This document shows, piece after piece, positions 1 to 64,000 of a stretch of DNA of 64,000 nt. A model generated the notes under the pieces. It searched no databases. It saw nothing but the letters and a program-made list of their open reading frames with translations, and had not been told where the DNA came from. Origin of the DNA: an uncultured Anaerolineaceae bacterium. Its GTDB lineage: Bacteria > Chloroflexota > Anaerolineae > Anaerolineales > Anaerolineaceae. How positions within the stretch are numbered: the first letter of the stretch is position 1; the number at the start of each line of letters is the position of its first letter. Both the position numbers and the translations under genes were made by a program. The DNA is taken from the NCBI GenBank assembly GCA_927443345.1, contig CAKMKJ010000025.1:61845-125844 (forward strand). Direction: 5' to 3'.

Positions 1-878
1 GCAATGCCCTGACCGGCAATATCCGGAGCGGAGCCGTGGATCGGTTCGTAGAGACCTGCGCCTTCGTCGCCAAGTGATGCAGAAGGCAGCATGCCCATGG
101 AGCCAGCCAGTACGGAGGCTTCATCGGTGAGGATGTCGCCGAACATGTTCTCGGTGACCATCACATCCGTAGAAGCAGGCGAAGTGATCAGACGCATGGC
201 AGCAGTATCTACGAGCGTATGTTCCAGGGCAATACCTGGGAACTCCGCAGCTACTTCGATGGTGATCTTGCGCCATAAGCGTGAAGATTCCAATACGTTG
301 GCTTTATCCACAGAAGTAACTTTCTTGCGGCGTTTTTCGGCCAGTTTGAAGGCCATGCGTACCACGCGGCGAATCTCGTCGTCTGTATAAACAAGGGTAT
401 CCACAGCGCGTTCATGGCCATCGACGATTTCTCGTCCTTTAGGCTGACCAAAATACAAGCCGCCGGTCAGTTCGCGCACCACGATCATATCCACACCGAC
501 CAGTTTTTCCGGTTTTAGCGGTGAGGCTGCTACAAGAGCAGGATGCACTTTGACAGGGCGCAAATTGGCATAGACGCCAAGCCCTTTACGCAGCCCGAGC
601 AAGCCTTGTTCAGGGCGGACTTTTGAATCGGGGTTATCCCATTTGGGACCGCCGACTGCGCCTAACAGCACCGCATCAGACTTTTGGCAGGCCGCCAGAG
701 TTTCTTCTGTAAGGGCGGTGCCATATTGATCTATCGAACAGCCGCCAATCAGGTGTTCTTCAGTATGAAACACAACCCCTGAGCGGCGTGAGATTTCATC
801 CAGAACCCTGACAGCTTGCGCCACAACTTCAGGGCCGATGCCGTCACCGGGCAATAATGTGATCTTGAATTCTTTCAT
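1..878 (-). CDS. leuB: 3-isopropylmalate dehydrogenase, C-terminus truncated by window edge
   Basis: Open frame from ATG (revcomp 876-878) to window edge, not in ORF track because no stop is present; translation [29 protein letters not shown]...[12 protein letters not shown]...[10 protein letters not shown]...[29 protein letters not shown] is characteristic of LeuB. Confidence 0.95.
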
Positions 879-890
879 AATGTTCCTTGT

Positions 891-2465
891 CTATTTGCTT
901 TCTTCAATATTGCCGTTTGAGGTCATCAGGCCATATTCGAAGGAATCCGCAAGCGCCATCCAACTGGCTTCAATGATATTGGGGCTGGCGCCTACTGTGC
1001 TCCAGCGGTGGAAGCCGTTTTGGGTGTCAATCAAGACGCGGGTGATGGCTTCAGTGCCTAACGAACCGTCGAGAATTCGGACTTTGTAGTCCATCAAGTG
1101 AAATTCATTGATATAAGGATAAATACCAACCAGTGCCTTGCGCATGGCCATATCCAGTGCGTTGACAGGGCCGACACCCTCGCCTGCCGTGTGGTAGATT
1201 TCGTCACCCACTTTGATCTTGACAGTGGCTTCGGCAAAGGTTTTGCGTCCATGACGTCTTTCGACGTTGACGAAAAAGTCAACCAGTTCAAAAGGTGGTT
1301 TGTAATCAGGGCGTTGGCGTTTGAACAGCAGCATAGCCGAGGCTTCAGCAGCTTCAAATGAAAAGCCTTGAGATTCCAATTCCTTGATATTGTTGAGCGT
1401 GCTGGTGACATGCTCGTTGTTATCCACCTCGAGCCCGTATTCTTCCGCTTTGCTGAGGATGTTTGCCTTTCCTGACAGCTCAGAAACGACCACACTCATG
1501 TGGTTGCCCACTAGTTCGGGATCAATGTGCTGGTACGATTTGGCTGAACGTCGCATGGCAGAAACATGCACACCGCCCTTGTGAGCAAAAGCGGCCTGCC
1601 CAACATAAGCAAGATATTCATCCGGTGAAAGGTTGGCCATCTCCGCTACGAAATGAGAGAGGTCATAAAGTCCGGTCAGTTTGCCTTTTTCGAGGCATTG
1701 ATATCCCAGTTTTAACTCGAGGTTTGACATTACGGAACATAGATTTGCGTTACCACAGCGTTCTCCATACCCATTGATAGTGCCCTGAACATGGGTGCAG
1801 CCTTCTTGTACAGCTGCGAGGCTGTTGGCGACAGCACACTCGCTATCGTTGTGGGCATGAATTCCGAGAGGAATCTCGACTGCTTTACGGATGGTTTTGA
1901 CAATGGCACTTATTTCGTGAGGCAAAGTGCCGCCGTTGGTATCACACATGACGACCCGTTCTGCTCCGCCGCGGATGGCCGCATTGAGGGTTTCGAGGGC
2001 ATAAGCGGGATCATCTTTATAGCCGTCAAAGAAATGTTCGGCGTCGTAGATCACCCGTTTGCCTTTGGAGCGCAGGTATGCCACACTTTGTTCAATTATG
2101 CGCAGATTATCAGGCAGGGTGGTGCGCAGCACTTCGGTAACATGCAGCGTCCAGGTTTTGCCAAAGATGGTGCAGACTGGAGTGTTGGCATCTAACAGGG
2201 CTTTAATGTTGGCGTCATCTTCGGGTCCGCCATTTGCACGGCAGGTGGAACCAAAAGCTGCGATCAAGGCATGCTTCCAGGTCATTTCGGCGGCACGGCT
2301 GAAAAACTCAACATCCTTGGGGTTCGAACCGGGCCAACCGCCTTCAATGAAGGTCACGCCCAGATCATCCAAACGTTGTGCCACACGCAATTTATCGCTG
2401 CAAGAGAGTGATATATCCTTGCGCTGCGTACCGTCTCTCAAGGTGGTATCGTATATTTCTATCAT
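891..2465 (-). CDS. cimA: (R)-citramalate synthase
   Basis: 524 aa; MIEIYDTTLRDGTQRKDISLSCSDKLRVAQRLDDLGVTFIEGGWPGSNPKD, DRE-TIM family with CimA-type N-terminus; distinct from the leuA also in the operon. Confidence 0.9.
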   Translation of the reverse strand: MIEIYDTTLRDGTQRKDISLSCSDKLRVAQRLDDLGVTFIEGGWPGSNPKDVEFFSRAAEMTWKHALIAAFGSTCRANGGPEDDANIKALLDANTPVCTIFGKTWTLHVTEVLRTTLPDNLRIIEQSVAYLRSKGKRVIYDAEHFFDGYKDDPAYALETLNAAIRGGAERVVMCDTNGGTLPHEISAIVKTIRKAVEIPLGIHAHNDSECAVANSLAAVQEGCTHVQGTINGYGERCGNANLCSVMSNLELKLGYQCLEKGKLTGLYDLSHFVAEMANLSPDEYLAYVGQAAFAHKGGVHVSAMRRSAKSYQHIDPELVGNHMSVVVSELSGKANILSKAEEYGLEVDNNEHVTSTLNNIKELESQGFSFEAAEASAMLLFKRQRPDYKPPFELVDFFVNVERRHGRKTFAEATVKIKVGDEIYHTAGEGVGPVNALDMAMRKALVGIYPYINEFHLMDYKVRILDGSLGTEAITRVLIDTQNGFHRWSTVGASPNIIEASWMALADSFEYGLMTSNGNIEESK

Positions 2466-3064
2466 GTTGTCACCCCTTTATGGTGTGAAACTTCGTATTC
2501 CTTGACCTGGTCAGCAAATGAAATCAGGTATCCTAATTCGTCACTGCCTTGAACCAGGCAAGTCTTTGAAAAAGCATCAATTTCAAAATGGACGCTTTCG
2601 CCGTCAGGTGTATTGAGCGTTTGTGCTTCAAGATCAATGTTCCATTCAGAGCGCGGAACTTCATCCAGCAGGTCTTTAAGCCTCTGATGTGTGGCTGCAT
2701 CCACCTGAATGGGAAGTAAACCGTTTTTGAGTGAATTATTGCGAAAAATATCACCAAAAGATAAGGCCACTACAGCATTAAAACCAAAACCGGTTAAAGC
2801 CCAGGGGGCATGTTCGCGGGAGGATCCGCAGCCGAAGTTATTGCCTGTAAAAAGGATGTGCGCACCCTGCGCTGCAGATTGGTTAAGCAAAAACTCAGGC
2901 TTGGGCGAGCCATCCGCATTGTAACGCCAATCTGAAAACAGGTTGGCTGCCAGACCAGCTTTGTCGGTCACTTTAAGAAAGCGCGCGGGGATGATCTGAT
3001 CGGTATCAATGTCATCCATGGGAAGGGATATGGCACGGGAGGTAATTGTTTTTATGGGTTCCAT
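2462..3064 (-). CDS. leuD: 3-isopropylmalate dehydratase small subunit
   Basis: 200 aa; DDIDTDQIIPARFLK, NNFGCGSSREHAPWAL. Confidence 0.95.
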   Translation of the reverse strand: MEPIKTITSRAISLPMDDIDTDQIIPARFLKVTDKAGLAANLFSDWRYNADGSPKPEFLLNQSAAQGAHILFTGNNFGCGSSREHAPWALTGFGFNAVVALSFGDIFRNNSLKNGLLPIQVDAATHQRLKDLLDEVPRSEWNIDLEAQTLNTPDGESVHFEIDAFSKTCLVQGSDELGYLISFADQVKEYEVSHHKGVTT

Positions 3065-3076
3065 GATGATTCCCTT

Positions 3077-4510
3077 TCAGCTTTCTAACATCGTGCGAAC
3101 ATCGGTGACACAACCGGTAACGGCAGCAGCGGCGGCAGTCAATGGACTAGCCAACAAAGTACGTCCACCTTTGCCCTGACGGCCTTCGAAATTGCGGTTG
3201 CTGGTGCTGACCGCGTATTCACCGGGAGCGATCTGGTCGCCATTCATGGCAATGCACATACTACAGCCGGCTTCACGCCATTCGGCGCCAGCATTTTTGA
3301 AAATTATATCGAGACCTTCGGCTTCAGCCTGGCGTTTAACCTGCTGTGAGCCAGGTACGACCAAAGCACGTACACCGTCAGCAACTTTTCGTCCGCGCAT
3401 GATGCTGGCGGCTTCCTGTAAGTCAGAGAGGCGTCCGTTGGTGCAGCTTCCAATGAAAACCACGTTGATGGGATGTCCCAACAAGGAGCTGCCTGCATCC
3501 AAACCCATGTAAGCCAGGGATTTCTCGAGACCGGCTTTCTGGCTTTCATCAGTGAAGGCAGCCGCGGTGGGGATTTTGCCGCTCACGGGAATGCCCATGC
3601 CGGGATTGGTGCCGAAAGTAATCATCGGTTCCAAACTGGATGCATCCAGTGTAACGCTGTGATCATAAGCAGCGCCGTCATCAGTGGGAAGCGTCTTCCA
3701 GTAAGCGAGGGCTTTATCCCATTCAGCGCCTTTGGGGGCATATTCGCGGCCTTTGATATAGTCATAAGTCACTTCATCCGGCGCGATCATACCGGCGCGC
3801 GCACCTGCTTCGATGGACATGTTGCAAATGGTCATGCGCTCTTCCATGCTCAGTGCACGGATGGCAGAGCCACAATACTCGAGCACGTAACCGATTCCGC
3901 CGCTCACGCCAATTTTAGCGATCAGGGCGAGGATGATATCCTTGGCGGTTACCCCTTTTGCAAGTTTGCCTTCGATGCGCACTTCCATGGTTTTAGGTTG
4001 GTGCTGCAGCAGACATTGAGTGGCTAAAACGTGCTCCACTTCGCTGGTGCCTATACCGAAAGCCAGAGCGCCGAAAGCACCGTGGGTAGAGGTGTGACTG
4101 TCACCGCAGACGATGGTCATGCCCGGTTGGGTTAAACCCATTTCAGGGGCAATGACATGCACGATGCCGTTGTTTGTGCTGGAGGGGCCATAGGCACGGA
4201 TACCGAAAGTTTTGGCATTTTCTTCGAGCTGTGCGATTTGTTTGCGGCACAATTCGTCCGCCCATGCAAGACGCCCTTCCACGGTGCCGTCTTTGGAGGG
4301 CAGGGTGGGTACGCCGTGGTCTACAGTAGCTATGGTGCGGTCTGGCCTGCGGACGACCAATCCACGTGCACGAAGGCTGGTGAAAGCCTGGGGAGAAGTC
4401 ACTTCATGAACCAGGTGCAGGTCAATAAACAAGATACCTGGCGCGTCGGGCTGTTGAGTGACTAAATGTTCGTTCCAGACTTTCTGAAACAGGGTTAATG
4501 GGCTTCCCAT
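3077..4510 (-). CDS. leuC: 3-isopropylmalate dehydratase large subunit
   Basis: 477 aa; [44 protein letters not shown], aconitase family. Confidence 0.95.
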
Positions 4511-4683
4511 TTTTCACTTCCGGTTTCTTCAGTGAGGTTAGAGGTGCTGCTGAGGTCTGAACCGGCTTCTTCGGAAGTGAACATGTTAGACATATCCCAG
4601 GCTTCGGGAATTGTACGCGGTTGGGGAAAGGTTTCCATGGGTTTCTCGGTCTGAGGGATTTGTGAATACTGTGCAGGTTTCAT
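4495..4683 (-). CDS. small uncharacterised protein (62 aa) between leuA and leuC
   Basis: Same strand as operon; GGAG Shine-Dalgarno 7 nt upstream of ATG; its stop overlaps the leuC start by 16 nt. Confidence 0.5.
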
Positions 4684-4707
4684 AATATATCTCCATACTT
4701 CAAAAAA

Positions 4708-6330
4708 TTATCGGATGGTCTGGAAGGCAGATGTTTCCACTGCACCGTATTGACCACTGGCAACTAACATTTTATTTAATGCGGATAGATACGCTTTTGC
4801 GCTGGCGACAACGATGTCTGTATCCGCTCCGTAACCGCCAAAGGTTCGCGGCTGGCCGGTTTCGTTTTGTGCATCATGCACGACGGGTAAATCGCAGCTT
4901 TCGATGCGCACGGTGACTTCACCGAGTGCGTCAATACCTTCCGTGATGGCGTGTATAACGAACTCCACCAGCGTGCTGCTGGTGTGGACAATGGCGTCAA
5001 TGGCTTTGAAAGCCGCATCCACAGGACCGGTGCCGATGGAGGCATGCACCTGAGTTTGTCCGTCAGGTCCAACCAGGCGTACGGTGGCAGTGGGCAGCCC
5101 CATGGTGCCGCAAGAGACCATTAGTCCATCCAGACCGAAGATGACCTTATGCTGATAACTCTCGTCAGAGACAAGCGCTTCAATATCTGCATCAGTAATG
5201 GTTTTCTTTTTATCGGCCAGGGTCTTGAAGCGGTCAAAGACTTTATTGAGTGCTGCTTCGTCCAGAGAATAGCCAAGGGTAGCCAATCGTTCTTTGAGAG
5301 CATGGCGGCCGGAGTGTTTGCCCAGCACAAGCCGGGTTTGCAGCACACCGACGGTTTCGGGCAGCATGATTTCGTAGGTCAGGTGGTTTTTAAGCATGCC
5401 ATCCTGATGAATGCCGGCTTCGTGAGCAAATGCATTGGCGCCAACGATGGCCTTGTTAGGCTGCACCGACATGCCGGTGTAATTGCTGACCAGTTTGCTG
5501 GCTCGTGCCAATTGAGTGGTGTCGATGTTTGTATCCAGCCCCAAGATTTGGTGGCGGGTGTGCAGGGTCATGACCACTTCTTCAAGGGCAGTATTGCCGG
5601 CACGTTCGCCGATGCCGTTTATGGTCACTTCTGCCTGCCGTGCACCGTTGCGTATGCCAGCCAGAGTGTTGGCGGTAGCCAAACCTAAATCGTTATGGCA
5701 ATGGACGGAGATGACGCAATTCTCGATGCCAGGCGTATTCTTTTTAATGCCGGCAATCAGAGTTCCAAATTCGTCAGGCATGGTGTAACCGACTGTATCG
5801 GGGATGTTAAGTGTGGTGGCGCCAGCCTTGATGGCAATCTCAAGCACGCGATAGAGGAATTCCGGATCGCTGCGGCCAGCGTCTTCAGGGCTGAATTCGA
5901 TATCGTCGCACAGGCTGTGTGCGTAAGTCACCATTTCGGCGACTTTTGCTTCAACCTGGGAACGTTCCATCTTCAGTTTATATTTCATGTGAATATCTGA
6001 AGTGGCAATAAAGGTGTGGATGCGAGGGTGGGCGGCTTCACGCACCGCCTCCCAACATTTGTCGATGTCGTTTTGGGTGGTGCGAGCCAGCCCGCAAATG
6101 ACAGGAACCTTTGTGACATCGCCTGAAGGTCTTCCGACCTCCAGTGCGATGCGTTTAACAGCTTCCAGATCATCCGGCGAGGCAGCAGGAAAACCCGCCT
6201 CAATGACATCCACGCCCATGCGAGCCAGTGTACGCGCGACTTCCAACTTTTCAGAGGCCGTCATCGTGGCACCGGGAGATTGTTCTCCGTCTCGCAAAGT
6301 GGTGTCAAAAATCTTTACCAGATTATTCAT
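4708..6330 (-). CDS. leuA: 2-isopropylmalate synthase
   Basis: [57 protein letters not shown] track start (6402) reads into ilvC, the likely start is the ATG at 6330 giving an 8-nt overlap with the ilvC stop. Confidence 0.93.
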
Positions 6331-7387
6331 GTTTGACCTTACCCCAGTTTTCGGGGCGCAACGAGCGAACGGTTGCGCCAGTTTGCCACATTTCTGAATC
6401 ATGAATCTCTTTTAGTTCTGCAGATAATTTAACCTGGTAGTCAGGTTTACTATTAGCTTCAATGGTGATGCGGGTTTCTTCACCGGTTTTGACGCTGTTA
6501 TACAGTTTTTCGAAGACTGGCAAGGTGGCTTTTTTGAACTCAGGACGCCAATCTAAAGCGCCGCGTTGGGCAGTAGTCGAGCAGTTGGCGTACATCCAAT
6601 CCATACCGTTTTCGGCTACCAGACGAATGAGACTTTGGGTGAGTTCTTCGACGGTCTCGTTGAAGGCTTCACTGGGTGAATGTCCGTATTTGCGCAGAGT
6701 GTCGTACTGGGCTTCCATTACGCCCGCAAGTGCGCCCATCAAGACTCCGCGTTCACCAGTCAAATCACTGTAAACTTCTTGTTCAAAAGTGGTTGGGAAT
6801 AAGTAACCGGAACCTACTGCAATGCCGACAGCCATTGTACGTTCCATGGCACGACCGGTGAAATCTTGAAATACAGCCATGCTGCTGTTGATGCCTGAGC
6901 CATCCAGGAAGTTGCGGCGGACACTGGTGCCAGATCCCTTGGGGGCAACCAGGATGACATCCACGTTTTCGGGAGCGATTACACCGGTTTGATCAGCATA
7001 AACGATACTGAAACCGTGTGAGAAATAGATGGCATCACCTTCATTGATGAAGGGTTTGACGATTGGCCAGATCATTTTCTGGGCAGCATCCGAGACCAAA
7101 AATTGGATGATGGTACCGCGTTTCGTAGCTTCTTCGAGTGAAAAGAGGGTTTTTCCGGGAACCCAACCATCTTTGATTGCTTTATCCCATTCGGGCAGGT
7201 TTTCTTTTTGTCCAATGATGACGTTGATACCGTTGTCGCGCATATTGAGTGACTGGGCTGGGCCTTGTACGCCATAACCTAAAACAGCCACGACTTCATT
7301 TTTCAAGACTTCTTGCGCACGTGAAAGGGGGAACTCTTCACGGGTAACCACATCTTCAATAACACCACCAAAATTGATTTTTGCCAT
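6323..7387 (-). CDS. ilvC: ketol-acid reductoisomerase
   Basis: 354 aa; [28 protein letters not shown]...[13 protein letters not shown]...[22 protein letters not shown]. Confidence 0.93.
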
Positions 7388-7425
7388 TTTTATTTCTCCT
7401 TGTTTATGTAATGTAGGATAATTTC

Positions 7426-7968
7426 TTAAGCCATCTTGAATTCGATGGGAAGTTCATAATTTTGACTCTCACCCATATTATTTATCAGGGTCGAGGTGCC
7501 GCGTTCCATGGCGATAATGCCGGTACGCACCATTTCGATGATGCCATATGGGCGAAGCACATCCACAAAACCGTCAATTTTTTCTTCATCACCGGTGATT
7601 TCAATAATCAACGAATTGTTGGTCACATCCACCACACGGGCACGGAAGACTTCAGCCAATTGCATGATGGCAGCGCGGTTTTCAGGTGTGGCCGTGATTT
7701 TGACCATAGCCAGATCACGGTTAACATGAGGCTGATAGGTGAGGTCTTCGACCTGTAAAACGTTGATCAGTTTGTACATATAAGGCATGATACGTACGAC
7801 GTCTGTTTTGTCGCTATCCACCACAATTGTGATGCGTGAAATGCCTTCCTGGTGGGTACGCCCGACTGTCAGGGATTCAATGTTGAAAGTTCGACGTCTG
7901 AAAACAGAGACCACTCTGTTCAGAACACCCGTTTTATCTTCTACTAAAGCTACAAATGTATGTCGCAT
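7426..7968 (-). CDS. ilvN: acetolactate synthase small (regulatory) subunit
   Basis: 180 aa ACT-domain protein; MRHTFVALVEDKTGVLNRVVSVFRRRTFNIESLTVGRT. Confidence 0.93.
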   Translation of the reverse strand: MRHTFVALVEDKTGVLNRVVSVFRRRTFNIESLTVGRTHQEGISRITIVVDSDKTDVVRIMPYMYKLINVLQVEDLTYQPHVNRDLAMVKITATPENRAAIMQLAEVFRARVVDVTNNSLIIEITGDEEKIDGFVDVLRPYGIIEMVRTGIIAMERGTSTLINNMGESQNYELPIEFKMA

Positions 7969-7999
7969 GATTCCTCCAAATCTTGATAATCAATAAAAA

Positions 8000-9706
8000 T
8001 TAGGATTCCTGAATCACGGACTCAGGCAATGGGCGTCGAATCATGGCATCAATGGCTGCGCCAGTGGGTACCATGGGGTAAACACTATCTTCTTTTTCAA
8101 CCTTGAAATCAATCAGAACTGTTCCAGGGTTCTTACGAGCGGCTTCAATGGCATCAATCACCTGGTCGCGGCTGTCGACATGCAAGCCAGTCAAATCATG
8201 AGCATCGGCGATCTTGACGAAATCGGGGCCTTTCATAGGGGTGGCGGAATAACGTTTGTCATAGAAGAACTCTTGCCACTGCCGCACCATGCCAAGGTAG
8301 CCATTATTCAAAATAGCGATGTTTACTTTGATGCCTTCTTGAGCAATGGTGGAGAGTTCAGCCTGTGTCATTTGGATACCGCCGTCGCCAGCGATGACCC
8401 AAACTTCCTTGTCGGGCATGGCAAATTTAGCACCAATGCCGCCAGGCAGCCCAAAACCCATGGTGCCCAAGCCACCTGAGGTGATGGAGGTGTTGGGTTG
8501 ATCATGGCGATAGTATTGAGCGGTCCACATTTGATTTTGACCAACATCAGAGACGATGATGGCTTCACCCTTGGTGACCTGCCACAAGGCGTTAATAACA
8601 TGTGCGGCGTATAAATGCCCATTATCGGGTAAATTCTTGATATCTCTGACGGCGCTATGGCCCTTCATCGTGTTGATTTCCTCCAACCATTCAGTGTGAT
8701 CAACGGTCTTGATGGAGGGCAATAATTTTTGCAGGGTTTCTTTCAAATCGCCGACCAGTGCGATATCGACCTGAACGTTTTTGTTGATTTCAGAGGGATC
8801 AATCTCAATATGAATCTTCTTTGCTTTTGGAGCATAGTGACTGATCTTGCCAGTTACTCGGTCGTCAAAGCGCATGCCAAAAGCCAATAATAGATCCGCT
8901 TCTTGAATGGCTTTGTTGACCCAGGCTTCACCGTGCATTCCCATCATGCCTAAAGAGAGTGAGTGAGAGCCGGGGAAGGCGCCTAAACCTAATAACGTAT
9001 CGGCAACAGGGGTTTGGGTGCGTTCAGCAAATTCCAATACTTCTTCCATAGCGCCGCTAATGAGAATGCCATGACCGGCCAGGATCAGCGGTTTTTTGGC
9101 ATTGTGAATCATCTCGACCGCACGTTCGAATTCCGTGTTGGCAGGGCGGAAATCTGGTCGATAACCCGGCAGATGTGCTGGTTTATCGTCATATTCCCAA
9201 TCAATGGTGGCTTGTTGGGCATCTTTGGTGATGTCAATCAAGACTGGACCAGGTCTGCCCGATTTTGCCAGGAAGAATGCTTCACGGATAGTAGGGGCGA
9301 TGTCTTTGGCATCAGTGATCAGGTAATTGTGCTTGGTGATGGGGAGGGTGATGCCGGTGACATCCGTCTCTTGAAAAGCATCGTATCCGATCAAAGGGCT
9401 GGATACTTGACCGGTGATGAAGACCACAGGGGAAGAATCCATCAAAGCGGTGGCGATGCCTGTGATCAGGTTGGTTGCGCCTGGGCCGGATGTAGCCAAA
9501 GCAACGCCAACACGGCCAGATGCCCGTGCGTATCCATCAGCCATATGCGAAGCGCCCTGTTCATGGCGCACGAGGACATGATGAATCTTGCTGGTAACCA
9601 GCGCATCATAGATGGGCAGCGTTGCCCCACCGGGATATCCAAAGATTACATCAACACCTTCACGTTCCAAACATTCCCAAAAAATTTGTGCACCTGTCTT
9701 GTTCAT
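8000..9706 (-). CDS. ilvB: acetolactate synthase large subunit
   Basis: 568 aa ThDP enzyme; GAQIFWECLEREGVDVIFGYPGGATLPIYDAL...GDGGIQMTQAELSTIAQEGIKVNIAILNNGYLGMVRQWQ. Confidence 0.95.
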   Translation of the reverse strand: MNKTGAQIFWECLEREGVDVIFGYPGGATLPIYDALVTSKIHHVLVRHEQGASHMADGYARASGRVGVALATSGPGATNLITGIATALMDSSPVVFITGQVSSPLIGYDAFQETDVTGITLPITKHNYLITDAKDIAPTIREAFFLAKSGRPGPVLIDITKDAQQATIDWEYDDKPAHLPGYRPDFRPANTEFERAVEMIHNAKKPLILAGHGILISGAMEEVLEFAERTQTPVADTLLGLGAFPGSHSLSLGMMGMHGEAWVNKAIQEADLLLAFGMRFDDRVTGKISHYAPKAKKIHIEIDPSEINKNVQVDIALVGDLKETLQKLLPSIKTVDHTEWLEEINTMKGHSAVRDIKNLPDNGHLYAAHVINALWQVTKGEAIIVSDVGQNQMWTAQYYRHDQPNTSITSGGLGTMGFGLPGGIGAKFAMPDKEVWVIAGDGGIQMTQAELSTIAQEGIKVNIAILNNGYLGMVRQWQEFFYDKRYSATPMKGPDFVKIADAHDLTGLHVDSRDQVIDAIEAARKNPGTVLIDFKVEKEDSVYPMVPTGAAIDAMIRRPLPESVIQES

Positions 9707-9736
9707 CGTTCCTCCAAATAATTCCTAATAAATGGC

Positions 9737-11404
9737 TTAATAGCGCAGCACTGCACCAGTATCAGCGCTGGTGACCATGCTCGAATAACGTCTTAACCAG
9801 CGACTTTGAATTGTGGTTTCAAATTCAGGCAGCGCTGCCAGACGGGTTTTTATAGTGGCTTCATCAAGTTTGACATTCAGTGTTCTGGCTTCGATATCCA
9901 GTTCGACAATATCACCAGCCTGTATTGCAGCAATGGGACCGCGAGCCGCAGCTTCAGGAGAAACATGACCGATGCATGCGCCGCGGGTGCCGCCAGAGAA
10001 GCGGCCATCGGTGATCAGGGCAACTTTGTCACCCAGCCCCATGCCCATCAGGGCGCTGGTGGGAGAGAGCATTTCTTGCATGCCGGGTCCGCCTTTAGGG
10101 CCTTCATAGCGGATGACGACTACTTCACCGGCCTTAACTTCACCTGCCATGATGCCGGCGAGGGCAGAATCTTGCGAGTCAAAGATACGGGCAGGACCAC
10201 TGAATTTCTTCATGTTCTCGCTCACGCCACCGGTTTTGACCACTGATCCATTAGGGGCCAGGTTGCCGAATAAAACAGCCAAACCACCGCGAGCGGAGTA
10301 AGCCTGGTCAAAGGGGTGGATAACTTCGGGATCGAGTATTTTTGCATTGGCAAAGCTCTTGCCGAAGGATTCACCGGTTACAGTGATGCGGTCGGTGTGC
10401 AGACAGTTGGCGTTGTTATGTAATTCAGCCAGGATGGCAGGGATACCGCCCGCGCGGTGAACGTCTTCCATGTGCCATTTGCCGGCTGGGCTGACTTTGC
10501 ACAAGTATGGGATGCGATCAGCGACTTGACTGATGCGTTCTAGCGAATAATCCACACCACCTTCGTTGGCAATGGCCAGTGCATGCAAAACAGTGTTTGA
10601 AGATCCGCCCATGGCCATATCCAGGGCAAAAGCATCATCGAAAGCTTCAGCGGTGACGATCTGGCGGGGGGTAATGTTCTTTTCAACCAGGTCCAGAATT
10701 AATGTTGCAGCTTTTTGTGCCAATGCGTTGCGTTCGGGGGTAAGGGCTAGCGCCGAACCATTGTAAGGCAGGGCTAAACCCAGAGCTTCCATCAGACAGT
10801 TCATGCTGTTTGCAGTGAACATACCTGAACACGATCCACATGCAGGACAGGCGAGGTCTTCAAGCATCTTCAATCGCTTCAAATCGATTTTGCCGGATTG
10901 GTAAGCACCAACCCCTTCGAAGACTGAAATCAGATCCACGGCTTCTCCATCTGGTGTGCGGCCTGCAGGCATGGGGCCTCCCGAAACAAAAATTGCGGGG
11001 ATGTTGACGCGCATCGCAGCCATTAACATCCCCGGAACAATTTTGTCACAGTTTGGAATGCACACCATGCCGTCGAACTGGTGCGCTTCGATCATGGTTT
11101 CAACACAATCGGCGATCAGTTCACGAGAGGGCAGTGAATATTTCATGCCCTGGTGACCCATGGCAATGCCGTCATCCACGGCGATGGTGTTGAATTCAAA
11201 AGGTACACCTCCAGCAGCGCGGACAGCATCTTTGACAATTTTGCCAAAAGCCTGCAAATGAACATGTCCGGGGACAACATCCACATAGGAATTAACGATG
11301 GCTATGAAAGGTTTGTGCATATCTGCGTCGGTAACACCGGTGGCTTTAAGCAAAGCTCGGTGGGGAGAACGTTCGAATCCTAGTTTGATCTTGTCTGAGC
11401 GCAC
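9737..11404 (-). CDS. ilvD: dihydroxy-acid dehydratase
   Basis: [75 protein letters not shown] start at 11404 preceded by GGAGG; the longer ORF-track start (11476) would translate through the intrinsic terminator. Confidence 0.93.
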
Positions 11405-11430
11405 GATGGAGCCTCCGTATTTTGAAAAGA

Positions 11431-11466
11431 ATAAAAAAAAACCACCCGATTCGATTGGGTGGTTTT
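11431..11466 (-). terminator. intrinsic terminator (attenuator) in the ilvD leader
   Basis: Minus strand AAAACCACCC-AATCGAATC-GGGTGGTTTT followed by an uninterrupted T tract, then ATTC; lies between leader peptide and ilvD start. Confidence 0.85.
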
Positions 11467-11489
11467 GGTTTTTCATGCTGCTTGGTGTT

Positions 11490-11594
11490 TTATGCTCTTA
11501 CACCTTCCCTCTTCCATCCAACCGTAATTTGGCTCTCAATAAGGACGAGAACCAAAATAATGCTAATAAGGACGAGGGAGGTAATGAAGTTCAT
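11490..11594 (-). CDS. branched-chain amino acid operon leader peptide, 34 aa
   Basis: Minus strand ATGAACTTCATTACCTCCCTCGTCCTTATTAGCATTATTTTGGTTCTCGTCCTTATT...GCATAA = [34 protein letters not shown]; run [13 protein letters not shown] is 12 of 13 Ile/Leu/Val. Confidence 0.85.
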
Positions 11595-11657
11595 CTGTAT
11601 TATTCCGAAAATGTCCGAAATGTTCCTTTATAGAAGTTCAATAAAATTAATTACTTG

Positions 11658-11686
11658 TTTATACAATCCAATAAAGAATATGTCAA
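11658..11686 (-). promoter_or_regulatory. sigma70-type promoter of the ilv-leu operon
   Basis: Minus strand TTGACA (11681-11686), 17-nt spacer, TATAAA (11658-11663). Confidence 0.8.
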
Positions 11687-11717
11687 GCACTTGACGCATA
11701 TTTTAAGATAATTTTGA

Positions 11718-12920
11718 TTAAATATTGATATTTTGTGGCGGCATCTCAACTTTTCTTACCAAAAGAGTCTGATCAAGACCGTAAATGTTGTTGTAATTTG
11801 CCAGTCTCAGTTTGATAATGTCTGTTACCAGCGTGCCGCTACCGATCAAAAGGCGGCCTTTTTTATCAAATACGTTACCCATGATGACCATACCGTTTTT
11901 TACATCATCAATTGAGACCTCGGCGAGGGCAGAGTCTTTCTTGGATCCTATATTTTGTTTGCCATCATTTTCGGTATCGATTAAATCACTAAAAGATTTT
12001 AGCAGATCAGGATCATATTCATTCGCTTGAGTCATTAACCTTTTTAGCGCAGCTTTAGGTTTTGGTTCAATGGTGAGAAATCGATCATAATCAATAACGA
12101 TTTTTAAAATTCGTCCGATTAAGGGGATATCGGTGCCTTTTGGTGTATTCGTGGATTTCTGTCCAACCGGTTGGAACGGGGTTGCCTGATGGAGAATGCC
12201 TTCAGCTATTTTTTCGAGGCGGGGGATGTTTCGCAAAAGATGGTGACCAATTTTTCCCACTGAATCAACCATCTGCCGTTGGTTATCATCCAGAATTCGC
12301 CCTTTCATCCAGGCTTCCAAAACTTCGGGTGGAATGGTTACACATCCAATACGACAAAGAACACCTGCCAGTTCCAATTCCCAGGCGTTGGTTAATCCCA
12401 GTTCAGTGGAAAATTTACGAGTCAAGACACTTATGCGAGTGGATTGAGAAAAAGACTCGGGGTTAATAGCTGCCAGCAGATCAGTAAGAATCTTGATACT
12501 GCCTTTTAATGTGTTTTGCAGTAAATCACGTTCGCTGGTCACGAGTTCGTATTGGCGAATGCCTGCTTTCACCGAGGCAATGAAGTTATCGGGAGCGCAA
12601 GGTTTAAGCAGCAGCCGAAATATTTGTCCAAGGTTAATGGCATTGGTAGCCATTTCAAGATCTGCCACGCCAGACAGGATTATTCGTGTGGCGTCAGGGC
12701 AAATTTCTTGGGCTTCCAAAAGGAATGAGATGCCATCCAGGTTTGGCATACGGTAATCTGAAATTATCAGAGCTACATTTGAGGTTGTTTTTAAAAGTTC
12801 AATTGCCTCAACCCCGTCATTAGCTGTGACAATATCGTAATATTCAGATGAATTCAGTGCACGTGTTAATGAAGATAGAACATTGGGTTCATCATCAACA
12901 AGAAAGATAACCTCTTTCAT
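11718..12920 (-). CDS. response regulator with degenerate HD-GYP-like output domain
   Basis: 400 aa; REC domain FLVDDEPNVLSSL...LIISDYRMPNLDG; RpfG-like output region with HD signature replaced (VLCRIGCVTIP). Confidence 0.75.
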   Translation of the reverse strand: MKEVIFLVDDEPNVLSSLTRALNSSEYYDIVTANDGVEAIELLKTTSNVALIISDYRMPNLDGISFLLEAQEICPDATRIILSGVADLEMATNAINLGQIFRLLLKPCAPDNFIASVKAGIRQYELVTSERDLLQNTLKGSIKILTDLLAAINPESFSQSTRISVLTRKFSTELGLTNAWELELAGVLCRIGCVTIPPEVLEAWMKGRILDDNQRQMVDSVGKIGHHLLRNIPRLEKIAEGILHQATPFQPVGQKSTNTPKGTDIPLIGRILKIVIDYDRFLTIEPKPKAALKRLMTQANEYDPDLLKSFSDLIDTENDGKQNIGSKKDSALAEVSIDDVKNGMVIMGNVFDKKGRLLIGSGTLVTDIIKLRLANYNNIYGLDQTLLVRKVEMPPQNINI

Positions 12921-12947
12921 TATTTTCCCTCCTCGCGAATACAGCCT

Positions 12948-14174
12948 TCAATCAGGTTTTTCACCGGCAAAAATGCGTTGGGCCATATAACGCCATTCCT
13001 CCACCATATGGGAAGCCTTGATTTGTTCCAATAATTGCATATCCATTGGCGGAAGTGTTAAATCGCTTTTATTGTTTGGTCTCTCATCGTAATACAAGTG
13101 GTTCGCAATATAAACACAAAAAATCGAATCCATTTTAAAAGCTGTTTCAGCAATCGGTTTGTGATGAAACGCAACTGCTTTGATTACAGTGCTGGGCAAC
13201 CCCCACAAGCTAAGCATGTATGCACCGATTTCTGCATGAGATGTGCCTAGATAATGATACTCCATTTGAATTTCAGGAATTTTGGTGTTCATAGAAAGAA
13301 GACGATAAAAACCGGGGATATCAGTTTGGATCAACTTGCCGACATCGTGCAAAATTCCTGCCATTTGGGCTTCGTCTTGTTCAGCGCGGCTGAGGTTGGC
13401 AGATACAGCGATCGCGCGTGAAAGATTGCCCACAAAGATGCTGTGCTGCCAAAGTTCTTCAATTGAAAAAGCGCTAAAGGACCTGTTTTGATATTCTGAA
13501 AATACACCTACACTCAAAACGAGCGATTTAATTGTGTTTAGACCCAGAATAGAGAGCGCCTGGTTTAAGTTCGAAACTTTATAAGGGATGCTAAAGAATG
13601 CTGAGTTGACCAATTGCAGAATCTTGGCGGTCATGGCAATATCCATGCTAATGATTTCGCCAACTTTTGCCAGAGTAGGTTGTTCGCGTTCAAACTCTTT
13701 TATTAGCCTGACGTATAAAGTAGGTACACTAGGTAGACTTTTTAAACCGGTGATAATTTTGACAAGTCTTTTGTCAGAGAGTTTATCTCGAAGATGGCAG
13801 GTTTCTTCAACAGCCCCAAAAATGGTTTGAATTTCACAAGGTTTTGCCATTAATTGGTGTGCCAGGCTGGCTGCCCGATAAGCCGATGGTTCTTCAATGC
13901 TGCCAGACATGATCATGCGAATGACTGATGGATAATGTTGAATGACCTGTTCCAATAAATCAATCCCGGTCATGCCGGGCATGCGCATATCTGTAATTAT
14001 TCCATCAATAGGCTGACGACCTAAAATGGTGAGTGCCTCGGGTCCGGTAGTGCAAAAATAAACGTCCCAGGCATAAGCAAATGGTTCAAGCGCGCGTTGG
14101 TAGCCTTTTAAAACATAAACATCGTCGTCAACAAATATGATTTGTCTTTTTTTATTAATCACGGGTTTCCTCAA
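12948..14174 (-). CDS. response regulator with HDOD domain
   Basis: 408 aa; REC IIFVDDDVYVLKG...IITDMRMPGMTG; HDOD region LPSVPTLYVRLIKEF...QLVNSAFFSIPYKVSNLNQALSILGLNTIKSLVLSVG. Confidence 0.85.
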   Translation of the reverse strand: MRKPVINKKRQIIFVDDDVYVLKGYQRALEPFAYAWDVYFCTTGPEALTILGRQPIDGIITDMRMPGMTGIDLLEQVIQHYPSVIRMIMSGSIEEPSAYRAASLAHQLMAKPCEIQTIFGAVEETCHLRDKLSDKRLVKIITGLKSLPSVPTLYVRLIKEFEREQPTLAKVGEIISMDIAMTAKILQLVNSAFFSIPYKVSNLNQALSILGLNTIKSLVLSVGVFSEYQNRSFSAFSIEELWQHSIFVGNLSRAIAVSANLSRAEQDEAQMAGILHDVGKLIQTDIPGFYRLLSMNTKIPEIQMEYHYLGTSHAEIGAYMLSLWGLPSTVIKAVAFHHKPIAETAFKMDSIFCVYIANHLYYDERPNNKSDLTLPPMDMQLLEQIKASHMVEEWRYMAQRIFAGEKPD

Positions 14175-15801
14175 TTTCTGAATTCGCGATGGGTAATTCT
14201 ATTGTAAAAGTAGTACCAATATTTTCTTCAGTTGAAACATGAATAGCGCCGTGATGGTGATTAACAATTATATTATAAGCTAAAGAAAGGCCTTGCCCGG
14301 TTCCTTTGCCAACATCTTTGGTGGTAAAAAAGGGATCGAAAATCCGGTTAACAATCGAATCTGGTATTCCGCAGCCTGTATCTGTTATGGCTATTAACAC
14401 TTTGTCTCTTTCAAGACTTGTCTTAATGCGTATCTTGCCTGTTTCTTTATCGGTTTCTTTTTGTTTTTCTTGAATTGCATGGGTGGCATTAACGATCATA
14501 TTTAACAAGACCTGATTGAGTTCATCAATTCTGCATAATACCATTGGCAGGTTTGGGTCTAATTCTGTTTCCAAATCAGCGCAGTATTTCCATTCATTTC
14601 GCGAGATGGTGACAGTGGTTTGAACACTTTTATTGATATCAGAATAAGCCTTCCCTTTTTGGGAGGGATGTGAGAACTCTCTAATCGCTAATACTATTTT
14701 CCGAACACGGTCAAGACCTTCATAAGATTCTGCAATAGCTGCAGGGATCTCATTGTTGAGATTATCTATTCGTTGGCTGTTTCTGAAATCTAATACTTCT
14801 TTTGCTTTCTGGTTAGTGGATGCAATTGATTTAAGAAATTGGGTTTGTCTCTGGTCAACTTCAATGTAGGTTTCAAGTGCGTGTTGAACATAATGGAGAT
14901 TGTCCCCCAAATATTGAATAGGTGTATTGATCTCATGTGCAATACCGGCAGCTAATTGACCGATGGATTCCATTTTTGATGACAACATGGATTGTGCTGC
15001 AAGACGTTCTTTCTCAGTAACATCATCAAAAACCAATACATAGCCTGCATGGGTTTGCTGGTCAACCCGAATTGGTGTGATTTTTCCGGATATCAAAAGT
15101 TTTTTATTGGTTTTGGTGAGCAATACCGGCCGATGATGTACTGTTTTAATATCAAAATTTTTGTCAATTTCTAATAGATGTGAGATTGGATCTTCGAGAA
15201 TCTGATTCGTTTTCTCGTCCAGAATTCTTAGTATTTTTTTTGCGGGTTTTCCGACCGCTTCGAGTTTGGAATACTCGGTGATTTGCTGAGCGGCATTATT
15301 AAATAAAACAATTTCTCCAGAAAGGCTTATGGTTACAATTGCCTCTCCAATACTTGCCAGCGAAATGGATAAGATTTCTCTCTCTCGAGCAAGTTGCTCT
15401 TCAACCAGTCTTTTTTCTTGCCGCGCTTGCTGATATTTTTGTGCTTCCTGAACAATCATCAGAATGCTTGAAATCTGGTCTTTATTAATAATATTAGAGA
15501 CACCTGCTTTGATACATTCAATCGCTTCAAATTCAGAAATTGTCTCAGTAAGGATAAAAAAGAGGGTATCAGGAAAAGTTTTTTTTGTTTCGGTAATGGC
15601 AGTAATGCCATCAAAATTTTTATGAAGAAAATCAGTAATCACAAGATCAGGTTTAAATTCCGTTATCGATCTTATGAAGGCATCAATTGAGTCGACGTAC
15701 ACTGATAAAAACCGAAAATTCTCATTATCGAGTTCGGCTGCAATTATCGATTCTTCGTTTTCAAAACCAAGGATATTTAATACACGATAGAGTTGGGTCA
15801 T
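14155..15801 (-). CDS. sensor histidine kinase (N-terminal REC, PAS, HisKA, HATPase)
   Basis: 548 aa; REC-like [17 protein letters not shown] region, phosphoacceptor [21 protein letters not shown], ATPase [38 protein letters not shown]. Confidence 0.88.
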
Positions 15802-16172
15802 TGGCTATGGCGCTCTATTCATCAGTAATCAGTACTTGCTTGTAGTTCTCATTGTGTTTTGAAAACTTTCAAATATAACTTGTTTGGATTTGTAACTATT
15901 TACACCAAGATGATAACATGCTTGTTTGTCTTTTTGTTCAGTAAAAAAATATAATATCAACCGGAATTGCCCAAATCGATTCATTTCTATGAGTATCAAA
16001 CACAGGATCATGTACTAATTCTCTTGAATTGACAAGAAGCTGTTCATCGCCCCTTAACCATCACTTTACAATTCAATTGTGTCCCCGGTTTTAGACTCAG
16101 GCATGGCCAGCATCGTCGAATCTGTATTCACGTTCTTCTCTAGAAACATTATTTGAAGAATATAATAAATAA

Positions 16173-17357
16173 TTATCCGTTTTGCTCTTTTTGAGGAGTG
16201 TAAATTAACTGTTTGACAGAGATGCCACCGTTAACCAAACGGATGGTTCTTTCCGGTTTTGGCAGTGCCATATTGGCAATTAATTGATCGTCATTGCATA
16301 GAACAGAGGTATGCCAGGTCGTAAAGTTTTGTTTGAGAATTGATCCAAAGCGTGCATATAAATCGCGCAGGTCTTTATTTTCGCTGACTCTTATGCCGTA
16401 GGGCGGATTGGTGACAATCCAACCAGTTGAAGCAGGTGATTCAAGGAGCGAGACCGCCTGGCACACAAATTGGATGTGGTCTTTTTGCCCAGCCCTGGCC
16501 GCATTGGATTTTGACATTTCAATGGCACCAGCATCGCGGTCGTAACCAAACAAAAGAGGAGATTCTTTCAGAATTTGTTTCTTTGCCTGATCCAAAATAT
16601 CGGTCCATAACGCTTTGGCATAAATCGGCCAATTGGTAAACCTGAAAGAACGATTGATGCCAGGGGCAATATGTTGCGCCATCATGGCTGCTTCAATTGG
16701 AATGGTGCCTGAACCACAAAAGGGATCAATCAACGGAGACATACCATCCCAGCCTGATGCCATGATCATACCAGCAGCCAGGTTTTCGCGCAGCGGAGCT
16801 TTGGCTACAGCCTGACGGTAACCTCGTTTATAGAGCAGTTCGCCAGATGAATCAAGGCTGATTGTGCAGTTATCGTTGACCAGTCTTACAAGAATGATCT
16901 GACCTTCTGAGGATAGCACTGTTTTCTTGCCTGAAGCAGAGAAATGGTCGTCAATTGACCCTAAAATCCGCTCAGCCACTGCATCTGAATGGTAAAGTCT
17001 TGATTTATGGCAGGTTACCTGGATGGAGACATTTTGACCAGGGACAAGATATTTCGCCCATTCAAACTTGGATGCTTTCTTGCGCAATTCAGCAAAAGTG
17101 ATGGCTTTGAACTCACCAAGTCGCACAGTGACTCGGCTGGCTGTGCGCAAGTGCAGATTGGCCTTGTAGACATGTTCAATCGGACCTTCAAATTCCATGC
17201 CTCCGGTGTCTTCGCCAATAGTGTGAATAACCTGGTTATCTTCATCTTTTTTGAGTTTTACTCTAACAAGTCCGAGTTGTTTGTATTCCGCGGCCAGCAT
17301 GGGTTCCAATCCAGGAGGGCAGGAAACGTAAAAGTGTAGTTTTTCAGAATTAGTCAT
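16173..17357 (-). CDS. THUMP-domain class I SAM-dependent RNA methyltransferase (RlmL N-terminal-domain-like)
   Basis: 394 aa; YVSCPPGLEPMLAAEYKQLG, DPFCGSGTIPIEAAMMAQHIAPGINRSF, IVTNPPYGIRV. Confidence 0.85.
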   Translation of the reverse strand: MTNSEKLHFYVSCPPGLEPMLAAEYKQLGLVRVKLKKDEDNQVIHTIGEDTGGMEFEGPIEHVYKANLHLRTASRVTVRLGEFKAITFAELRKKASKFEWAKYLVPGQNVSIQVTCHKSRLYHSDAVAERILGSIDDHFSASGKKTVLSSEGQIILVRLVNDNCTISLDSSGELLYKRGYRQAVAKAPLRENLAAGMIMASGWDGMSPLIDPFCGSGTIPIEAAMMAQHIAPGINRSFRFTNWPIYAKALWTDILDQAKKQILKESPLLFGYDRDAGAIEMSKSNAARAGQKDHIQFVCQAVSLLESPASTGWIVTNPPYGIRVSENKDLRDLYARFGSILKQNFTTWHTSVLCNDDQLIANMALPKPERTIRLVNGGISVKQLIYTPQKEQNG

Positions 17358-19132
17358 CGTGGTCTCCTCTGAGGCCTGGATTTATTCGCGTAGCCATTTT
17401 CGGGTTTGGGGGTTCTCAAAGATTCAGTTTTACTTGTACCGGTCGCAGCAGGTTTCGCTATCAATTCTTTTTGAGATACTTTGCGGGCGGTGTTCTTTTC
17501 AACAAAAATCGTTTCACCAGTGAAAGGATCTTTTTCGGTATAGTACATCACGCTGGCATAAGTGGAGGGGGTTGGGGTGAAGACTTGAACCTGTTCAGGC
17601 GTCAAATGGAGTTTGGTGGTGACAAATTCTTTGAGCTGCTTCATTTCTCGATCACTACTACCTGGGTAAGCTGCGATCAAATAATAGGTGAGATATTGAT
17701 CTTTGCCTGCTTCATAGGTTAGTTTTTCAAACATCTTTTTAAATTTTAGCAGCGATCCGACAGTGGGTTTACCCATCATTTTTAAGACATAAGGGTCGGC
17801 ATGTTCAGGTGCAACTTTAAGCTGCCCTGAAGTATGGTGAGCAACGATTTCTTTTAGGTAGGTTAATCCATTTTGTTTGTCTGCCAGCACCATATCATAA
17901 CGGATGCCCGAACCAACAAAGACTTTTTTGATACCGGGTATCTGTCGAACTTTGGTCAATAAATCCACTTGTGGGTTGTGGTCAATTTTCAAAACGGGGC
18001 AAATATCGGGGAATAAGCAGCGTTTATCAGAGCATGCACCATTATGTAATTTTTTGGAACATTCTATGGCATACATATTGGCAGTTGGCCCACCCAGATC
18101 ATTGATGATGCCTTTAAATTTAGGGTGTTTGGTGAAAGCTTCTGCCTCTGCCAGGATGGAGGCTTCACTGCGAGACGCAACCGTGCGGCCTTCGTGGACG
18201 GCGATGGCGCAAAAGTTACATTCGCCATAGCAACCTCGGTGGGTTGAGATGGAGAAGCGGATGGTTTCAAGCGTTTTAACAGACCCCTGTTTTTCATAAT
18301 AAGGGTGCTGGTCACGTTCGTAAGTGAGTGAATAAATTTTGTCCAACTGGGGCTGAGTGAGGGTCAAAGCAGGCGGGTTCTGAACAAAATAGCGATCTCC
18401 CTTTTGTTGGGCTAACCCTTTGGCAGAGATGGGATCGTTATTTTGATAAAAAAGGTGATACATTTTAGTAAAAGCGCTGTGATCAGTTACACATTCTTCA
18501 TAAGAGGGCAGCGCAATGTAACCCTCTGGTGCTGACTTTGCCAAATAGCACAATCCGCGGATGGATAATGGAGATTTCTTCTCTTTGAATGACCTGGCAA
18601 GTTCAACCGTGCTGGTCTCTGCCATTCCGTAGAGTATATAATCCGCTTTGGAGTCAAAAAGCACCGGGGCGCGCAGTTTGTCGGTCCAATAATCATAATG
18701 GGTGACGCGCCGCAGGCTGGCTTCAATTCCGCCCAGAACGATAGGGCGGGAGTTCTTGAAAAAACGCTTGATTAGGTTGGTATAAGCAATCACTGCCCTG
18801 TCAGGCCGGCGGTTATTTTCTCCACCAGGCGTGAAATCGTCAGAACGTCGTTTTCGTAGCGTCGCGGTGTAATTCGCAACCATTGAATCAACGGTGCCGC
18901 CAGTGACACCCCAGAAAAGGGTGGGTTCTCCCAGGCGAGAAATATCAACATCGGATGTGATATCCGGTTGGGCAATGATGCCCACGCGAAAGCCTGCTTT
19001 TTGCAGTACCTTGCCAATTACTGTGACACCGGAATATGGGCTGTCTATATATGAATCGCCGCTGATCAAGATGACATCCAGTTCGTGCCATCCCAGTGCG
19101 GTCATTTCCTCTTTAGTGGTCGGTAAAAACAA
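17354..19132 (-). CDS. YgiQ family radical SAM protein
   Basis: 592 aa; WHELDVILISGDSYIDSPYSGVTVIGKVLQKAGFRVGIIAQPD, STHRGCYGECNFCAIAVHEGRTVASRS; ATGA overlap with the downstream methyltransferase. Confidence 0.92.
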   Translation of the reverse strand: MFLPTTKEEMTALGWHELDVILISGDSYIDSPYSGVTVIGKVLQKAGFRVGIIAQPDITSDVDISRLGEPTLFWGVTGGTVDSMVANYTATLRKRRSDDFTPGGENNRRPDRAVIAYTNLIKRFFKNSRPIVLGGIEASLRRVTHYDYWTDKLRAPVLFDSKADYILYGMAETSTVELARSFKEKKSPLSIRGLCYLAKSAPEGYIALPSYEECVTDHSAFTKMYHLFYQNNDPISAKGLAQQKGDRYFVQNPPALTLTQPQLDKIYSLTYERDQHPYYEKQGSVKTLETIRFSISTHRGCYGECNFCAIAVHEGRTVASRSEASILAEAEAFTKHPKFKGIINDLGGPTANMYAIECSKKLHNGACSDKRCLFPDICPVLKIDHNPQVDLLTKVRQIPGIKKVFVGSGIRYDMVLADKQNGLTYLKEIVAHHTSGQLKVAPEHADPYVLKMMGKPTVGSLLKFKKMFEKLTYEAGKDQYLTYYLIAAYPGSSDREMKQLKEFVTTKLHLTPEQVQVFTPTPSTYASVMYYTEKDPFTGETIFVEKNTARKVSQKELIAKPAATGTSKTESLRTPKPENGYANKSRPQRRPR

Positions 19133-19172
19133 TGCAGTTTCCTTGATTAATTGGACTATCAGTATATCACGG

Positions 19173-19210
19173 CCAAAAAAACGAAACGTCCGGCAAGCGC
19201 CGGACGTTGT
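19173..19210 (-). terminator. intrinsic terminator
   Basis: Minus strand AACGTCCGGC-GCTT-GCCGGACGTT, then CG and a T run; 3' of the 19217-19552 gene. Confidence 0.8.
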
Positions 19211-19216
19211 CAGAAT

Positions 19217-19552
19217 TTATTTGTTTTTAAGTCGCTTGCCATGCCAGAATTGCTGCCAACTGCCTCCGCTTTTCTGCAATGCTATGAAGGTGTAAAGGCT
19301 GCCGGTAAAAAATCCCAATGTGAGCATCAAGAATACCCAGATGATCGATGGAAGTACTGATTTTTCGCGATAGACGATCCACATTGAGAAGAGAATAAAT
19401 CCCACATAGAGATCCACCATGGATACAATCCCCCAGGGCATGGCTAATAATTTTGCTCCTTCTGAAGCAAAATCACCATTGATGAATGCCCATGAAATCA
19501 CACCGGTCATTGCCAGAATGCCGAGGAACGAAATAATTTTGGCCAGTTTCAT
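19217..19552 (-). CDS. small integral membrane protein, DUF1475/DUF2834-like
   Basis: 111 aa with several hydrophobic segments; MVDLYVGFILFSMWIVYREKSVLPSIIWVFLMLTLGFFTGSLYTF. Confidence 0.6.
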   Translation of the reverse strand: MKLAKIISFLGILAMTGVISWAFINGDFASEGAKLLAMPWGIVSMVDLYVGFILFSMWIVYREKSVLPSIIWVFLMLTLGFFTGSLYTFIALQKSGGSWQQFWHGKRLKNK

Positions 19553-20351
19553 TTAACCTCACTTTGTATGGATTTTCTGGGGAACCAGGGGATAAAAGCG
19601 CTGGTAGTCTTGATGTATTCGCTATAGCCTGGTTTGGTATCTTTCAAGGTTTTTTCAAGCAAGGCTACTCCTGAAACTTTAATCAAGAAGAGGGTCATGA
19701 TGATTGGGCTGAAAATGCTCCACCATCCGCTTGCTGCAAGGGCAAATAAGTAGAAACCCCACCATTGGCCAGAATCACCAAATAATTAGGATGACGGGTC
19801 AAACGCCAGACTCCGGTATTGAGGATGCGTCCCTTGTTGGCTGGATTGCTTTTAAAGGTTCTTAATAGTTGACCGCCAGCGGTTTCAAAGTAAAAGCCTA
19901 TGAACCAAAGAATAACACCTGCATAATCCAGCAGGGTAAGTTTTGCCGGTAGGGTTGAATACTGGCCTGCTAATAACGGCACTGAGATAAGCCACATTAA
20001 GAAACCTTGCAGGATAAACACCTGAAACAAGCTTCTAATCCACCAAATCTTTCCATGTTCACCGCGCCACTTCTGGTAGCGAAAATCCTCTGGTTTGCCC
20101 CAGTTTCTGGTCAATATGTGAATAGTTAAACGCAGTCCCCATATTGTGGAAAGCCCAACAATTATTAACTTTCTTGCTAAGAAACCATCAGGTGTCAGAA
20201 AAAAATAAACCCAGGCTGAGATTACAAAGCCGAATCCCCAAAAAATATCAACAATGCTGGCGTTTTTGACTAGAAGACTGAAAATCCATAAGGTAAACAT
20301 CAATCCAAAAATGACCGCACCGGCGGTTAAGAAAATCATGATCATGCTCAT
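19549..20351 (-). pseudogene. DUF1295 (steroid-reductase-like) membrane protein with one apparent frameshift
   Basis: Frame from 20351 reads ...LNTGVWRLTRHPNYL then shifts; adding one nt near 19779-19783 gives GDSGQWWGFYLFALAASGWWSIFSPIIMTLFLIKVSGVALLEKTLKDTKPGYSEYIKTTSAFIPWFPRKSIQSEVK* ending in an ATGA overlap with the next gene. Confidence 0.8.
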
Positions 20352-20369
20352 GACGTCTCTTTTCTTTGC

Positions 20370-21209
20370 TTAAGAAGCTTTTATTGCCACGAAGCCGACG
20401 GCACCAGGTCCAATATGTGAACCAATGACGGGGGTGACCTCCATCGAATAAGCATCTGCTATCTGCGCGCACATTTGTTTCGCCTGGGTCCGTAATAGTT
20501 CTGCTCTTTCACCGGCGTTTGTGTGCACCAGTGCGATGGATTCGATAGGGCCGAGTGATTGCAATGTGTTAAGTAAATGACGAATAGCGCCATTGCTGGT
20601 CCGTGCGGCTTCCATGGCAACTTGCCCTGCGTTCATTTTCAAAACCGGTTTGATTTGCAAAAGACTGCCAAAGCCCGCTTTTAAGCGTGAAATACGTCCG
20701 CTTCTTTGCAAGAATTTTAGTGTATCCAAAGCAGCAAAGGTATACGTCCGTTGAGCCAAATCTTTTAACTTTGAAAGAATTTCTTCAAGACTTTTGCCTG
20801 CTTCCGCCATTTTTGCAGCAGCTTCAACAATCAAACCAGTACCGAGACTGAGATTACCCGGATCGAATGTTTTGACCACGATGTTTTCCATGGCTTCTGC
20901 AGACAACACCGCCACATTATAGATTCCACTCAACGTGGATGAGATATGAATTGATATTATTTTGGTAGCCCCTTCATCCATCAATTTCTTATAGGCGCGC
21001 GCAAATGTGCCGATGGCAGGGGCTGAAGTTGTAGGAGGCGTTTCATAATTTGGTAGTTTTTCGTAAAACTCTTTACGGCTGATCTCGATACCGTCTAAAA
21101 AACTGCCATCTGTAAAGTTAATATAAGCCGGTATAACGGTGATGCCATATTTCTCAATGATTTCGCTAGGCAGATCACAGGTACTGTCAGTAACAATTTT
21201 AATAGTCAT
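20370..21209 (-). CDS. DegV family (fatty-acid binding) protein
   Basis: MTIKIVTDSTCDLPSEIIEKYGITVIPAYINF...TTSAPAIGTFARAYKKLMDEG; start at 21209 has upstream GAGGGAAAA. Confidence 0.9.
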   Translation of the reverse strand: MTIKIVTDSTCDLPSEIIEKYGITVIPAYINFTDGSFLDGIEISRKEFYEKLPNYETPPTTSAPAIGTFARAYKKLMDEGATKIISIHISSTLSGIYNVAVLSAEAMENIVVKTFDPGNLSLGTGLIVEAAAKMAEAGKSLEEILSKLKDLAQRTYTFAALDTLKFLQRSGRISRLKAGFGSLLQIKPVLKMNAGQVAMEAARTSNGAIRHLLNTLQSLGPIESIALVHTNAGERAELLRTQAKQMCAQIADAYSMEVTPVIGSHIGPGAVGFVAIKAS

Positions 21210-21332
21210 TTTTCCCTCAATCCTCATTAATAACTCATCAGTTAATGTATGTATATTATACAATTACCTCCAAATACTTGTATAATTTGTATAAGGTTTG
21301 TAACAATATATCTCTGATTGAGGATGAAAAAT

Positions 21333-22118
21333 ATGGAACTAAAGTACCTGGGACAATCCGGCCTTCAACTTATTGACCATTCAATTTGCATCATGATTGA
21401 TCCTTATTTGAGCAATTATGTGGTTACCAGCGGTATAGGTGATGCAGAAAAATTTAACCGGTCATTTCCAGCGCCGATTGATCCTCAATTGGTTCGCGGA
21501 ATTGATGCGGTTTTTGTGACTCACGACCATGCTGATCATACTGATCCTGATACGCTGCTGCCAATTTTGATTAACAATCCGCAATGTGTGGTCATAGGTC
21601 CGCAGCCCTCGCTGGACCATTTGAAGGCAGTGGGTGTGGGTGAAAATCAGCTTCGCCTGGCACATGCTTTTCAAAGGGAATCCTTTGCTGATTTTCATTT
21701 TACTGCTCTGCCATCTGCTCATTATGAAGTAGAGCAAGATAAAGAAACAGGTGAATATACTTACCTGGGATTTGTGATTGAAATCCATGACAAAGTGCTT
21801 TATCATGCAGGAGATACGATTTTATACGAAGGGTTGGTTGAAAACCTAAAAAAGGTTTCAGATCATTTCGATATTTGCTGTCTACCGGTAAATGGCAGAG
21901 ACGCTGAACGCGAAGCCATGGGTATGATTGGCAACCTGCATCCAGAAGAAAGTCTTGAACTGGCTCAACAAATAAACACAGGTGTGCTTATCCCCATGCA
22001 CAATGATATGTTTAAGATAAACAGTCTCAATCCCGAGCGCCTCAACGTACACGCGGAAGAATCCTATCCCACTCAAAAAGTGAAATGGATGAAACCTGGG
22101 GAAATTCTTGAGCTATAA
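21333..22118 (+). CDS. MBL-fold metal-dependent hydrolase, UlaG-like
   Basis: MELKYLGQSGLQL...VFVTHDHADHTDPDTL...LYHAGDTILYEGL...LIPMHNDMFKIN. Confidence 0.8.
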   Translation: MELKYLGQSGLQLIDHSICIMIDPYLSNYVVTSGIGDAEKFNRSFPAPIDPQLVRGIDAVFVTHDHADHTDPDTLLPILINNPQCVVIGPQPSLDHLKAVGVGENQLRLAHAFQRESFADFHFTALPSAHYEVEQDKETGEYTYLGFVIEIHDKVLYHAGDTILYEGLVENLKKVSDHFDICCLPVNGRDAEREAMGMIGNLHPEESLELAQQINTGVLIPMHNDMFKINSLNPERLNVHAEESYPTQKVKWMKPGEILEL

Positions 22119-22123
22119 ATAAA

Positions 22124-22150
22124 AAAATCACCCGTGAGGGTGATTTTTCT
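22124..22150. terminator. bidirectional intrinsic terminator between convergent genes
   Basis: aaaaatcacccgtgagggtgattttt hairpin flanked by A and T tracts. Confidence 0.8.
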
Positions 22151-22157
22151 TTCAAAC

Positions 22158-22706
22158 TTAGTGGTTACCGCAGTCGCACTCGCCATTGCTGCAAGTGCAA
22201 TCTTCACCGCACTCACAATCATCGAAATGAACATGACCGTGTTCAAGTTCTTCGGCAGTGGCTTCGCGGATGGCAACAATTTTGACTTTGAAGGTCAAGT
22301 CTTTTCCTGCTAGCGGGTGGTTGAAATTCAAAGTAATTGTGTCAACACTGACTTCTTCGATAAAGGCTGTCATTTCTTCGCCGTCATCATTGGTGACACT
22401 AATCTCAATACCGACTTCCATTGGGATGTCTTCAGGGAGTTCGGCTTTTGGAACTTCTACGAATCCGTCGGCATCATACTCGCCATAGGCTTCGGCAGCT
22501 TTGACTAATACTTCTTTGGAATCGCCAATAGACATACCTTCAACAGCTTTTTCGAGGCCTGCAATAATATTTTCGTATCCCTGGATAAAATCAATAGGAT
22601 CACCGGCTTCAGTGGCATCAAGGACTTCACCATCGACGGTTAATTCATATTCCATGCTGACAACAAGGTCTTTGGCTACTTTATTTAATTCGGTTTTAGC
22701 GCTCAA
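22158..22706 (-). CDS. slyD: SlyD-like FKBP-type peptidyl-prolyl isomerase with Cys/His-rich tail
   Basis: 182 aa; VSMEYELTVDGEVLDATEAGDPIDFIQGYENIIAGLEKAVEGM; tail HGHVHFDDCECGEDCTCSNGECDCGNH; TTG start. Confidence 0.85.
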   Translation of the reverse strand: MSAKTELNKVAKDLVVSMEYELTVDGEVLDATEAGDPIDFIQGYENIIAGLEKAVEGMSIGDSKEVLVKAAEAYGEYDADGFVEVPKAELPEDIPMEVGIEISVTNDDGEEMTAFIEEVSVDTITLNFNHPLAGKDLTFKVKIVAIREATAEELEHGHVHFDDCECGEDCTCSNGECDCGNH

Positions 22707-22805
22707 GTAAACTCTCTTTCTGGAAATAGTAAAAAATAGACCCGGATTATAACACGGTCGTGGTCAATATTCGGTAACTTCGATAAACCAGGGGTTGTAA
22801 ATAGA

Positions 22806-24341
22806 TTACAGTGTGTAAACTCGGATGGCAGAATCACCCTGAACCGGGCATTTGTTCTCACAAATGCCACAGCCAATACAGCGTTCACGATCCACAACCG
22901 GAAGCAAGACTTCTATAAGGCTGCCATCAGAAAGAGTAAATTGACCTGTTTCTAAAGTAATGGCTTTTTGTGGAATCGGACACATTTCTTCACAGACGAT
23001 GCAGTTAATGTGATCTGACCATGCCAGACAGCGGTTGTGATCGATATAGGCATGCCCGACTTTGGATTGTCGTTTATCCTCTAGAGACAGAGGCGGAATA
23101 GCTTGCACCGGACAGTTCTGGCCGCAGGCATTACAGCCAAAATCGCAAAATCCATTGCGTGGAACCAGGATAGGCGTAAAAGCCCCTTCAAGCCCGGATT
23201 CACTGAAATCTGGTTGTAATGCCTGAGTGGGGCAAACTTTAAAGCACACCCCGCAGCGAATGCATGTTGACAGGAATTCATTCTCATTTACAACTCCAGG
23301 CGGGCGCAGTAGAAAATTCTTCGCTTTTCGTTTGATCCAGTCTGTACTTAATAGCGCTACAGAGGCGATGGAAATTCCTACTGATGAGAGGAATTGCCTT
23401 CTATTCAGGTCATATGCCTGATGAGGAGCGGGTTGCCATTTTGGTGAGAAGGAAAGCGAGTCTTTTTGACAGCTTCGAAGACAGTTCATACACAATGTGC
23501 ATTCAGCAGGATCGCTTTGATAATTGTTTTGCGAGTTGATAGTATCAGTAGGGCAGTCATTTTCGCACAAGCCACACGTGGAACATGATGCCTTGATGCG
23601 TCTCTGAAAAATTGCCAGTCTGGAAGGCAGCCCTAACAACGCTCCTAACGGACAGAGATAACGGCACCAGAATCGTTCGGCGATCAGGTTTAAGAGGATG
23701 ATGGCGACAAAAAATAATCCGACAAGGAACGCGTATTGATAAGCAGGAGCGGTGCTTGGCAAAAAGGTTGGGCGAAGCCTGGCGTCAAATGCGAAAACGG
23801 GTTCGGCGAGCAAAGGAATTTTGATGAGAAGTTTTTCGATCGCATATATAATACGGTCCAAAGCGGGCAGGATGGTGAGGGTGGTAGAACGGACGAAAAT
23901 AGTAAGTGGATCGAAGAGAAGCAGGGTTAAATTGCCAAAAATTGCAGAAAGCAATATGACAATAAGTAAGCCATACTTCAAATTACGGAGACTCTCGGGG
24001 GGTTGTTTAGCGATTTTCCTTTTTGGAAAATTAAAGAGATCCAATATCGTGCCCAATGGACACAACCATCCGCACCAGGCACGGCCAAAAAACAAACTGG
24101 AAACAAGGAGGATTAGCGAAAGTGTGGAACCAGCCAAAAAAGTCTTGCTGCTAAGCAATTGTGAGAGCATCGCTAATGGGCTTAAGCGAATGGTGAAATC
24201 CGCCAGATCCGCGGGCAAACCATTTTGGCGGCTGAAAACCACTGCCATAAAAAGGATCACAAATGCAATGGCTTGTGTAATTTTTCTGGCAATCACCCAA
24301 CCATCTGTCCTTTTTTGCCGGGTGTTCGTTTTAGGCATCAA
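22806..24341 (-). CDS. NapH-like polyferredoxin membrane protein fused to NapG/MauM-like ferredoxin
   Basis: 511 aa; FFGRAWCGWLCPLGTILDLFN, FWCRYLCPLGALLGLPS, then RRQFLSSVGISIASVALL and several CxxCxxCxxxCP clusters. Confidence 0.8.
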   Translation of the reverse strand: MMPKTNTRQKRTDGWVIARKITQAIAFVILFMAVVFSRQNGLPADLADFTIRLSPLAMLSQLLSSKTFLAGSTLSLILLVSSLFFGRAWCGWLCPLGTILDLFNFPKRKIAKQPPESLRNLKYGLLIVILLSAIFGNLTLLLFDPLTIFVRSTTLTILPALDRIIYAIEKLLIKIPLLAEPVFAFDARLRPTFLPSTAPAYQYAFLVGLFFVAIILLNLIAERFWCRYLCPLGALLGLPSRLAIFQRRIKASCSTCGLCENDCPTDTINSQNNYQSDPAECTLCMNCLRSCQKDSLSFSPKWQPAPHQAYDLNRRQFLSSVGISIASVALLSTDWIKRKAKNFLLRPPGVVNENEFLSTCIRCGVCFKVCPTQALQPDFSESGLEGAFTPILVPRNGFCDFGCNACGQNCPVQAIPPLSLEDKRQSKVGHAYIDHNRCLAWSDHINCIVCEEMCPIPQKAITLETGQFTLSDGSLIEVLLPVVDRERCIGCGICENKCPVQGDSAIRVYTL

Positions 24342-25338
24342 GGAATATCTCTTTAATGTTCAAACCGGTTAAGTCGGCTTTGCCCAATCCGCGTTCGGCT
24401 GCTTTTATGACATATGGAAGGTATTCAGGTGTTTTACCAAATAAACGAGTGGCATAGCTGTCTGCCGCCACGATATCATGAGAGAAAATTAATGTGTTTT
24501 GAATTTTCACATCATCAAGGTTGCCGCCAGTAGGACCGTTTGCCATTAGGGTTCGAATGCCGTCAATGATAGTAAGCTGGGGTCGAACAATAGTGGCAAG
24601 GTCCACCAGGTTTTTCTCAAATGAGGGATGAATGCTTTCTCGATTTAACATGGTGCCCATTAAATTCTTTAATCCCAGGGTTAATTTGGCCATGCCGTGA
24701 TTTTTCGCGATGGGCACATTTATTAATAAATCGGTGGTTAATACATCTTGATAAATAGAAGCCCTTTTTAACCGCACAGCATCCGGAATATCCATCTCAA
24801 CGAATTTTAGTGACGACATGACTTCCATTTCGCCACCAGCAGCGGTGACAAGATCGGCGATACCACTGATTTTGTAGCATTGTTCGCCTGTGCCGCCAAA
24901 GGGGTAATCCATCACACGTACGCGCTTTGCACCAGATTCAAGGCACATCTTCACTAATGCAGCTACAACCCATGGATTGGTGGTTGCCGCGTATTCAAAT
25001 GAGTAATATCCGACGCAAATATTGGGTTTGATGATCACATCCGCACCAGATTTCATGAAGCGTTCCATACCGCCAAGAGCTTGCATTCCCTGTCTGACCA
25101 TTTGCTCAGCGTCGCTTCCGCGAGTCACCACAAGGTAGGGATATTGGTTTTGAGTTTCTGTCGCGGCTTCAGTAGCAGTCTCGGTTGAGGCGAGTTCAGT
25201 AGCAGCCAATGTTACGGTCGGTACCTGAGTCTCTGGTACGGGTTTAACGCCGCAAGATGCCAATATAGGTTGTGCGGCCAAAGTTGTAGCACCCAACATT
25301 AAATTGCGCAAAAATTCACGTCGTGATTGATCTTTCAT
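24331..25338 (-). CDS. DUF362 domain-containing Tat-exported lipoprotein
   Basis: 335 aa; signal MKDQSRREFLRNLMLGATTLAAQPILASCG has twin-Arg motif and lipobox; body VIIKPNICVGY...INVPIAKNHGMAKLTLGLKNLMG. Confidence 0.85.
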   Translation of the reverse strand: MKDQSRREFLRNLMLGATTLAAQPILASCGVKPVPETQVPTVTLAATELASTETATEAATETQNQYPYLVVTRGSDAEQMVRQGMQALGGMERFMKSGADVIIKPNICVGYYSFEYAATTNPWVVAALVKMCLESGAKRVRVMDYPFGGTGEQCYKISGIADLVTAAGGEMEVMSSLKFVEMDIPDAVRLKRASIYQDVLTTDLLINVPIAKNHGMAKLTLGLKNLMGTMLNRESIHPSFEKNLVDLATIVRPQLTIIDGIRTLMANGPTGGNLDDVKIQNTLIFSHDIVAADSYATRLFGKTPEYLPYVIKAAERGLGKADLTGLNIKEIFLDA

Positions 25339-25365
25339 GAGGTTACTCCCGGGAATAATGAGGAA

Positions 25366-26073
25366 TTATTCGTTTGAAAGCACTTCGCATTGCACCTGGC
25401 CAGCAGCACGGACGATTCGATCTGCAAGCAAGGTGAGACTTTCAAAATCAAGATCGGTTGAGAAATGATCTGGCAGTAAAAGTGTCCAATTGATGGCAGA
25501 AAAATACGAGTTAGCGCTGCCAGTATTGACAAGCTGGCAGAATTGCTGCCACGAATTTTGTCCGTTCAACAGGATGGCATGTTTATCTGAATCTGTTACG
25601 GCTGCCATGGATGTAACCGAAGACTCTGTTCCGGTGAGCCATTGATTTGAGTAACTTACCCCCGTGTCGTCTGTGAGTATGTAACCATCTATTTTGAAAT
25701 CAAAAGAAGACTGAAGTTGAATCATAAAGCGTTGATTAACTTTATTTTCTGAATTCAAACCAAATTTATGGATAATACGGTCATGAACCTCAGCATTATA
25801 AGTTGGAAAAATTGGCAGAAGCATGAATTGAGAAGGGGAAGATTGATTTATAAATCCAACCCACACCGAAACAAGTTCAGGTTTTTCAAGTGTTAGGTCA
25901 TTAACATGGATAAAAATGTAGTTTGATTGTGTCACGAGTGGAATTTCGGCTGACGTTGTGGTTTGAATGTCAGCAGATTGTCTGGTGGATTTCATATTTG
26001 AAGCAACCTTAAAACCAATAAAGGCAAACACTCCAAAAACCACTATTATGACCGGTATGACGATCTTTTTCAT
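25366..26073 (-). CDS. hypothetical protein with N-terminal TM segment
   Basis: MKKIVIPVIIVVFGVFAFIGFKVA anchor then ~200 aa extracytoplasmic domain; family not recognised. Confidence 0.55.
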   Translation of the reverse strand: MKKIVIPVIIVVFGVFAFIGFKVASNMKSTRQSADIQTTTSAEIPLVTQSNYIFIHVNDLTLEKPELVSVWVGFINQSSPSQFMLLPIFPTYNAEVHDRIIHKFGLNSENKVNQRFMIQLQSSFDFKIDGYILTDDTGVSYSNQWLTGTESSVTSMAAVTDSDKHAILLNGQNSWQQFCQLVNTGSANSYFSAINWTLLLPDHFSTDLDFESLTLLADRIVRAAGQVQCEVLSNE

Positions 26074-26148
26074 AGTTAGGTTTGTCCAGACCATTTAATG
26101 AGTATTGCTTAATTATTTTACCATCATGAAGAAATCAAGGGTAATGAA

Positions 26149-26168
26149 AACGGCGCTTTCGCGCCGTT
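26149..26168 (-). terminator. hairpin with short T tail (weak terminator)
   Basis: AACGGCGC-TTTC-GCGCCGTT; minus-strand tail TTTT. Confidence 0.45.
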
Positions 26169-26174
26169 GATGTT

Positions 26175-26393
26175 CTATGAAAAAAAGGTGCTGAGTGAAA
26201 AAAGTAAAAATCCACTGGCAAAACCCACAAAGGCGATCACCACACCAATGGCGATGTGTCGAACGATTTGCTCATCATGGTATAGGTCTGATAGAGATTT
26301 TGCAGCAGTTCTCAGCCACGCTGAATTGGACAACATTGGAATGACGGTATCCCAAAACTTGAGTTCGATTTTCTTGGAGAGTTGAGAGATCAT
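26175..26393 (-). CDS. small single-TM protein, 72 aa
   Basis: Between the ftsZ cluster and a hairpin; C-terminal HIAIGVVIAFVGFASGFLLFSLSTFF. Confidence 0.5.
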   Translation of the reverse strand: MISQLSKKIELKFWDTVIPMLSNSAWLRTAAKSLSDLYHDEQIVRHIAIGVVIAFVGFASGFLLFSLSTFFS

Positions 26394-26401
26394 AATTTAC
26401 C

Positions 26402-26620
26402 TTACCTTGAAGTCGTCATTTTTAAAATTCTGCCGTCTGCAGCAACAGAAACTCGAACAGTACGATCCATTGATTTTCCATCAGCGGTTTTTACTTTTCC
26501 ATGAAAGATCAATTGAAATTTGTCGCCAGGCAAAGTCGTGATGGTTGGACTTGAACCGCGTACTTCAGGGAACTGGCTGTAAACAGAACTGCAAACGTGA
26601 TTTTTCGCACTGGCATCCAT
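26402..26620 (-). CDS. hypothetical protein, 72 aa, downstream of ftsZ
   Basis: Tightly spaced in the ftsZ transcription unit; SPTITTLPGDKFQLIFHGKVKTADGKSMDRTVRVSVAADGRILKMT. Confidence 0.55.
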   Translation of the reverse strand: MDASAKNHVCSSVYSQFPEVRGSSPTITTLPGDKFQLIFHGKVKTADGKSMDRTVRVSVAADGRILKMTTSR

Positions 26621-26628
26621 AATTTCTC

Positions 26629-27816
26629 CTAATTCATCCGACGCCGCAGAAATGCCGGAACATCCAGATTGGGTTGATTGATCACCATATCCACCTGGGG
26701 GACGGGAGTAGGAGCAAACGCATTGACCTGAATAGGTTCACCCCCCATGTTGAGATCCATTGGTATGGACTGAATTTTTGATTGTTCAGGATGAACTTTT
26801 GGTTGTTCATTTTGAACTTTCTGAGTATCAATTGAAGTCGCACCGATGCCGGTTAACACTAAAATAACTTGGACGCGGTCTTCCATCAGCTCATCGCAAA
26901 TTACACCCGGAATGATCTCCACACCGGTGCCGGTTCTGGCTTGCAGATAGCTAAGTGCGTCAGTAACTTCAGAGAAGGACAGATTTGTTCCGCCGGTAAA
27001 GTTTGCAATGATGCCGCCCACATCTGATAAATTAATGGTTTCAAGCATGGGATGGTGTAGTGCATGTTCCAAAGCATCAATGGCCTTGTTTTCACCCTCA
27101 CCAGTACCGATGGCCAGCAGCGAACCGCCGCCATTTTTCATCAGGTTGCGAATATGAGAGAAGTCAACGTTAATCAAGCCAGGTTGTGTTATCAACTCAG
27201 AAATACCTTGAATACCCTGTCGCAAAATATCATCCGCCATGCGGAAAGCCATCTCAAGCGGAAGGTCGCGCGGGGCAGCAGAGAGTAAGCGGTCATTGGG
27301 AACTGTGATCAACGTGTCTGTAAACGGCTGTAATTTGGCTAACCCTTCGCGAGCGTTCTTTTGACGTTTTCCCATTTCAAATGAAAAAGGCAAGCTCACC
27401 ACGGCCACAACCACAGCGCCAAGACTTTTTGCAGCGCGAGCTGCAACACTGATGGCTCCTGTGCCTGTGCCGCCGCCCATTCCTGCGGTAAGAAAGACCA
27501 TATCAGCACCAGCCAAAACTTCATTAAGATCTTTATAACTTTCTTCAGCCGCAGCTTCACCTACTTCCGGGTTGCCTCCGGCGCCAAGTCCGCGGGTGAG
27601 CTTTGGACCAAGTTGAATCTTGACAGAGGCCAGGCTGGATTTCAGCACCTGGGCATCTGAATTCGCTGCAATAAACTCAACCCCAGAAAGGCCGAGTTCT
27701 ATCATACGATCCACTGCGTTTTGACCACCGCCGCCCAGACCAACCACTTTTAATACAGGCTTTCTGGCTTCGATGGGAGTGTATTCCATTGGGGTTTTTG
27801 ACTCAGTGATTATCAT
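26629..27816 (-). CDS. ftsZ: cell division protein FtsZ (atypical T7 loop)
   Basis: [33 protein letters not shown] tubulin signature, C-terminal [10 protein letters not shown]; start 27816 has GGAGAGGTG SD. Confidence 0.9.
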
Positions 27817-27820
27817 GTTT

Positions 27821-29188
27821 TCACCTCTCCAAGAGTTGTGTTGCAATACTTGTACCATCACCTGTAATTTGATCTACCAGGCAGCCCAGATCGCGCAGTT
27901 TACTGATCTCTTGGGCATCAAAATCTTTGTCCCCGCCGATGATGGTGACTTTGCGTGCTAGAGCAGCTTCTGCGAGTGAAAAGCCAACCGTTGGTTTATA
28001 TTTGCGGATAAAGGGACGGGTGACATCCAGATGCCAATCGGCCAAACCCCATTCGTAGATGGGCAAGAGCAGATAATGTTCAATTGGAAATGAATCCGTG
28101 GGATCTGTGGTCTCATATGTTTTTGAGAGCTGAGGGTCAGATTGAACAGGGGATGGAAAAGGAGCAGCAGTCTTTTTCGAGGCCGGGGCCAGCACGCGAA
28201 CCACTGGCAAGGTGTTACCCTCAGATTTAACCCAGCTTTGGGGGTATTCTTCAGAATCTGCATCTGCTGCCAACAGCCAAAAATTGCAGGCCATGATGTC
28301 GTGTGCAGCTTCAAGTTCTTCGACATCGTTTATCAAAGACAGCATGGCTTCGACCATTTCGGCATGAACTTCTGGTGAATAGTACGAACCGGGTTGTTTG
28401 ATGCCTGCGCCAAACTGGATGATTGGCATATGATTAATTCCCGCAGCCGCGGCAAGTGATCCAATCCATTCATAATTGTTGAATCCACGCTGATCTTCTG
28501 ATCCAGTCGGGGTCATATAGGGTCTGGAATGGACCCATTTTTCGGGTCCGCCCATGCCCCAGGATAGTTCATGCCCATACGTATAGGCATAAACACCGGC
28601 TGCCATGGTATTCAACAAGTGCTGCTGTCCGCGACGAGACAATGATTGCAGAGAGGTTTTGAAAAATGAAGTATCCCAATAGCTGCCACCTGGCAACAGC
28701 GGAGGAAAGACCGGGGTTAACCCATTGCGTTGGGCTTCAAGCGCGAGGGGCAAAAAGCGATCAATAAAGCGTTCCACCAGGTCTTGATGAGACCAGCCAG
28801 CCGCTGACCAGCTTGAAGAATCATTGGGTTTGTCAAAGAAAACCACTTGTTTGACACCCCAGCGAGCATAGGCAGACAGGATTGGTTTCAGATCAGCAGC
28901 TGAAGGTGAATCTGGAAGTTGAAGCTTAAAGTGCACGATCGGTTGAACGCCAGCGTCGACCAGACCGGTGATGAAATTTTCAGGAATGGCACGGTTGGAA
29001 TCAGAAAGCAACACAACCCATGAGGCATTCAGTCTGGTTAATTCAGGCAGCCAAATTGATAAATCCTGGGCGGAATAGTGTAAAGAGTCTTGGAAATAAT
29101 GAAGTCCAAGACGATTGCTTTCAGAATTTGTATTTGAGTTCATCATATTGCATCCAACCTGGTACTGATATAGTTGACTCAAATGCAA
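27821..29188 (-). CDS. uncharacterised TIM-barrel/glycosyl-hydrolase-like protein upstream of ftsZ
   Basis: 455 aa; LGLHYFQDSLHYSAQDLSIWLPELTRLNASWVVLLSDSNRAIPENFITGLVDAGVQPIVHFKL; 4 nt from the ftsZ start. Confidence 0.5.
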   Translation of the reverse strand: MHLSQLYQYQVGCNMMNSNTNSESNRLGLHYFQDSLHYSAQDLSIWLPELTRLNASWVVLLSDSNRAIPENFITGLVDAGVQPIVHFKLQLPDSPSAADLKPILSAYARWGVKQVVFFDKPNDSSSWSAAGWSHQDLVERFIDRFLPLALEAQRNGLTPVFPPLLPGGSYWDTSFFKTSLQSLSRRGQQHLLNTMAAGVYAYTYGHELSWGMGGPEKWVHSRPYMTPTGSEDQRGFNNYEWIGSLAAAAGINHMPIIQFGAGIKQPGSYYSPEVHAEMVEAMLSLINDVEELEAAHDIMACNFWLLAADADSEEYPQSWVKSEGNTLPVVRVLAPASKKTAAPFPSPVQSDPQLSKTYETTDPTDSFPIEHYLLLPIYEWGLADWHLDVTRPFIRKYKPTVGFSLAEAALARKVTIIGGDKDFDAQEISKLRDLGCLVDQITGDGTSIATQLLER

Positions 29189-29237
29189 TGTAGCAAGTAC
29201 TGTGCCATTTTGGTTAATTTAGGATTAATTCGTCTGC

Positions 29238-29243
29238 TATAAT
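29238..29243 (+). promoter_or_regulatory. extended -10 element (TGC-TATAAT) 7 nt before an ATG
   Basis: tcTGCTATAATggcattcATG. Confidence 0.55.
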
Positions 29244-29250
29244 GGCATTC

Positions 29251-30156
29251 ATGATATTGGTGACAGGCGGAACAGGTTTTATTGGCAGAAATCTCATCAA
29301 GGCTCTGGTTGAATCAGGCCACAAGGTGCGAATTCTGTTAAAACCGTCCACGACCTCCCCAAATTTTCCCAAGGGAATTCCAGTGGAAGTAGCTGTGAGC
29401 AGCCTGTCAGATCAACGCGGTGTCAGGGCAGCACTCAAAGATGTGAATCAAATTTTTCACCTGGCTGGTGCGGAACGTAAAGGCAGCAGAGGTGACCTCA
29501 ACCTCGTTGATGTGGAAGGTACATCCACGTTAATGAAAGCAGCTAAAGAAGCCAAAATTGAACGAGTTTATTTTCTGAGTCATCATGGTGCCGCACGTGC
29601 TTCTGCCTATCCGGTGCTCAAAGCCAAGGCGATTGCCGAGCACTGGATTATAAACAGCGGTATCCCCTATACAATTGTGCGTACTGGTTCTATATACGGC
29701 CCTGGCGATCAGTTCACCGTTCCTTTAACCAAATTGATAAAAATGTCACCATTTTTTTTGATGCCAGCTAAAGGGCATGTTCTGCTTCAGCCTTTATGGA
29801 TTGATGACCTGATCAATGTTTTACTGTTAATCATGGAGGATCCAAAAGCAGTCAATCGTATCTATTCCATTGGCGGAATGGAACCCCTGCCATATCGCGA
29901 TATTGTGCGTTTGATCATGAACAAAACTGGAATTAAGCGTATCGTCATTCCAGTTTCGCCGGCAGCGCTCCATACCATTACATTATGGATTGACCAGATT
30001 TTCCCCTCTTTTCCGGTTTCGATTTTTTGGCTCGATCATTTGGCAGAAGACCGGACTGCGAATCTTGACAGCCTTCCGCGCGAATTTGGAATCATGCCGG
30101 CCAGGTTTCACCAGCACCTTGATTATCTCAACGCAGAAATTCAAAAAAGGAAGTAA
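29251..30156 (+). CDS. NAD-dependent epimerase / atypical SDR (NDUFA9-like)
   Basis: MILVTGGTGFIGRNLIKALVESGHKVRILLKPS; YxxxK-like AYPVLKAKAIAEHWI. Confidence 0.82.
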   Translation: MILVTGGTGFIGRNLIKALVESGHKVRILLKPSTTSPNFPKGIPVEVAVSSLSDQRGVRAALKDVNQIFHLAGAERKGSRGDLNLVDVEGTSTLMKAAKEAKIERVYFLSHHGAARASAYPVLKAKAIAEHWIINSGIPYTIVRTGSIYGPGDQFTVPLTKLIKMSPFFLMPAKGHVLLQPLWIDDLINVLLLIMEDPKAVNRIYSIGGMEPLPYRDIVRLIMNKTGIKRIVIPVSPAALHTITLWIDQIFPSFPVSIFWLDHLAEDRTANLDSLPREFGIMPARFHQHLDYLNAEIQKRK

Positions 30157-30164
30157 CCTCCTGT

Positions 30165-31589
30165 ATGCCGAATAGACACTCATTATGCGTTCATGCACAT
30201 TTTTATCAACCCACCCGCGAAGATCCACTTACTGGAATTATCCCCGTTGAGCAGGGGGCACATCCATATGCCAACTGGAATGAACGGATTTATGAGACTT
30301 GCTACAAGCCCAATGCTGCCCTGGGCAATTTTGCAAGGATAAGTTTTAATATTGGTCCGACATTATCCAAATGGCTGCGTCAATACCATCCAAAGGTGCT
30401 CGATCAGATTGTCGCTTCAGACCGACAAAATTTAGACCATTATGGGGTCGGTAATGCCATCGCCCAACCTTTTCACCACACCATTTTACCCCTTGGAAAA
30501 AGACGTGATAAGCAAACCCAAATCCGTTGGGGAATTTATGAGTTTGAGCGCACCTTTAAGCATAAACCACAGGGAATGTGGCTGCCTGAAACAGCAGTGG
30601 ATCAAGAAACACTTGAAGTTCTGGTTGAAAACGGAATTGAATTTACGATTCTTGCGCCCTGGCAGGCTGATATCATAGAGGTGAATCAGGGTAAAGCTTA
30701 CCAGGTGATCTTGCCAGGCCACAAATCAATCAAAGTTTTTTTCTATCACAGCGGGTTAAGTGCGCGGGTCAGTTTTGATCCACAGGCCACTGTAAACGCA
30801 GATGTTTTTGCACGTAATTTTGTGAAGCCAGAATTCGCTGCTGGTGGTCAAAACCAGTGGCTGATGATCGCCACCGATGGTGAACTTTATGGTCATCATC
30901 AAATATTTCGGGATAAATTTCTCTCTTATTTATTGGATGGATCCATCTCGGCTCAGCATATTGAAACCGTTTATCCGGGGCTGCAATTGACCCAGCAAAA
31001 AGTGTTTCCAGTGGTTAAGGTTCGGGATAATACTTCATGGAGCTGCCATCACGGAGTGCAGCGGTGGAGAGGTGATTGTGCATGCACCCCTAACGGTGAA
31101 TGGAAGAAACCGCTGCGTGAGGCCTTGGAACGCATCTCGGATGAAGTGGACAAGGTCTTTATTGATTCATGCCAGGGAATTGTTGAAAATGTCTGGGAAG
31201 CCCGCGACCGTTATATCGAAGTCTTCAGCGGGGAGCGGAAATTTAGTGATTGGCTGCAAGACATAGCAGGTTCAGTGTTGCCGGATGGTAAGTTTGAACA
31301 GCTCGAAAAATTGTTTCAAGCCGAACTGGAATGCCAGCGCATGTTCACATCGTGTGGATGGTTTTTCAACGATCTTGATAGAATTGAACCACGGAATGCC
31401 GTGATTTACGGGGCGCATGCAGTTTGGCTGGTCAGGCAAGCTACCGGCTTTGATATTTCACCTGAGGCTGCTTTGTTGCTTGAAAAGAGTACAAGTTTGC
31501 AGAATCATCTCTCTGCATTGGATTTCTATAAAGACGCCATGCGCCGTTTCAAACAAACCCAACCCTTAAGTTACATCTTTGCTTGCTAA
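30165..31589 (+). CDS. glycoside hydrolase family 57 protein (DUF3536-like)
   Basis: 474 aa; SLCVHAHFYQPTREDPLTG, GMWLPETAVDQETLEVLVENGIEFTILAPWQ, IATDGELYGHHQ. Confidence 0.87.
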   Translation: MPNRHSLCVHAHFYQPTREDPLTGIIPVEQGAHPYANWNERIYETCYKPNAALGNFARISFNIGPTLSKWLRQYHPKVLDQIVASDRQNLDHYGVGNAIAQPFHHTILPLGKRRDKQTQIRWGIYEFERTFKHKPQGMWLPETAVDQETLEVLVENGIEFTILAPWQADIIEVNQGKAYQVILPGHKSIKVFFYHSGLSARVSFDPQATVNADVFARNFVKPEFAAGGQNQWLMIATDGELYGHHQIFRDKFLSYLLDGSISAQHIETVYPGLQLTQQKVFPVVKVRDNTSWSCHHGVQRWRGDCACTPNGEWKKPLREALERISDEVDKVFIDSCQGIVENVWEARDRYIEVFSGERKFSDWLQDIAGSVLPDGKFEQLEKLFQAELECQRMFTSCGWFFNDLDRIEPRNAVIYGAHAVWLVRQATGFDISPEAALLLEKSTSLQNHLSALDFYKDAMRRFKQTQPLSYIFAC

Positions 31590-34500
31590 CAACAAATCAA
31601 CTTTACAGTAAGATTTCTGATGGCGGGTTTGAATTTTCTTAAAAATATCTTTTAAGGAAATCACAGTCTCAGCGGCAGTTACCCTATTTGACTCTTGATC
31701 CGAAAACGCCTTCATGATTGGTATGATTTCCATCCACCACATCAAATCCATGAAAGATTCCTGGTGGTACCACAAAGTTTCTTCATAATAATTGACTTTA
31801 AGTGATTCACGAATATCAGGGGTAATTAACCAACCTTTGAGAATTTGTGAAAAATTCATGGTACCGCCTTCGATAAACCAATCTTGATATTTGATAGCCA
31901 ACTTTAGGAAGGCGGTCTTGTGCTCGGCAGCATCTTCTGAAATTCCTGATGTGGATAAGGCTATTTTTATCGATTGATCCAAATTCCAACTATTTATCCA
32001 ATCAATTCCATCAGAGGGCGAACTTAAGGTCGATACGTGTTTATGGAATTGACTGACCAAAACCCAGACGGTTAGCGATAACATGCGTGAATAATTTTCA
32101 TTCAGGTCAGTACTGATCTTTTTGAGGTGCGTTGACACATTTTTTGTACCGGGTACATTCAGTGATTTGGCAAGTTTGGGAATTTGGAGCAGCGTGGTTA
32201 ACATCTGCATAATCTCAGCTTGTAACTGCGATAAATCACCTTGAATATTTGAAATTTCTTTTACGTTTTCCAAATAGGCATTGACAGCATTTGCAAGATG
32301 CTGCAAATTGTCAGGTTTATCGCTGCTGCGTGATTGTTGCACACATTCTATTACACGAACCACAAGATCAGCATTTGTTCTGACGGGATCGCTTCGCTTT
32401 CCGTAAATTTGATTAAGCGCTTGTTGTAAATTGGGAATCGGGTTTTGACCGTAAATCTCATACAGTTGCCTTAAGGTCTCATCATTTAATTGATCACTAG
32501 ATTGCACCTTGGTAAAAACATGATATTCATACCCGTTCAAGTGTGTTTCAAATCCATGTTCCACGATCTGGTTAGAAAGGCGAATCTGATAACAATCGGT
32601 TGAGAGGTCATGCAGACACAAATAGCGATGGTTTTCAGTAAACAGCCCAAATGCTGCTGCGATATTTAGCGAATACTTGCCTGTGTGTCTGTCAGCGGCG
32701 TCTGTATGAGGGAAGGAATTGACGACCTTGCCATCGGTTTCTTGATAGCTGTTATTAAACAAGACAAAAACACGATGCTTTCCGTATTGATTCGTAAACG
32801 CATAAACATTTTCGTTGATGTTTCCATCTGACTGCTGAAAATCAAACAACCTGAAATGGTCAGCGCTGGCAAACAACTCGCGGTTTTGCAACAGCGGACT
32901 AATTTTGTTGAAATGTTGTTTGTCAAACTCATAAACACCGGTTTCATCTATTTTGGGTTTGCGGTATTCCATACCATATTTTTCAGTCAGCCCTTCAATT
33001 TGGCCGTGTCCAAACATGGGCAGCCCCGGCAGGGTGACCATTAGGGTGCAGACACCAAAATACTTATCGCCGCTGCCAAATTGATCAATGGCAGTGCGTT
33101 CATCAGGGTTATTCATGAAATTGACAAAGCGTTTTAAAATCTCAGGGTCAAACTCAAGCGTGTTTTTGATCAATTTGCGATAGCCGGCATTATCTTCATC
33201 GCGCAGCATGTGCATGAAAGCACTGTTGTAAACGCGGTGCATGCCGAGAGTGCGGACGAAATAACCTTCCATGAGCCAAAAGGCTTCGGCGAGCAGTAGT
33301 GTGCCTGGAACTTCTTTTTCGACCCTTTCGACCACTTCGCGCCAGAACTCTTTGGGCAAAGCCTGGTCAAAATTGTACTGTGTGATTGAATGATTTGATC
33401 GTGAGGGGATGGCGCCACCTGAACCCGGCTCTGGATACCACAATCGTTGGATATGTTTTTTTGCCAGGGTCATGGCTGCATCAAATCGGATGATCGGGAA
33501 TTTTCGGGCAATCTCAATAATGGTTTGAATGACGATTTCACGCACAGCCGGATCGATGTAATTTAATTGGGCAGTGTCATTCCAGGGCATGGCGGTGCCA
33601 TCGTTACCGTGATAGAAAAATTTGCTTACACCTGTGCGTTTATCAGTGCGACGAAACACCACAGCTGCATCAGAACGGTCATAATAATGATCTTCAATTT
33701 GAATTAGTATATTTTCATCAGAAGAGAGATCTGTTCCATTGAAGCTGTACGAAGGGAATGGACTTTCATTAACTGATAGGAACCATTCTGGATGCTGGAT
33801 CACCCATTCAGAATCAATGCCCATGTGATTGGGAACCATATCTGATGCGAGGCGGATGCCGAATTTTTCGGCTTTCTGTTTCAAAATTTCATAAGCGGCA
33901 TCGCCGCCTAATTCTTCTGCAATGCGATAAGAGTATAGCGAATAGGCAGAGGATACAGCCTCCGGGTTTCCGGTGAGTTGTTTGATTCGTGCCGAAGCTG
34001 GGCTGCGCTGCCACAAACCGATTAGCCATAATCCATTGATGCCGTGGGCTTGCAAATTCATCAATTCGTCATCGGGTATTTGTTCCAGGGTGGTGATGGA
34101 CAGGTTATATTTTTTTGAGAGTTGTTCCAGCCAGACAAAAATATTCTTGGCGATCAGAACCAAACCTGGCATCCAATCGCAGTCTAGGCTAAAAGCCTTT
34201 GCCTCACGATCAAATCCTGATGAAGAAAACGATGATGACATGGTTTTTGAGTCGTAAACCAGCACTTCTGCTGGTCCGGGACCAGTAAAACCAGGTTTTT
34301 CTTCTTCTTTTATTAGATCAAAATTGTTTAACAATTGGAAATTGAGCAAATCTCCCAGCAGAAATCCCCAATGAATACGTATGTATTCCAACTGGCCGGG
34401 AATGGAATCAGGCACTTTTTCGGAGGGTGACTTGAGCATATCCAACAAGGACTGTTTCTCTGGCCCAAAACCCGGTAATTCTGAAAACGACCATTCGATA

Positions 34501-35042
34501 TACTTCAAGACTGGATTGAACAAAGGGTGAATCAATACATCCGGTTCCCATATCAGGCTGGCAAAGGGGATCAACGCCTGGTTTTGGGTGGATACCCATA
34601 AGAGGATGAGATCAATCAGAGCATTTTCTTGATTGGAACCTGTAACACCTTGTCTGGCAAGGTATTGTTGGGTTGTTAGGCGTTCCTCATACACATCCTG
34701 GGGGGGATAATGTTTTACAAACAAGTTGAGGAGGATATCCATGTTGGATGGTGCGAAAGTAACTTGTAATGAAGAAAAAAGTCGGTTTATGATGGTGGGA
34801 TTTTCTTGCAGATAAAGGTTAAACACATGCCGGAATATTTCGTCCAACAATCCCATGCCGTGTATTTCACTGGCTTTCAATGTTTTGCCAGGATGATCGT
34901 GTAAATTGATAGTTTGATTAATATGAAAAACAAAGGAGTGCAGCGTTTTGACATCTGGCAGAAAGACTTTCCCATCTGCAGCAAAAAGGGAGGTTTGAAA
35001 CCGGTATTTTGCACGTGCCCGTTTGGTAATTGGAAATCGCAT
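31566..35042 (-). CDS. alpha-amylase family (GH13) protein, large
   Basis: 1158 aa; GIRLASDMVPNHMGID, IIRFDAAMTLAKKH, TLLLAEAFWLMEGYFVRTLGMHRVYNSAFMHML. Confidence 0.85.
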   Translation of the reverse strand: MRFPITKRARAKYRFQTSLFAADGKVFLPDVKTLHSFVFHINQTINLHDHPGKTLKASEIHGMGLLDEIFRHVFNLYLQENPTIINRLFSSLQVTFAPSNMDILLNLFVKHYPPQDVYEERLTTQQYLARQGVTGSNQENALIDLILLWVSTQNQALIPFASLIWEPDVLIHPLFNPVLKYIEWSFSELPGFGPEKQSLLDMLKSPSEKVPDSIPGQLEYIRIHWGFLLGDLLNFQLLNNFDLIKEEEKPGFTGPGPAEVLVYDSKTMSSSFSSSGFDREAKAFSLDCDWMPGLVLIAKNIFVWLEQLSKKYNLSITTLEQIPDDELMNLQAHGINGLWLIGLWQRSPASARIKQLTGNPEAVSSAYSLYSYRIAEELGGDAAYEILKQKAEKFGIRLASDMVPNHMGIDSEWVIQHPEWFLSVNESPFPSYSFNGTDLSSDENILIQIEDHYYDRSDAAVVFRRTDKRTGVSKFFYHGNDGTAMPWNDTAQLNYIDPAVREIVIQTIIEIARKFPIIRFDAAMTLAKKHIQRLWYPEPGSGGAIPSRSNHSITQYNFDQALPKEFWREVVERVEKEVPGTLLLAEAFWLMEGYFVRTLGMHRVYNSAFMHMLRDEDNAGYRKLIKNTLEFDPEILKRFVNFMNNPDERTAIDQFGSGDKYFGVCTLMVTLPGLPMFGHGQIEGLTEKYGMEYRKPKIDETGVYEFDKQHFNKISPLLQNRELFASADHFRLFDFQQSDGNINENVYAFTNQYGKHRVFVLFNNSYQETDGKVVNSFPHTDAADRHTGKYSLNIAAAFGLFTENHRYLCLHDLSTDCYQIRLSNQIVEHGFETHLNGYEYHVFTKVQSSDQLNDETLRQLYEIYGQNPIPNLQQALNQIYGKRSDPVRTNADLVVRVIECVQQSRSSDKPDNLQHLANAVNAYLENVKEISNIQGDLSQLQAEIMQMLTTLLQIPKLAKSLNVPGTKNVSTHLKKISTDLNENYSRMLSLTVWVLVSQFHKHVSTLSSPSDGIDWINSWNLDQSIKIALSTSGISEDAAEHKTAFLKLAIKYQDWFIEGGTMNFSQILKGWLITPDIRESLKVNYYEETLWYHQESFMDLMWWMEIIPIMKAFSDQESNRVTAAETVISLKDIFKKIQTRHQKSYCKVDLLLASKDVT

Positions 35043-35200
35043 TTATACTCTCCCGATTAACCCATTTTGCCAGTTTATTAATTATATCCTTTCGTGCAAA
35101 AGTGGGAATCAATTTATGACAGTAATTGCCAGAAATGAACAAAAAATTGACTTTTCGTGTAAATTGGATTTGATTTTGCAAGAATGGGGTTGAAAAGTAT

Positions 35201-36073
35201 CTAATAATTGCTCAAAAATGAAGTTAAGCAAACCATGTTTACTGGTTCATCTGTGATCTTGATGTCGTTGGTCAAGAACCCTTTTTCGATCAATCTGTAA
35301 ATTGATTTTTGAGCTTCTGGCTGTGTCCATCCAAACAATGTTTGCACCTGTTTTTCACTGGCAGCGCCGACTGACTTGAAATAGCAGGTAACCAGGTGGT
35401 CTCGTGCCTGATTCTCAGAGATGAAGCGGCTTTGTTCAAGCAGTTCAGGATGGTAGCGGTGCGTTAAATCGTAGACAAAGGCATATTTCCAGGTGCCCAC
35501 TTCGGCAATGGCGGTGGGCATCACTTTAAAATCCCGCTGAAGAATATCTAGCGCGCGATTAAATGGTGAGTTACTTTTTGGTCCGGTTAAGCGGGCTTCA
35601 CGCCTTAATGCGATGGAATCGAGTGGCCCTTTTTCAAGCAGGGCTTCAAAAATGAGTTTGACCTCAAGTGGAATCTGACCGGCATGATACTGGTCGCTAA
35701 TCTCAAGCTCGGGCTCACCAAAGTTGGGAGACAATGCATAAAAATAAGGAACAGTTTGCAGTGAAATGATGGTGTTGCGTTTGCGCAAAATGCGTCCGTA
35801 ATACCAAACGCGTTTATCCAGCATCTGGTCTTTCCATCCCCAACTGGTGTGACCCGGATCATCGTGCGCATCAGCGACTGGTCGATCGCCAGCCACGCCG
35901 CACCAAAGACTCGGCATGTTCACACCCTTAACTGGCCAGAAAAAGATAAAACCACGTTCATTGACAAAATCCACGGCTTGTTGAGGGGTTTTTAACCTTG
36001 TTGAAGCAGTCGTGCGAAAGGTTTTTTCTCGATATTGATTAAGAAGCTCAATTGAAAGCGTTGTTATCGACAC
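35201..36073 (-). CDS. AlkZ/YcaQ-related winged-helix protein
   Basis: 290 aa; TPQQAVDFVNERGFIFFWPVKGVNMPSLWCGVAGDRPVADAHDDPGHTSWGWKD. Confidence 0.6.
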   Translation of the reverse strand: MSITTLSIELLNQYREKTFRTTASTRLKTPQQAVDFVNERGFIFFWPVKGVNMPSLWCGVAGDRPVADAHDDPGHTSWGWKDQMLDKRVWYYGRILRKRNTIISLQTVPYFYALSPNFGEPELEISDQYHAGQIPLEVKLIFEALLEKGPLDSIALRREARLTGPKSNSPFNRALDILQRDFKVMPTAIAEVGTWKYAFVYDLTHRYHPELLEQSRFISENQARDHLVTCYFKSVGAASEKQVQTLFGWTQPEAQKSIYRLIEKGFLTNDIKITDEPVNMVCLTSFLSNY

Positions 36074-36114
36074 AATTAATTACCAAAATACTTTCACGTT
36101 ATTTTTTTGGGTAA

Positions 36115-37269
36115 TTATACCGTTTGTAAAATGTGTGTGATGATATTGGAGCCGCTTCCGCCAATGTTTTGAGCCATACCGATGCGAGCGCCCTCCACCT
36201 GCGAACCGACTGCTTCACCGCGCAATTGTTGAATTACTTCCACAATTTGGTACATGCCGGTGGCTCCTACGGGATGTCCGCGGGCTTTGAGACCGCCGCG
36301 GGTGGCAATGGGAATTTTCCCCGTAGGGGTGATTTCTCCATCAAGTGCTAATTGTGGGCCTTTACCGCGTTCTGCAAACCCGTTAGCTTCAAGCGAAAGG
36401 GTGGCCATGATCGAAAAGGCATCATGTAATTCAAAGAGATCAATAACCGCAGGGGTGATGCCTGCCTGTGAGTAGGCTTGCTTTGATGACTCGTATGCTG
36501 CCTTGAGCCATAGCGGATCTTTGCGATGGTCAATAGCAATGGTGTCAGTAGCAGCAGCAGACCCGATCACGCGGATTAATCGCCTGCCAGCGGATTTAAC
36601 CAGCTCAAGCGGAACAACCACGACCGCTGCAGCGCCGTCGCCTATAGCAGAGGCATCCATCAAATTAATGGGGTCAGCAATCATGCCAGCTTTAAGATAT
36701 TTTTCAATACTGGTGGGCTCATTAAATCGTGCATAAGGGTTATGCACGGCATTTGCATGCGCATTGACAGCAAAAGGTGCAAAAGCTTCTTTTTCCCAGC
36801 CGAATTCATGCATGTAGCGGCGCATGATTAAGGCATTCAGCGCTACAAACGATAAACCCTGGTCCGCTTCCCAATCGGCGTCTGCGGCAGTGGCCAGTTG
36901 CGCAGTGATTTCGTCACCGGGGCTGTCTGTCATTTTTTCAACACCGATGGCCAAAGCGGTTTGCACTTGACCAGAGGCAACTGCCATGACAGCGGTACGA
37001 AAACTGGCTGCACCTGAACTACAGGCGGCTTCCAGGCGTATGGCTTCTGCGTGGCGCATGCCGATCCAGTCAGCGATGTAAGCACCTAGATGCTGCTGAT
37101 GGTTGGCAGAACCAGACATCATGTTGCCTACATAGACTGCATCCACGGTTTGCAAACCTGAATCCAACAGGGCAGAAAGGCCAGCATCCCCGGCTAACTC
37201 GCGTAGGGATTTTTCCCAATTCTCTTCTACTTTAACTTGCCCGATTCCAATGACCGCGACTTCTCGCAT
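36115..37269 (-). CDS. thiolase-domain (SCP2-type) acyltransferase
   Basis: 384 aa; LEAACSSGAASFRTAVMAVASGQVQTALAIGVEKMTD, GGLKARGHPVGATGMYQIVEV. Confidence 0.87.
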   Translation of the reverse strand: MREVAVIGIGQVKVEENWEKSLRELAGDAGLSALLDSGLQTVDAVYVGNMMSGSANHQQHLGAYIADWIGMRHAEAIRLEAACSSGAASFRTAVMAVASGQVQTALAIGVEKMTDSPGDEITAQLATAADADWEADQGLSFVALNALIMRRYMHEFGWEKEAFAPFAVNAHANAVHNPYARFNEPTSIEKYLKAGMIADPINLMDASAIGDGAAAVVVVPLELVKSAGRRLIRVIGSAAATDTIAIDHRKDPLWLKAAYESSKQAYSQAGITPAVIDLFELHDAFSIMATLSLEANGFAERGKGPQLALDGEITPTGKIPIATRGGLKARGHPVGATGMYQIVEVIQQLRGEAVGSQVEGARIGMAQNIGGSGSNIITHILQTV

Positions 37270-37412
37270 AAGGTGTCCTTTTAATTAAGTATCTTATAGG
37301 ATTATATCGGTGAACCCTATCAGGAACTATCAAATATTGTCAGTTTGGAAGTTGTCGTCAGGGTAGCGTATAATTTGGCATATCTACCAACAAGAAAGAA
37401 CGAATCTCGTCT

Positions 37413-39098
37413 ATGCAAAAAATTGTTAGCTTTTTTGGTGTTTTATTTTTCACACTCTGCCTGTCTTCTTGTTCAACATTAAATAACGGGCAAGTGCATT
37501 CAATGGAAGTGATTTCCTCCGCTCAAACTGAGGCAACTCCGATTCTTGCTTCAGGTGATATCACTGCAACCGCAACACCTTTCCAACCAGACCCCAAACC
37601 TGAAGGCGTCTATTTTGGTTTTTCTGTTCCTCACGAATGGATCCAGGATGTTGGCACTCTAAAAGTTACTGGCGATGCGAATGCGGCCGATTTGATTCTG
37701 GATTTGCCCGGACGGCCTAATGTGTATTCGTTCGCGCAATTCAGACGAATTTACGCAGTCGGAGCGCCTTTTGATACTGTGCTAGATAATATTGCACTGA
37801 CTGAATTGCAATCGTTATGGTCCAGCGGTATACCAACTTCGACGGGATATCAACAGTTGTTTGTGACTGAGGCCACGAATACTTTTCTCACTCATTATTG
37901 GGGATTCCCATTTGATTCATCCTTCAAAGTAATGGACCCGCAGACTCTTGTTTCAGAATTGTGGTCTGTTTCTGACGCTCTGGCCATACTTCCGTTTGAA
38001 GACATTGAACCTCGGCTCAAAATTCTAAAAGTGGACGGCATCAGCCCGCTTGATCGTCCGATGGATGTTGAAAATTATGGCTTAACAATAACTTATTTTC
38101 TCTCAGGGTCACAAGATGCAGAACAACGGCTTGAACCTGAAATTGAACAGATAAAATCTCTTATACCCGCAACCAACCGCGATGAATCAAAAATGACCGT
38201 AGTGATAATGACAGGCACGACTGCATTGGCCAGAGTGACTCTTAAAAAAATTGAACTGAACGGATATGAGTATCCAGTTGAAATGATAAAAGACTGGTTT
38301 TTAAGCGCTGACCTGCGGCATGTGAGTAATGAAGTTTCGTTTATGGAAGGCTGCAAGTATGTAGATGCCTATACCCTGCAGTTTTGTTCCAAGCCGGATC
38401 AGATCGAGGTGCTTGAAAACATCGGTGTCAATGTGGTCGAATCCACAGGGAATCATATGAATGATTATGGTTGGGAACCCTTTGCCTCCACATTACAAAT
38501 GTATAAAGATCGAGGCTGGTTAAGTTTTGGCGGCGGTATCAATGCAGAAGAAGCAAAACAGCCAGCGGTTACAGAAGTCAATGGTAACAAAATTGCATTT
38601 ATTGGCTGCAATCCGGTTGGGTTTGAAACTGCCTGGGCAACCGATACCCGGGCAGGCTCTGCTAAATGCGAATATGAATGGATGAATCAGAAGATCGCTG
38701 AACTCAAAGCAGAGGGTTACGTGGTGATCACCACTTTCCAGGCTTGGGAAATTGACAGGCTTATGTATGACGAGGTTTACCGAAAGATATTTAAGGATGC
38801 TGCCAATGCCGGCGCGGATATCATCCAGGGGTCTCAAGCACATTCGCCTATGGGATTGGAATTTGTCAACAACAGCCTGATTCATTACGGATTGGGGAAT
38901 TTCCTGTTTGATCAAATGGAACCGCATAATATTCGCGAGTTCTATGATCGCCATATCATATACAATGGTAAATATATCAACACTGAACTGCTCACGGCCA
39001 CCTTAATGGATTGGTCCAGACCGGTGCCGATGACCGAGCAAGATCGTCAAGCGCTATTAGATGAGATATTTACTGCTAGTAAGATGAGGAAAAAATGA
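37413..39098 (+). CDS. CapA family lipoprotein (PGA_cap metallophosphoesterase-like)
   Basis: 561 aa; lipobox LCLSSCS; STGNHMNDYGWEPFASTL, GADIIQGSQAHSPMGLEFVNNSLIHYGLGNFLFDQ. Confidence 0.82.
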   Translation: MQKIVSFFGVLFFTLCLSSCSTLNNGQVHSMEVISSAQTEATPILASGDITATATPFQPDPKPEGVYFGFSVPHEWIQDVGTLKVTGDANAADLILDLPGRPNVYSFAQFRRIYAVGAPFDTVLDNIALTELQSLWSSGIPTSTGYQQLFVTEATNTFLTHYWGFPFDSSFKVMDPQTLVSELWSVSDALAILPFEDIEPRLKILKVDGISPLDRPMDVENYGLTITYFLSGSQDAEQRLEPEIEQIKSLIPATNRDESKMTVVIMTGTTALARVTLKKIELNGYEYPVEMIKDWFLSADLRHVSNEVSFMEGCKYVDAYTLQFCSKPDQIEVLENIGVNVVESTGNHMNDYGWEPFASTLQMYKDRGWLSFGGGINAEEAKQPAVTEVNGNKIAFIGCNPVGFETAWATDTRAGSAKCEYEWMNQKIAELKAEGYVVITTFQAWEIDRLMYDEVYRKIFKDAANAGADIIQGSQAHSPMGLEFVNNSLIHYGLGNFLFDQMEPHNIREFYDRHIIYNGKYINTELLTATLMDWSRPVPMTEQDRQALLDEIFTASKMRKK

Positions 39099-39730
39099 AG
39101 ATAATTGATGTTAGCTTAACCATCCGTGAAGGAATGGCTGTTTGGCCTGGTGAAAATCCCGTTGTTTTGAACAGGCGGACCAAGATTGAAGAAGGTGCGC
39201 ATGCCAACGTATCCTTTTTAAGTCTCGGCGCCCATACCGGCACACATGTTGATGCTCCGTTTCACTTTATTGCTGATGGCTCCAAAGTGGATGAAATGCC
39301 GCTGGAAGTGTTGATCGGACCTGCCCAGGTGGTAGAAGTGCCTGACTCTGTGAAAGTGATTAATGCTGAAGTACTTGGCGGTTTAAAGATTGCCGATGAG
39401 CCTAAACGCATCCTTTTTAAGACCAGCAACTCGCATTATTGGGATTTGGATACCGACGAATTCCAAATCGGATTTGTTGGTATTGACCTCAGTGCCTCAG
39501 AGGAATTGGTCAAACGCGGCATGATCCTTGTTGGCATTGACTATCTTTCAGCTTCACCCTATAAGATTAGCAAACCCACTCATGACGAATTATTGGGTGC
39601 TCAGATGATCATTATTGAAGGGCTTGATTTGCGGAAGGTACAAGCTGGGTTCTACACTCTCTATTGCCTGCCGCTTAAACTCCACGGTGCGGATGGTGCT
39701 CCCGCCAGAGTGATTTTGATACAGGAATAA
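39095..39730 (+). CDS. cyclase family protein (kynurenine formamidase-like)
   Basis: 211 aa; FLSLGAHTGTHVDAPFHFIADGSKVDEMPLEVLIGPAQVVEV; ATGA overlap with upstream gene. Confidence 0.88.
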   Translation: MKIIDVSLTIREGMAVWPGENPVVLNRRTKIEEGAHANVSFLSLGAHTGTHVDAPFHFIADGSKVDEMPLEVLIGPAQVVEVPDSVKVINAEVLGGLKIADEPKRILFKTSNSHYWDLDTDEFQIGFVGIDLSASEELVKRGMILVGIDYLSASPYKISKPTHDELLGAQMIIIEGLDLRKVQAGFYTLYCLPLKLHGADGAPARVILIQE

Positions 39731-39768
39731 TTTTTCGCGTTAAAAATTTTAATCCTTTATGAGGCAAA

Positions 39769-41124
39769 ATGATCGATCTTCCAGATGATGAAATTCTGCC
39801 GCTTTCGATGGAACATAATTTTTGGACCTGGTCGGCACAATCCAAGGTAAACCCCATTGCGATCAAACGCGCCAAGGGTGTCTATTTTTGGGATGTGCAA
39901 GACAAACGTTATCTTGATCTAAACTCAATGACCATGTGTGTTAATATCGGCCACGGTGATGAGCGCGTGATCAACGCCATGGTGGATCAAGTGCGTGAAC
40001 TTCCATACGCCGGGCCTGGGATGGCCACCAAACCCAGGGCCATTCTTGGCAAACTGCTGAGCGAAATCTGCCCGCCCGGTTTGACCAAATTCCTCTATAC
40101 TTTAGGCGGCGCGGATGCCAACGAGAACGCCATAAAATTAGCCAGAGCTTACACTGGCAAGCACAAGATTCTTGCCCGGTACCGCTCATATCACGGCGCG
40201 TCTTACGGCGCCATTGCGGTCACGGGCGATCCACGCAGGGTGGCCTGGGAACCCACGGTGATGCCTGGGGTTGTGCACTTTTTAGACCCTTATCGCTATC
40301 GGTCCACTTTTCACCGCACAAACCCCAATCTCAGTGAAGAGGATTTTGCACAAGATTATCTGAATCATCTGGATGAGATCATCCAGTATGAAGGACCAGA
40401 CACCATTGCTGCTGTGATGCTGGAATCGGTCACTGGTACCAATGGCATTTTTGTTCCGCCATCGAGTTACATGCAAGGCGTACGAGCGTTGTGTGACAAG
40501 TATCACATTGTGATGATCGCCGACGAAGTTATGAGCGGTTTTGGCCGCACAGGCGAGTGGTTCGCTGTGGATCATTGGAAGGTAGTACCTGACATTATGA
40601 CCATGGCGAAAGGGTTGACTTCTGCTTACGCGCCGCTGGGGGCCGTGGCGATGAAACCCGAAATCGCTGCAACCTTCAATGACCGCGTTTTTCAGGGTGG
40701 TTTGACCTATAATGCTCACCCGGTATCCATGGCGGCTGCAATTGCCAACATTCAGGTCATGCTGCAAGATCATCTTGTCGAAAAATCCAGGCAGACTGGT
40801 TTGGTGATGGCTGAGATGCTGGCTGAACTGGTTGAGAGGCATCCGTCTGTGGGTGAGGTTCGCTCTATTGGATTATTTGGCGCAATTGAGTTGGTTAAGG
40901 ACAAAGCTACACGTGAACCGACTGCGGCTTACGGCATGAGCAGCCCTGAGATGACTGCAATAAAACAGTATTTGCTTGATCATGGGGTGTATCTTTATAC
41001 GCATTGGAACATCATATTATTGATCCCTCCGCTCATAATCACTGAAGGTGAACTGGCTGAGGGATTTGATGTAATTGAAAAAGCAATAAACATCACAGAC
41101 AAAATTGCGAAGAAACAGGAGTAA
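39769..41124 (+). CDS. class III PLP-dependent aminotransferase
   Basis: 451 aa; MIADEVMSGFGRTGEWFAVDHWKVVPDIMTMAKGLTSAYAPLGAVAM. Confidence 0.9.
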   Translation: MIDLPDDEILPLSMEHNFWTWSAQSKVNPIAIKRAKGVYFWDVQDKRYLDLNSMTMCVNIGHGDERVINAMVDQVRELPYAGPGMATKPRAILGKLLSEICPPGLTKFLYTLGGADANENAIKLARAYTGKHKILARYRSYHGASYGAIAVTGDPRRVAWEPTVMPGVVHFLDPYRYRSTFHRTNPNLSEEDFAQDYLNHLDEIIQYEGPDTIAAVMLESVTGTNGIFVPPSSYMQGVRALCDKYHIVMIADEVMSGFGRTGEWFAVDHWKVVPDIMTMAKGLTSAYAPLGAVAMKPEIAATFNDRVFQGGLTYNAHPVSMAAAIANIQVMLQDHLVEKSRQTGLVMAEMLAELVERHPSVGEVRSIGLFGAIELVKDKATREPTAAYGMSSPEMTAIKQYLLDHGVYLYTHWNIILLIPPLIITEGELAEGFDVIEKAINITDKIAKKQE

Positions 41125-41127
41125 GAG

Positions 41128-42045
41128 ATGGAAGCAATAGAAAAAGTAGTCGTTCTTGGTGCTGGCCCGGCTGGATATTCTGCTGCGCTTTATGCGGCTC
41201 GCGCTGAGTTAAATCCACTTGTGCTGACCGGATTGCAGCCTGGCGGCCAGGCTGCGCTGACACATACCATTGAGAATTATCCGGGCTTTCCAGATGGTGT
41301 GGGCGGATCTGAATTGGGCGACCTCTTTCAGAAACAAGCCGAACGCTTTGGTGCAAGGATGGAATACGATTCAGTAACTAGCGTGGATTTCAGCAAAAGG
41401 CCTTTTAAGATCAATACGTATGCCAAAGAAATCCTGGCAGAAGCAGTCATCATTGCCACAGGCGCAAGCCCGGTTAAATTGAATATTCCTGGTGAAGATA
41501 CCTTGGTAGGCAAAGGCGTTTCTTATTGCGCCACCTGCGATGGTTGGTTCTTCAAAGAAAAAAGAGTGGCCGTGGTGGGCGGCGGAGACAGTGCACTTGA
41601 AGAAGCGTTGTTTCTGACACGATATGCCACTGAGGTGACCATCATCCACAGACGGGATGCCTTCCGTGCTGGTGCGCTACTGCAAAAACGTATGCACGAA
41701 AACCCAAAGATTAAATTGATGCTGGATTCAGTGGTCAAAGAGATCAGAGGTAGCGGAAAAGTTGAAACCCTGTTGGTCAGCAATGTGAAAACCGGTGAAG
41801 AATCCACTTTTGAAACAGACGGCATCTTTATTTTCATAGGGCATACACCTAACAATGACTTGTATAAAGGTCAGCTTGAAATGGATGACCGCAATTTCAT
41901 CAAAGTGGACTCCAAAATGCATACCAGTGTGCCAGGTGTGTTTGCCTCAGGTGAAGCCGCGGATGCAGATTTCAAACAAGTTGTCACTTCAGCGGGCATG
42001 GGGGCTGCTGCTGCCATAGAAGCCGGGCGATTCTTGTCAGAATAA
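41128..42045 (+). CDS. trxB: thioredoxin reductase
   Basis: 305 aa; VVLGAGPAGYSAALYAARAELNPLVLTG, SYCATCDGWFFKEKRVAVVGGGDSALEEA. Confidence 0.93.
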   Translation: MEAIEKVVVLGAGPAGYSAALYAARAELNPLVLTGLQPGGQAALTHTIENYPGFPDGVGGSELGDLFQKQAERFGARMEYDSVTSVDFSKRPFKINTYAKEILAEAVIIATGASPVKLNIPGEDTLVGKGVSYCATCDGWFFKEKRVAVVGGGDSALEEALFLTRYATEVTIIHRRDAFRAGALLQKRMHENPKIKLMLDSVVKEIRGSGKVETLLVSNVKTGEESTFETDGIFIFIGHTPNNDLYKGQLEMDDRNFIKVDSKMHTSVPGVFASGEAADADFKQVVTSAGMGAAAAIEAGRFLSE

Positions 42046-42060
42046 ATGCCACATACAAAA

Positions 42061-42090
42061 AACTCCCGAATTCTCGGGAGTTTCCTTTTA
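42061..42090. terminator. intrinsic terminator
   Basis: AACTCCCGA-ATTC-TCGGGAGTT then TCCTTTTA. Confidence 0.75.
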
Positions 42091-42106
42091 ATCTGGTGTG
42101 ATTATT

Positions 42107-43267
42107 TTATGGTGTTGATGTGGGTGACGCATTGGAACCAGTGCCCGTGCCTGACCAGCCAAAGACGCGGTAAAGACTGACTGTGCCGAAATTGACAAAG
42201 ATAGGTTCGCCATCTGAGGTCGAACCGTTTTGTCTGACGACAACCACTGACCATCTGAAGATGTGGTTGGTGTTATCGAGCGGACGCATACTGGCCGGGA
42301 CGATGAACTTGGTCTCGGTGACGTATTGCGTCATTTTCTTTTCACCGCCAGAACTGACGTCTTCAACGGTGATAGCATAGCGGTCATTTTCGCGCAAGGT
42401 GCCGACGGATGCCCATTGCAGGGTGATGGTGTCGTTAAGGTTGGTGTAGACTGTGCCATCCGCGGGAAGCAAAAGACTTGGCTGGGAATAAGGCGGAGGC
42501 AGGGTCGGGGTCGGGGTCGGACCGGCGGTGGGTTTTCTTTCGCATAGCGGCAACGATAAACGCATTCCAACAAACACCACATCATTGGTCATGTTGTTGA
42601 AGGTCTTGATCGAATCCACGCTGATGTTGTAATTCAAAGAAATGCCCATCAAAGTGTCATTTTCAACCACAGTGTATGGAAAGGTGCCGCAGGCGTTTTC
42701 AGTGGCTTCTTGTGCGCTTAATGTGGCTGTGGGCATAGGAGAACTGGTTGGTGTCGGCACAGGCACCAGAATTGTTTGTCCCTCGGTGAGGGTCAAACAA
42801 TCAGCATCCAAATTGTTGAGCTGAATAATACTATTAACTGATACACCATATATTAAGGCGATTCTACTGCACGAATCTTCCAACTTAACAACATAACTAA
42901 CAGGCGGTAGATTCGTGGGGGTCGGCGCCAGCGTGGATTCAGTGGTTGGTGCGGGAGTGTTAGTGCTGGTAGGTGTTAGCGTAATGGTTGGCGTTACGGT
43001 GGGTGTGGCAATGTTACCTGTGCTATTCAAAATTACATAGATCAGTGCAGCCCCAAGACCCAGAACCAGCACCACCAGGCCAAGCGCGGCTGGCAGGCTT
43101 AATTTAAGTTCCGGTAATTTTGGAGATTGCACCGGGCTGGGTGCAGCGGCTTTGGTGGATGTGGTGAAATTTCTTCCACATACCAGACAGCGGCTGGCAT
43201 TTTCGCTCAGGCGGGTGCCACAGGTAGGACAAACTTTATTCGATGAAGTGTTGGTTTCAGGACTCAT
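42107..43267 (-). CDS. zinc-ribbon / single TM / Thr-Pro linker / tandem LysM protein
   Basis: 386 aa; KVCPTCGTRLSENASRCLVCGRNF, TM segment, two LysM-like repeats (YVVKLEDSCSRIALIYGVSVNSIIQLNNL; YTVVENDTLMGISLNYNISVDSIKTFNNM). Confidence 0.85.
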   Translation of the reverse strand: MSPETNTSSNKVCPTCGTRLSENASRCLVCGRNFTTSTKAAAPSPVQSPKLPELKLSLPAALGLVVLVLGLGAALIYVILNSTGNIATPTVTPTITLTPTSTNTPAPTTESTLAPTPTNLPPVSYVVKLEDSCSRIALIYGVSVNSIIQLNNLDADCLTLTEGQTILVPVPTPTSSPMPTATLSAQEATENACGTFPYTVVENDTLMGISLNYNISVDSIKTFNNMTNDVVFVGMRLSLPLCERKPTAGPTPTPTLPPPYSQPSLLLPADGTVYTNLNDTITLQWASVGTLRENDRYAITVEDVSSGGEKKMTQYVTETKFIVPASMRPLDNTNHIFRWSVVVVRQNGSTSDGEPIFVNFGTVSLYRVFGWSGTGTGSNASPTSTP

Positions 43268-43330
43268 ATATTATTCTTTCAAGAGGGTCAAAAGGGAAAT
43301 TATAACATCACTAAAGACCACTGGTTTCCT

Positions 43331-43358
43331 TTGCAAGGGTATGAGTGTGTGATATTCT
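43331..43358 (+). promoter_or_regulatory. putative promoter of hemW, leaderless configuration
   Basis: TTGCAA (43331-43336), 16-nt spacer, TATTCT (43353-43358) with TGA extension; ATG 8 nt later. Confidence 0.5.
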
Positions 43359-43366
43359 AGAAATCA

Positions 43367-44569
43367 ATGAATACCACCAGCCTCTATTTTCACATTCCAT
43401 TTTGCAATCGCAGATGCGGTTATTGTGATTTTAACACATTTGCGAGCATGAAACCCTTTATACCGCAATATGTTGAAGCTGTGTGTCAAGAGATGAAAAT
43501 TGTATCAGAAGCTGCAGGTGAACGAATATGTGTTAAAACCCTCTTTTTTGGCGGCGGCACACCTTCGCTGGTGTCGGTTTCACAATATCAAAAAATCCTT
43601 GAAACCTGTAGAGCCAACTTTGATTTATCCGCGACAACAGAAATAACCATCGAGGCAAACCCGGGGACAGTCACCCGGGAGTATTTACAAGGCATCCGCG
43701 AGGCTGGCGTCAACCGCATCAGTTTTGGCATGCAATCGGCGCACCCAGAAGATCTGCACATTCTGGATCGGCAACACCAGCATGAAGATGTAATCAACGC
43801 TGTGGCGTGCAGCAAGCAGGCGGGTTTTGAACACATCAACCTGGATTTGATCTTTGGCATCCCCGGTCAGAGTCTTGAGCGCTGGAACCAAACACTTGAC
43901 CTGGCGTTGGCTGAAAACATTGACCATTTCTCACTCTATTCGCTGATTGTTGAAGAAGGCACGCCAATGCACCATTGGGTGGCACGCGGATTGCTGCAAG
44001 CGCCTGATGATGACCTGGCCGCGGATATGTATGAAACCGCCATGGACCTGTTGAATCAAACTGGTTACCTACAGTATGAAATTTCCAACTGGGCCAAACA
44101 AAATGATGTTGACAACCGCTGCCAGCATAATCTGCAGTACTGGCGCTTTTTGCCGTATCTCGGTTTTGGCGCCGGTGCACACGGGTTTGTCGACGGCATC
44201 CGTTCTGAAAATGTTGGGGGAATAACGGAGTACATTCAAAAGATTAAACAGAATATACCAATGGCTTTTCCAACTGGAACTGCATGTGAGCCAATTACCA
44301 TACTTTCAAAATGGGATTTAATGCAGGAATTCATGATGGTAGGTTTTCGCCTTACTGATGAAGGTGTTTCAAAACTGGATTTTCAAGCCATGTTCGGTCT
44401 AAGTATGGAAAGTGCTTTTAACAAGCAAATTGAGCATTTACGTAAAAATGAATTGATTGAGCAGCATCCGCAAGAAGAGTCTCGCCTTCGACTCACCAGA
44501 CGCGGAAGGTTGTTCGGCAACCAGGTATTTTCACAATTTGTGGGGAATCCGCCATCCGAAACAGCATAA
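43367..44569 (+). CDS. hemW: HemW-like radical SAM protein
   Basis: 400 aa; SLYFHIPFCNRRCGYCDFNTFA, LFFGGGTPSLVS. Confidence 0.88.
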   Translation: MNTTSLYFHIPFCNRRCGYCDFNTFASMKPFIPQYVEAVCQEMKIVSEAAGERICVKTLFFGGGTPSLVSVSQYQKILETCRANFDLSATTEITIEANPGTVTREYLQGIREAGVNRISFGMQSAHPEDLHILDRQHQHEDVINAVACSKQAGFEHINLDLIFGIPGQSLERWNQTLDLALAENIDHFSLYSLIVEEGTPMHHWVARGLLQAPDDDLAADMYETAMDLLNQTGYLQYEISNWAKQNDVDNRCQHNLQYWRFLPYLGFGAGAHGFVDGIRSENVGGITEYIQKIKQNIPMAFPTGTACEPITILSKWDLMQEFMMVGFRLTDEGVSKLDFQAMFGLSMESAFNKQIEHLRKNELIEQHPQEESRLRLTRRGRLFGNQVFSQFVGNPPSETA

Positions 44570-44579
44570 TCTGAAAAAA

Positions 44580-45641
44580 TTAGAAAACGTGCACCCTTGT
44601 TCCGTATCCATTGGTTTCCATGAGTTGAGGGTCAGCTTCTGGGGTTGCCCAACGGTAAAGCCACCGTGCTTCACTCGTCACCATGTTAATGCATCCGTGG
44701 CTTTTGCGAACACCAAAATCCTGATGCCAATGTGTGCCGTGAAAGGCCACACCGTTGGTCATTTCAAAGAAAGAAGTCCACGAGACGCCGGGCAGCACAT
44801 AGGCGCCGTCTGCGTAATTATTATAAGGTTCTGGATTTCCCATGTGTTTTGAAAGCATCTTCGACTGAATATGAAAATAACCGGTCGGAGTCTTCCAGGT
44901 GGTTTCGCCAGGCGGGGTGTAATTCAAACCAGAAGAAATTTTGGTATTAAGCACAATTTTTCCGTCTTCATATGCAGTAAGTTCCTGATTTTCAAGAGAG
45001 ACTTCGATAAATTTTTTGTCAGGCGGCACATCCGTGGCGAGGGGCGACATTTCTGAAGGTGGGACGATGCGGGCATGCTTGGCCGGGATGTAGTAATCCA
45101 TGTTTTCGGAGTATTTCAACATCTCGTCTCGCAGGCGATACCAGGTTTCTCCGTCTGGACCTTCCGCAATACCTACGGCCCAATGGACGGTGTCGTAATA
45201 GAGGCGATAGCTATCAGTCCATACGCCGGGAGTGTGTTGGAACATGCTTTGCGTAAATGGTACCGTAATTTCAATGGCTGTAAGCCCCTCCGGCAGGTAG
45301 GATGGCACTTGATTGAGCTTAACGGCCACAGGCTGCACTGAAGAGCAGTGGATGAATCCACCCCATACGCGGTACCATTTTGGATTGTATAATGGTTTCT
45401 TATCTGAGATCACTTCGTAGTAAACAGGCAAAATTTCATCGCGCTGACGCTGAAATTTGATCGTACTTTCTTCATCGGGCCGACTGTAAACACTTAACGT
45501 TTGAGATGAATCCGCAGCGATGCGGATCAACGGTCCGCTGTCTTGTAATTCGGCAAAGTTGAAGGCAGAGGTAACGGCCAGGCTTGAAAGAGTCAATCCT
45601 GTTAGTTTGAGAAAATTGCGGCGAGAGTATTGTAGACTCAT
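44580..45641 (-). CDS. L,D-transpeptidase (YkuD) with Tat-like signal
   Basis: 353 aa; MSLQYSRRNFLKLTGLTLSSLAVTSA; catalytic region HGTHWHQDFGVRKSHGCINM. Confidence 0.9.
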   Translation of the reverse strand: MSLQYSRRNFLKLTGLTLSSLAVTSAFNFAELQDSGPLIRIAADSSQTLSVYSRPDEESTIKFQRQRDEILPVYYEVISDKKPLYNPKWYRVWGGFIHCSSVQPVAVKLNQVPSYLPEGLTAIEITVPFTQSMFQHTPGVWTDSYRLYYDTVHWAVGIAEGPDGETWYRLRDEMLKYSENMDYYIPAKHARIVPPSEMSPLATDVPPDKKFIEVSLENQELTAYEDGKIVLNTKISSGLNYTPPGETTWKTPTGYFHIQSKMLSKHMGNPEPYNNYADGAYVLPGVSWTSFFEMTNGVAFHGTHWHQDFGVRKSHGCINMVTSEARWLYRWATPEADPQLMETNGYGTRVHVF

Positions 45642-45671
45642 ATTGTCTGAATTATACCAGCAGATTCTATG

Positions 45672-48008
45672 TCAAGAGTGTTCAACCATATCTGAGAGAT
45701 CGCTGCGTAATGCGTAGCGTCTGAAAGCCTGGGTCTCGGCCATGGATTTTTGAATTTTCTTTTTGATAATTTCCTGTTGAGAAGGGTTAGCAATTCCACC
45801 CTGAGATAGAGATAAGGATTTTGCGTTAACTTCCTGGATGGCGATAAGACCACGGGCTGACAACCATTGTATGGAGAGTCTCACAATTTCTTGTGTGGTG
45901 GCTAACTCAGCTGCGATTTCTTCAAGGATGAATTTAAATTGGTTTTGTGCAAAACCTTGTTTGATTTTTTGTGCTGTAGTTTTCAAAATCATTTCTGTTT
46001 CGTTTTCAAGTTGCTGGCTGCCAAACCAGAAGATTCGCTGAGGCTGTACTTTTAGCATGATTTCATCCAGAATAGATTGCGAGGGCGGCAGGGTGAGAAT
46101 GATCAAAGACTCACAAGGGGAGAGTTCGAGACGGTTTTTTCCTCCTATAGTTGAAGTTTCCAGACCTTCACCAAAAACTTCAGGTTGATATTTGGAGATA
46201 ATCTCTGTTAAGACCCTAATTGAAACAGAACTTTTGCGGTAATCGAAATGCTCAATATTATTCCGTTTTTTCGAACTAAAGGTCAGGCTATCAGTTTCAA
46301 TAGCACGGAAATCGAGCCATTCTAGCTGCAATTGTGCTTGCCCCTTATAGGTTGAAGCGCGAGCGGTAAAGGCCAGATCAAAGAGCCCTTCAGGTTGGGG
46401 CAAACCGGCAGACTGCCACCATAAGAATTTGAAAGCTTGACCCTGAGCATCCTCAATAAGAAGCTGCATATGTTCTTTGGTTTTGCCGATCGGGGTGGCG
46501 TTAACCAGCTTCATATTTTTGGCTGCCATGACGATAGGTGGATTGCCCGCTCCAAAAGGCGCCAGTTGATCAATGGATTGAAGGAGGGAGAGATCAATTT
46601 GCGCCGGCTGCTGCCAGACATCAATTTGCAGTTCATTCACCACTGGATGGTGTTCACTTTGCTGTTCGATGGTTTTATCTAATTCTCGCTGAAAGGATTT
46701 GAAATTCTGTGGGTCTAGTGCCAGCCCGGCAGCCATGGGATGACCGCCGAAGGAAGCTAGAAAGCTTGAATTTTGTCGGATGGCAGCGGTAATGTCAATT
46801 CCTTCGATGGATCTGGCTGATCCGCGCATCAATCCGCCCGGGGGAGCGACCATCAAGATTACCGGCCGGTGATAGAGTGAAATCAGACGGCTGGCCACAA
46901 TGCCCACCACACCTGCTGGCCATTCAGGATGTGAGAGAATCAAGACAGGATGGTCAAGCAAAGAGGGGTTACGTTCAATTTGAGCCAGCGCGCCTTGAAA
47001 AACCTGGTCGCATAATAGTTTTCGCTGCGCATTCAGGCCTTCCAATTGGTTGACGGTGACCGATATGACTGCTGGATTATCAGAGAGTAGAAATTCAACC
47101 ATAGGGTTGGCATCTGCAAGCCTGCCAACGGCGTTCATGCGCGGTGCCAGCGCAAACGAGATGGATTCCTCGGAGAATTGCGAAGCCTCAATTTCAGCAG
47201 CTTGCAACATGGCACGGAGGCTCGGCCGAGCGGATTGACGAATGACGTCAATGCCGGATTGTGCCAAATAACGCGAGTCAGCGTGCAGGTCAGCGATATC
47301 CGCGATTATGCCCAGTGCAGCCAGATCGTGTAGCGACCGAGCTTCCTCGGCCTGATTGAATCGACCAAGTAACGCTTCAGCGAACTTGCAGGCCACCCCA
47401 ACCCCCGGCAGTGGCCGCAGCGGATGGTCAGCCGCAAGCCTCTGCGGGTTGATCACGGCATAAGCCTGAGGCAGCGCTTCGGGCAGGGTGTGGTGGTCTG
47501 TGATGATCACGTCTATGCCTTGGGTATGGGCCCAGGCCACTTGATCAACTTCTGAAATACCCGTATCACAGGTGATTAGCAAGGTGATGCCCTGCTTGAC
47601 AAATGTTTGCAGTACGTCCAGTTTGATACCGTGGCTTTCGGGTCCGCGCACGGGCACATGGTAAACCACTTTTGCGCTTACCTTGCGCAGCGCGGAGACA
47701 AGGGTCGCGGTGGCGGTCTGGCCGTCTACATCGAAATCACCCCAGACGCCGATCAATTCACCGCCCATAATCGCCCGTAATGTGCGCTCGATCCCCTTGT
47801 CCATATCGTCCAATTCGTAGGGTGAAGCAGGGGTATAGGCGTGATAATCCATGAAGGCACGCGCCTCCGCGGAGGAATGCATGCCCTGACGCTGTAGAAT
47901 GCGCAGCACCAATTCGGGCAGATTCATCATGGTGGTTAGTTCGCCCGGCAGTGGACTTTCAGGAGGATCTACCCAGCGTATAGCAGAAGATGGCAAGACG
48001 GGTTTCAT
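45672..48008 (-). CDS. recJ: single-stranded-DNA-specific exonuclease RecJ
   Basis: 778 aa; GVWGDFDVDGQTATATLVSAL, ITDHHTLPEALPQAYAVINPQ, SFGGHPMAAGLAL. Confidence 0.92.
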   Translation of the reverse strand: MKPVLPSSAIRWVDPPESPLPGELTTMMNLPELVLRILQRQGMHSSAEARAFMDYHAYTPASPYELDDMDKGIERTLRAIMGGELIGVWGDFDVDGQTATATLVSALRKVSAKVVYHVPVRGPESHGIKLDVLQTFVKQGITLLITCDTGISEVDQVAWAHTQGIDVIITDHHTLPEALPQAYAVINPQRLAADHPLRPLPGVGVACKFAEALLGRFNQAEEARSLHDLAALGIIADIADLHADSRYLAQSGIDVIRQSARPSLRAMLQAAEIEASQFSEESISFALAPRMNAVGRLADANPMVEFLLSDNPAVISVTVNQLEGLNAQRKLLCDQVFQGALAQIERNPSLLDHPVLILSHPEWPAGVVGIVASRLISLYHRPVILMVAPPGGLMRGSARSIEGIDITAAIRQNSSFLASFGGHPMAAGLALDPQNFKSFQRELDKTIEQQSEHHPVVNELQIDVWQQPAQIDLSLLQSIDQLAPFGAGNPPIVMAAKNMKLVNATPIGKTKEHMQLLIEDAQGQAFKFLWWQSAGLPQPEGLFDLAFTARASTYKGQAQLQLEWLDFRAIETDSLTFSSKKRNNIEHFDYRKSSVSIRVLTEIISKYQPEVFGEGLETSTIGGKNRLELSPCESLIILTLPPSQSILDEIMLKVQPQRIFWFGSQQLENETEMILKTTAQKIKQGFAQNQFKFILEEIAAELATTQEIVRLSIQWLSARGLIAIQEVNAKSLSLSQGGIANPSQQEIIKKKIQKSMAETQAFRRYALRSDLSDMVEHS

Positions 48009-48011
48009 AAT

Positions 48012-48806
48012 CTAAATCGCATCAAAATCAAAATTGAAAGCATCGTCAGAATCAACTTGTTCGTCTGCCATATCGCTCGTACCGGCTTCTTTACCGCGAT
48101 CGCAGAGAGATCGGAATCGGCAGAAGTTGCAGGCTTTCAAATTATCCGTTTTTCTGAATGCCTCTTTTTCTTTGGACGCGATTTCGTTTATAAGCAGTTC
48201 AATTTCTGTCTGATCCGCTTCTTTTTGGGCGCTAGAATAGGCGAAGCTGACCGGAGATTTTGGAAAAGCCGGATACCAGTAGACCATTTCAACGGATTCA
48301 GGCAATATATTCTGGTTGGCTGACAAGGCTGATATCACATACGGATATACCTTGCTTTGCATGCGAGACAGCAAGGTCTGGCGTTTGGGCTGGTGTTGCG
48401 AGGTTTTCCAATCGTAGAGGGTAAGTTTTCCGTCAGACTTGAGCAGTAAATCAATTTTGGCCGCCAGGCGGTAGCCAGCAAAGGGGATGGAATTCAGTTT
48501 CTCAACCGAAAAATTGCCAGGCGCAGGGTGAAGATCAAGTTTAAGAAAATTCTGCCACCATTCGATTAATTCAGGTTGGGTAATTTGGGCGGATAACACA
48601 TCCGCGGGGATGCCTGAAAAATATTGCTGGCAGAGCAGATGAAAGCGAGTGCCCAGAAGCATCAGCACTTCTTGTTCGCGGATGGGTTCACTTTCGACCG
48701 CAGGCCAATCGAGTTTCAAGATTTCTTTGAGATAGAATCGATAGGCGCAGTCTTTGTAATCCTGCAGGTTTTGTTGTGTAAAGACGAAGGAATCAGGCAG
48801 CAGCAT
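48012..48806 (-). CDS. stand-alone PD-(D/E)XK nuclease with probable Fe-S cluster cysteines
   Basis: 264 aa; AAKIDLLLKSDGKLTLYDWKTSQ motif; DYKDCAYRFYL plus ACNFCRFRSLCDRG (Cx2Cx5C), AddB/Cas4-like. Confidence 0.85.
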   Translation of the reverse strand: MLLPDSFVFTQQNLQDYKDCAYRFYLKEILKLDWPAVESEPIREQEVLMLLGTRFHLLCQQYFSGIPADVLSAQITQPELIEWWQNFLKLDLHPAPGNFSVEKLNSIPFAGYRLAAKIDLLLKSDGKLTLYDWKTSQHQPKRQTLLSRMQSKVYPYVISALSANQNILPESVEMVYWYPAFPKSPVSFAYSSAQKEADQTEIELLINEIASKEKEAFRKTDNLKACNFCRFRSLCDRGKEAGTSDMADEQVDSDDAFNFDFDAI

Positions 48807-51030
48807 TCTTTTCCTCCAAAATAGCGTGCAAGGCTTCGAGCGGCAGAGCCATGCGTGCTTCTTTGCGCCGTCCGGTGTTCCAGGTGATGATCAGAGATTC
48901 ACGCGCGCGAGTAATGCCTACGTACAACAAGCGCAGGCGCTCTGACGAATACTCAAGCCTGGCGAGGCGGGTGGCATATCCGGCTTCCATAAACATACCG
49001 GGGATGTCGTCTTTTACAATAGCTTTCAACTTGGAGAGAAGTTCAGCTTCAAGGTTAAGGTGATGGGCGATAAACCATTTTTCACCCTTGTAATTGTCAA
49101 ACGCCTGGGCGGAAGGGAAATCATAATTATTGACCGAAAGCAAATAGACCCTATCCCACTCAAGGCCCTTGGCTTTGTGGAAGGTGCTGACCAGTACCTT
49201 GCCCTTGTGTGCTTCGGGGGTAAAGCCGGTATCATCTTCACTGAAACCGGCGAATTTCCGTTCATTGGAAGCGATTTCTGCCAGGTCAATGGCGAACTGG
49301 GGCAGTTGATATTCAGGATGGTTGCGAGCGCTGAATTCAAGCAGTAAAGCCAGTTTATGCGTCAGCGCCAAATCTTGCGGAGAGGTGAAGAGGTCGCGCC
49401 CGATGGTCAGCAGAAGTTGATCCACTGGCAGGGGGGCGGCGTTTTGCCAGCGCACCATATCAACCAGGAATTTGCTGAATTTTTGATCCAATGCCGGTGG
49501 CAGGGCATCAAGCTGAAGTATTTTGTGCCAATCATCTTGGTTGTCTGCGTATAGCAGAACCTCTAATTCGCGCACTTTTTTCAATTGGTTGAGCAGATTT
49601 GAGAGTTCTGTTTTGTTTTGTTCAAGATCAGGGTCATCTTGCATCAACAGTTGAAAAACGGCAGACAGTTTATTTACCGCTGAGGGATCTGATAAACAGA
49701 CGAGCACTTTTTCAAGAATACGAGTAACACGGCGGGTAGATTGTGTGCTCTTGAGCATTTCGACTATTTCGATGTCTGCAAATTGCAGCGCTTCAACCAC
49801 TTTTTCAGCATGGAAGCCGATCGGGCAGAGCACCGCCACGGTTTTATCCTGGTGGGTGGGCAGCCAGTTCTTAATGGATTCAACCACCTTCTTGATTTCT
49901 TCTTCTGAATCAACCGCGTTTTTCATGATGTAAACGGATTGTGGATGATCGGGCGGGTTGGGCTGCGGATCGCCAGGCGGGGCAGGGATGATGGAAGGCA
50001 GCGACAGCGAACTACGTAGTTCTTCCACGGGGTGTGCGTCGCGTGTCCATTTGTTTAAATCGTTTGCCAGGCGGATGATACTTTTATTGGAACGGCCAGA
50101 GTTTGCCAGATCTTTGGCATCCACACCGGGTTCACGCAAAAAGTCGCGCAAAAAGGTGGGGCTGGCGGTGGTGAAGGTTTCATAAATAGCCTGGTTGGTG
50201 TCGCCCACACGCACCCAATTGCCGTCAGGTCCAACCAACAGTCTGAGGATGCGTTCTTGCACCATCGACGAATCCTGAGCTTCATCTTCAAGGATATATG
50301 GCCAACGGTAGCGTAATCTTTCAAGGAATTCCTTATCAGATATAAGTACCCGGTGAGCCAGCCTGACAAGATCAGAGAAATCCACTGAGCCGCGATAGCG
50401 TAATCCTCTTTGATATTCGTAATAGACCTGAACGGCCATATCAAGCAGGGGGTCGGAGAGGTGGTTTTTTTCCATTTTCTCGCGCAGTTCGGCGGGTTCA
50501 ATTTGGAGGTCTTTCGCCTGACTAATGAAATTTGCACAAATGCTGGTGACCGTTTCATTCCAATTTTTGTGTGTTTTGGGTTCTTTTTGCAGGTCAATGG
50601 TGGGGTCGACATACTGTTCAGCCAGTTCAGGGTGCTCGCGCAAATAAGCAGCCACTGCGCCTTCAATCATGCGCGAAGCTTCATTATCATCCAGGATGGA
50701 AAACTGTTCAGAAAGCCCTGCTAAATCGGGTCTTTCACGCACGATGTCATGCGCCAGTCCGTGCAGGGTGCGAACACGGTAGCCCATGCTCTCAAGCAGA
50801 CCAGCATCGCGAACGAAAGAAGCAATGCGGGTCGAGAAGTTATCCACAGCAGAATTGACCAGGGTGACGATCAAAATTTCTTGATCGTCGTAGATGGAGC
50901 CTTCAGTTATTAGTTGGGCTGCCAGGGCAGAAAGGGTGGCGGTCTTACCGCTGCCCGGCACCGCAGCCACGCCCATTTTGCCACTCTGATATTTGAGAAT
51001 TTCTGCCTGCATCGGACGAGGTTTAAACAT
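48793..51030 (-). CDS. UvrD/PcrA-like ATP-dependent helicase
   Basis: 745 aa; AAVPGSGKTATLSALAAQ, EDEAQDSSMVQ, GDTNQAIYETF, VSTFHKAKGLEWDRVYLL, RLLYVGITRARESLIITW. Confidence 0.92.
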   Translation of the reverse strand: MFKPRPMQAEILKYQSGKMGVAAVPGSGKTATLSALAAQLITEGSIYDDQEILIVTLVNSAVDNFSTRIASFVRDAGLLESMGYRVRTLHGLAHDIVRERPDLAGLSEQFSILDDNEASRMIEGAVAAYLREHPELAEQYVDPTIDLQKEPKTHKNWNETVTSICANFISQAKDLQIEPAELREKMEKNHLSDPLLDMAVQVYYEYQRGLRYRGSVDFSDLVRLAHRVLISDKEFLERLRYRWPYILEDEAQDSSMVQERILRLLVGPDGNWVRVGDTNQAIYETFTTASPTFLRDFLREPGVDAKDLANSGRSNKSIIRLANDLNKWTRDAHPVEELRSSLSLPSIIPAPPGDPQPNPPDHPQSVYIMKNAVDSEEEIKKVVESIKNWLPTHQDKTVAVLCPIGFHAEKVVEALQFADIEIVEMLKSTQSTRRVTRILEKVLVCLSDPSAVNKLSAVFQLLMQDDPDLEQNKTELSNLLNQLKKVRELEVLLYADNQDDWHKILQLDALPPALDQKFSKFLVDMVRWQNAAPLPVDQLLLTIGRDLFTSPQDLALTHKLALLLEFSARNHPEYQLPQFAIDLAEIASNERKFAGFSEDDTGFTPEAHKGKVLVSTFHKAKGLEWDRVYLLSVNNYDFPSAQAFDNYKGEKWFIAHHLNLEAELLSKLKAIVKDDIPGMFMEAGYATRLARLEYSSERLRLLYVGITRARESLIITWNTGRRKEARMALPLEALHAILEEKNAAA

Positions 51031-53143
51031 GCTTCACCCCCGTTGTGCCTTGCAATTTTCTAAGGATGGTTTGAACGGCCTTGATTAATGCACCGCGCTC
51101 TTCATTGCCTTGTTCGTTGACCCCCAGTGTGCACATGTATATATGCTCACTGCAGCGACGGATCAGTCCATCCATGATGCGGATAATCGATTGCTGGTTG
51201 GCAGCGTTTTCGTGCATATCGGTCCATAATTTTTCGTTTTGCCAGTTTCGGTTGAGCACATAAGGATGGGTGAGCGGCTGATCGAGGCGCGTCCACCAAC
51301 CTTGTGAACCAATATCCAGCCAGAATTGAAAGCGCACAGGGCGATTGTTCATCAAATACGAAAAGGCAGGTGAAACCAGCACAGCACCTGACCAGGTTTT
51401 TGTTGTCCAATCTGCCAAATATTGAGCTGATAGGATGCCTGTTTCAACCAGACGAATATATTCCTTGTTAAGGTCGTGGGTTTTTACAGAGGCTTCAACC
51501 GTCATCACCTGCCTGAACTTGCGGGCAGATTCCACCAGACGGCTGACGGCGGCGGCAGAATCGAAATTTTGATGGAATTTATAGCCAGGTTGAGAGAGCA
51601 GTTCTCCGAATAAGCGGCTGATGAAAAAATCCAGTTCAAGCGCATCATCTTTGCTGTTTTCTTCAAGCCAGATGCGCAACCTTTCAAAACGTTCGCCGAC
51701 CAGATAAGTGATACGCTGCTGCATCTCCTTCTTGATTGGGTCGAACGTACGCAAGCTGCCGGTGGATGCCGCGAAAAGCACCTGGGTAATCAAATCCGCG
51801 CGGATATAGTCGCAGCCTTCAATCAGCAGCAGGATGGCATTACGCACCTCGTCTTTGACCGGTTTCATATTCAATGTTGGAAATGCCAGTTTGACCAGTG
51901 TGAGCACCGCTTTGATGGCAGGCTCGTCGCGAAGTCCTCTAGATGGACGGAAGGTGCTGAGATTAAGACCTGCATCCGCGAAACGTGTGTTGATCGAGTA
52001 GCGCAGTGAATCACTCAAAAATGGCGTAAGCACCACGATCTCTTCAGGCGGCACACTCTGATTTTCAATCAGGTCTTTCACCTGTGTGGTGATCCAATCC
52101 AATCCCTGGGGATAGAAGCGGAAGGGGTGAATTGAGAAGGCATTATGGATATCCGTGGGGACATCTCCCTCAATCTTGTGATAGGTCAGGCTGGTGGTTA
52201 ATGCCGTTTCGAGGTGTTCCAACTCAGGTGATTTCACCATGGATTCGGTGAACTCTATAAAATTTTCGCAGCTTATAGCGAAACGGCTTGCCGAAACAGG
52301 ATCAGCACCCATAAAAGAGCGGAAACCGCCCTGCTCATCTTTGATGATCAGCGCAGACTCAAAATCAGGCAGCCAAGACTCAATGATGTCGTGCGCCACC
52401 GGGTAATCTTCTTCGGCATTGTCGTAGATCAGGTGCCGATAGGTTGAGGTGAGGTATTGTCTGCACAGCAGCGAAGGCCACAAATAATTGGCAAAAACGG
52501 CCAATTGCAGTGAAAAATCCAGTAGATTTTGCTGAAGACACAACCGCCTGAATCTCAGAGCGCATTCCTGAGCTTGGTCGTAGATGATGGCTTGAGAGGG
52601 TTTGCCCGCCCAAGCCTGGATCAAGCGTGTAGAAATCTCTTCAGGCGAGAAACCCACCACAGCCGATTTGTTGAGGTTGTCGAGAATCTGGCTGTAGAGG
52701 CGGTTGGGATCGATTGTAACGCTCTCAAAATAGCCAAGCTGCAGCAGAGGCTCCACCAGGTTCGCCAGGTAGTATTGGGCGGTTTCAAGGGTTAGAAAGC
52801 GGGGCGGTGTTTGAGGTGCAGCAAAACCGGCTTCTTTGGCCACCAAAGGCCAAAAAAGCGCCAACATACGCTGCGCAAGACCGCCGATGGTGAGGATGGA
52901 CGGTTCGCCGCCAGAGGTAAACTGCGGGGTTCGAATGACGTTTTTATAGGGTTCAGCCAAACTGCGTTGGGGGACGAGAATTAATATAGTGTCTGACGGA
53001 ACACCAGCCTCAATCAACGTTTGCATGCGCTGCACAGCAGCGGTGGTTTTGCCACTGCCGGCAGGTCCGTGCAAAAATACCCGTGATTGAACGGGTAATT
53101 CTGCGATTTGCTGCTGATTTTTGGTTAGTTTCAGATCCGTCAA
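51023..53143 (-). CDS. AddB-like / UvrD-related helicase-like protein lacking nuclease domain
   Basis: 706 aa; GPAGSGKTTAAVQRMQTLI Walker A; degenerate motif II (IYDNAEEDYP); no clear motif VI; 8-nt overlap with the helicase. Confidence 0.75.
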   Translation of the reverse strand: MTDLKLTKNQQQIAELPVQSRVFLHGPAGSGKTTAAVQRMQTLIEAGVPSDTILILVPQRSLAEPYKNVIRTPQFTSGGEPSILTIGGLAQRMLALFWPLVAKEAGFAAPQTPPRFLTLETAQYYLANLVEPLLQLGYFESVTIDPNRLYSQILDNLNKSAVVGFSPEEISTRLIQAWAGKPSQAIIYDQAQECALRFRRLCLQQNLLDFSLQLAVFANYLWPSLLCRQYLTSTYRHLIYDNAEEDYPVAHDIIESWLPDFESALIIKDEQGGFRSFMGADPVSASRFAISCENFIEFTESMVKSPELEHLETALTTSLTYHKIEGDVPTDIHNAFSIHPFRFYPQGLDWITTQVKDLIENQSVPPEEIVVLTPFLSDSLRYSINTRFADAGLNLSTFRPSRGLRDEPAIKAVLTLVKLAFPTLNMKPVKDEVRNAILLLIEGCDYIRADLITQVLFAASTGSLRTFDPIKKEMQQRITYLVGERFERLRIWLEENSKDDALELDFFISRLFGELLSQPGYKFHQNFDSAAAVSRLVESARKFRQVMTVEASVKTHDLNKEYIRLVETGILSAQYLADWTTKTWSGAVLVSPAFSYLMNNRPVRFQFWLDIGSQGWWTRLDQPLTHPYVLNRNWQNEKLWTDMHENAANQQSIIRIMDGLIRRCSEHIYMCTLGVNEQGNEERGALIKAVQTILRKLQGTTGVKHV

Positions 53144-53162
53144 AAGGAATATCCTTCAGGTA

Positions 53163-53768
53163 CTAATAAGGTTGACCTGCCATGGCGTGCAGCACAGCCC
53201 GCGTCAGCAAAGAATCCGCGGTGGAGCGGTGTGCATTGGGCAGTGCGATTTGAAAGGATGCACCGGCTTCTTCAAGTTTGAAATATTTCATTGATCCCCT
53301 GGCCGGATTCCACACACCGCGGAAATCAGAATAGAGGGGCAGCACATCCACAACCTTGAAATTCTCGCGCCACGGAAACTTATAAGCGGCATGCGATTGC
53401 TGCATCATGCGCAGATCAAATGGTGCGTTGTAGGCAGCGATGGTGCGTCCATATAAGTAATTGCGAATGGTAGGCCATTGAACCAGCCAGTTCTGTGAAG
53501 AGGCCACCATTTCATTGGTGATACCGTGAATCCGCGAGGTTTCGGCCGGGATAGTTTTGAAGGGTTTCACCAAAGCTGAGTACAAAAGGCTGCCGTCGAA
53601 ATCCACGATCGAGATTTCGACAATTTCATCTGTTTTATCAAGACCGGTAGTTTCGGTATCAATGTAAACGGGTTTTTCAGCGATCCAGCGGGCTGCTGTC
53701 TGGATGGCGTTTTGCTTTAAAGGTTCGGTGGAGGGGATTGTCATGGTTATTTTGCCTATTGATCCCAT
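53163..53768 (-). CDS. DnaQ-like 3'-5' exonuclease
   Basis: 201 aa; VYIDTETTGLDKTDEIVEISIVD ExoI motif; YNAPFDLRMM; HRSTADSLLT. Confidence 0.9.
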   Translation of the reverse strand: MGSIGKITMTIPSTEPLKQNAIQTAARWIAEKPVYIDTETTGLDKTDEIVEISIVDFDGSLLYSALVKPFKTIPAETSRIHGITNEMVASSQNWLVQWPTIRNYLYGRTIAAYNAPFDLRMMQQSHAAYKFPWRENFKVVDVLPLYSDFRGVWNPARGSMKYFKLEEAGASFQIALPNAHRSTADSLLTRAVLHAMAGQPY

Positions 53769-54604
53769 TCCAGCAGTTCTTGCAGTTCAACGGTGAAATT
53801 GGGATTTCCGCGGGCAGAAATGTATGCGCCGCCGTGGCCGGGTGTGGTGATGGTGCCATCGGTAAATTCGGTTACTTTAACGCCGTTGATGTAAATCTTA
53901 AAGGAATCGTTGACAAGCATTACGCCCAGCCGGTTAACTTGACCGCTGCCGGTTTTGATATTTGTATCTGCCGTCCACTTGACCAGATTAAAGCCATTGC
54001 CAGCGGCATCGATGCGATCAACGATATAACTGCCATCACAAGAAAGACCGACGAAGTATCCGAGGGTGCTAGTGTAAGTTGGAACCCGCATCGCCAGACC
54101 GTAATTGTCGCGGTCTGAGCAGGTGATGACATTAAACGTTCCTTCCAGGTAGAAGTTGGTGGGTGAGGGTGCAGTCAGCCGCCAGCGTTTGCCGCCGTTG
54201 ATGTTTTTGCTGGTGAAATTGAGACCGCCAACCTGATGAGAAATGCGGATGGATTCATCCTCGTAGGGATTGCCTGCCAACCCAAAGGGATTGCCGCTGG
54301 AGGCTGAATTGAAGGAAAAGTCAGGTGAACCAAGTGTGAGTTTGGGGTCGCTGGGGTTTACCGTGGCTGTTGGGGTGATTGTTGATGTGGCGGTTGCAGT
54401 CGGCTCGGGTGTTGCTGTTTCGAGCGCTAAAGTCGGTAGGGCTTCAGTGGGTTGAACCAATGCCGATTCAGTTTGTGAGGCAGCCAGCGTGCCAGCTACG
54501 CGCGTGGCAATAACATCCACTTCAGGGGTGGTGTTTGATTTGGGTAAATTGCAAGAGGCCAATAGCATGACCAAAATAAGTGTAATAAACAGGATTTTTT
54601 TCAT
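53756..54604 (-). CDS. lipoprotein with Thr-Pro linker and LamG-like C-terminal domain
   Basis: MKKILFITLILVMLLASCNLPKS lipobox; start 54604 has GAGAGGAAAA SD. Confidence 0.65.
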   Translation of the reverse strand: MKKILFITLILVMLLASCNLPKSNTTPEVDVIATRVAGTLAASQTESALVQPTEALPTLALETATPEPTATATSTITPTATVNPSDPKLTLGSPDFSFNSASSGNPFGLAGNPYEDESIRISHQVGGLNFTSKNINGGKRWRLTAPSPTNFYLEGTFNVITCSDRDNYGLAMRVPTYTSTLGYFVGLSCDGSYIVDRIDAAGNGFNLVKWTADTNIKTGSGQVNRLGVMLVNDSFKIYINGVKVTEFTDGTITTPGHGGAYISARGNPNFTVELQELLEWDQ

Positions 54605-54709
54605 TTTTCCTCTCATTTCTATTTTTATTATAGCTTTTCACGAGAATCTTCACAAATAATTTAGGGTATTTCTGGCGGCCATATTTTTTCATCAAAAAAC
54701 TGCTTCAGG

Positions 54710-54715
54710 TATAAT
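54710..54715 (+). promoter_or_regulatory. -10 element (TATAAT) 12 nt before ATG
   Basis: ggTATAATtattagattgatATG. Confidence 0.45.
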
Positions 54716-54727
54716 TATTAGATTGAT

Positions 54728-56233
54728 ATGAAAACCAATGTTATCCAACTTGAAGTGCATGACGATGTCATCTCAATAAAAGACAAGATGGCCTGGCAAT
54801 CGTGTCAGCGCATGATTTTGGTTTGGCCAAAACACGGAAAGATACTGCACAACGAATTGGAAATGGTGTTGCTCAATCGTGAAGCAAAATCGCTGGGGGC
54901 AGAACTGGCCCTGGTGACACACCATCCCGTGGTGCGAGAATGGGCGCTGGATTCCAAAATGCCGCTGTTTGCCTCAATTTCGGCTGCCGAAAAGGGTGCG
55001 TGGAAAATCGACGCACAGGGCCGCCTCGCCAACAAAATGCCTAAAGGTGTGGATGCCATCAGGTCAATTCGAGCAAAACTTCCGCACGTAGCTTCGATTA
55101 AACCAGCAAATCCACTCATAAACGGGTTAGCAGTTTTACTCAGTTTGATGGCAGTCATTGCTTTACTGGTGTTTCTTCTTCCTCAAGCTGAAGTTATTTA
55201 CACCCCCGCAACCACACAACAAGCGGTTGAAATTCGAATCAAAGCATCAGAAGTTTTTTCAGGTATCAATCCATCAGGCAACATTCCCGCAAAAGCAGTG
55301 TTTATTGAGGTCAGTGGTGAAAAAGCCAAGCCCAGCACGGGCAAGGTTTCCATCCCAACCACCAAAGCAGTGGGAGAAGTAGTATTCACCAATCTGACAT
55401 CTGCTGACGTTACGCTGTCACCGGGTTCTCTTTTTATAGCGGGTGATCAAAATCTCGTAAGTTTTAGTCTAACTGAGGCAGTGGTGGTGCCTGCCAGAGT
55501 GAATGATTCTGTAACAGGCAAGGTGGAAGCGTTGATCGCAGGCGTTGAGGGTAATCTGGCAGCCGACTCCACCTGGGTCTTACCTGGCGGCATGGACGGC
55601 ATGGTGAGTGTCAGCAACCCTGATGAGTTTAGCGGCGGTGGTGGCGTGGAAACGCCTTCGCCAAATGAAGAAGATTATGCTTTGATTGAAAGACTATTAT
55701 TGGCTGACTTGATGAACCAGGGATTGGCCAGCTTTAAAGCGGAACAGGCTGAGGGAGTAGAATTAATTGAGCCCAGTTTGATTCTTGATAAAATTTTGTT
55801 GAGTGAACAGGTTAACATAATTGGCGAGCCTGCTGATGAAGCGGTGATGCGTTTGAATGTCAGATTAAAGTTATTTACCTATCAACAAAGCGACATTATG
55901 GCGATTGCTGACTTGGCGCTGACTGCCAACCAAACGGATGGATATGTTTCAGTGAATGACAGCCTCTCATTAAACAGAGTGGGCGATTTTCGAGTGGATG
56001 ATTTTGGCCAGGCGACATGGACGCTAAATGCCTCGCGCACGCTTGTGCCAGAGTGGAATGTTGAACAAACAGCTGCAGAATTATCCGGCATGAAAGTCGC
56101 CGAAGCTGGCTCTTATATCTCAGGTCTTTTTGCACAGAGTTCGCCAGTTGTGATCAAGATGTGGTTGGCTAAATGGCCCTGGATGCCGTTTCTTTCGACC
56201 AATATTGATTTTGTTTCCGGAGCTGTGCAATGA
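54728..56233 (+). CDS. membrane protein, possibly baseplate J/gp47-like fold
   Basis: 501 aa; TM segment at ~LINGLAVLLSLMAVIALLVFLLPQ; precedes ruvX with 4-nt overlap; family assignment tentative. Confidence 0.5.
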   Translation: MKTNVIQLEVHDDVISIKDKMAWQSCQRMILVWPKHGKILHNELEMVLLNREAKSLGAELALVTHHPVVREWALDSKMPLFASISAAEKGAWKIDAQGRLANKMPKGVDAIRSIRAKLPHVASIKPANPLINGLAVLLSLMAVIALLVFLLPQAEVIYTPATTQQAVEIRIKASEVFSGINPSGNIPAKAVFIEVSGEKAKPSTGKVSIPTTKAVGEVVFTNLTSADVTLSPGSLFIAGDQNLVSFSLTEAVVVPARVNDSVTGKVEALIAGVEGNLAADSTWVLPGGMDGMVSVSNPDEFSGGGGVETPSPNEEDYALIERLLLADLMNQGLASFKAEQAEGVELIEPSLILDKILLSEQVNIIGEPADEAVMRLNVRLKLFTYQQSDIMAIADLALTANQTDGYVSVNDSLSLNRVGDFRVDDFGQATWTLNASRTLVPEWNVEQTAAELSGMKVAEAGSYISGLFAQSSPVVIKMWLAKWPWMPFLSTNIDFVSGAVQ

Positions 56234-56667
56234 CTGGCAGAATAATGGCAGTGGACCCTGGCGAGAAACGTATCGGGCTGGCTATCAGCGATGAAACGGC
56301 TACCCTGGCCCGCGGATTATGTATGATCAAACATGTATCGCTTAAACAAGACTGTCTGGACATTGCGAAATTGGCTCAAAGTAATGCTGTATCGAAAATC
56401 ATCGTTGGCAGTCCGATGGGCGACAATGATGAAGCACGACCCCAAACGCGGCATGCTCAAAAAGTTGCTGAACTGCTGGCTGAATGTTCGGGGCTGCCTG
56501 TGGAATTGTGGGATGAGAGCGGCAGCACTGTCAGAGCCAGAGAAATCCGCTTGGAAAGTGGCGCAAATCGCATAAAACGAGGCGGACACCTTGACGAAGT
56601 TGCTGCTGCGGTAATATTACAATCATGGCTGGAAGAACATCAAGAGGACGGAAAAGACCATGCGTAA
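56230..56667 (+). CDS. ruvX: Holliday junction resolvase-like RuvX/YqgF
   Basis: 145 aa; IMAVDPGEKRIGLAISDETATLA, KIIVGSPMGDND, DEVAAAVILQSWLE. Confidence 0.9.
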   Translation: MTGRIMAVDPGEKRIGLAISDETATLARGLCMIKHVSLKQDCLDIAKLAQSNAVSKIIVGSPMGDNDEARPQTRHAQKVAELLAECSGLPVELWDESGSTVRAREIRLESGANRIKRGGHLDEVAAAVILQSWLEEHQEDGKDHA

Positions 56668-57787
56668 ATCATCACTTAGTTTATTTATTACAATCGTATT
56701 GATCCTCTTATTATTGGTAATAGGGCTGGCAATTTTTTGGCTCGGCGTGCCAACGCTGGCCGAAGGCAGTTTTGGCAGTGCGGCCAGCAACCTTACCCCC
56801 ATGCAGCGCTGGACTTACAGCCTGCAAGTATTGGTTAATGAAAACAAATTGACCATGCCCAAATCACTGGTTGCGTCACAAACCATCTTTACCATCCCGT
56901 CAGGGGCGAGCGTCACCTCCGTGGCGATGGCGCTGGAACAAAACGGGTATATCTCTAGTTGGGAAGCATTTCGATATTATGTGATCTATAAAGGGATGGA
57001 TACTCAGATTAAGGCAGGTGATTTCAAATTATCACCCTCCATGACGGCCATTGAAATCTCGGAGTCGATTCAATCTGCTTATTCTGCTGATGTGCCCTTT
57101 TATATTTATCCGGGCTGGCGGGCTGAAGAAATTGCCGCAGCGCTGCCTTCCTCGGGCATTGAGGTGACGCCAGAAGCGTTTTTGGCGTTGATCAAAAACC
57201 CGGTTAGTCTGAATTTGCCAGGCAACCTGCACGGATTATTATCACTTGAGGGTTATTTGTTCCCTGGTGAGTATGTGATCAATCGAAAAATCAGTGCCGA
57301 AAACCTGGTGATGACCTTTGTGCAGCGCTTTGAAGATTCTGTTAGTGCCGAGGTTCAGGCTCAACTGCAAGATAACGGGCTTTCATTACGCCAATCAATG
57401 GTTTTGGCATCCATAATTCAGCGAGAGACTTTTGTTGACAGCGAACGCGCTTTGATGGCTTCTGTCTTTTATAACCGTTTGGCGACCGGGATGAAGCTCG
57501 AAACTGACCCAACAGTTCAATATGCCTTGGGGTATAGTGATTCATGGGGAGGATGGTGGAAAAGCCCTTTGGCGATAAGCGACCTTTCGGTACAATCGCC
57601 TTTCAATACCTATATTATTCCCGCCTTGCCTGATCATCCGATTGCCAACCCGGATTTACCATCCATTATGGCGGTTGCTCAACCTGAGAGCAGCTTCTAT
57701 TACTACTTCCGCGCCAATTGCGACGGATCAGGATCACATGTTTTTTCGCAAACTTTTGAAGAACATCTTTCGAATGCGTGTCAGTAA
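56660..57787 (+). CDS. mltG: endolytic transglycosylase MltG
   Basis: 375 aa; LEGYLFPGEYVI, MVLASIIQRETFVDSERALMASVFYNRLATGMKLETDPTVQYALG. Confidence 0.92.
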   Translation: MRKSSLSLFITIVLILLLLVIGLAIFWLGVPTLAEGSFGSAASNLTPMQRWTYSLQVLVNENKLTMPKSLVASQTIFTIPSGASVTSVAMALEQNGYISSWEAFRYYVIYKGMDTQIKAGDFKLSPSMTAIEISESIQSAYSADVPFYIYPGWRAEEIAAALPSSGIEVTPEAFLALIKNPVSLNLPGNLHGLLSLEGYLFPGEYVINRKISAENLVMTFVQRFEDSVSAEVQAQLQDNGLSLRQSMVLASIIQRETFVDSERALMASVFYNRLATGMKLETDPTVQYALGYSDSWGGWWKSPLAISDLSVQSPFNTYIIPALPDHPIANPDLPSIMAVAQPESSFYYYFRANCDGSGSHVFSQTFEEHLSNACQ

Positions 57788-57795
57788 AATAAAAA

Positions 57796-57825
57796 TGTAG
57801 GGGAGGTTCATGAACCTCCCCTACA
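57796..57825. repeat. 30-bp perfect palindrome, REP-like candidate
   Basis: tgtaggggaggttcatgaacctcccctaca equals its own reverse complement; intergenic between convergent mltG and ferredoxin genes. Confidence 0.8.
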
Positions 57826-57846
57826 AGTCTAAATACTCGGGAAAAA

Positions 57847-58254
57847 TTATTTGGCGTTGTAGCCGGGGCCGCTCTTGAAGAAATCATTATTTGCCTGGAT
57901 GGCGGGGGTAAGATCAACAACTTCGCCAGCAGTCAGAACCTTGGTGGCTTCGAGATGAACTGCTTCGCCATCATGATTCTTGCCTTCGTATACCGTGGTG
58001 AATCCGGCAGTACCGACAGGCATGGATTGGGTTTCGCCGCCCTTGGCCTTAAAGGCAGAGGGGACTTCATCCTCGGGGAAAATGGCGCCAACAGGGCATT
58101 CTGATTCGCAGGCACCACAATCGATGCATGTATCTGCATCAATGTAATACCACGGATATTTGTCTTCGGGCTTTCCGGCGACGATACATTCAACAGGACA
58201 AACAGTGGCGCAAGCGCCTTCACGCACACATAAACTTGTAATAACTCTAGTCAT
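57847..58254 (-). CDS. 4Fe-4S ferredoxin with C-terminal extension
   Basis: 135 aa; CVREGACATVCPVECI, DTCIDCGACESECPVGAI. Confidence 0.9.
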   Translation of the reverse strand: MTRVITSLCVREGACATVCPVECIVAGKPEDKYPWYYIDADTCIDCGACESECPVGAIFPEDEVPSAFKAKGGETQSMPVGTAGFTTVYEGKNHDGEAVHLEATKVLTAGEVVDLTPAIQANNDFFKSGPGYNAK

Positions 58255-58287
58255 TCAATCCTCCGATATCTAAGATAGTATTTGATT

Positions 58288-58890
58288 TCAGGCAAACCGA
58301 TTTTCGGCTTCCTGCCAGTTGACCAGGTTCCACCAATTAGTAATATAATCGGCACGTCGATTCTGATATTTCAAATAATAGGCATGTTCCCAGACATCAA
58401 TCACCAACAGTGGCTCAAGACCTTCCTGCATGGGGGCATCCTGGTTTGCGGTGGAATGGATCACCAATTCACCGTTTTTATCTTTACTTAACCAGCACCA
58501 ACCACTGCCAAATCGGCCAAGTGATGCTTTCTCAAATTCAGCTTTGAAGGCTTCAAAACTGCCCCATTTTTTTGTTATAGCCTGTCCAAGCTTGCCAAGG
58601 GGTTCTCCCCCCTGACCAGGAGCCAGACAGGTCCAGTAGACATTGTGATTGTAAACGCCACCACCCATGTTCTTGACGGTCAAGCGGATGTCTTCAGGCA
58701 CTTTGTTGAGATCGGTTAACACATCTTTTAAGGGTAATGAAAATAATTCAGGGTGTTTTTCAATGGCGGTGTTCAGGTTTTTTAAATAGGTGGCGTGGTG
58801 CTTGCCATAATGAATTTCTACAGTTTGGGCATCAATAAATGGTTCCAATGCATCAACAGCAAATCTTAATGGCGGTAACTCGTAAGGCAT
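58288..58890 (-). CDS. superoxide dismutase (Fe/Mn family)
   Basis: 200 aa; HYGKHHATYLKNLN, GGGVYNHNVYWTCL, DVWEHAYYLKYQNRRADYITNWWNLVNW. Confidence 0.93.
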   Translation of the reverse strand: MPYELPPLRFAVDALEPFIDAQTVEIHYGKHHATYLKNLNTAIEKHPELFSLPLKDVLTDLNKVPEDIRLTVKNMGGGVYNHNVYWTCLAPGQGGEPLGKLGQAITKKWGSFEAFKAEFEKASLGRFGSGWCWLSKDKNGELVIHSTANQDAPMQEGLEPLLVIDVWEHAYYLKYQNRRADYITNWWNLVNWQEAENRFA

Positions 58891-59035
58891 TTTTCCTCCT
58901 CCAGACCAATTTGTTTAGTGGCGATTAACGTAACTGTATCTCAAGTACAATTAGATTCTAGTCAAGGAAAATAGCTTTGTCAAGTGAAGTAGAGTATCTT
59001 GATAAATAAAACCAAATTAACAATGGATTAGGTCA

Positions 59036-59992
59036 TTGAAAAAAGCGATAGAAGTTTCACCTATTTTAGGATTATGTTTCGGTATTTTGGCTGTTTCTAC
59101 AGCCTCTATTTTTATCCGCTTTGCGCAAGGGCAAGCACCTTCGCTGGTGATTGCAGCCGGGCGGTTGAGTATTGCCACGCTGCTGATTGCCCCCTTTGTT
59201 CTCATCCGGTCATGGGGAGAGATAAAATCCATCCCCAGGCGTACATTCGGCTTGTTAATCATCGCCGGTCTTTTTTTGGGGCTGCATTTTGCAACCTGGA
59301 TCACTTCATTGGAATTCACCAGTGTGGCCAGCTCTGTCGTTCTGGTGGCAACTGCGCCTTTGTGGGTGGCTTTGTTATCGCCAGTTTTTCTCAAAGAGAA
59401 AATCAACAAAATCGTCTTTCTAGGCCTGCTTATCTCACTAGTAGGCAGCGTGATTGTGGGATTAAACAGCGCTTGTGACTTTACAGCTGGAACGATGGCT
59501 TGTAAATCTTTTGAAAGTCTGTTTGGCGGTAGATCATTTATTGGTAATTTGTTGGCATTGGCAGGCGCATTATTCTCAGGTGGATATTTGATCATTGGAA
59601 GGAAAGTGAGAAGCAATCTCTCACTGCCAGTTTATACCTTTTTGGTCTACGGGTTTGCGGCTTTGGTATTAATCATTCTGATGTTTCTTTCTGGTACATC
59701 TTTTACGGGTTATTCACCCTCCACCTGGATATGGATCGTTCTTTTAGCTATTGTGCCGCAGCTCCTCGGCCATTCGACTTTCAACTATTTTCTGAAATCA
59801 CTTTCAGCGGCTTTTGTCTCCATTGCGCTGCTTGGTGAACCCATAGGAACAGTCATTCTTGCCTTCCTGATTTTGAAAGAAAGTCCATCCATGTTGGAAA
59901 TAGGTGGAGGGTTATTGATTTTGTTTGGTATTTTTGTGGCATCCAGAGCAAATTATAAAAAACAACCCGAACAGGAAAGTTTGCCTGTTTGA
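59036..59992 (+). CDS. EamA/DMT family transporter
   Basis: 318 aa; two EamA repeats; TTG start. Confidence 0.85.
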   Translation: MKKAIEVSPILGLCFGILAVSTASIFIRFAQGQAPSLVIAAGRLSIATLLIAPFVLIRSWGEIKSIPRRTFGLLIIAGLFLGLHFATWITSLEFTSVASSVVLVATAPLWVALLSPVFLKEKINKIVFLGLLISLVGSVIVGLNSACDFTAGTMACKSFESLFGGRSFIGNLLALAGALFSGGYLIIGRKVRSNLSLPVYTFLVYGFAALVLIILMFLSGTSFTGYSPSTWIWIVLLAIVPQLLGHSTFNYFLKSLSAAFVSIALLGEPIGTVILAFLILKESPSMLEIGGGLLILFGIFVASRANYKKQPEQESLPV

Positions 59993-60027
59993 GTTGTTTA
60001 TCAAGTTATAGATATGATTTGATTCTT

Positions 60028-61518
60028 TTACGTGCGCCCGTAGAGGACGTTTTGCTCTCGAAGTCTGTTTGACATAGGTTCTGATAAGTGGCTTGAGAGG
60101 TACCGCCATCCCCAGTTTCCAGAGGGCTTACCGGGGTAATTCATGCGAGCTTCTGTGCCTAAATTAAGCAAATCTTGGAGTGGGGCGATGGCGTAATTTG
60201 CCTTCGAACTCCAGGCTGCGCGGATTAAATCCCAAGCAATATCATCCCCCGAGCGGGCCAGGTAGCGGCGGTAAAAATCACGTTCTTTTTCGGGTGCTTG
60301 TCTGTACCATCCCACCGAAGTGTCATTATCATGGGTGCCAGTATACACCACGCAATTGGAGGGGTAATTGTGCGGCAGAAATGGATCAGAAGCATCTGAA
60401 GCGAATGCAAATTGGAGCACCTTCATCCCGGGCAGGTTCAATGCATCTCGCAAGGCATAAACACCGGGGTCCATTTCGCCAAGATCTTCTGCAATTATTG
60501 GCAGGGCATGCAGTTCTTTTTCAATGGCTTCAAAAACTGTTTTTCCAGGACCTTTTTTCCATTTGCCTGTCACAGCGGTTGGTGAGCCGTAAGGAATTTC
60601 CCAATAATTGTAAAATCCTCTGAAATGGTCGAGACGGATAATATCCACGACTTTCAGGGTTGCACGTAAACGGTTAATCCACCAGGCATAATCTTGTGTT
60701 TTGTGCACATCCCAGCGGTAAAGCGGATTGCCCCACAGTTGGCCGGTGGGAGAGAAATAATCTGGCGGAACGCCCGCCACACAAGTGGGCAGCCCTTTGA
60801 CGTCAAGATGGAACAATTCAGGGTGCGACCAGGCATCCGCACTGTCGTAGGAGACAAAGATGGGAATATCCCCAATGATCTGGATATCTTTCTTATGGGC
60901 ATATTCGTGAACTTGATCCCATTGTTGGAAGAACAGGAATTGCCGGAATTTTTGTTTTTCAATGACGTCATCATGTTCGCGTTCAAAGAGCGCCAGCGTC
61001 TCTGGATTGCGCTTGCGGTACTCATCTGTCCAATGATCCCAAGAAACACCGCCAAAAGCCTCTTTAATGCCCATAAACAGGGCGAAATCATGCAGCCATC
61101 CGTTCTCTTTTGAACAAAATTCTGCGTAAGCTTTCTTAATTGCCACCGGTTTGTTTTTGATGAAATGTGCATATGCACGATCGAGCAAGGTAATTTTCCA
61201 GGTGATTACCGGGCCAAAATCTACAGCATGGTTAGGAAAAATCGGACGATCACTGAGATCAGTTGGCAGCAGTAAACCCTGCTCAAGCAGTAATAAAGGG
61301 CTGACAAGATAAGGGTTGCCTGCAAAGGCTGAAAAACATTGGTAAGGAGAATCGCCGAAGCCGGTTGGCCCTAATGGTAAAATCTGCCATAAACGGCAGC
61401 CGCATTGATCAAGAAAATCAATCCAGCGATAGATTTCAGGTCCCAGATCGCCAATGCCGTCAGGCCCTGGCAGGCTGGTAGGGTGTAACAGGATTCCTGA
61501 TTTGCGCTGCAAAACCAT
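60028..61518 (-). CDS. malQ: 4-alpha-glucanotransferase
   Basis: 496 aa; RKSGILLHPTSLPGPDGIGDLG, VVYTGTHDNDTSVGWY. Confidence 0.93.
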   Translation of the reverse strand: MVLQRKSGILLHPTSLPGPDGIGDLGPEIYRWIDFLDQCGCRLWQILPLGPTGFGDSPYQCFSAFAGNPYLVSPLLLLEQGLLLPTDLSDRPIFPNHAVDFGPVITWKITLLDRAYAHFIKNKPVAIKKAYAEFCSKENGWLHDFALFMGIKEAFGGVSWDHWTDEYRKRNPETLALFEREHDDVIEKQKFRQFLFFQQWDQVHEYAHKKDIQIIGDIPIFVSYDSADAWSHPELFHLDVKGLPTCVAGVPPDYFSPTGQLWGNPLYRWDVHKTQDYAWWINRLRATLKVVDIIRLDHFRGFYNYWEIPYGSPTAVTGKWKKGPGKTVFEAIEKELHALPIIAEDLGEMDPGVYALRDALNLPGMKVLQFAFASDASDPFLPHNYPSNCVVYTGTHDNDTSVGWYRQAPEKERDFYRRYLARSGDDIAWDLIRAAWSSKANYAIAPLQDLLNLGTEARMNYPGKPSGNWGWRYLSSHLSEPMSNRLREQNVLYGRT

Positions 61519-61618
61519 GGTCTTACCCTTTCAAGCTGCTCAATTAGAATCAATAAATTAAATTTCCGAAAGTCATTTAACGCAGATTCTAATCTTAACC
61601 AATGTAAGAAGCAACTTC

Positions 61619-63589
61619 TTATTTCACCATTTCAATATAATCATCTGAAGTGGTTTCATTTAGGTCGCCGCCCAGAAATTCGATCAACTTCGTTACCAGG
61701 GTGGATTTTAGTTCCGCATCCTGGCGGCTCCAGGTGCGGCTTTTCACTTCAAGGAAGAACCCTAAATGAGGTTTTGTGATCTCATCGATATTGATAAAGA
61801 ACTCGAACCCCTCATACTTTATCAAGAAGCGGATGCGGTCTTTTTCAATTACTTTTTCAATTTGCGGCTTAAAGTATTCACGATAGAAACGAGGACTTTG
61901 AGTCGCAGCGGCCATGTAGCGGCTGCGTGAGAGCAGCACCTCCTGCGGGAAACGGCCTTCAATGGTTTGCCCAATCAAAGTTAACCGTGAACGGACCTGT
62001 TCAATATTGTTTTCGGGTCCGAGGAATTCATCTTCGCGATACCTGAGGATGCCCTGTTCGGGGTCTTTAAAGAAGAAATAGATATCAAATTCGCGATAAT
62101 GACGCTTGCGCAAGATTTCGATCTTCTCGCTTTGCAATGCCTCATAAATCGGTTTGGTATCTTTAATGCGCACTTTGATTTGAATTTCAAAGCTTTCTTC
62201 TTCTGCTGCGCCGCCAATCGCGACCAGTTTTGAAAGCACGGAGGATTCGCGTTGGATAAGGAAGGTATCTATCTTGCGGGCATATTCCTGACTGTTTCTG
62301 CGAATTTCATCCTCGTCGATGTTGAGTAGTTCGTTTTTTTGCATCAACCATTTTCCATTTACCATCACATCAGTCACATCTGAAGCTTTGGCGGCATAGA
62401 CGATCTGGGCGTAAGTTCCTTGCGGATTGTGTTTAAACTGCGGGCTGTTATGCAACGGAGAGATATCCACGAGGATTAAGTCAGCGCGTTTGCCTGCTTC
62501 AAGTGAGCCGGTGAGGTGGCCGATATGCATGGCCTGTGCGCCAAGACGGGTGCCCATTAAGAGAGCCTGCCGCGCTGGCAAGGTGGTGGGGTCACCGCTA
62601 AAGCCTTTTTGCAAGAACGAAGTCAGGCGAATTTCTTCAAACATATCCAGGTCATTGTTAGAAGCCGCGCCATCCGTGCCGATGCCTACGTTCAATCCAA
62701 GTTCAAGCATGCGACTGATTGGAGCAACCCCAGATGCCAACTTGAGATTAGAAGAGGGATTGTGCGCTACACCCACATTGAAATGCTGCATGGTGCGGAT
62801 CTCGCCGTCATCCACGTGCACGCAATGTGCAGCCAGCACTTTGGCATCGAAAAGGTTCTGTTTTTTGACATAAGGAATAACCGGCATGCCGTTTTCTTTA
62901 CGCATGTTTTCAACTTCAAATGCAGTTTCTGAAAGGTGGGTATGCAGTGGGACATCAAATTCCACTGCCAGAGCAGCCGCCGCTTTTAGAATCTCTGGCG
63001 GGCAGGTGTATGGCGCGTGAGGCGCAACAGATGGGATGATCAGTTCGTGTCCCTTCCATCTGCTAATGAAATCGCGCGACATTTCAAGGCTTTGTTCAAA
63101 AAATTGAGCATCAGGCGTGGGGTACTTCATCACTGACTGTGAGCATAAAGCGCGCATACCTATATCTGCCGCGGCTTTCGCAATATCTTCTTCAAAGTAA
63201 TACATGTCTGCAAAGGTGGTAACGCCTGATCGGATCATTTCTGCACAGGCTAATTGGGTGCCAAGTGTGACAAAGTCTTTAGAGACAAATTCGCGTTCCA
63301 CTGGCATCATATAGCCCATCAGCCAGACATCCAGTCTCAGGTCGTCTGCAAGGCCGCGCAGCAGGTTCATTGGCACATGTGTGTGAGCATTGACCAAGCC
63401 TGGCATTAGAACTTTACCATTGCAATCAATTATTTTTTCTGCAGTATATTTTGCCAGTATTTCTTTTTCATTACCGACCGCTACAATGGAATTTCCTTGA
63501 ATGGCAATGGCACCAGGATCATACTGTGAATAATCAAGATCCATGGTTAAAATGATGGCGTTCTTAAGGATTAGATCAGCTTGGGTCAT
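61619..63589 (-). CDS. MTA/SAH deaminase-like amidohydrolase fused to C-terminal CYTH domain
   Basis: 656 aa; N-term VLMPGLVNAHTHVPMNLLRGLADDLRL...GTDGAASNNDLDMFEEIRL; C-term ~200 aa FEIQIKVRIKD...DRIRFLIKYEGFEFFINIDEITKPHLGFFLEVKS. Confidence 0.85.
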   Translation of the reverse strand: MTQADLILKNAIILTMDLDYSQYDPGAIAIQGNSIVAVGNEKEILAKYTAEKIIDCNGKVLMPGLVNAHTHVPMNLLRGLADDLRLDVWLMGYMMPVEREFVSKDFVTLGTQLACAEMIRSGVTTFADMYYFEEDIAKAAADIGMRALCSQSVMKYPTPDAQFFEQSLEMSRDFISRWKGHELIIPSVAPHAPYTCPPEILKAAAALAVEFDVPLHTHLSETAFEVENMRKENGMPVIPYVKKQNLFDAKVLAAHCVHVDDGEIRTMQHFNVGVAHNPSSNLKLASGVAPISRMLELGLNVGIGTDGAASNNDLDMFEEIRLTSFLQKGFSGDPTTLPARQALLMGTRLGAQAMHIGHLTGSLEAGKRADLILVDISPLHNSPQFKHNPQGTYAQIVYAAKASDVTDVMVNGKWLMQKNELLNIDEDEIRRNSQEYARKIDTFLIQRESSVLSKLVAIGGAAEEESFEIQIKVRIKDTKPIYEALQSEKIEILRKRHYREFDIYFFFKDPEQGILRYREDEFLGPENNIEQVRSRLTLIGQTIEGRFPQEVLLSRSRYMAAATQSPRFYREYFKPQIEKVIEKDRIRFLIKYEGFEFFINIDEITKPHLGFFLEVKSRTWSRQDAELKSTLVTKLIEFLGGDLNETTSDDYIEMVK

Positions 63590-64000
63590 TTTTCTCCTCT
63601 GGGTAGACCTTTGAGATAAGTTGATGACGAATGAAGCTCAAACAGAAATTAACCGCCCATTCCTCGCGCAGCCCCGGAGCACCCATATATTCTCTGGTCA
63701 TGGTATCTGTCAAATCTGGGTATGAAAAATTGAGTTCGATTCGAGAAAGCTCCGGAGTGGGGGTGTATAGGCAGGTAAACATAGGGGATGTTAAACGAAC
63801 GGCTGGATTTCTAAATTGTGTAAAGTTTTGTGGTTCCACGCGCTCAACCAATAAATTCTTGCCTTCAAGCCCTTTGAAAGTATCCGGTGAAAAGCCGCCA
63901 AGGATCACTTTAATTGGATGTGGCCCATTTTCTATTATTTTTTGGATGACCTGGGGCAGTGTTTCATCGTCTACGCCGTAAATATCCGTGCCAAGTCTTT
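63576..64000 (-). CDS. uncharacterised protein, 5' end beyond window
   Basis: Frame is open past 63908 to the window edge: RLGTDIYGVDDETLPQVIQKIIENGPHPIKVILGGFSPDTFKGLEGKNLL...; overlaps the amidohydrolase start by 14 nt. Confidence 0.65.
   Translation of the reverse strand, partial: RLGTDIYGVDDETLPQVIQKIIENGPHPIKVILGGFSPDTFKGLEGKNLLVERVEPQNFTQFRNPAVRLTSPMFTCLYTPTPELSRIELNFSYPDLTDTMTREYMGAPGLREEWAVNFCLSFIRHQLISKVYPEEKNDPS

Follow-up and report, generated by a model that had tools for sequence, protein, structure and literature searches.

A co-inherited helicase-nuclease module of Anaerolineae with an AddAB/AdnAB-like architecture

The locus and its genes

The window analyzed here, a 64,000-nucleotide stretch (C25:61845-125844) of a 3.67-Mb genome that is 98.8% complete, comes from a bacterium whose relatives belong to the Chloroflexota, class Anaerolineae. 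Its minus strand carries five consecutive genes, at ORF positions that agree with the initial annotation. They encode a DnaQ-like DEDDh 3′-5′ exonuclease of 201 aa (53163..53768; RNase_T, 2e-15); HelB, a putatively inactive SF1A helicase-like subunit of 706 aa with a TTG start (51023..53143); HelA, a predicted active SF1A (UvrD-like) helicase of 745 aa with all motifs (48793..51030); Nuc, a free-standing PD-(D/E)XK nuclease of 264 aa (48012..48806); and RecJ2, a second RecJ of 778 aa (45672..48008). Domain searches confirm the protein kinds originally proposed, and the junctions are exactly as first described: helB and helA overlap by 8 nt, helA and nuc overlap by 14 nt, and nuc and recJ2 are 3 nt apart. 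The gap between dnaQ and helB is 19 nt. A lipoprotein gene (53756-54616, minus strand) overlaps dnaQ by 13 nt, so gene overlap is not peculiar to the helicase and nuclease genes, and a YkuD L,D-transpeptidase gene (44580-45641, minus strand) lies 30 nt after recJ2. The lipoprotein and transpeptidase genes also border the cluster in close relatives and have no evident link to DNA processing.

The helicase pair

HelA contains UvrD_N (6.9e-47) and UvrD_C domains, and no PDDEXK domain was found in it by domain search. Walker A and motifs Ia, II, III, IV, V, and VI are all intact, with motif II (LEDEAQDSS) identical in 32/32 HelA sequences, which upholds the earlier description of a UvrD-like helicase with a full motif set. 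HelA nonetheless scores below the cutoffs that define established families: 87.8 bits against TIGR02785 (AddA; cutoff, 707.65), 84.1 bits against TIGR00609 (RecB; cutoff, 696.05), and 136.6 bits against the pcrA equivalog (cutoff, 911.2), which leaves it outside AddA, RecB, and the UvrD/PcrA/Rep group. In a maximum-likelihood tree, HelA proteins, including a Salinibacter copy, form their own clade (100/100) on a long stem, separate from UvrD and from AddA/RecB; the HelA profile used for comparison excludes one UvrD paralog (L004).

HelB matches UvrD_N at 7.6e-11. Its Walker A motif (GPAGSGKTT) is kept across 62 relatives as GxAGxGKTT/ST, whereas motif II reads DNAEE in the host and D-N-x-E-E(-D) family-wide, versus DExQD, with N242, E244, and E245 invariant in the 62 sequences. 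An HMMER alignment with UvrD shows two further losses, the glutamine of motif III and the arginine of motif IV. An AlphaFold2 model of HelB (pLDDT, 89.3; pTM, 0.86) has a complete four-domain SF1A helicase fold, and neither this model nor the domain search revealed a nuclease domain. Foldseek matched the model to AddA and, over the HelB length, to UvrD, AddB, AdnB, and RecB; AdnB was the best helicase match by TM-score (0.64), and AddB reached a TMq of 0.56-0.60 over full-length HelB. A PDB search with the single HelB sequence returned a chance match only, whereas a profile search gave matches. Judged by its motifs and predicted fold, HelB is probably an ATP-binding pseudo-helicase whose motif II no longer has its catalytic glutamate, and the initial view of an AddB-like homolog with a degenerate motif II and no nuclease domain stands. 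HelB is not AddB as such: it scores 16.0 bits against PF21445 (ADDB_N; cutoff, 26.6), lacks the fused Fe-S nuclease that characterizes AddB, and forms its own deep clade apart from AddA, RecB, and UvrD in the maximum-likelihood tree. The motif pattern of the two proteins and the predicted fold of HelB would fit a putative active/inactive SF1A heterodimer of the AddAB kind.

The nuclease and RecJ2

Nuc, encoded by a separate gene, matches PDDEXK_1 (1.3e-25) and pfam12705 (91.2 bits; cutoff, 22). Residues H56, E102, D119, D132-W-K134, Q150, and Y154 are invariant, as are four cysteines, C20, C226, C229, and C235, which we take to be an Fe-S pattern as in AddB, Cas4, and Exo5. By sequence, Nuc has a complete RecB/AddB/Cas4-type active site (H, D, (D/E)xK, QxxxY) and a predicted four-cysteine Fe-S signature, in keeping with the free-standing PD-(D/E)XK nuclease proposed initially. 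Its fold matches ACE1 (an Argonaute-associated Cas4 family protein), the AdnA nuclease domain, Exo5, and Dna2, with ACE1 the best match by E-value and the AdnA nuclease by TM-score (0.65). Assignment as a CRISPR Cas4 was rejected, the TIGR00372 score being 20.4 bits against a cutoff of 65.

The C-terminal tail of Nuc (window positions 48012-48077, minus strand) is acidic and predicted to be disordered and has a hydrophobic last residue. It mostly ends in EIxF, also in Salinibacter, and F is the last residue in 18/29 sequences; in the host's own family the tail is FDFDAI, less like SSB tails. SSB C termini in the same genomes are DEEYPF, EDIPF, EEEIPF, and similar, and the host genome (G000) encodes three SSB-family proteins, on contigs C2, C22, and C14. 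The Nuc tail may mimic that of SSB, in which case RecJ2 or another partner could be its docking target. Contig C14 of the host also holds (locus L002) an ORF at 1201-2406 on the minus strand for a 401-aa PD-(D/E)XK protein, and the ORF upstream of it looks by eye like the C-terminal portion of a helicase of the DUF1998/YprA type; a pairing of such a helicase with a PD-(D/E)XK protein has been described as defense linked (PMC5704561).

RecJ2 has DHH, DHHA1, and RecJ_OB domains, scores 463.9 bits against TIGR00644 (cutoff, 396.9), and keeps the GDxDVDG, CDTG, and DHH active-site motifs, which confirms the fifth gene as a recJ. A conserved C-terminal extension of ~210 aa is present in the Salinibacter copy too. 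The host also encodes a canonical RecJ of 583 aa, on contig C64, which makes RecJ2 a second copy; in a tree, the RecJ2 set and its Salinibacter counterpart lie apart from the host's ordinary RecJ, weak evidence given that only one ordinary RecJ was included. By their motifs, HelA, Nuc, and RecJ2 are all predicted to be catalytically competent.

Co-inheritance and gene order

Among 199 genomes of the class, 104 encode both HelB and HelA, 5 HelB only, 3 HelA only, and 87 neither; HelB is thus present in 109, HelA in 107, and both in 104 of the 112 with either. In 38 selected genomes, Nuc occurs in 23/24 with HelB and 0/14 without (Fisher p 1.6e-9) and RecJ2 in 21/24 and 0/14 (Fisher p 7e-8), counts and tests that take no account of shared ancestry. 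An ordinary-length RecJ, by contrast, is present in nearly all. Three HelB-positive genomes (G067, G094, and G138) lack RecJ2 and one of them (G138) lacks Nuc; the relatives are mostly metagenome assemblies, in which absences can stem from gaps. Linkage alone is insufficient to explain this pattern, because in many genomes the genes lie on different contigs or far apart: in one closed genome (G027), helB and helA are ~9 kb from each other, nuc is ~0.12 Mb away, and recJ2 is ~0.75 Mb away. HelA, HelB, Nuc, and RecJ2 are inherited as a set. In some families, including the host's own (5/5 relatives) and another, f2 (9/9), all sampled genomes encode HelB.

The order of the genes recurs in many genomes as well. 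Downstream sequence of at least 9 kb is available for 42 named loci: helA lies within 9 kb of helB in 34, nuc in 29, and recJ2 in 23, and helB-helA-nuc-recJ2 are contiguous in 17. No fused forms of HelA, HelB, or Nuc, which would have pointed to physical contact, were noticed among the ORFs called in the fetched loci. Outside the class Anaerolineae, a phylum-wide sample yielded no HelB except for one weak helicase-level match; the range beyond Chloroflexota is under-sampled. All four genes do recur on plasmid pSR56 of Salinibacter ruber M8 (Rhodothermota), with their order unchanged and at 37-41% identity. Since this order is shared by many genomes and another phylum, the four-gene arrangement is not due to chance. 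The pSR56 operon has a DpdF-like helicase nearby and is preceded by an XRE-ImmA/IrrE regulator, which, with a small protein lacking a Pfam match, lies directly upstream (L147, 8059-9928). A distant HelB relative of 657 aa, with DNLEN as motif II, is encoded on the Ilyobacter polytropus megaplasmid pILYOP01 (L148, 11995-13968, plus strand), with no helA, nuc, or recJ beside it. A phage origin was rejected, as no HelB turned up in searches of phage records and viral contigs.

DnaQ does not follow this pattern. It lies upstream of helB in 15/54 loci with enough upstream sequence, almost all from close relatives; in other HelB-positive genomes it is usually unlinked or absent, and the Salinibacter operon lacks it. 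On this distribution we rejected DnaQ as a component of the module, to which it had been assigned at first; it is probably a lineage-specific neighbor. Of the modular complex initially proposed, the conserved set of an active helicase, an inactive helicase, a separate nuclease, and a RecJ is retained; the DnaQ exonuclease is not.

Relation to known end-processing enzymes

Only three UvrD-family helicases were found in the host genome, UvrD, HelA, and HelB; the search revealed no RecB-type helicase elsewhere, and no canonical AddB was detected. Apart from the module, no RecB-, AddAB-, or AdnAB-type enzyme was thus found in the genome, for which the initial annotation had asked for a check on addAB and recBCD, and the module is the host's only candidate of the RecBCD/AddAB/AdnAB type. 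Across the class, canonical AddB is present in 56/199 genomes, 36 of which also encode HelB (36/109 of those with HelB). There is no mutual exclusion (Fisher p 0.11, again with shared ancestry disregarded), and we rejected the idea that the module replaces AddAB. Nor does it fill an indispensable RecBCD-type role: some HelB-negative genomes have UvrD only, and four (G001, G008, G010, and G017) have neither AddAB nor another RecB-type helicase, so at least some members of the class can do without a machine of this kind.

The architecture of the module is AddAB/AdnAB-like. Like the Bacillus subtilis type of AddAB, it combines an SF1A helicase predicted to be active, a P-loop-bearing helicase that is probably inactive, and a PD-(D/E)XK nuclease with a predicted Fe-S cluster. 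In AddAB, however, nuclease domains are fused to both AddA and AddB, whereas in the module the nuclease is detached and RecJ2 is added. Descent by splitting of AddAB, suggested by the initial annotation, is not supported: HelA and HelB fall far below the AddA and AddB cutoffs and branch apart in deep clades of their own, and AddB coexists with HelB in the 36 genomes above. The model searches proposed at the outset (AddA, AddB, RecB, and Cas4) all fell below cutoff, and the RecB-type nuclease family was matched by Nuc. The mycobacterial AdnAB also has a helicase pair, and AdnB and the AdnA nuclease are the top TM-score matches of HelB and Nuc, respectively. Yet both AdnAB subunits are ~1,050-1,100 aa with fused nucleases, and the system has no RecJ, whereas neither HelA nor HelB carries a nuclease; AdnAB has been reported from Actinobacteria only (PMC6452273).

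Other systems share some of the parts. Unfused UvrD and Cas4-like operons of Clostridiales place a free-standing pfam12705 nuclease by a UvrD-family helicase, with an inactive helicase and RecJ not mentioned (PMC5704561). In Synechococcus elongatus, a single screen identified a second UvrD, a second RecJ (RecJcy), and a PD-(D/E)XK nuclease; loss of any of these or of cas4 raises RSF1010 transfer/maintenance and transformation (PMC10653904). No HelB-like protein was reported there (PMC10653904), and the set is likened to the module by description only. PADLOC GajB models match HelA (1.2e-44), GajB and HelA both being UvrD-family helicases, but Gabija (GajAB) was rejected, as PADLOC found no GajA (OLD-family nuclease) among the five operon proteins.

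Proposed function

We infer complex formation, end resection, and a division of labor among the four proteins, and on the strength of their sequences and co-inheritance we lean toward a single end-processing machine, AddAB/AdnAB-like with its nucleases on separate proteins, that would serve repair and/or degradation. HelA would translocate 3′-5′ and unwind duplexes from their ends, and HelB would bind ATP without powering movement and, in the manner of AddB, serve as a scaffold, separate the strands, or sense sequence. Nuc would cleave the strand fed to it, and RecJ2 would remove the 5′ strand. The outcome would be 3′-tailed DNA for RecA or the destruction of linear and foreign DNA.

A dedicated defense module, which we rank second and consider rather unlikely, would use the same activities differently: plasmid, phage, or transforming DNA that enters the cell would be unwound by HelA and HelB and broken down by Nuc and RecJ2, with repair a secondary role. 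The regulator upstream of the pSR56 operon and the DpdF-like helicase near it, the resemblance of Nuc to ACE1, and the optional presence of the set across the class all point in this direction. The S. elongatus plasmid and transformation data (PMC10653904), alike by description only, offer a lead rather than a test. Against defense speak the presence of HelB in all sampled members of some families, the lack of any HelB in the searches of viral contigs and phage records, and the position of the module in close relatives beside genes such as ruvX, mltG, and hemN, not in evident defense islands.

A third reading draws on the action of RecJ and UvrD-family helicases at stalled forks and at gaps, discussed in PMC10653904. 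Here the module would serve replication-gap or fork repair: HelA and RecJ2 would widen RecFOR gaps with HelB and Nuc as accessories, and double-strand ends would not be the substrate. A different job would fit the 36 genomes that have AddB alongside the module. This role seems improbable to us because it leaves unexplained a RecB-type Fe-S nuclease and an inactive helicase partner, the hallmarks of end resection. That these are unrelated repair genes, adjacent by accident, is hardly credible: the outer neighbors (the DnaQ, lipoprotein, and L,D-transpeptidase genes) do look incidental, but co-inheritance of the four genes even when unlinked and their recurrence as a unit in another phylum contradict it.

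Conclusions

The module of HelA, HelB, Nuc, and RecJ2 appears to be undescribed; we found no description of it in the literature searched. A published survey of presynaptic break-processing pathways comprises only RecBCD, AddAB, and AdnAB (PMC6452273), and break processing in Chloroflexota has been little described so far. We tentatively suggest, at somewhat lower confidence than for end processing itself, that an active/inactive helicase pair served by separate nuclease subunits, an Fe-S PD-(D/E)XK enzyme and a RecJ paralog of its own, represents a further class of end-resection machine. If so, the fusion of helicase and nuclease would not be essential to such machines, the module would offer separable parts for study, and it could supply a mechanism for the UvrD/RecJcy/nuclease set that limits plasmids in cyanobacteria.
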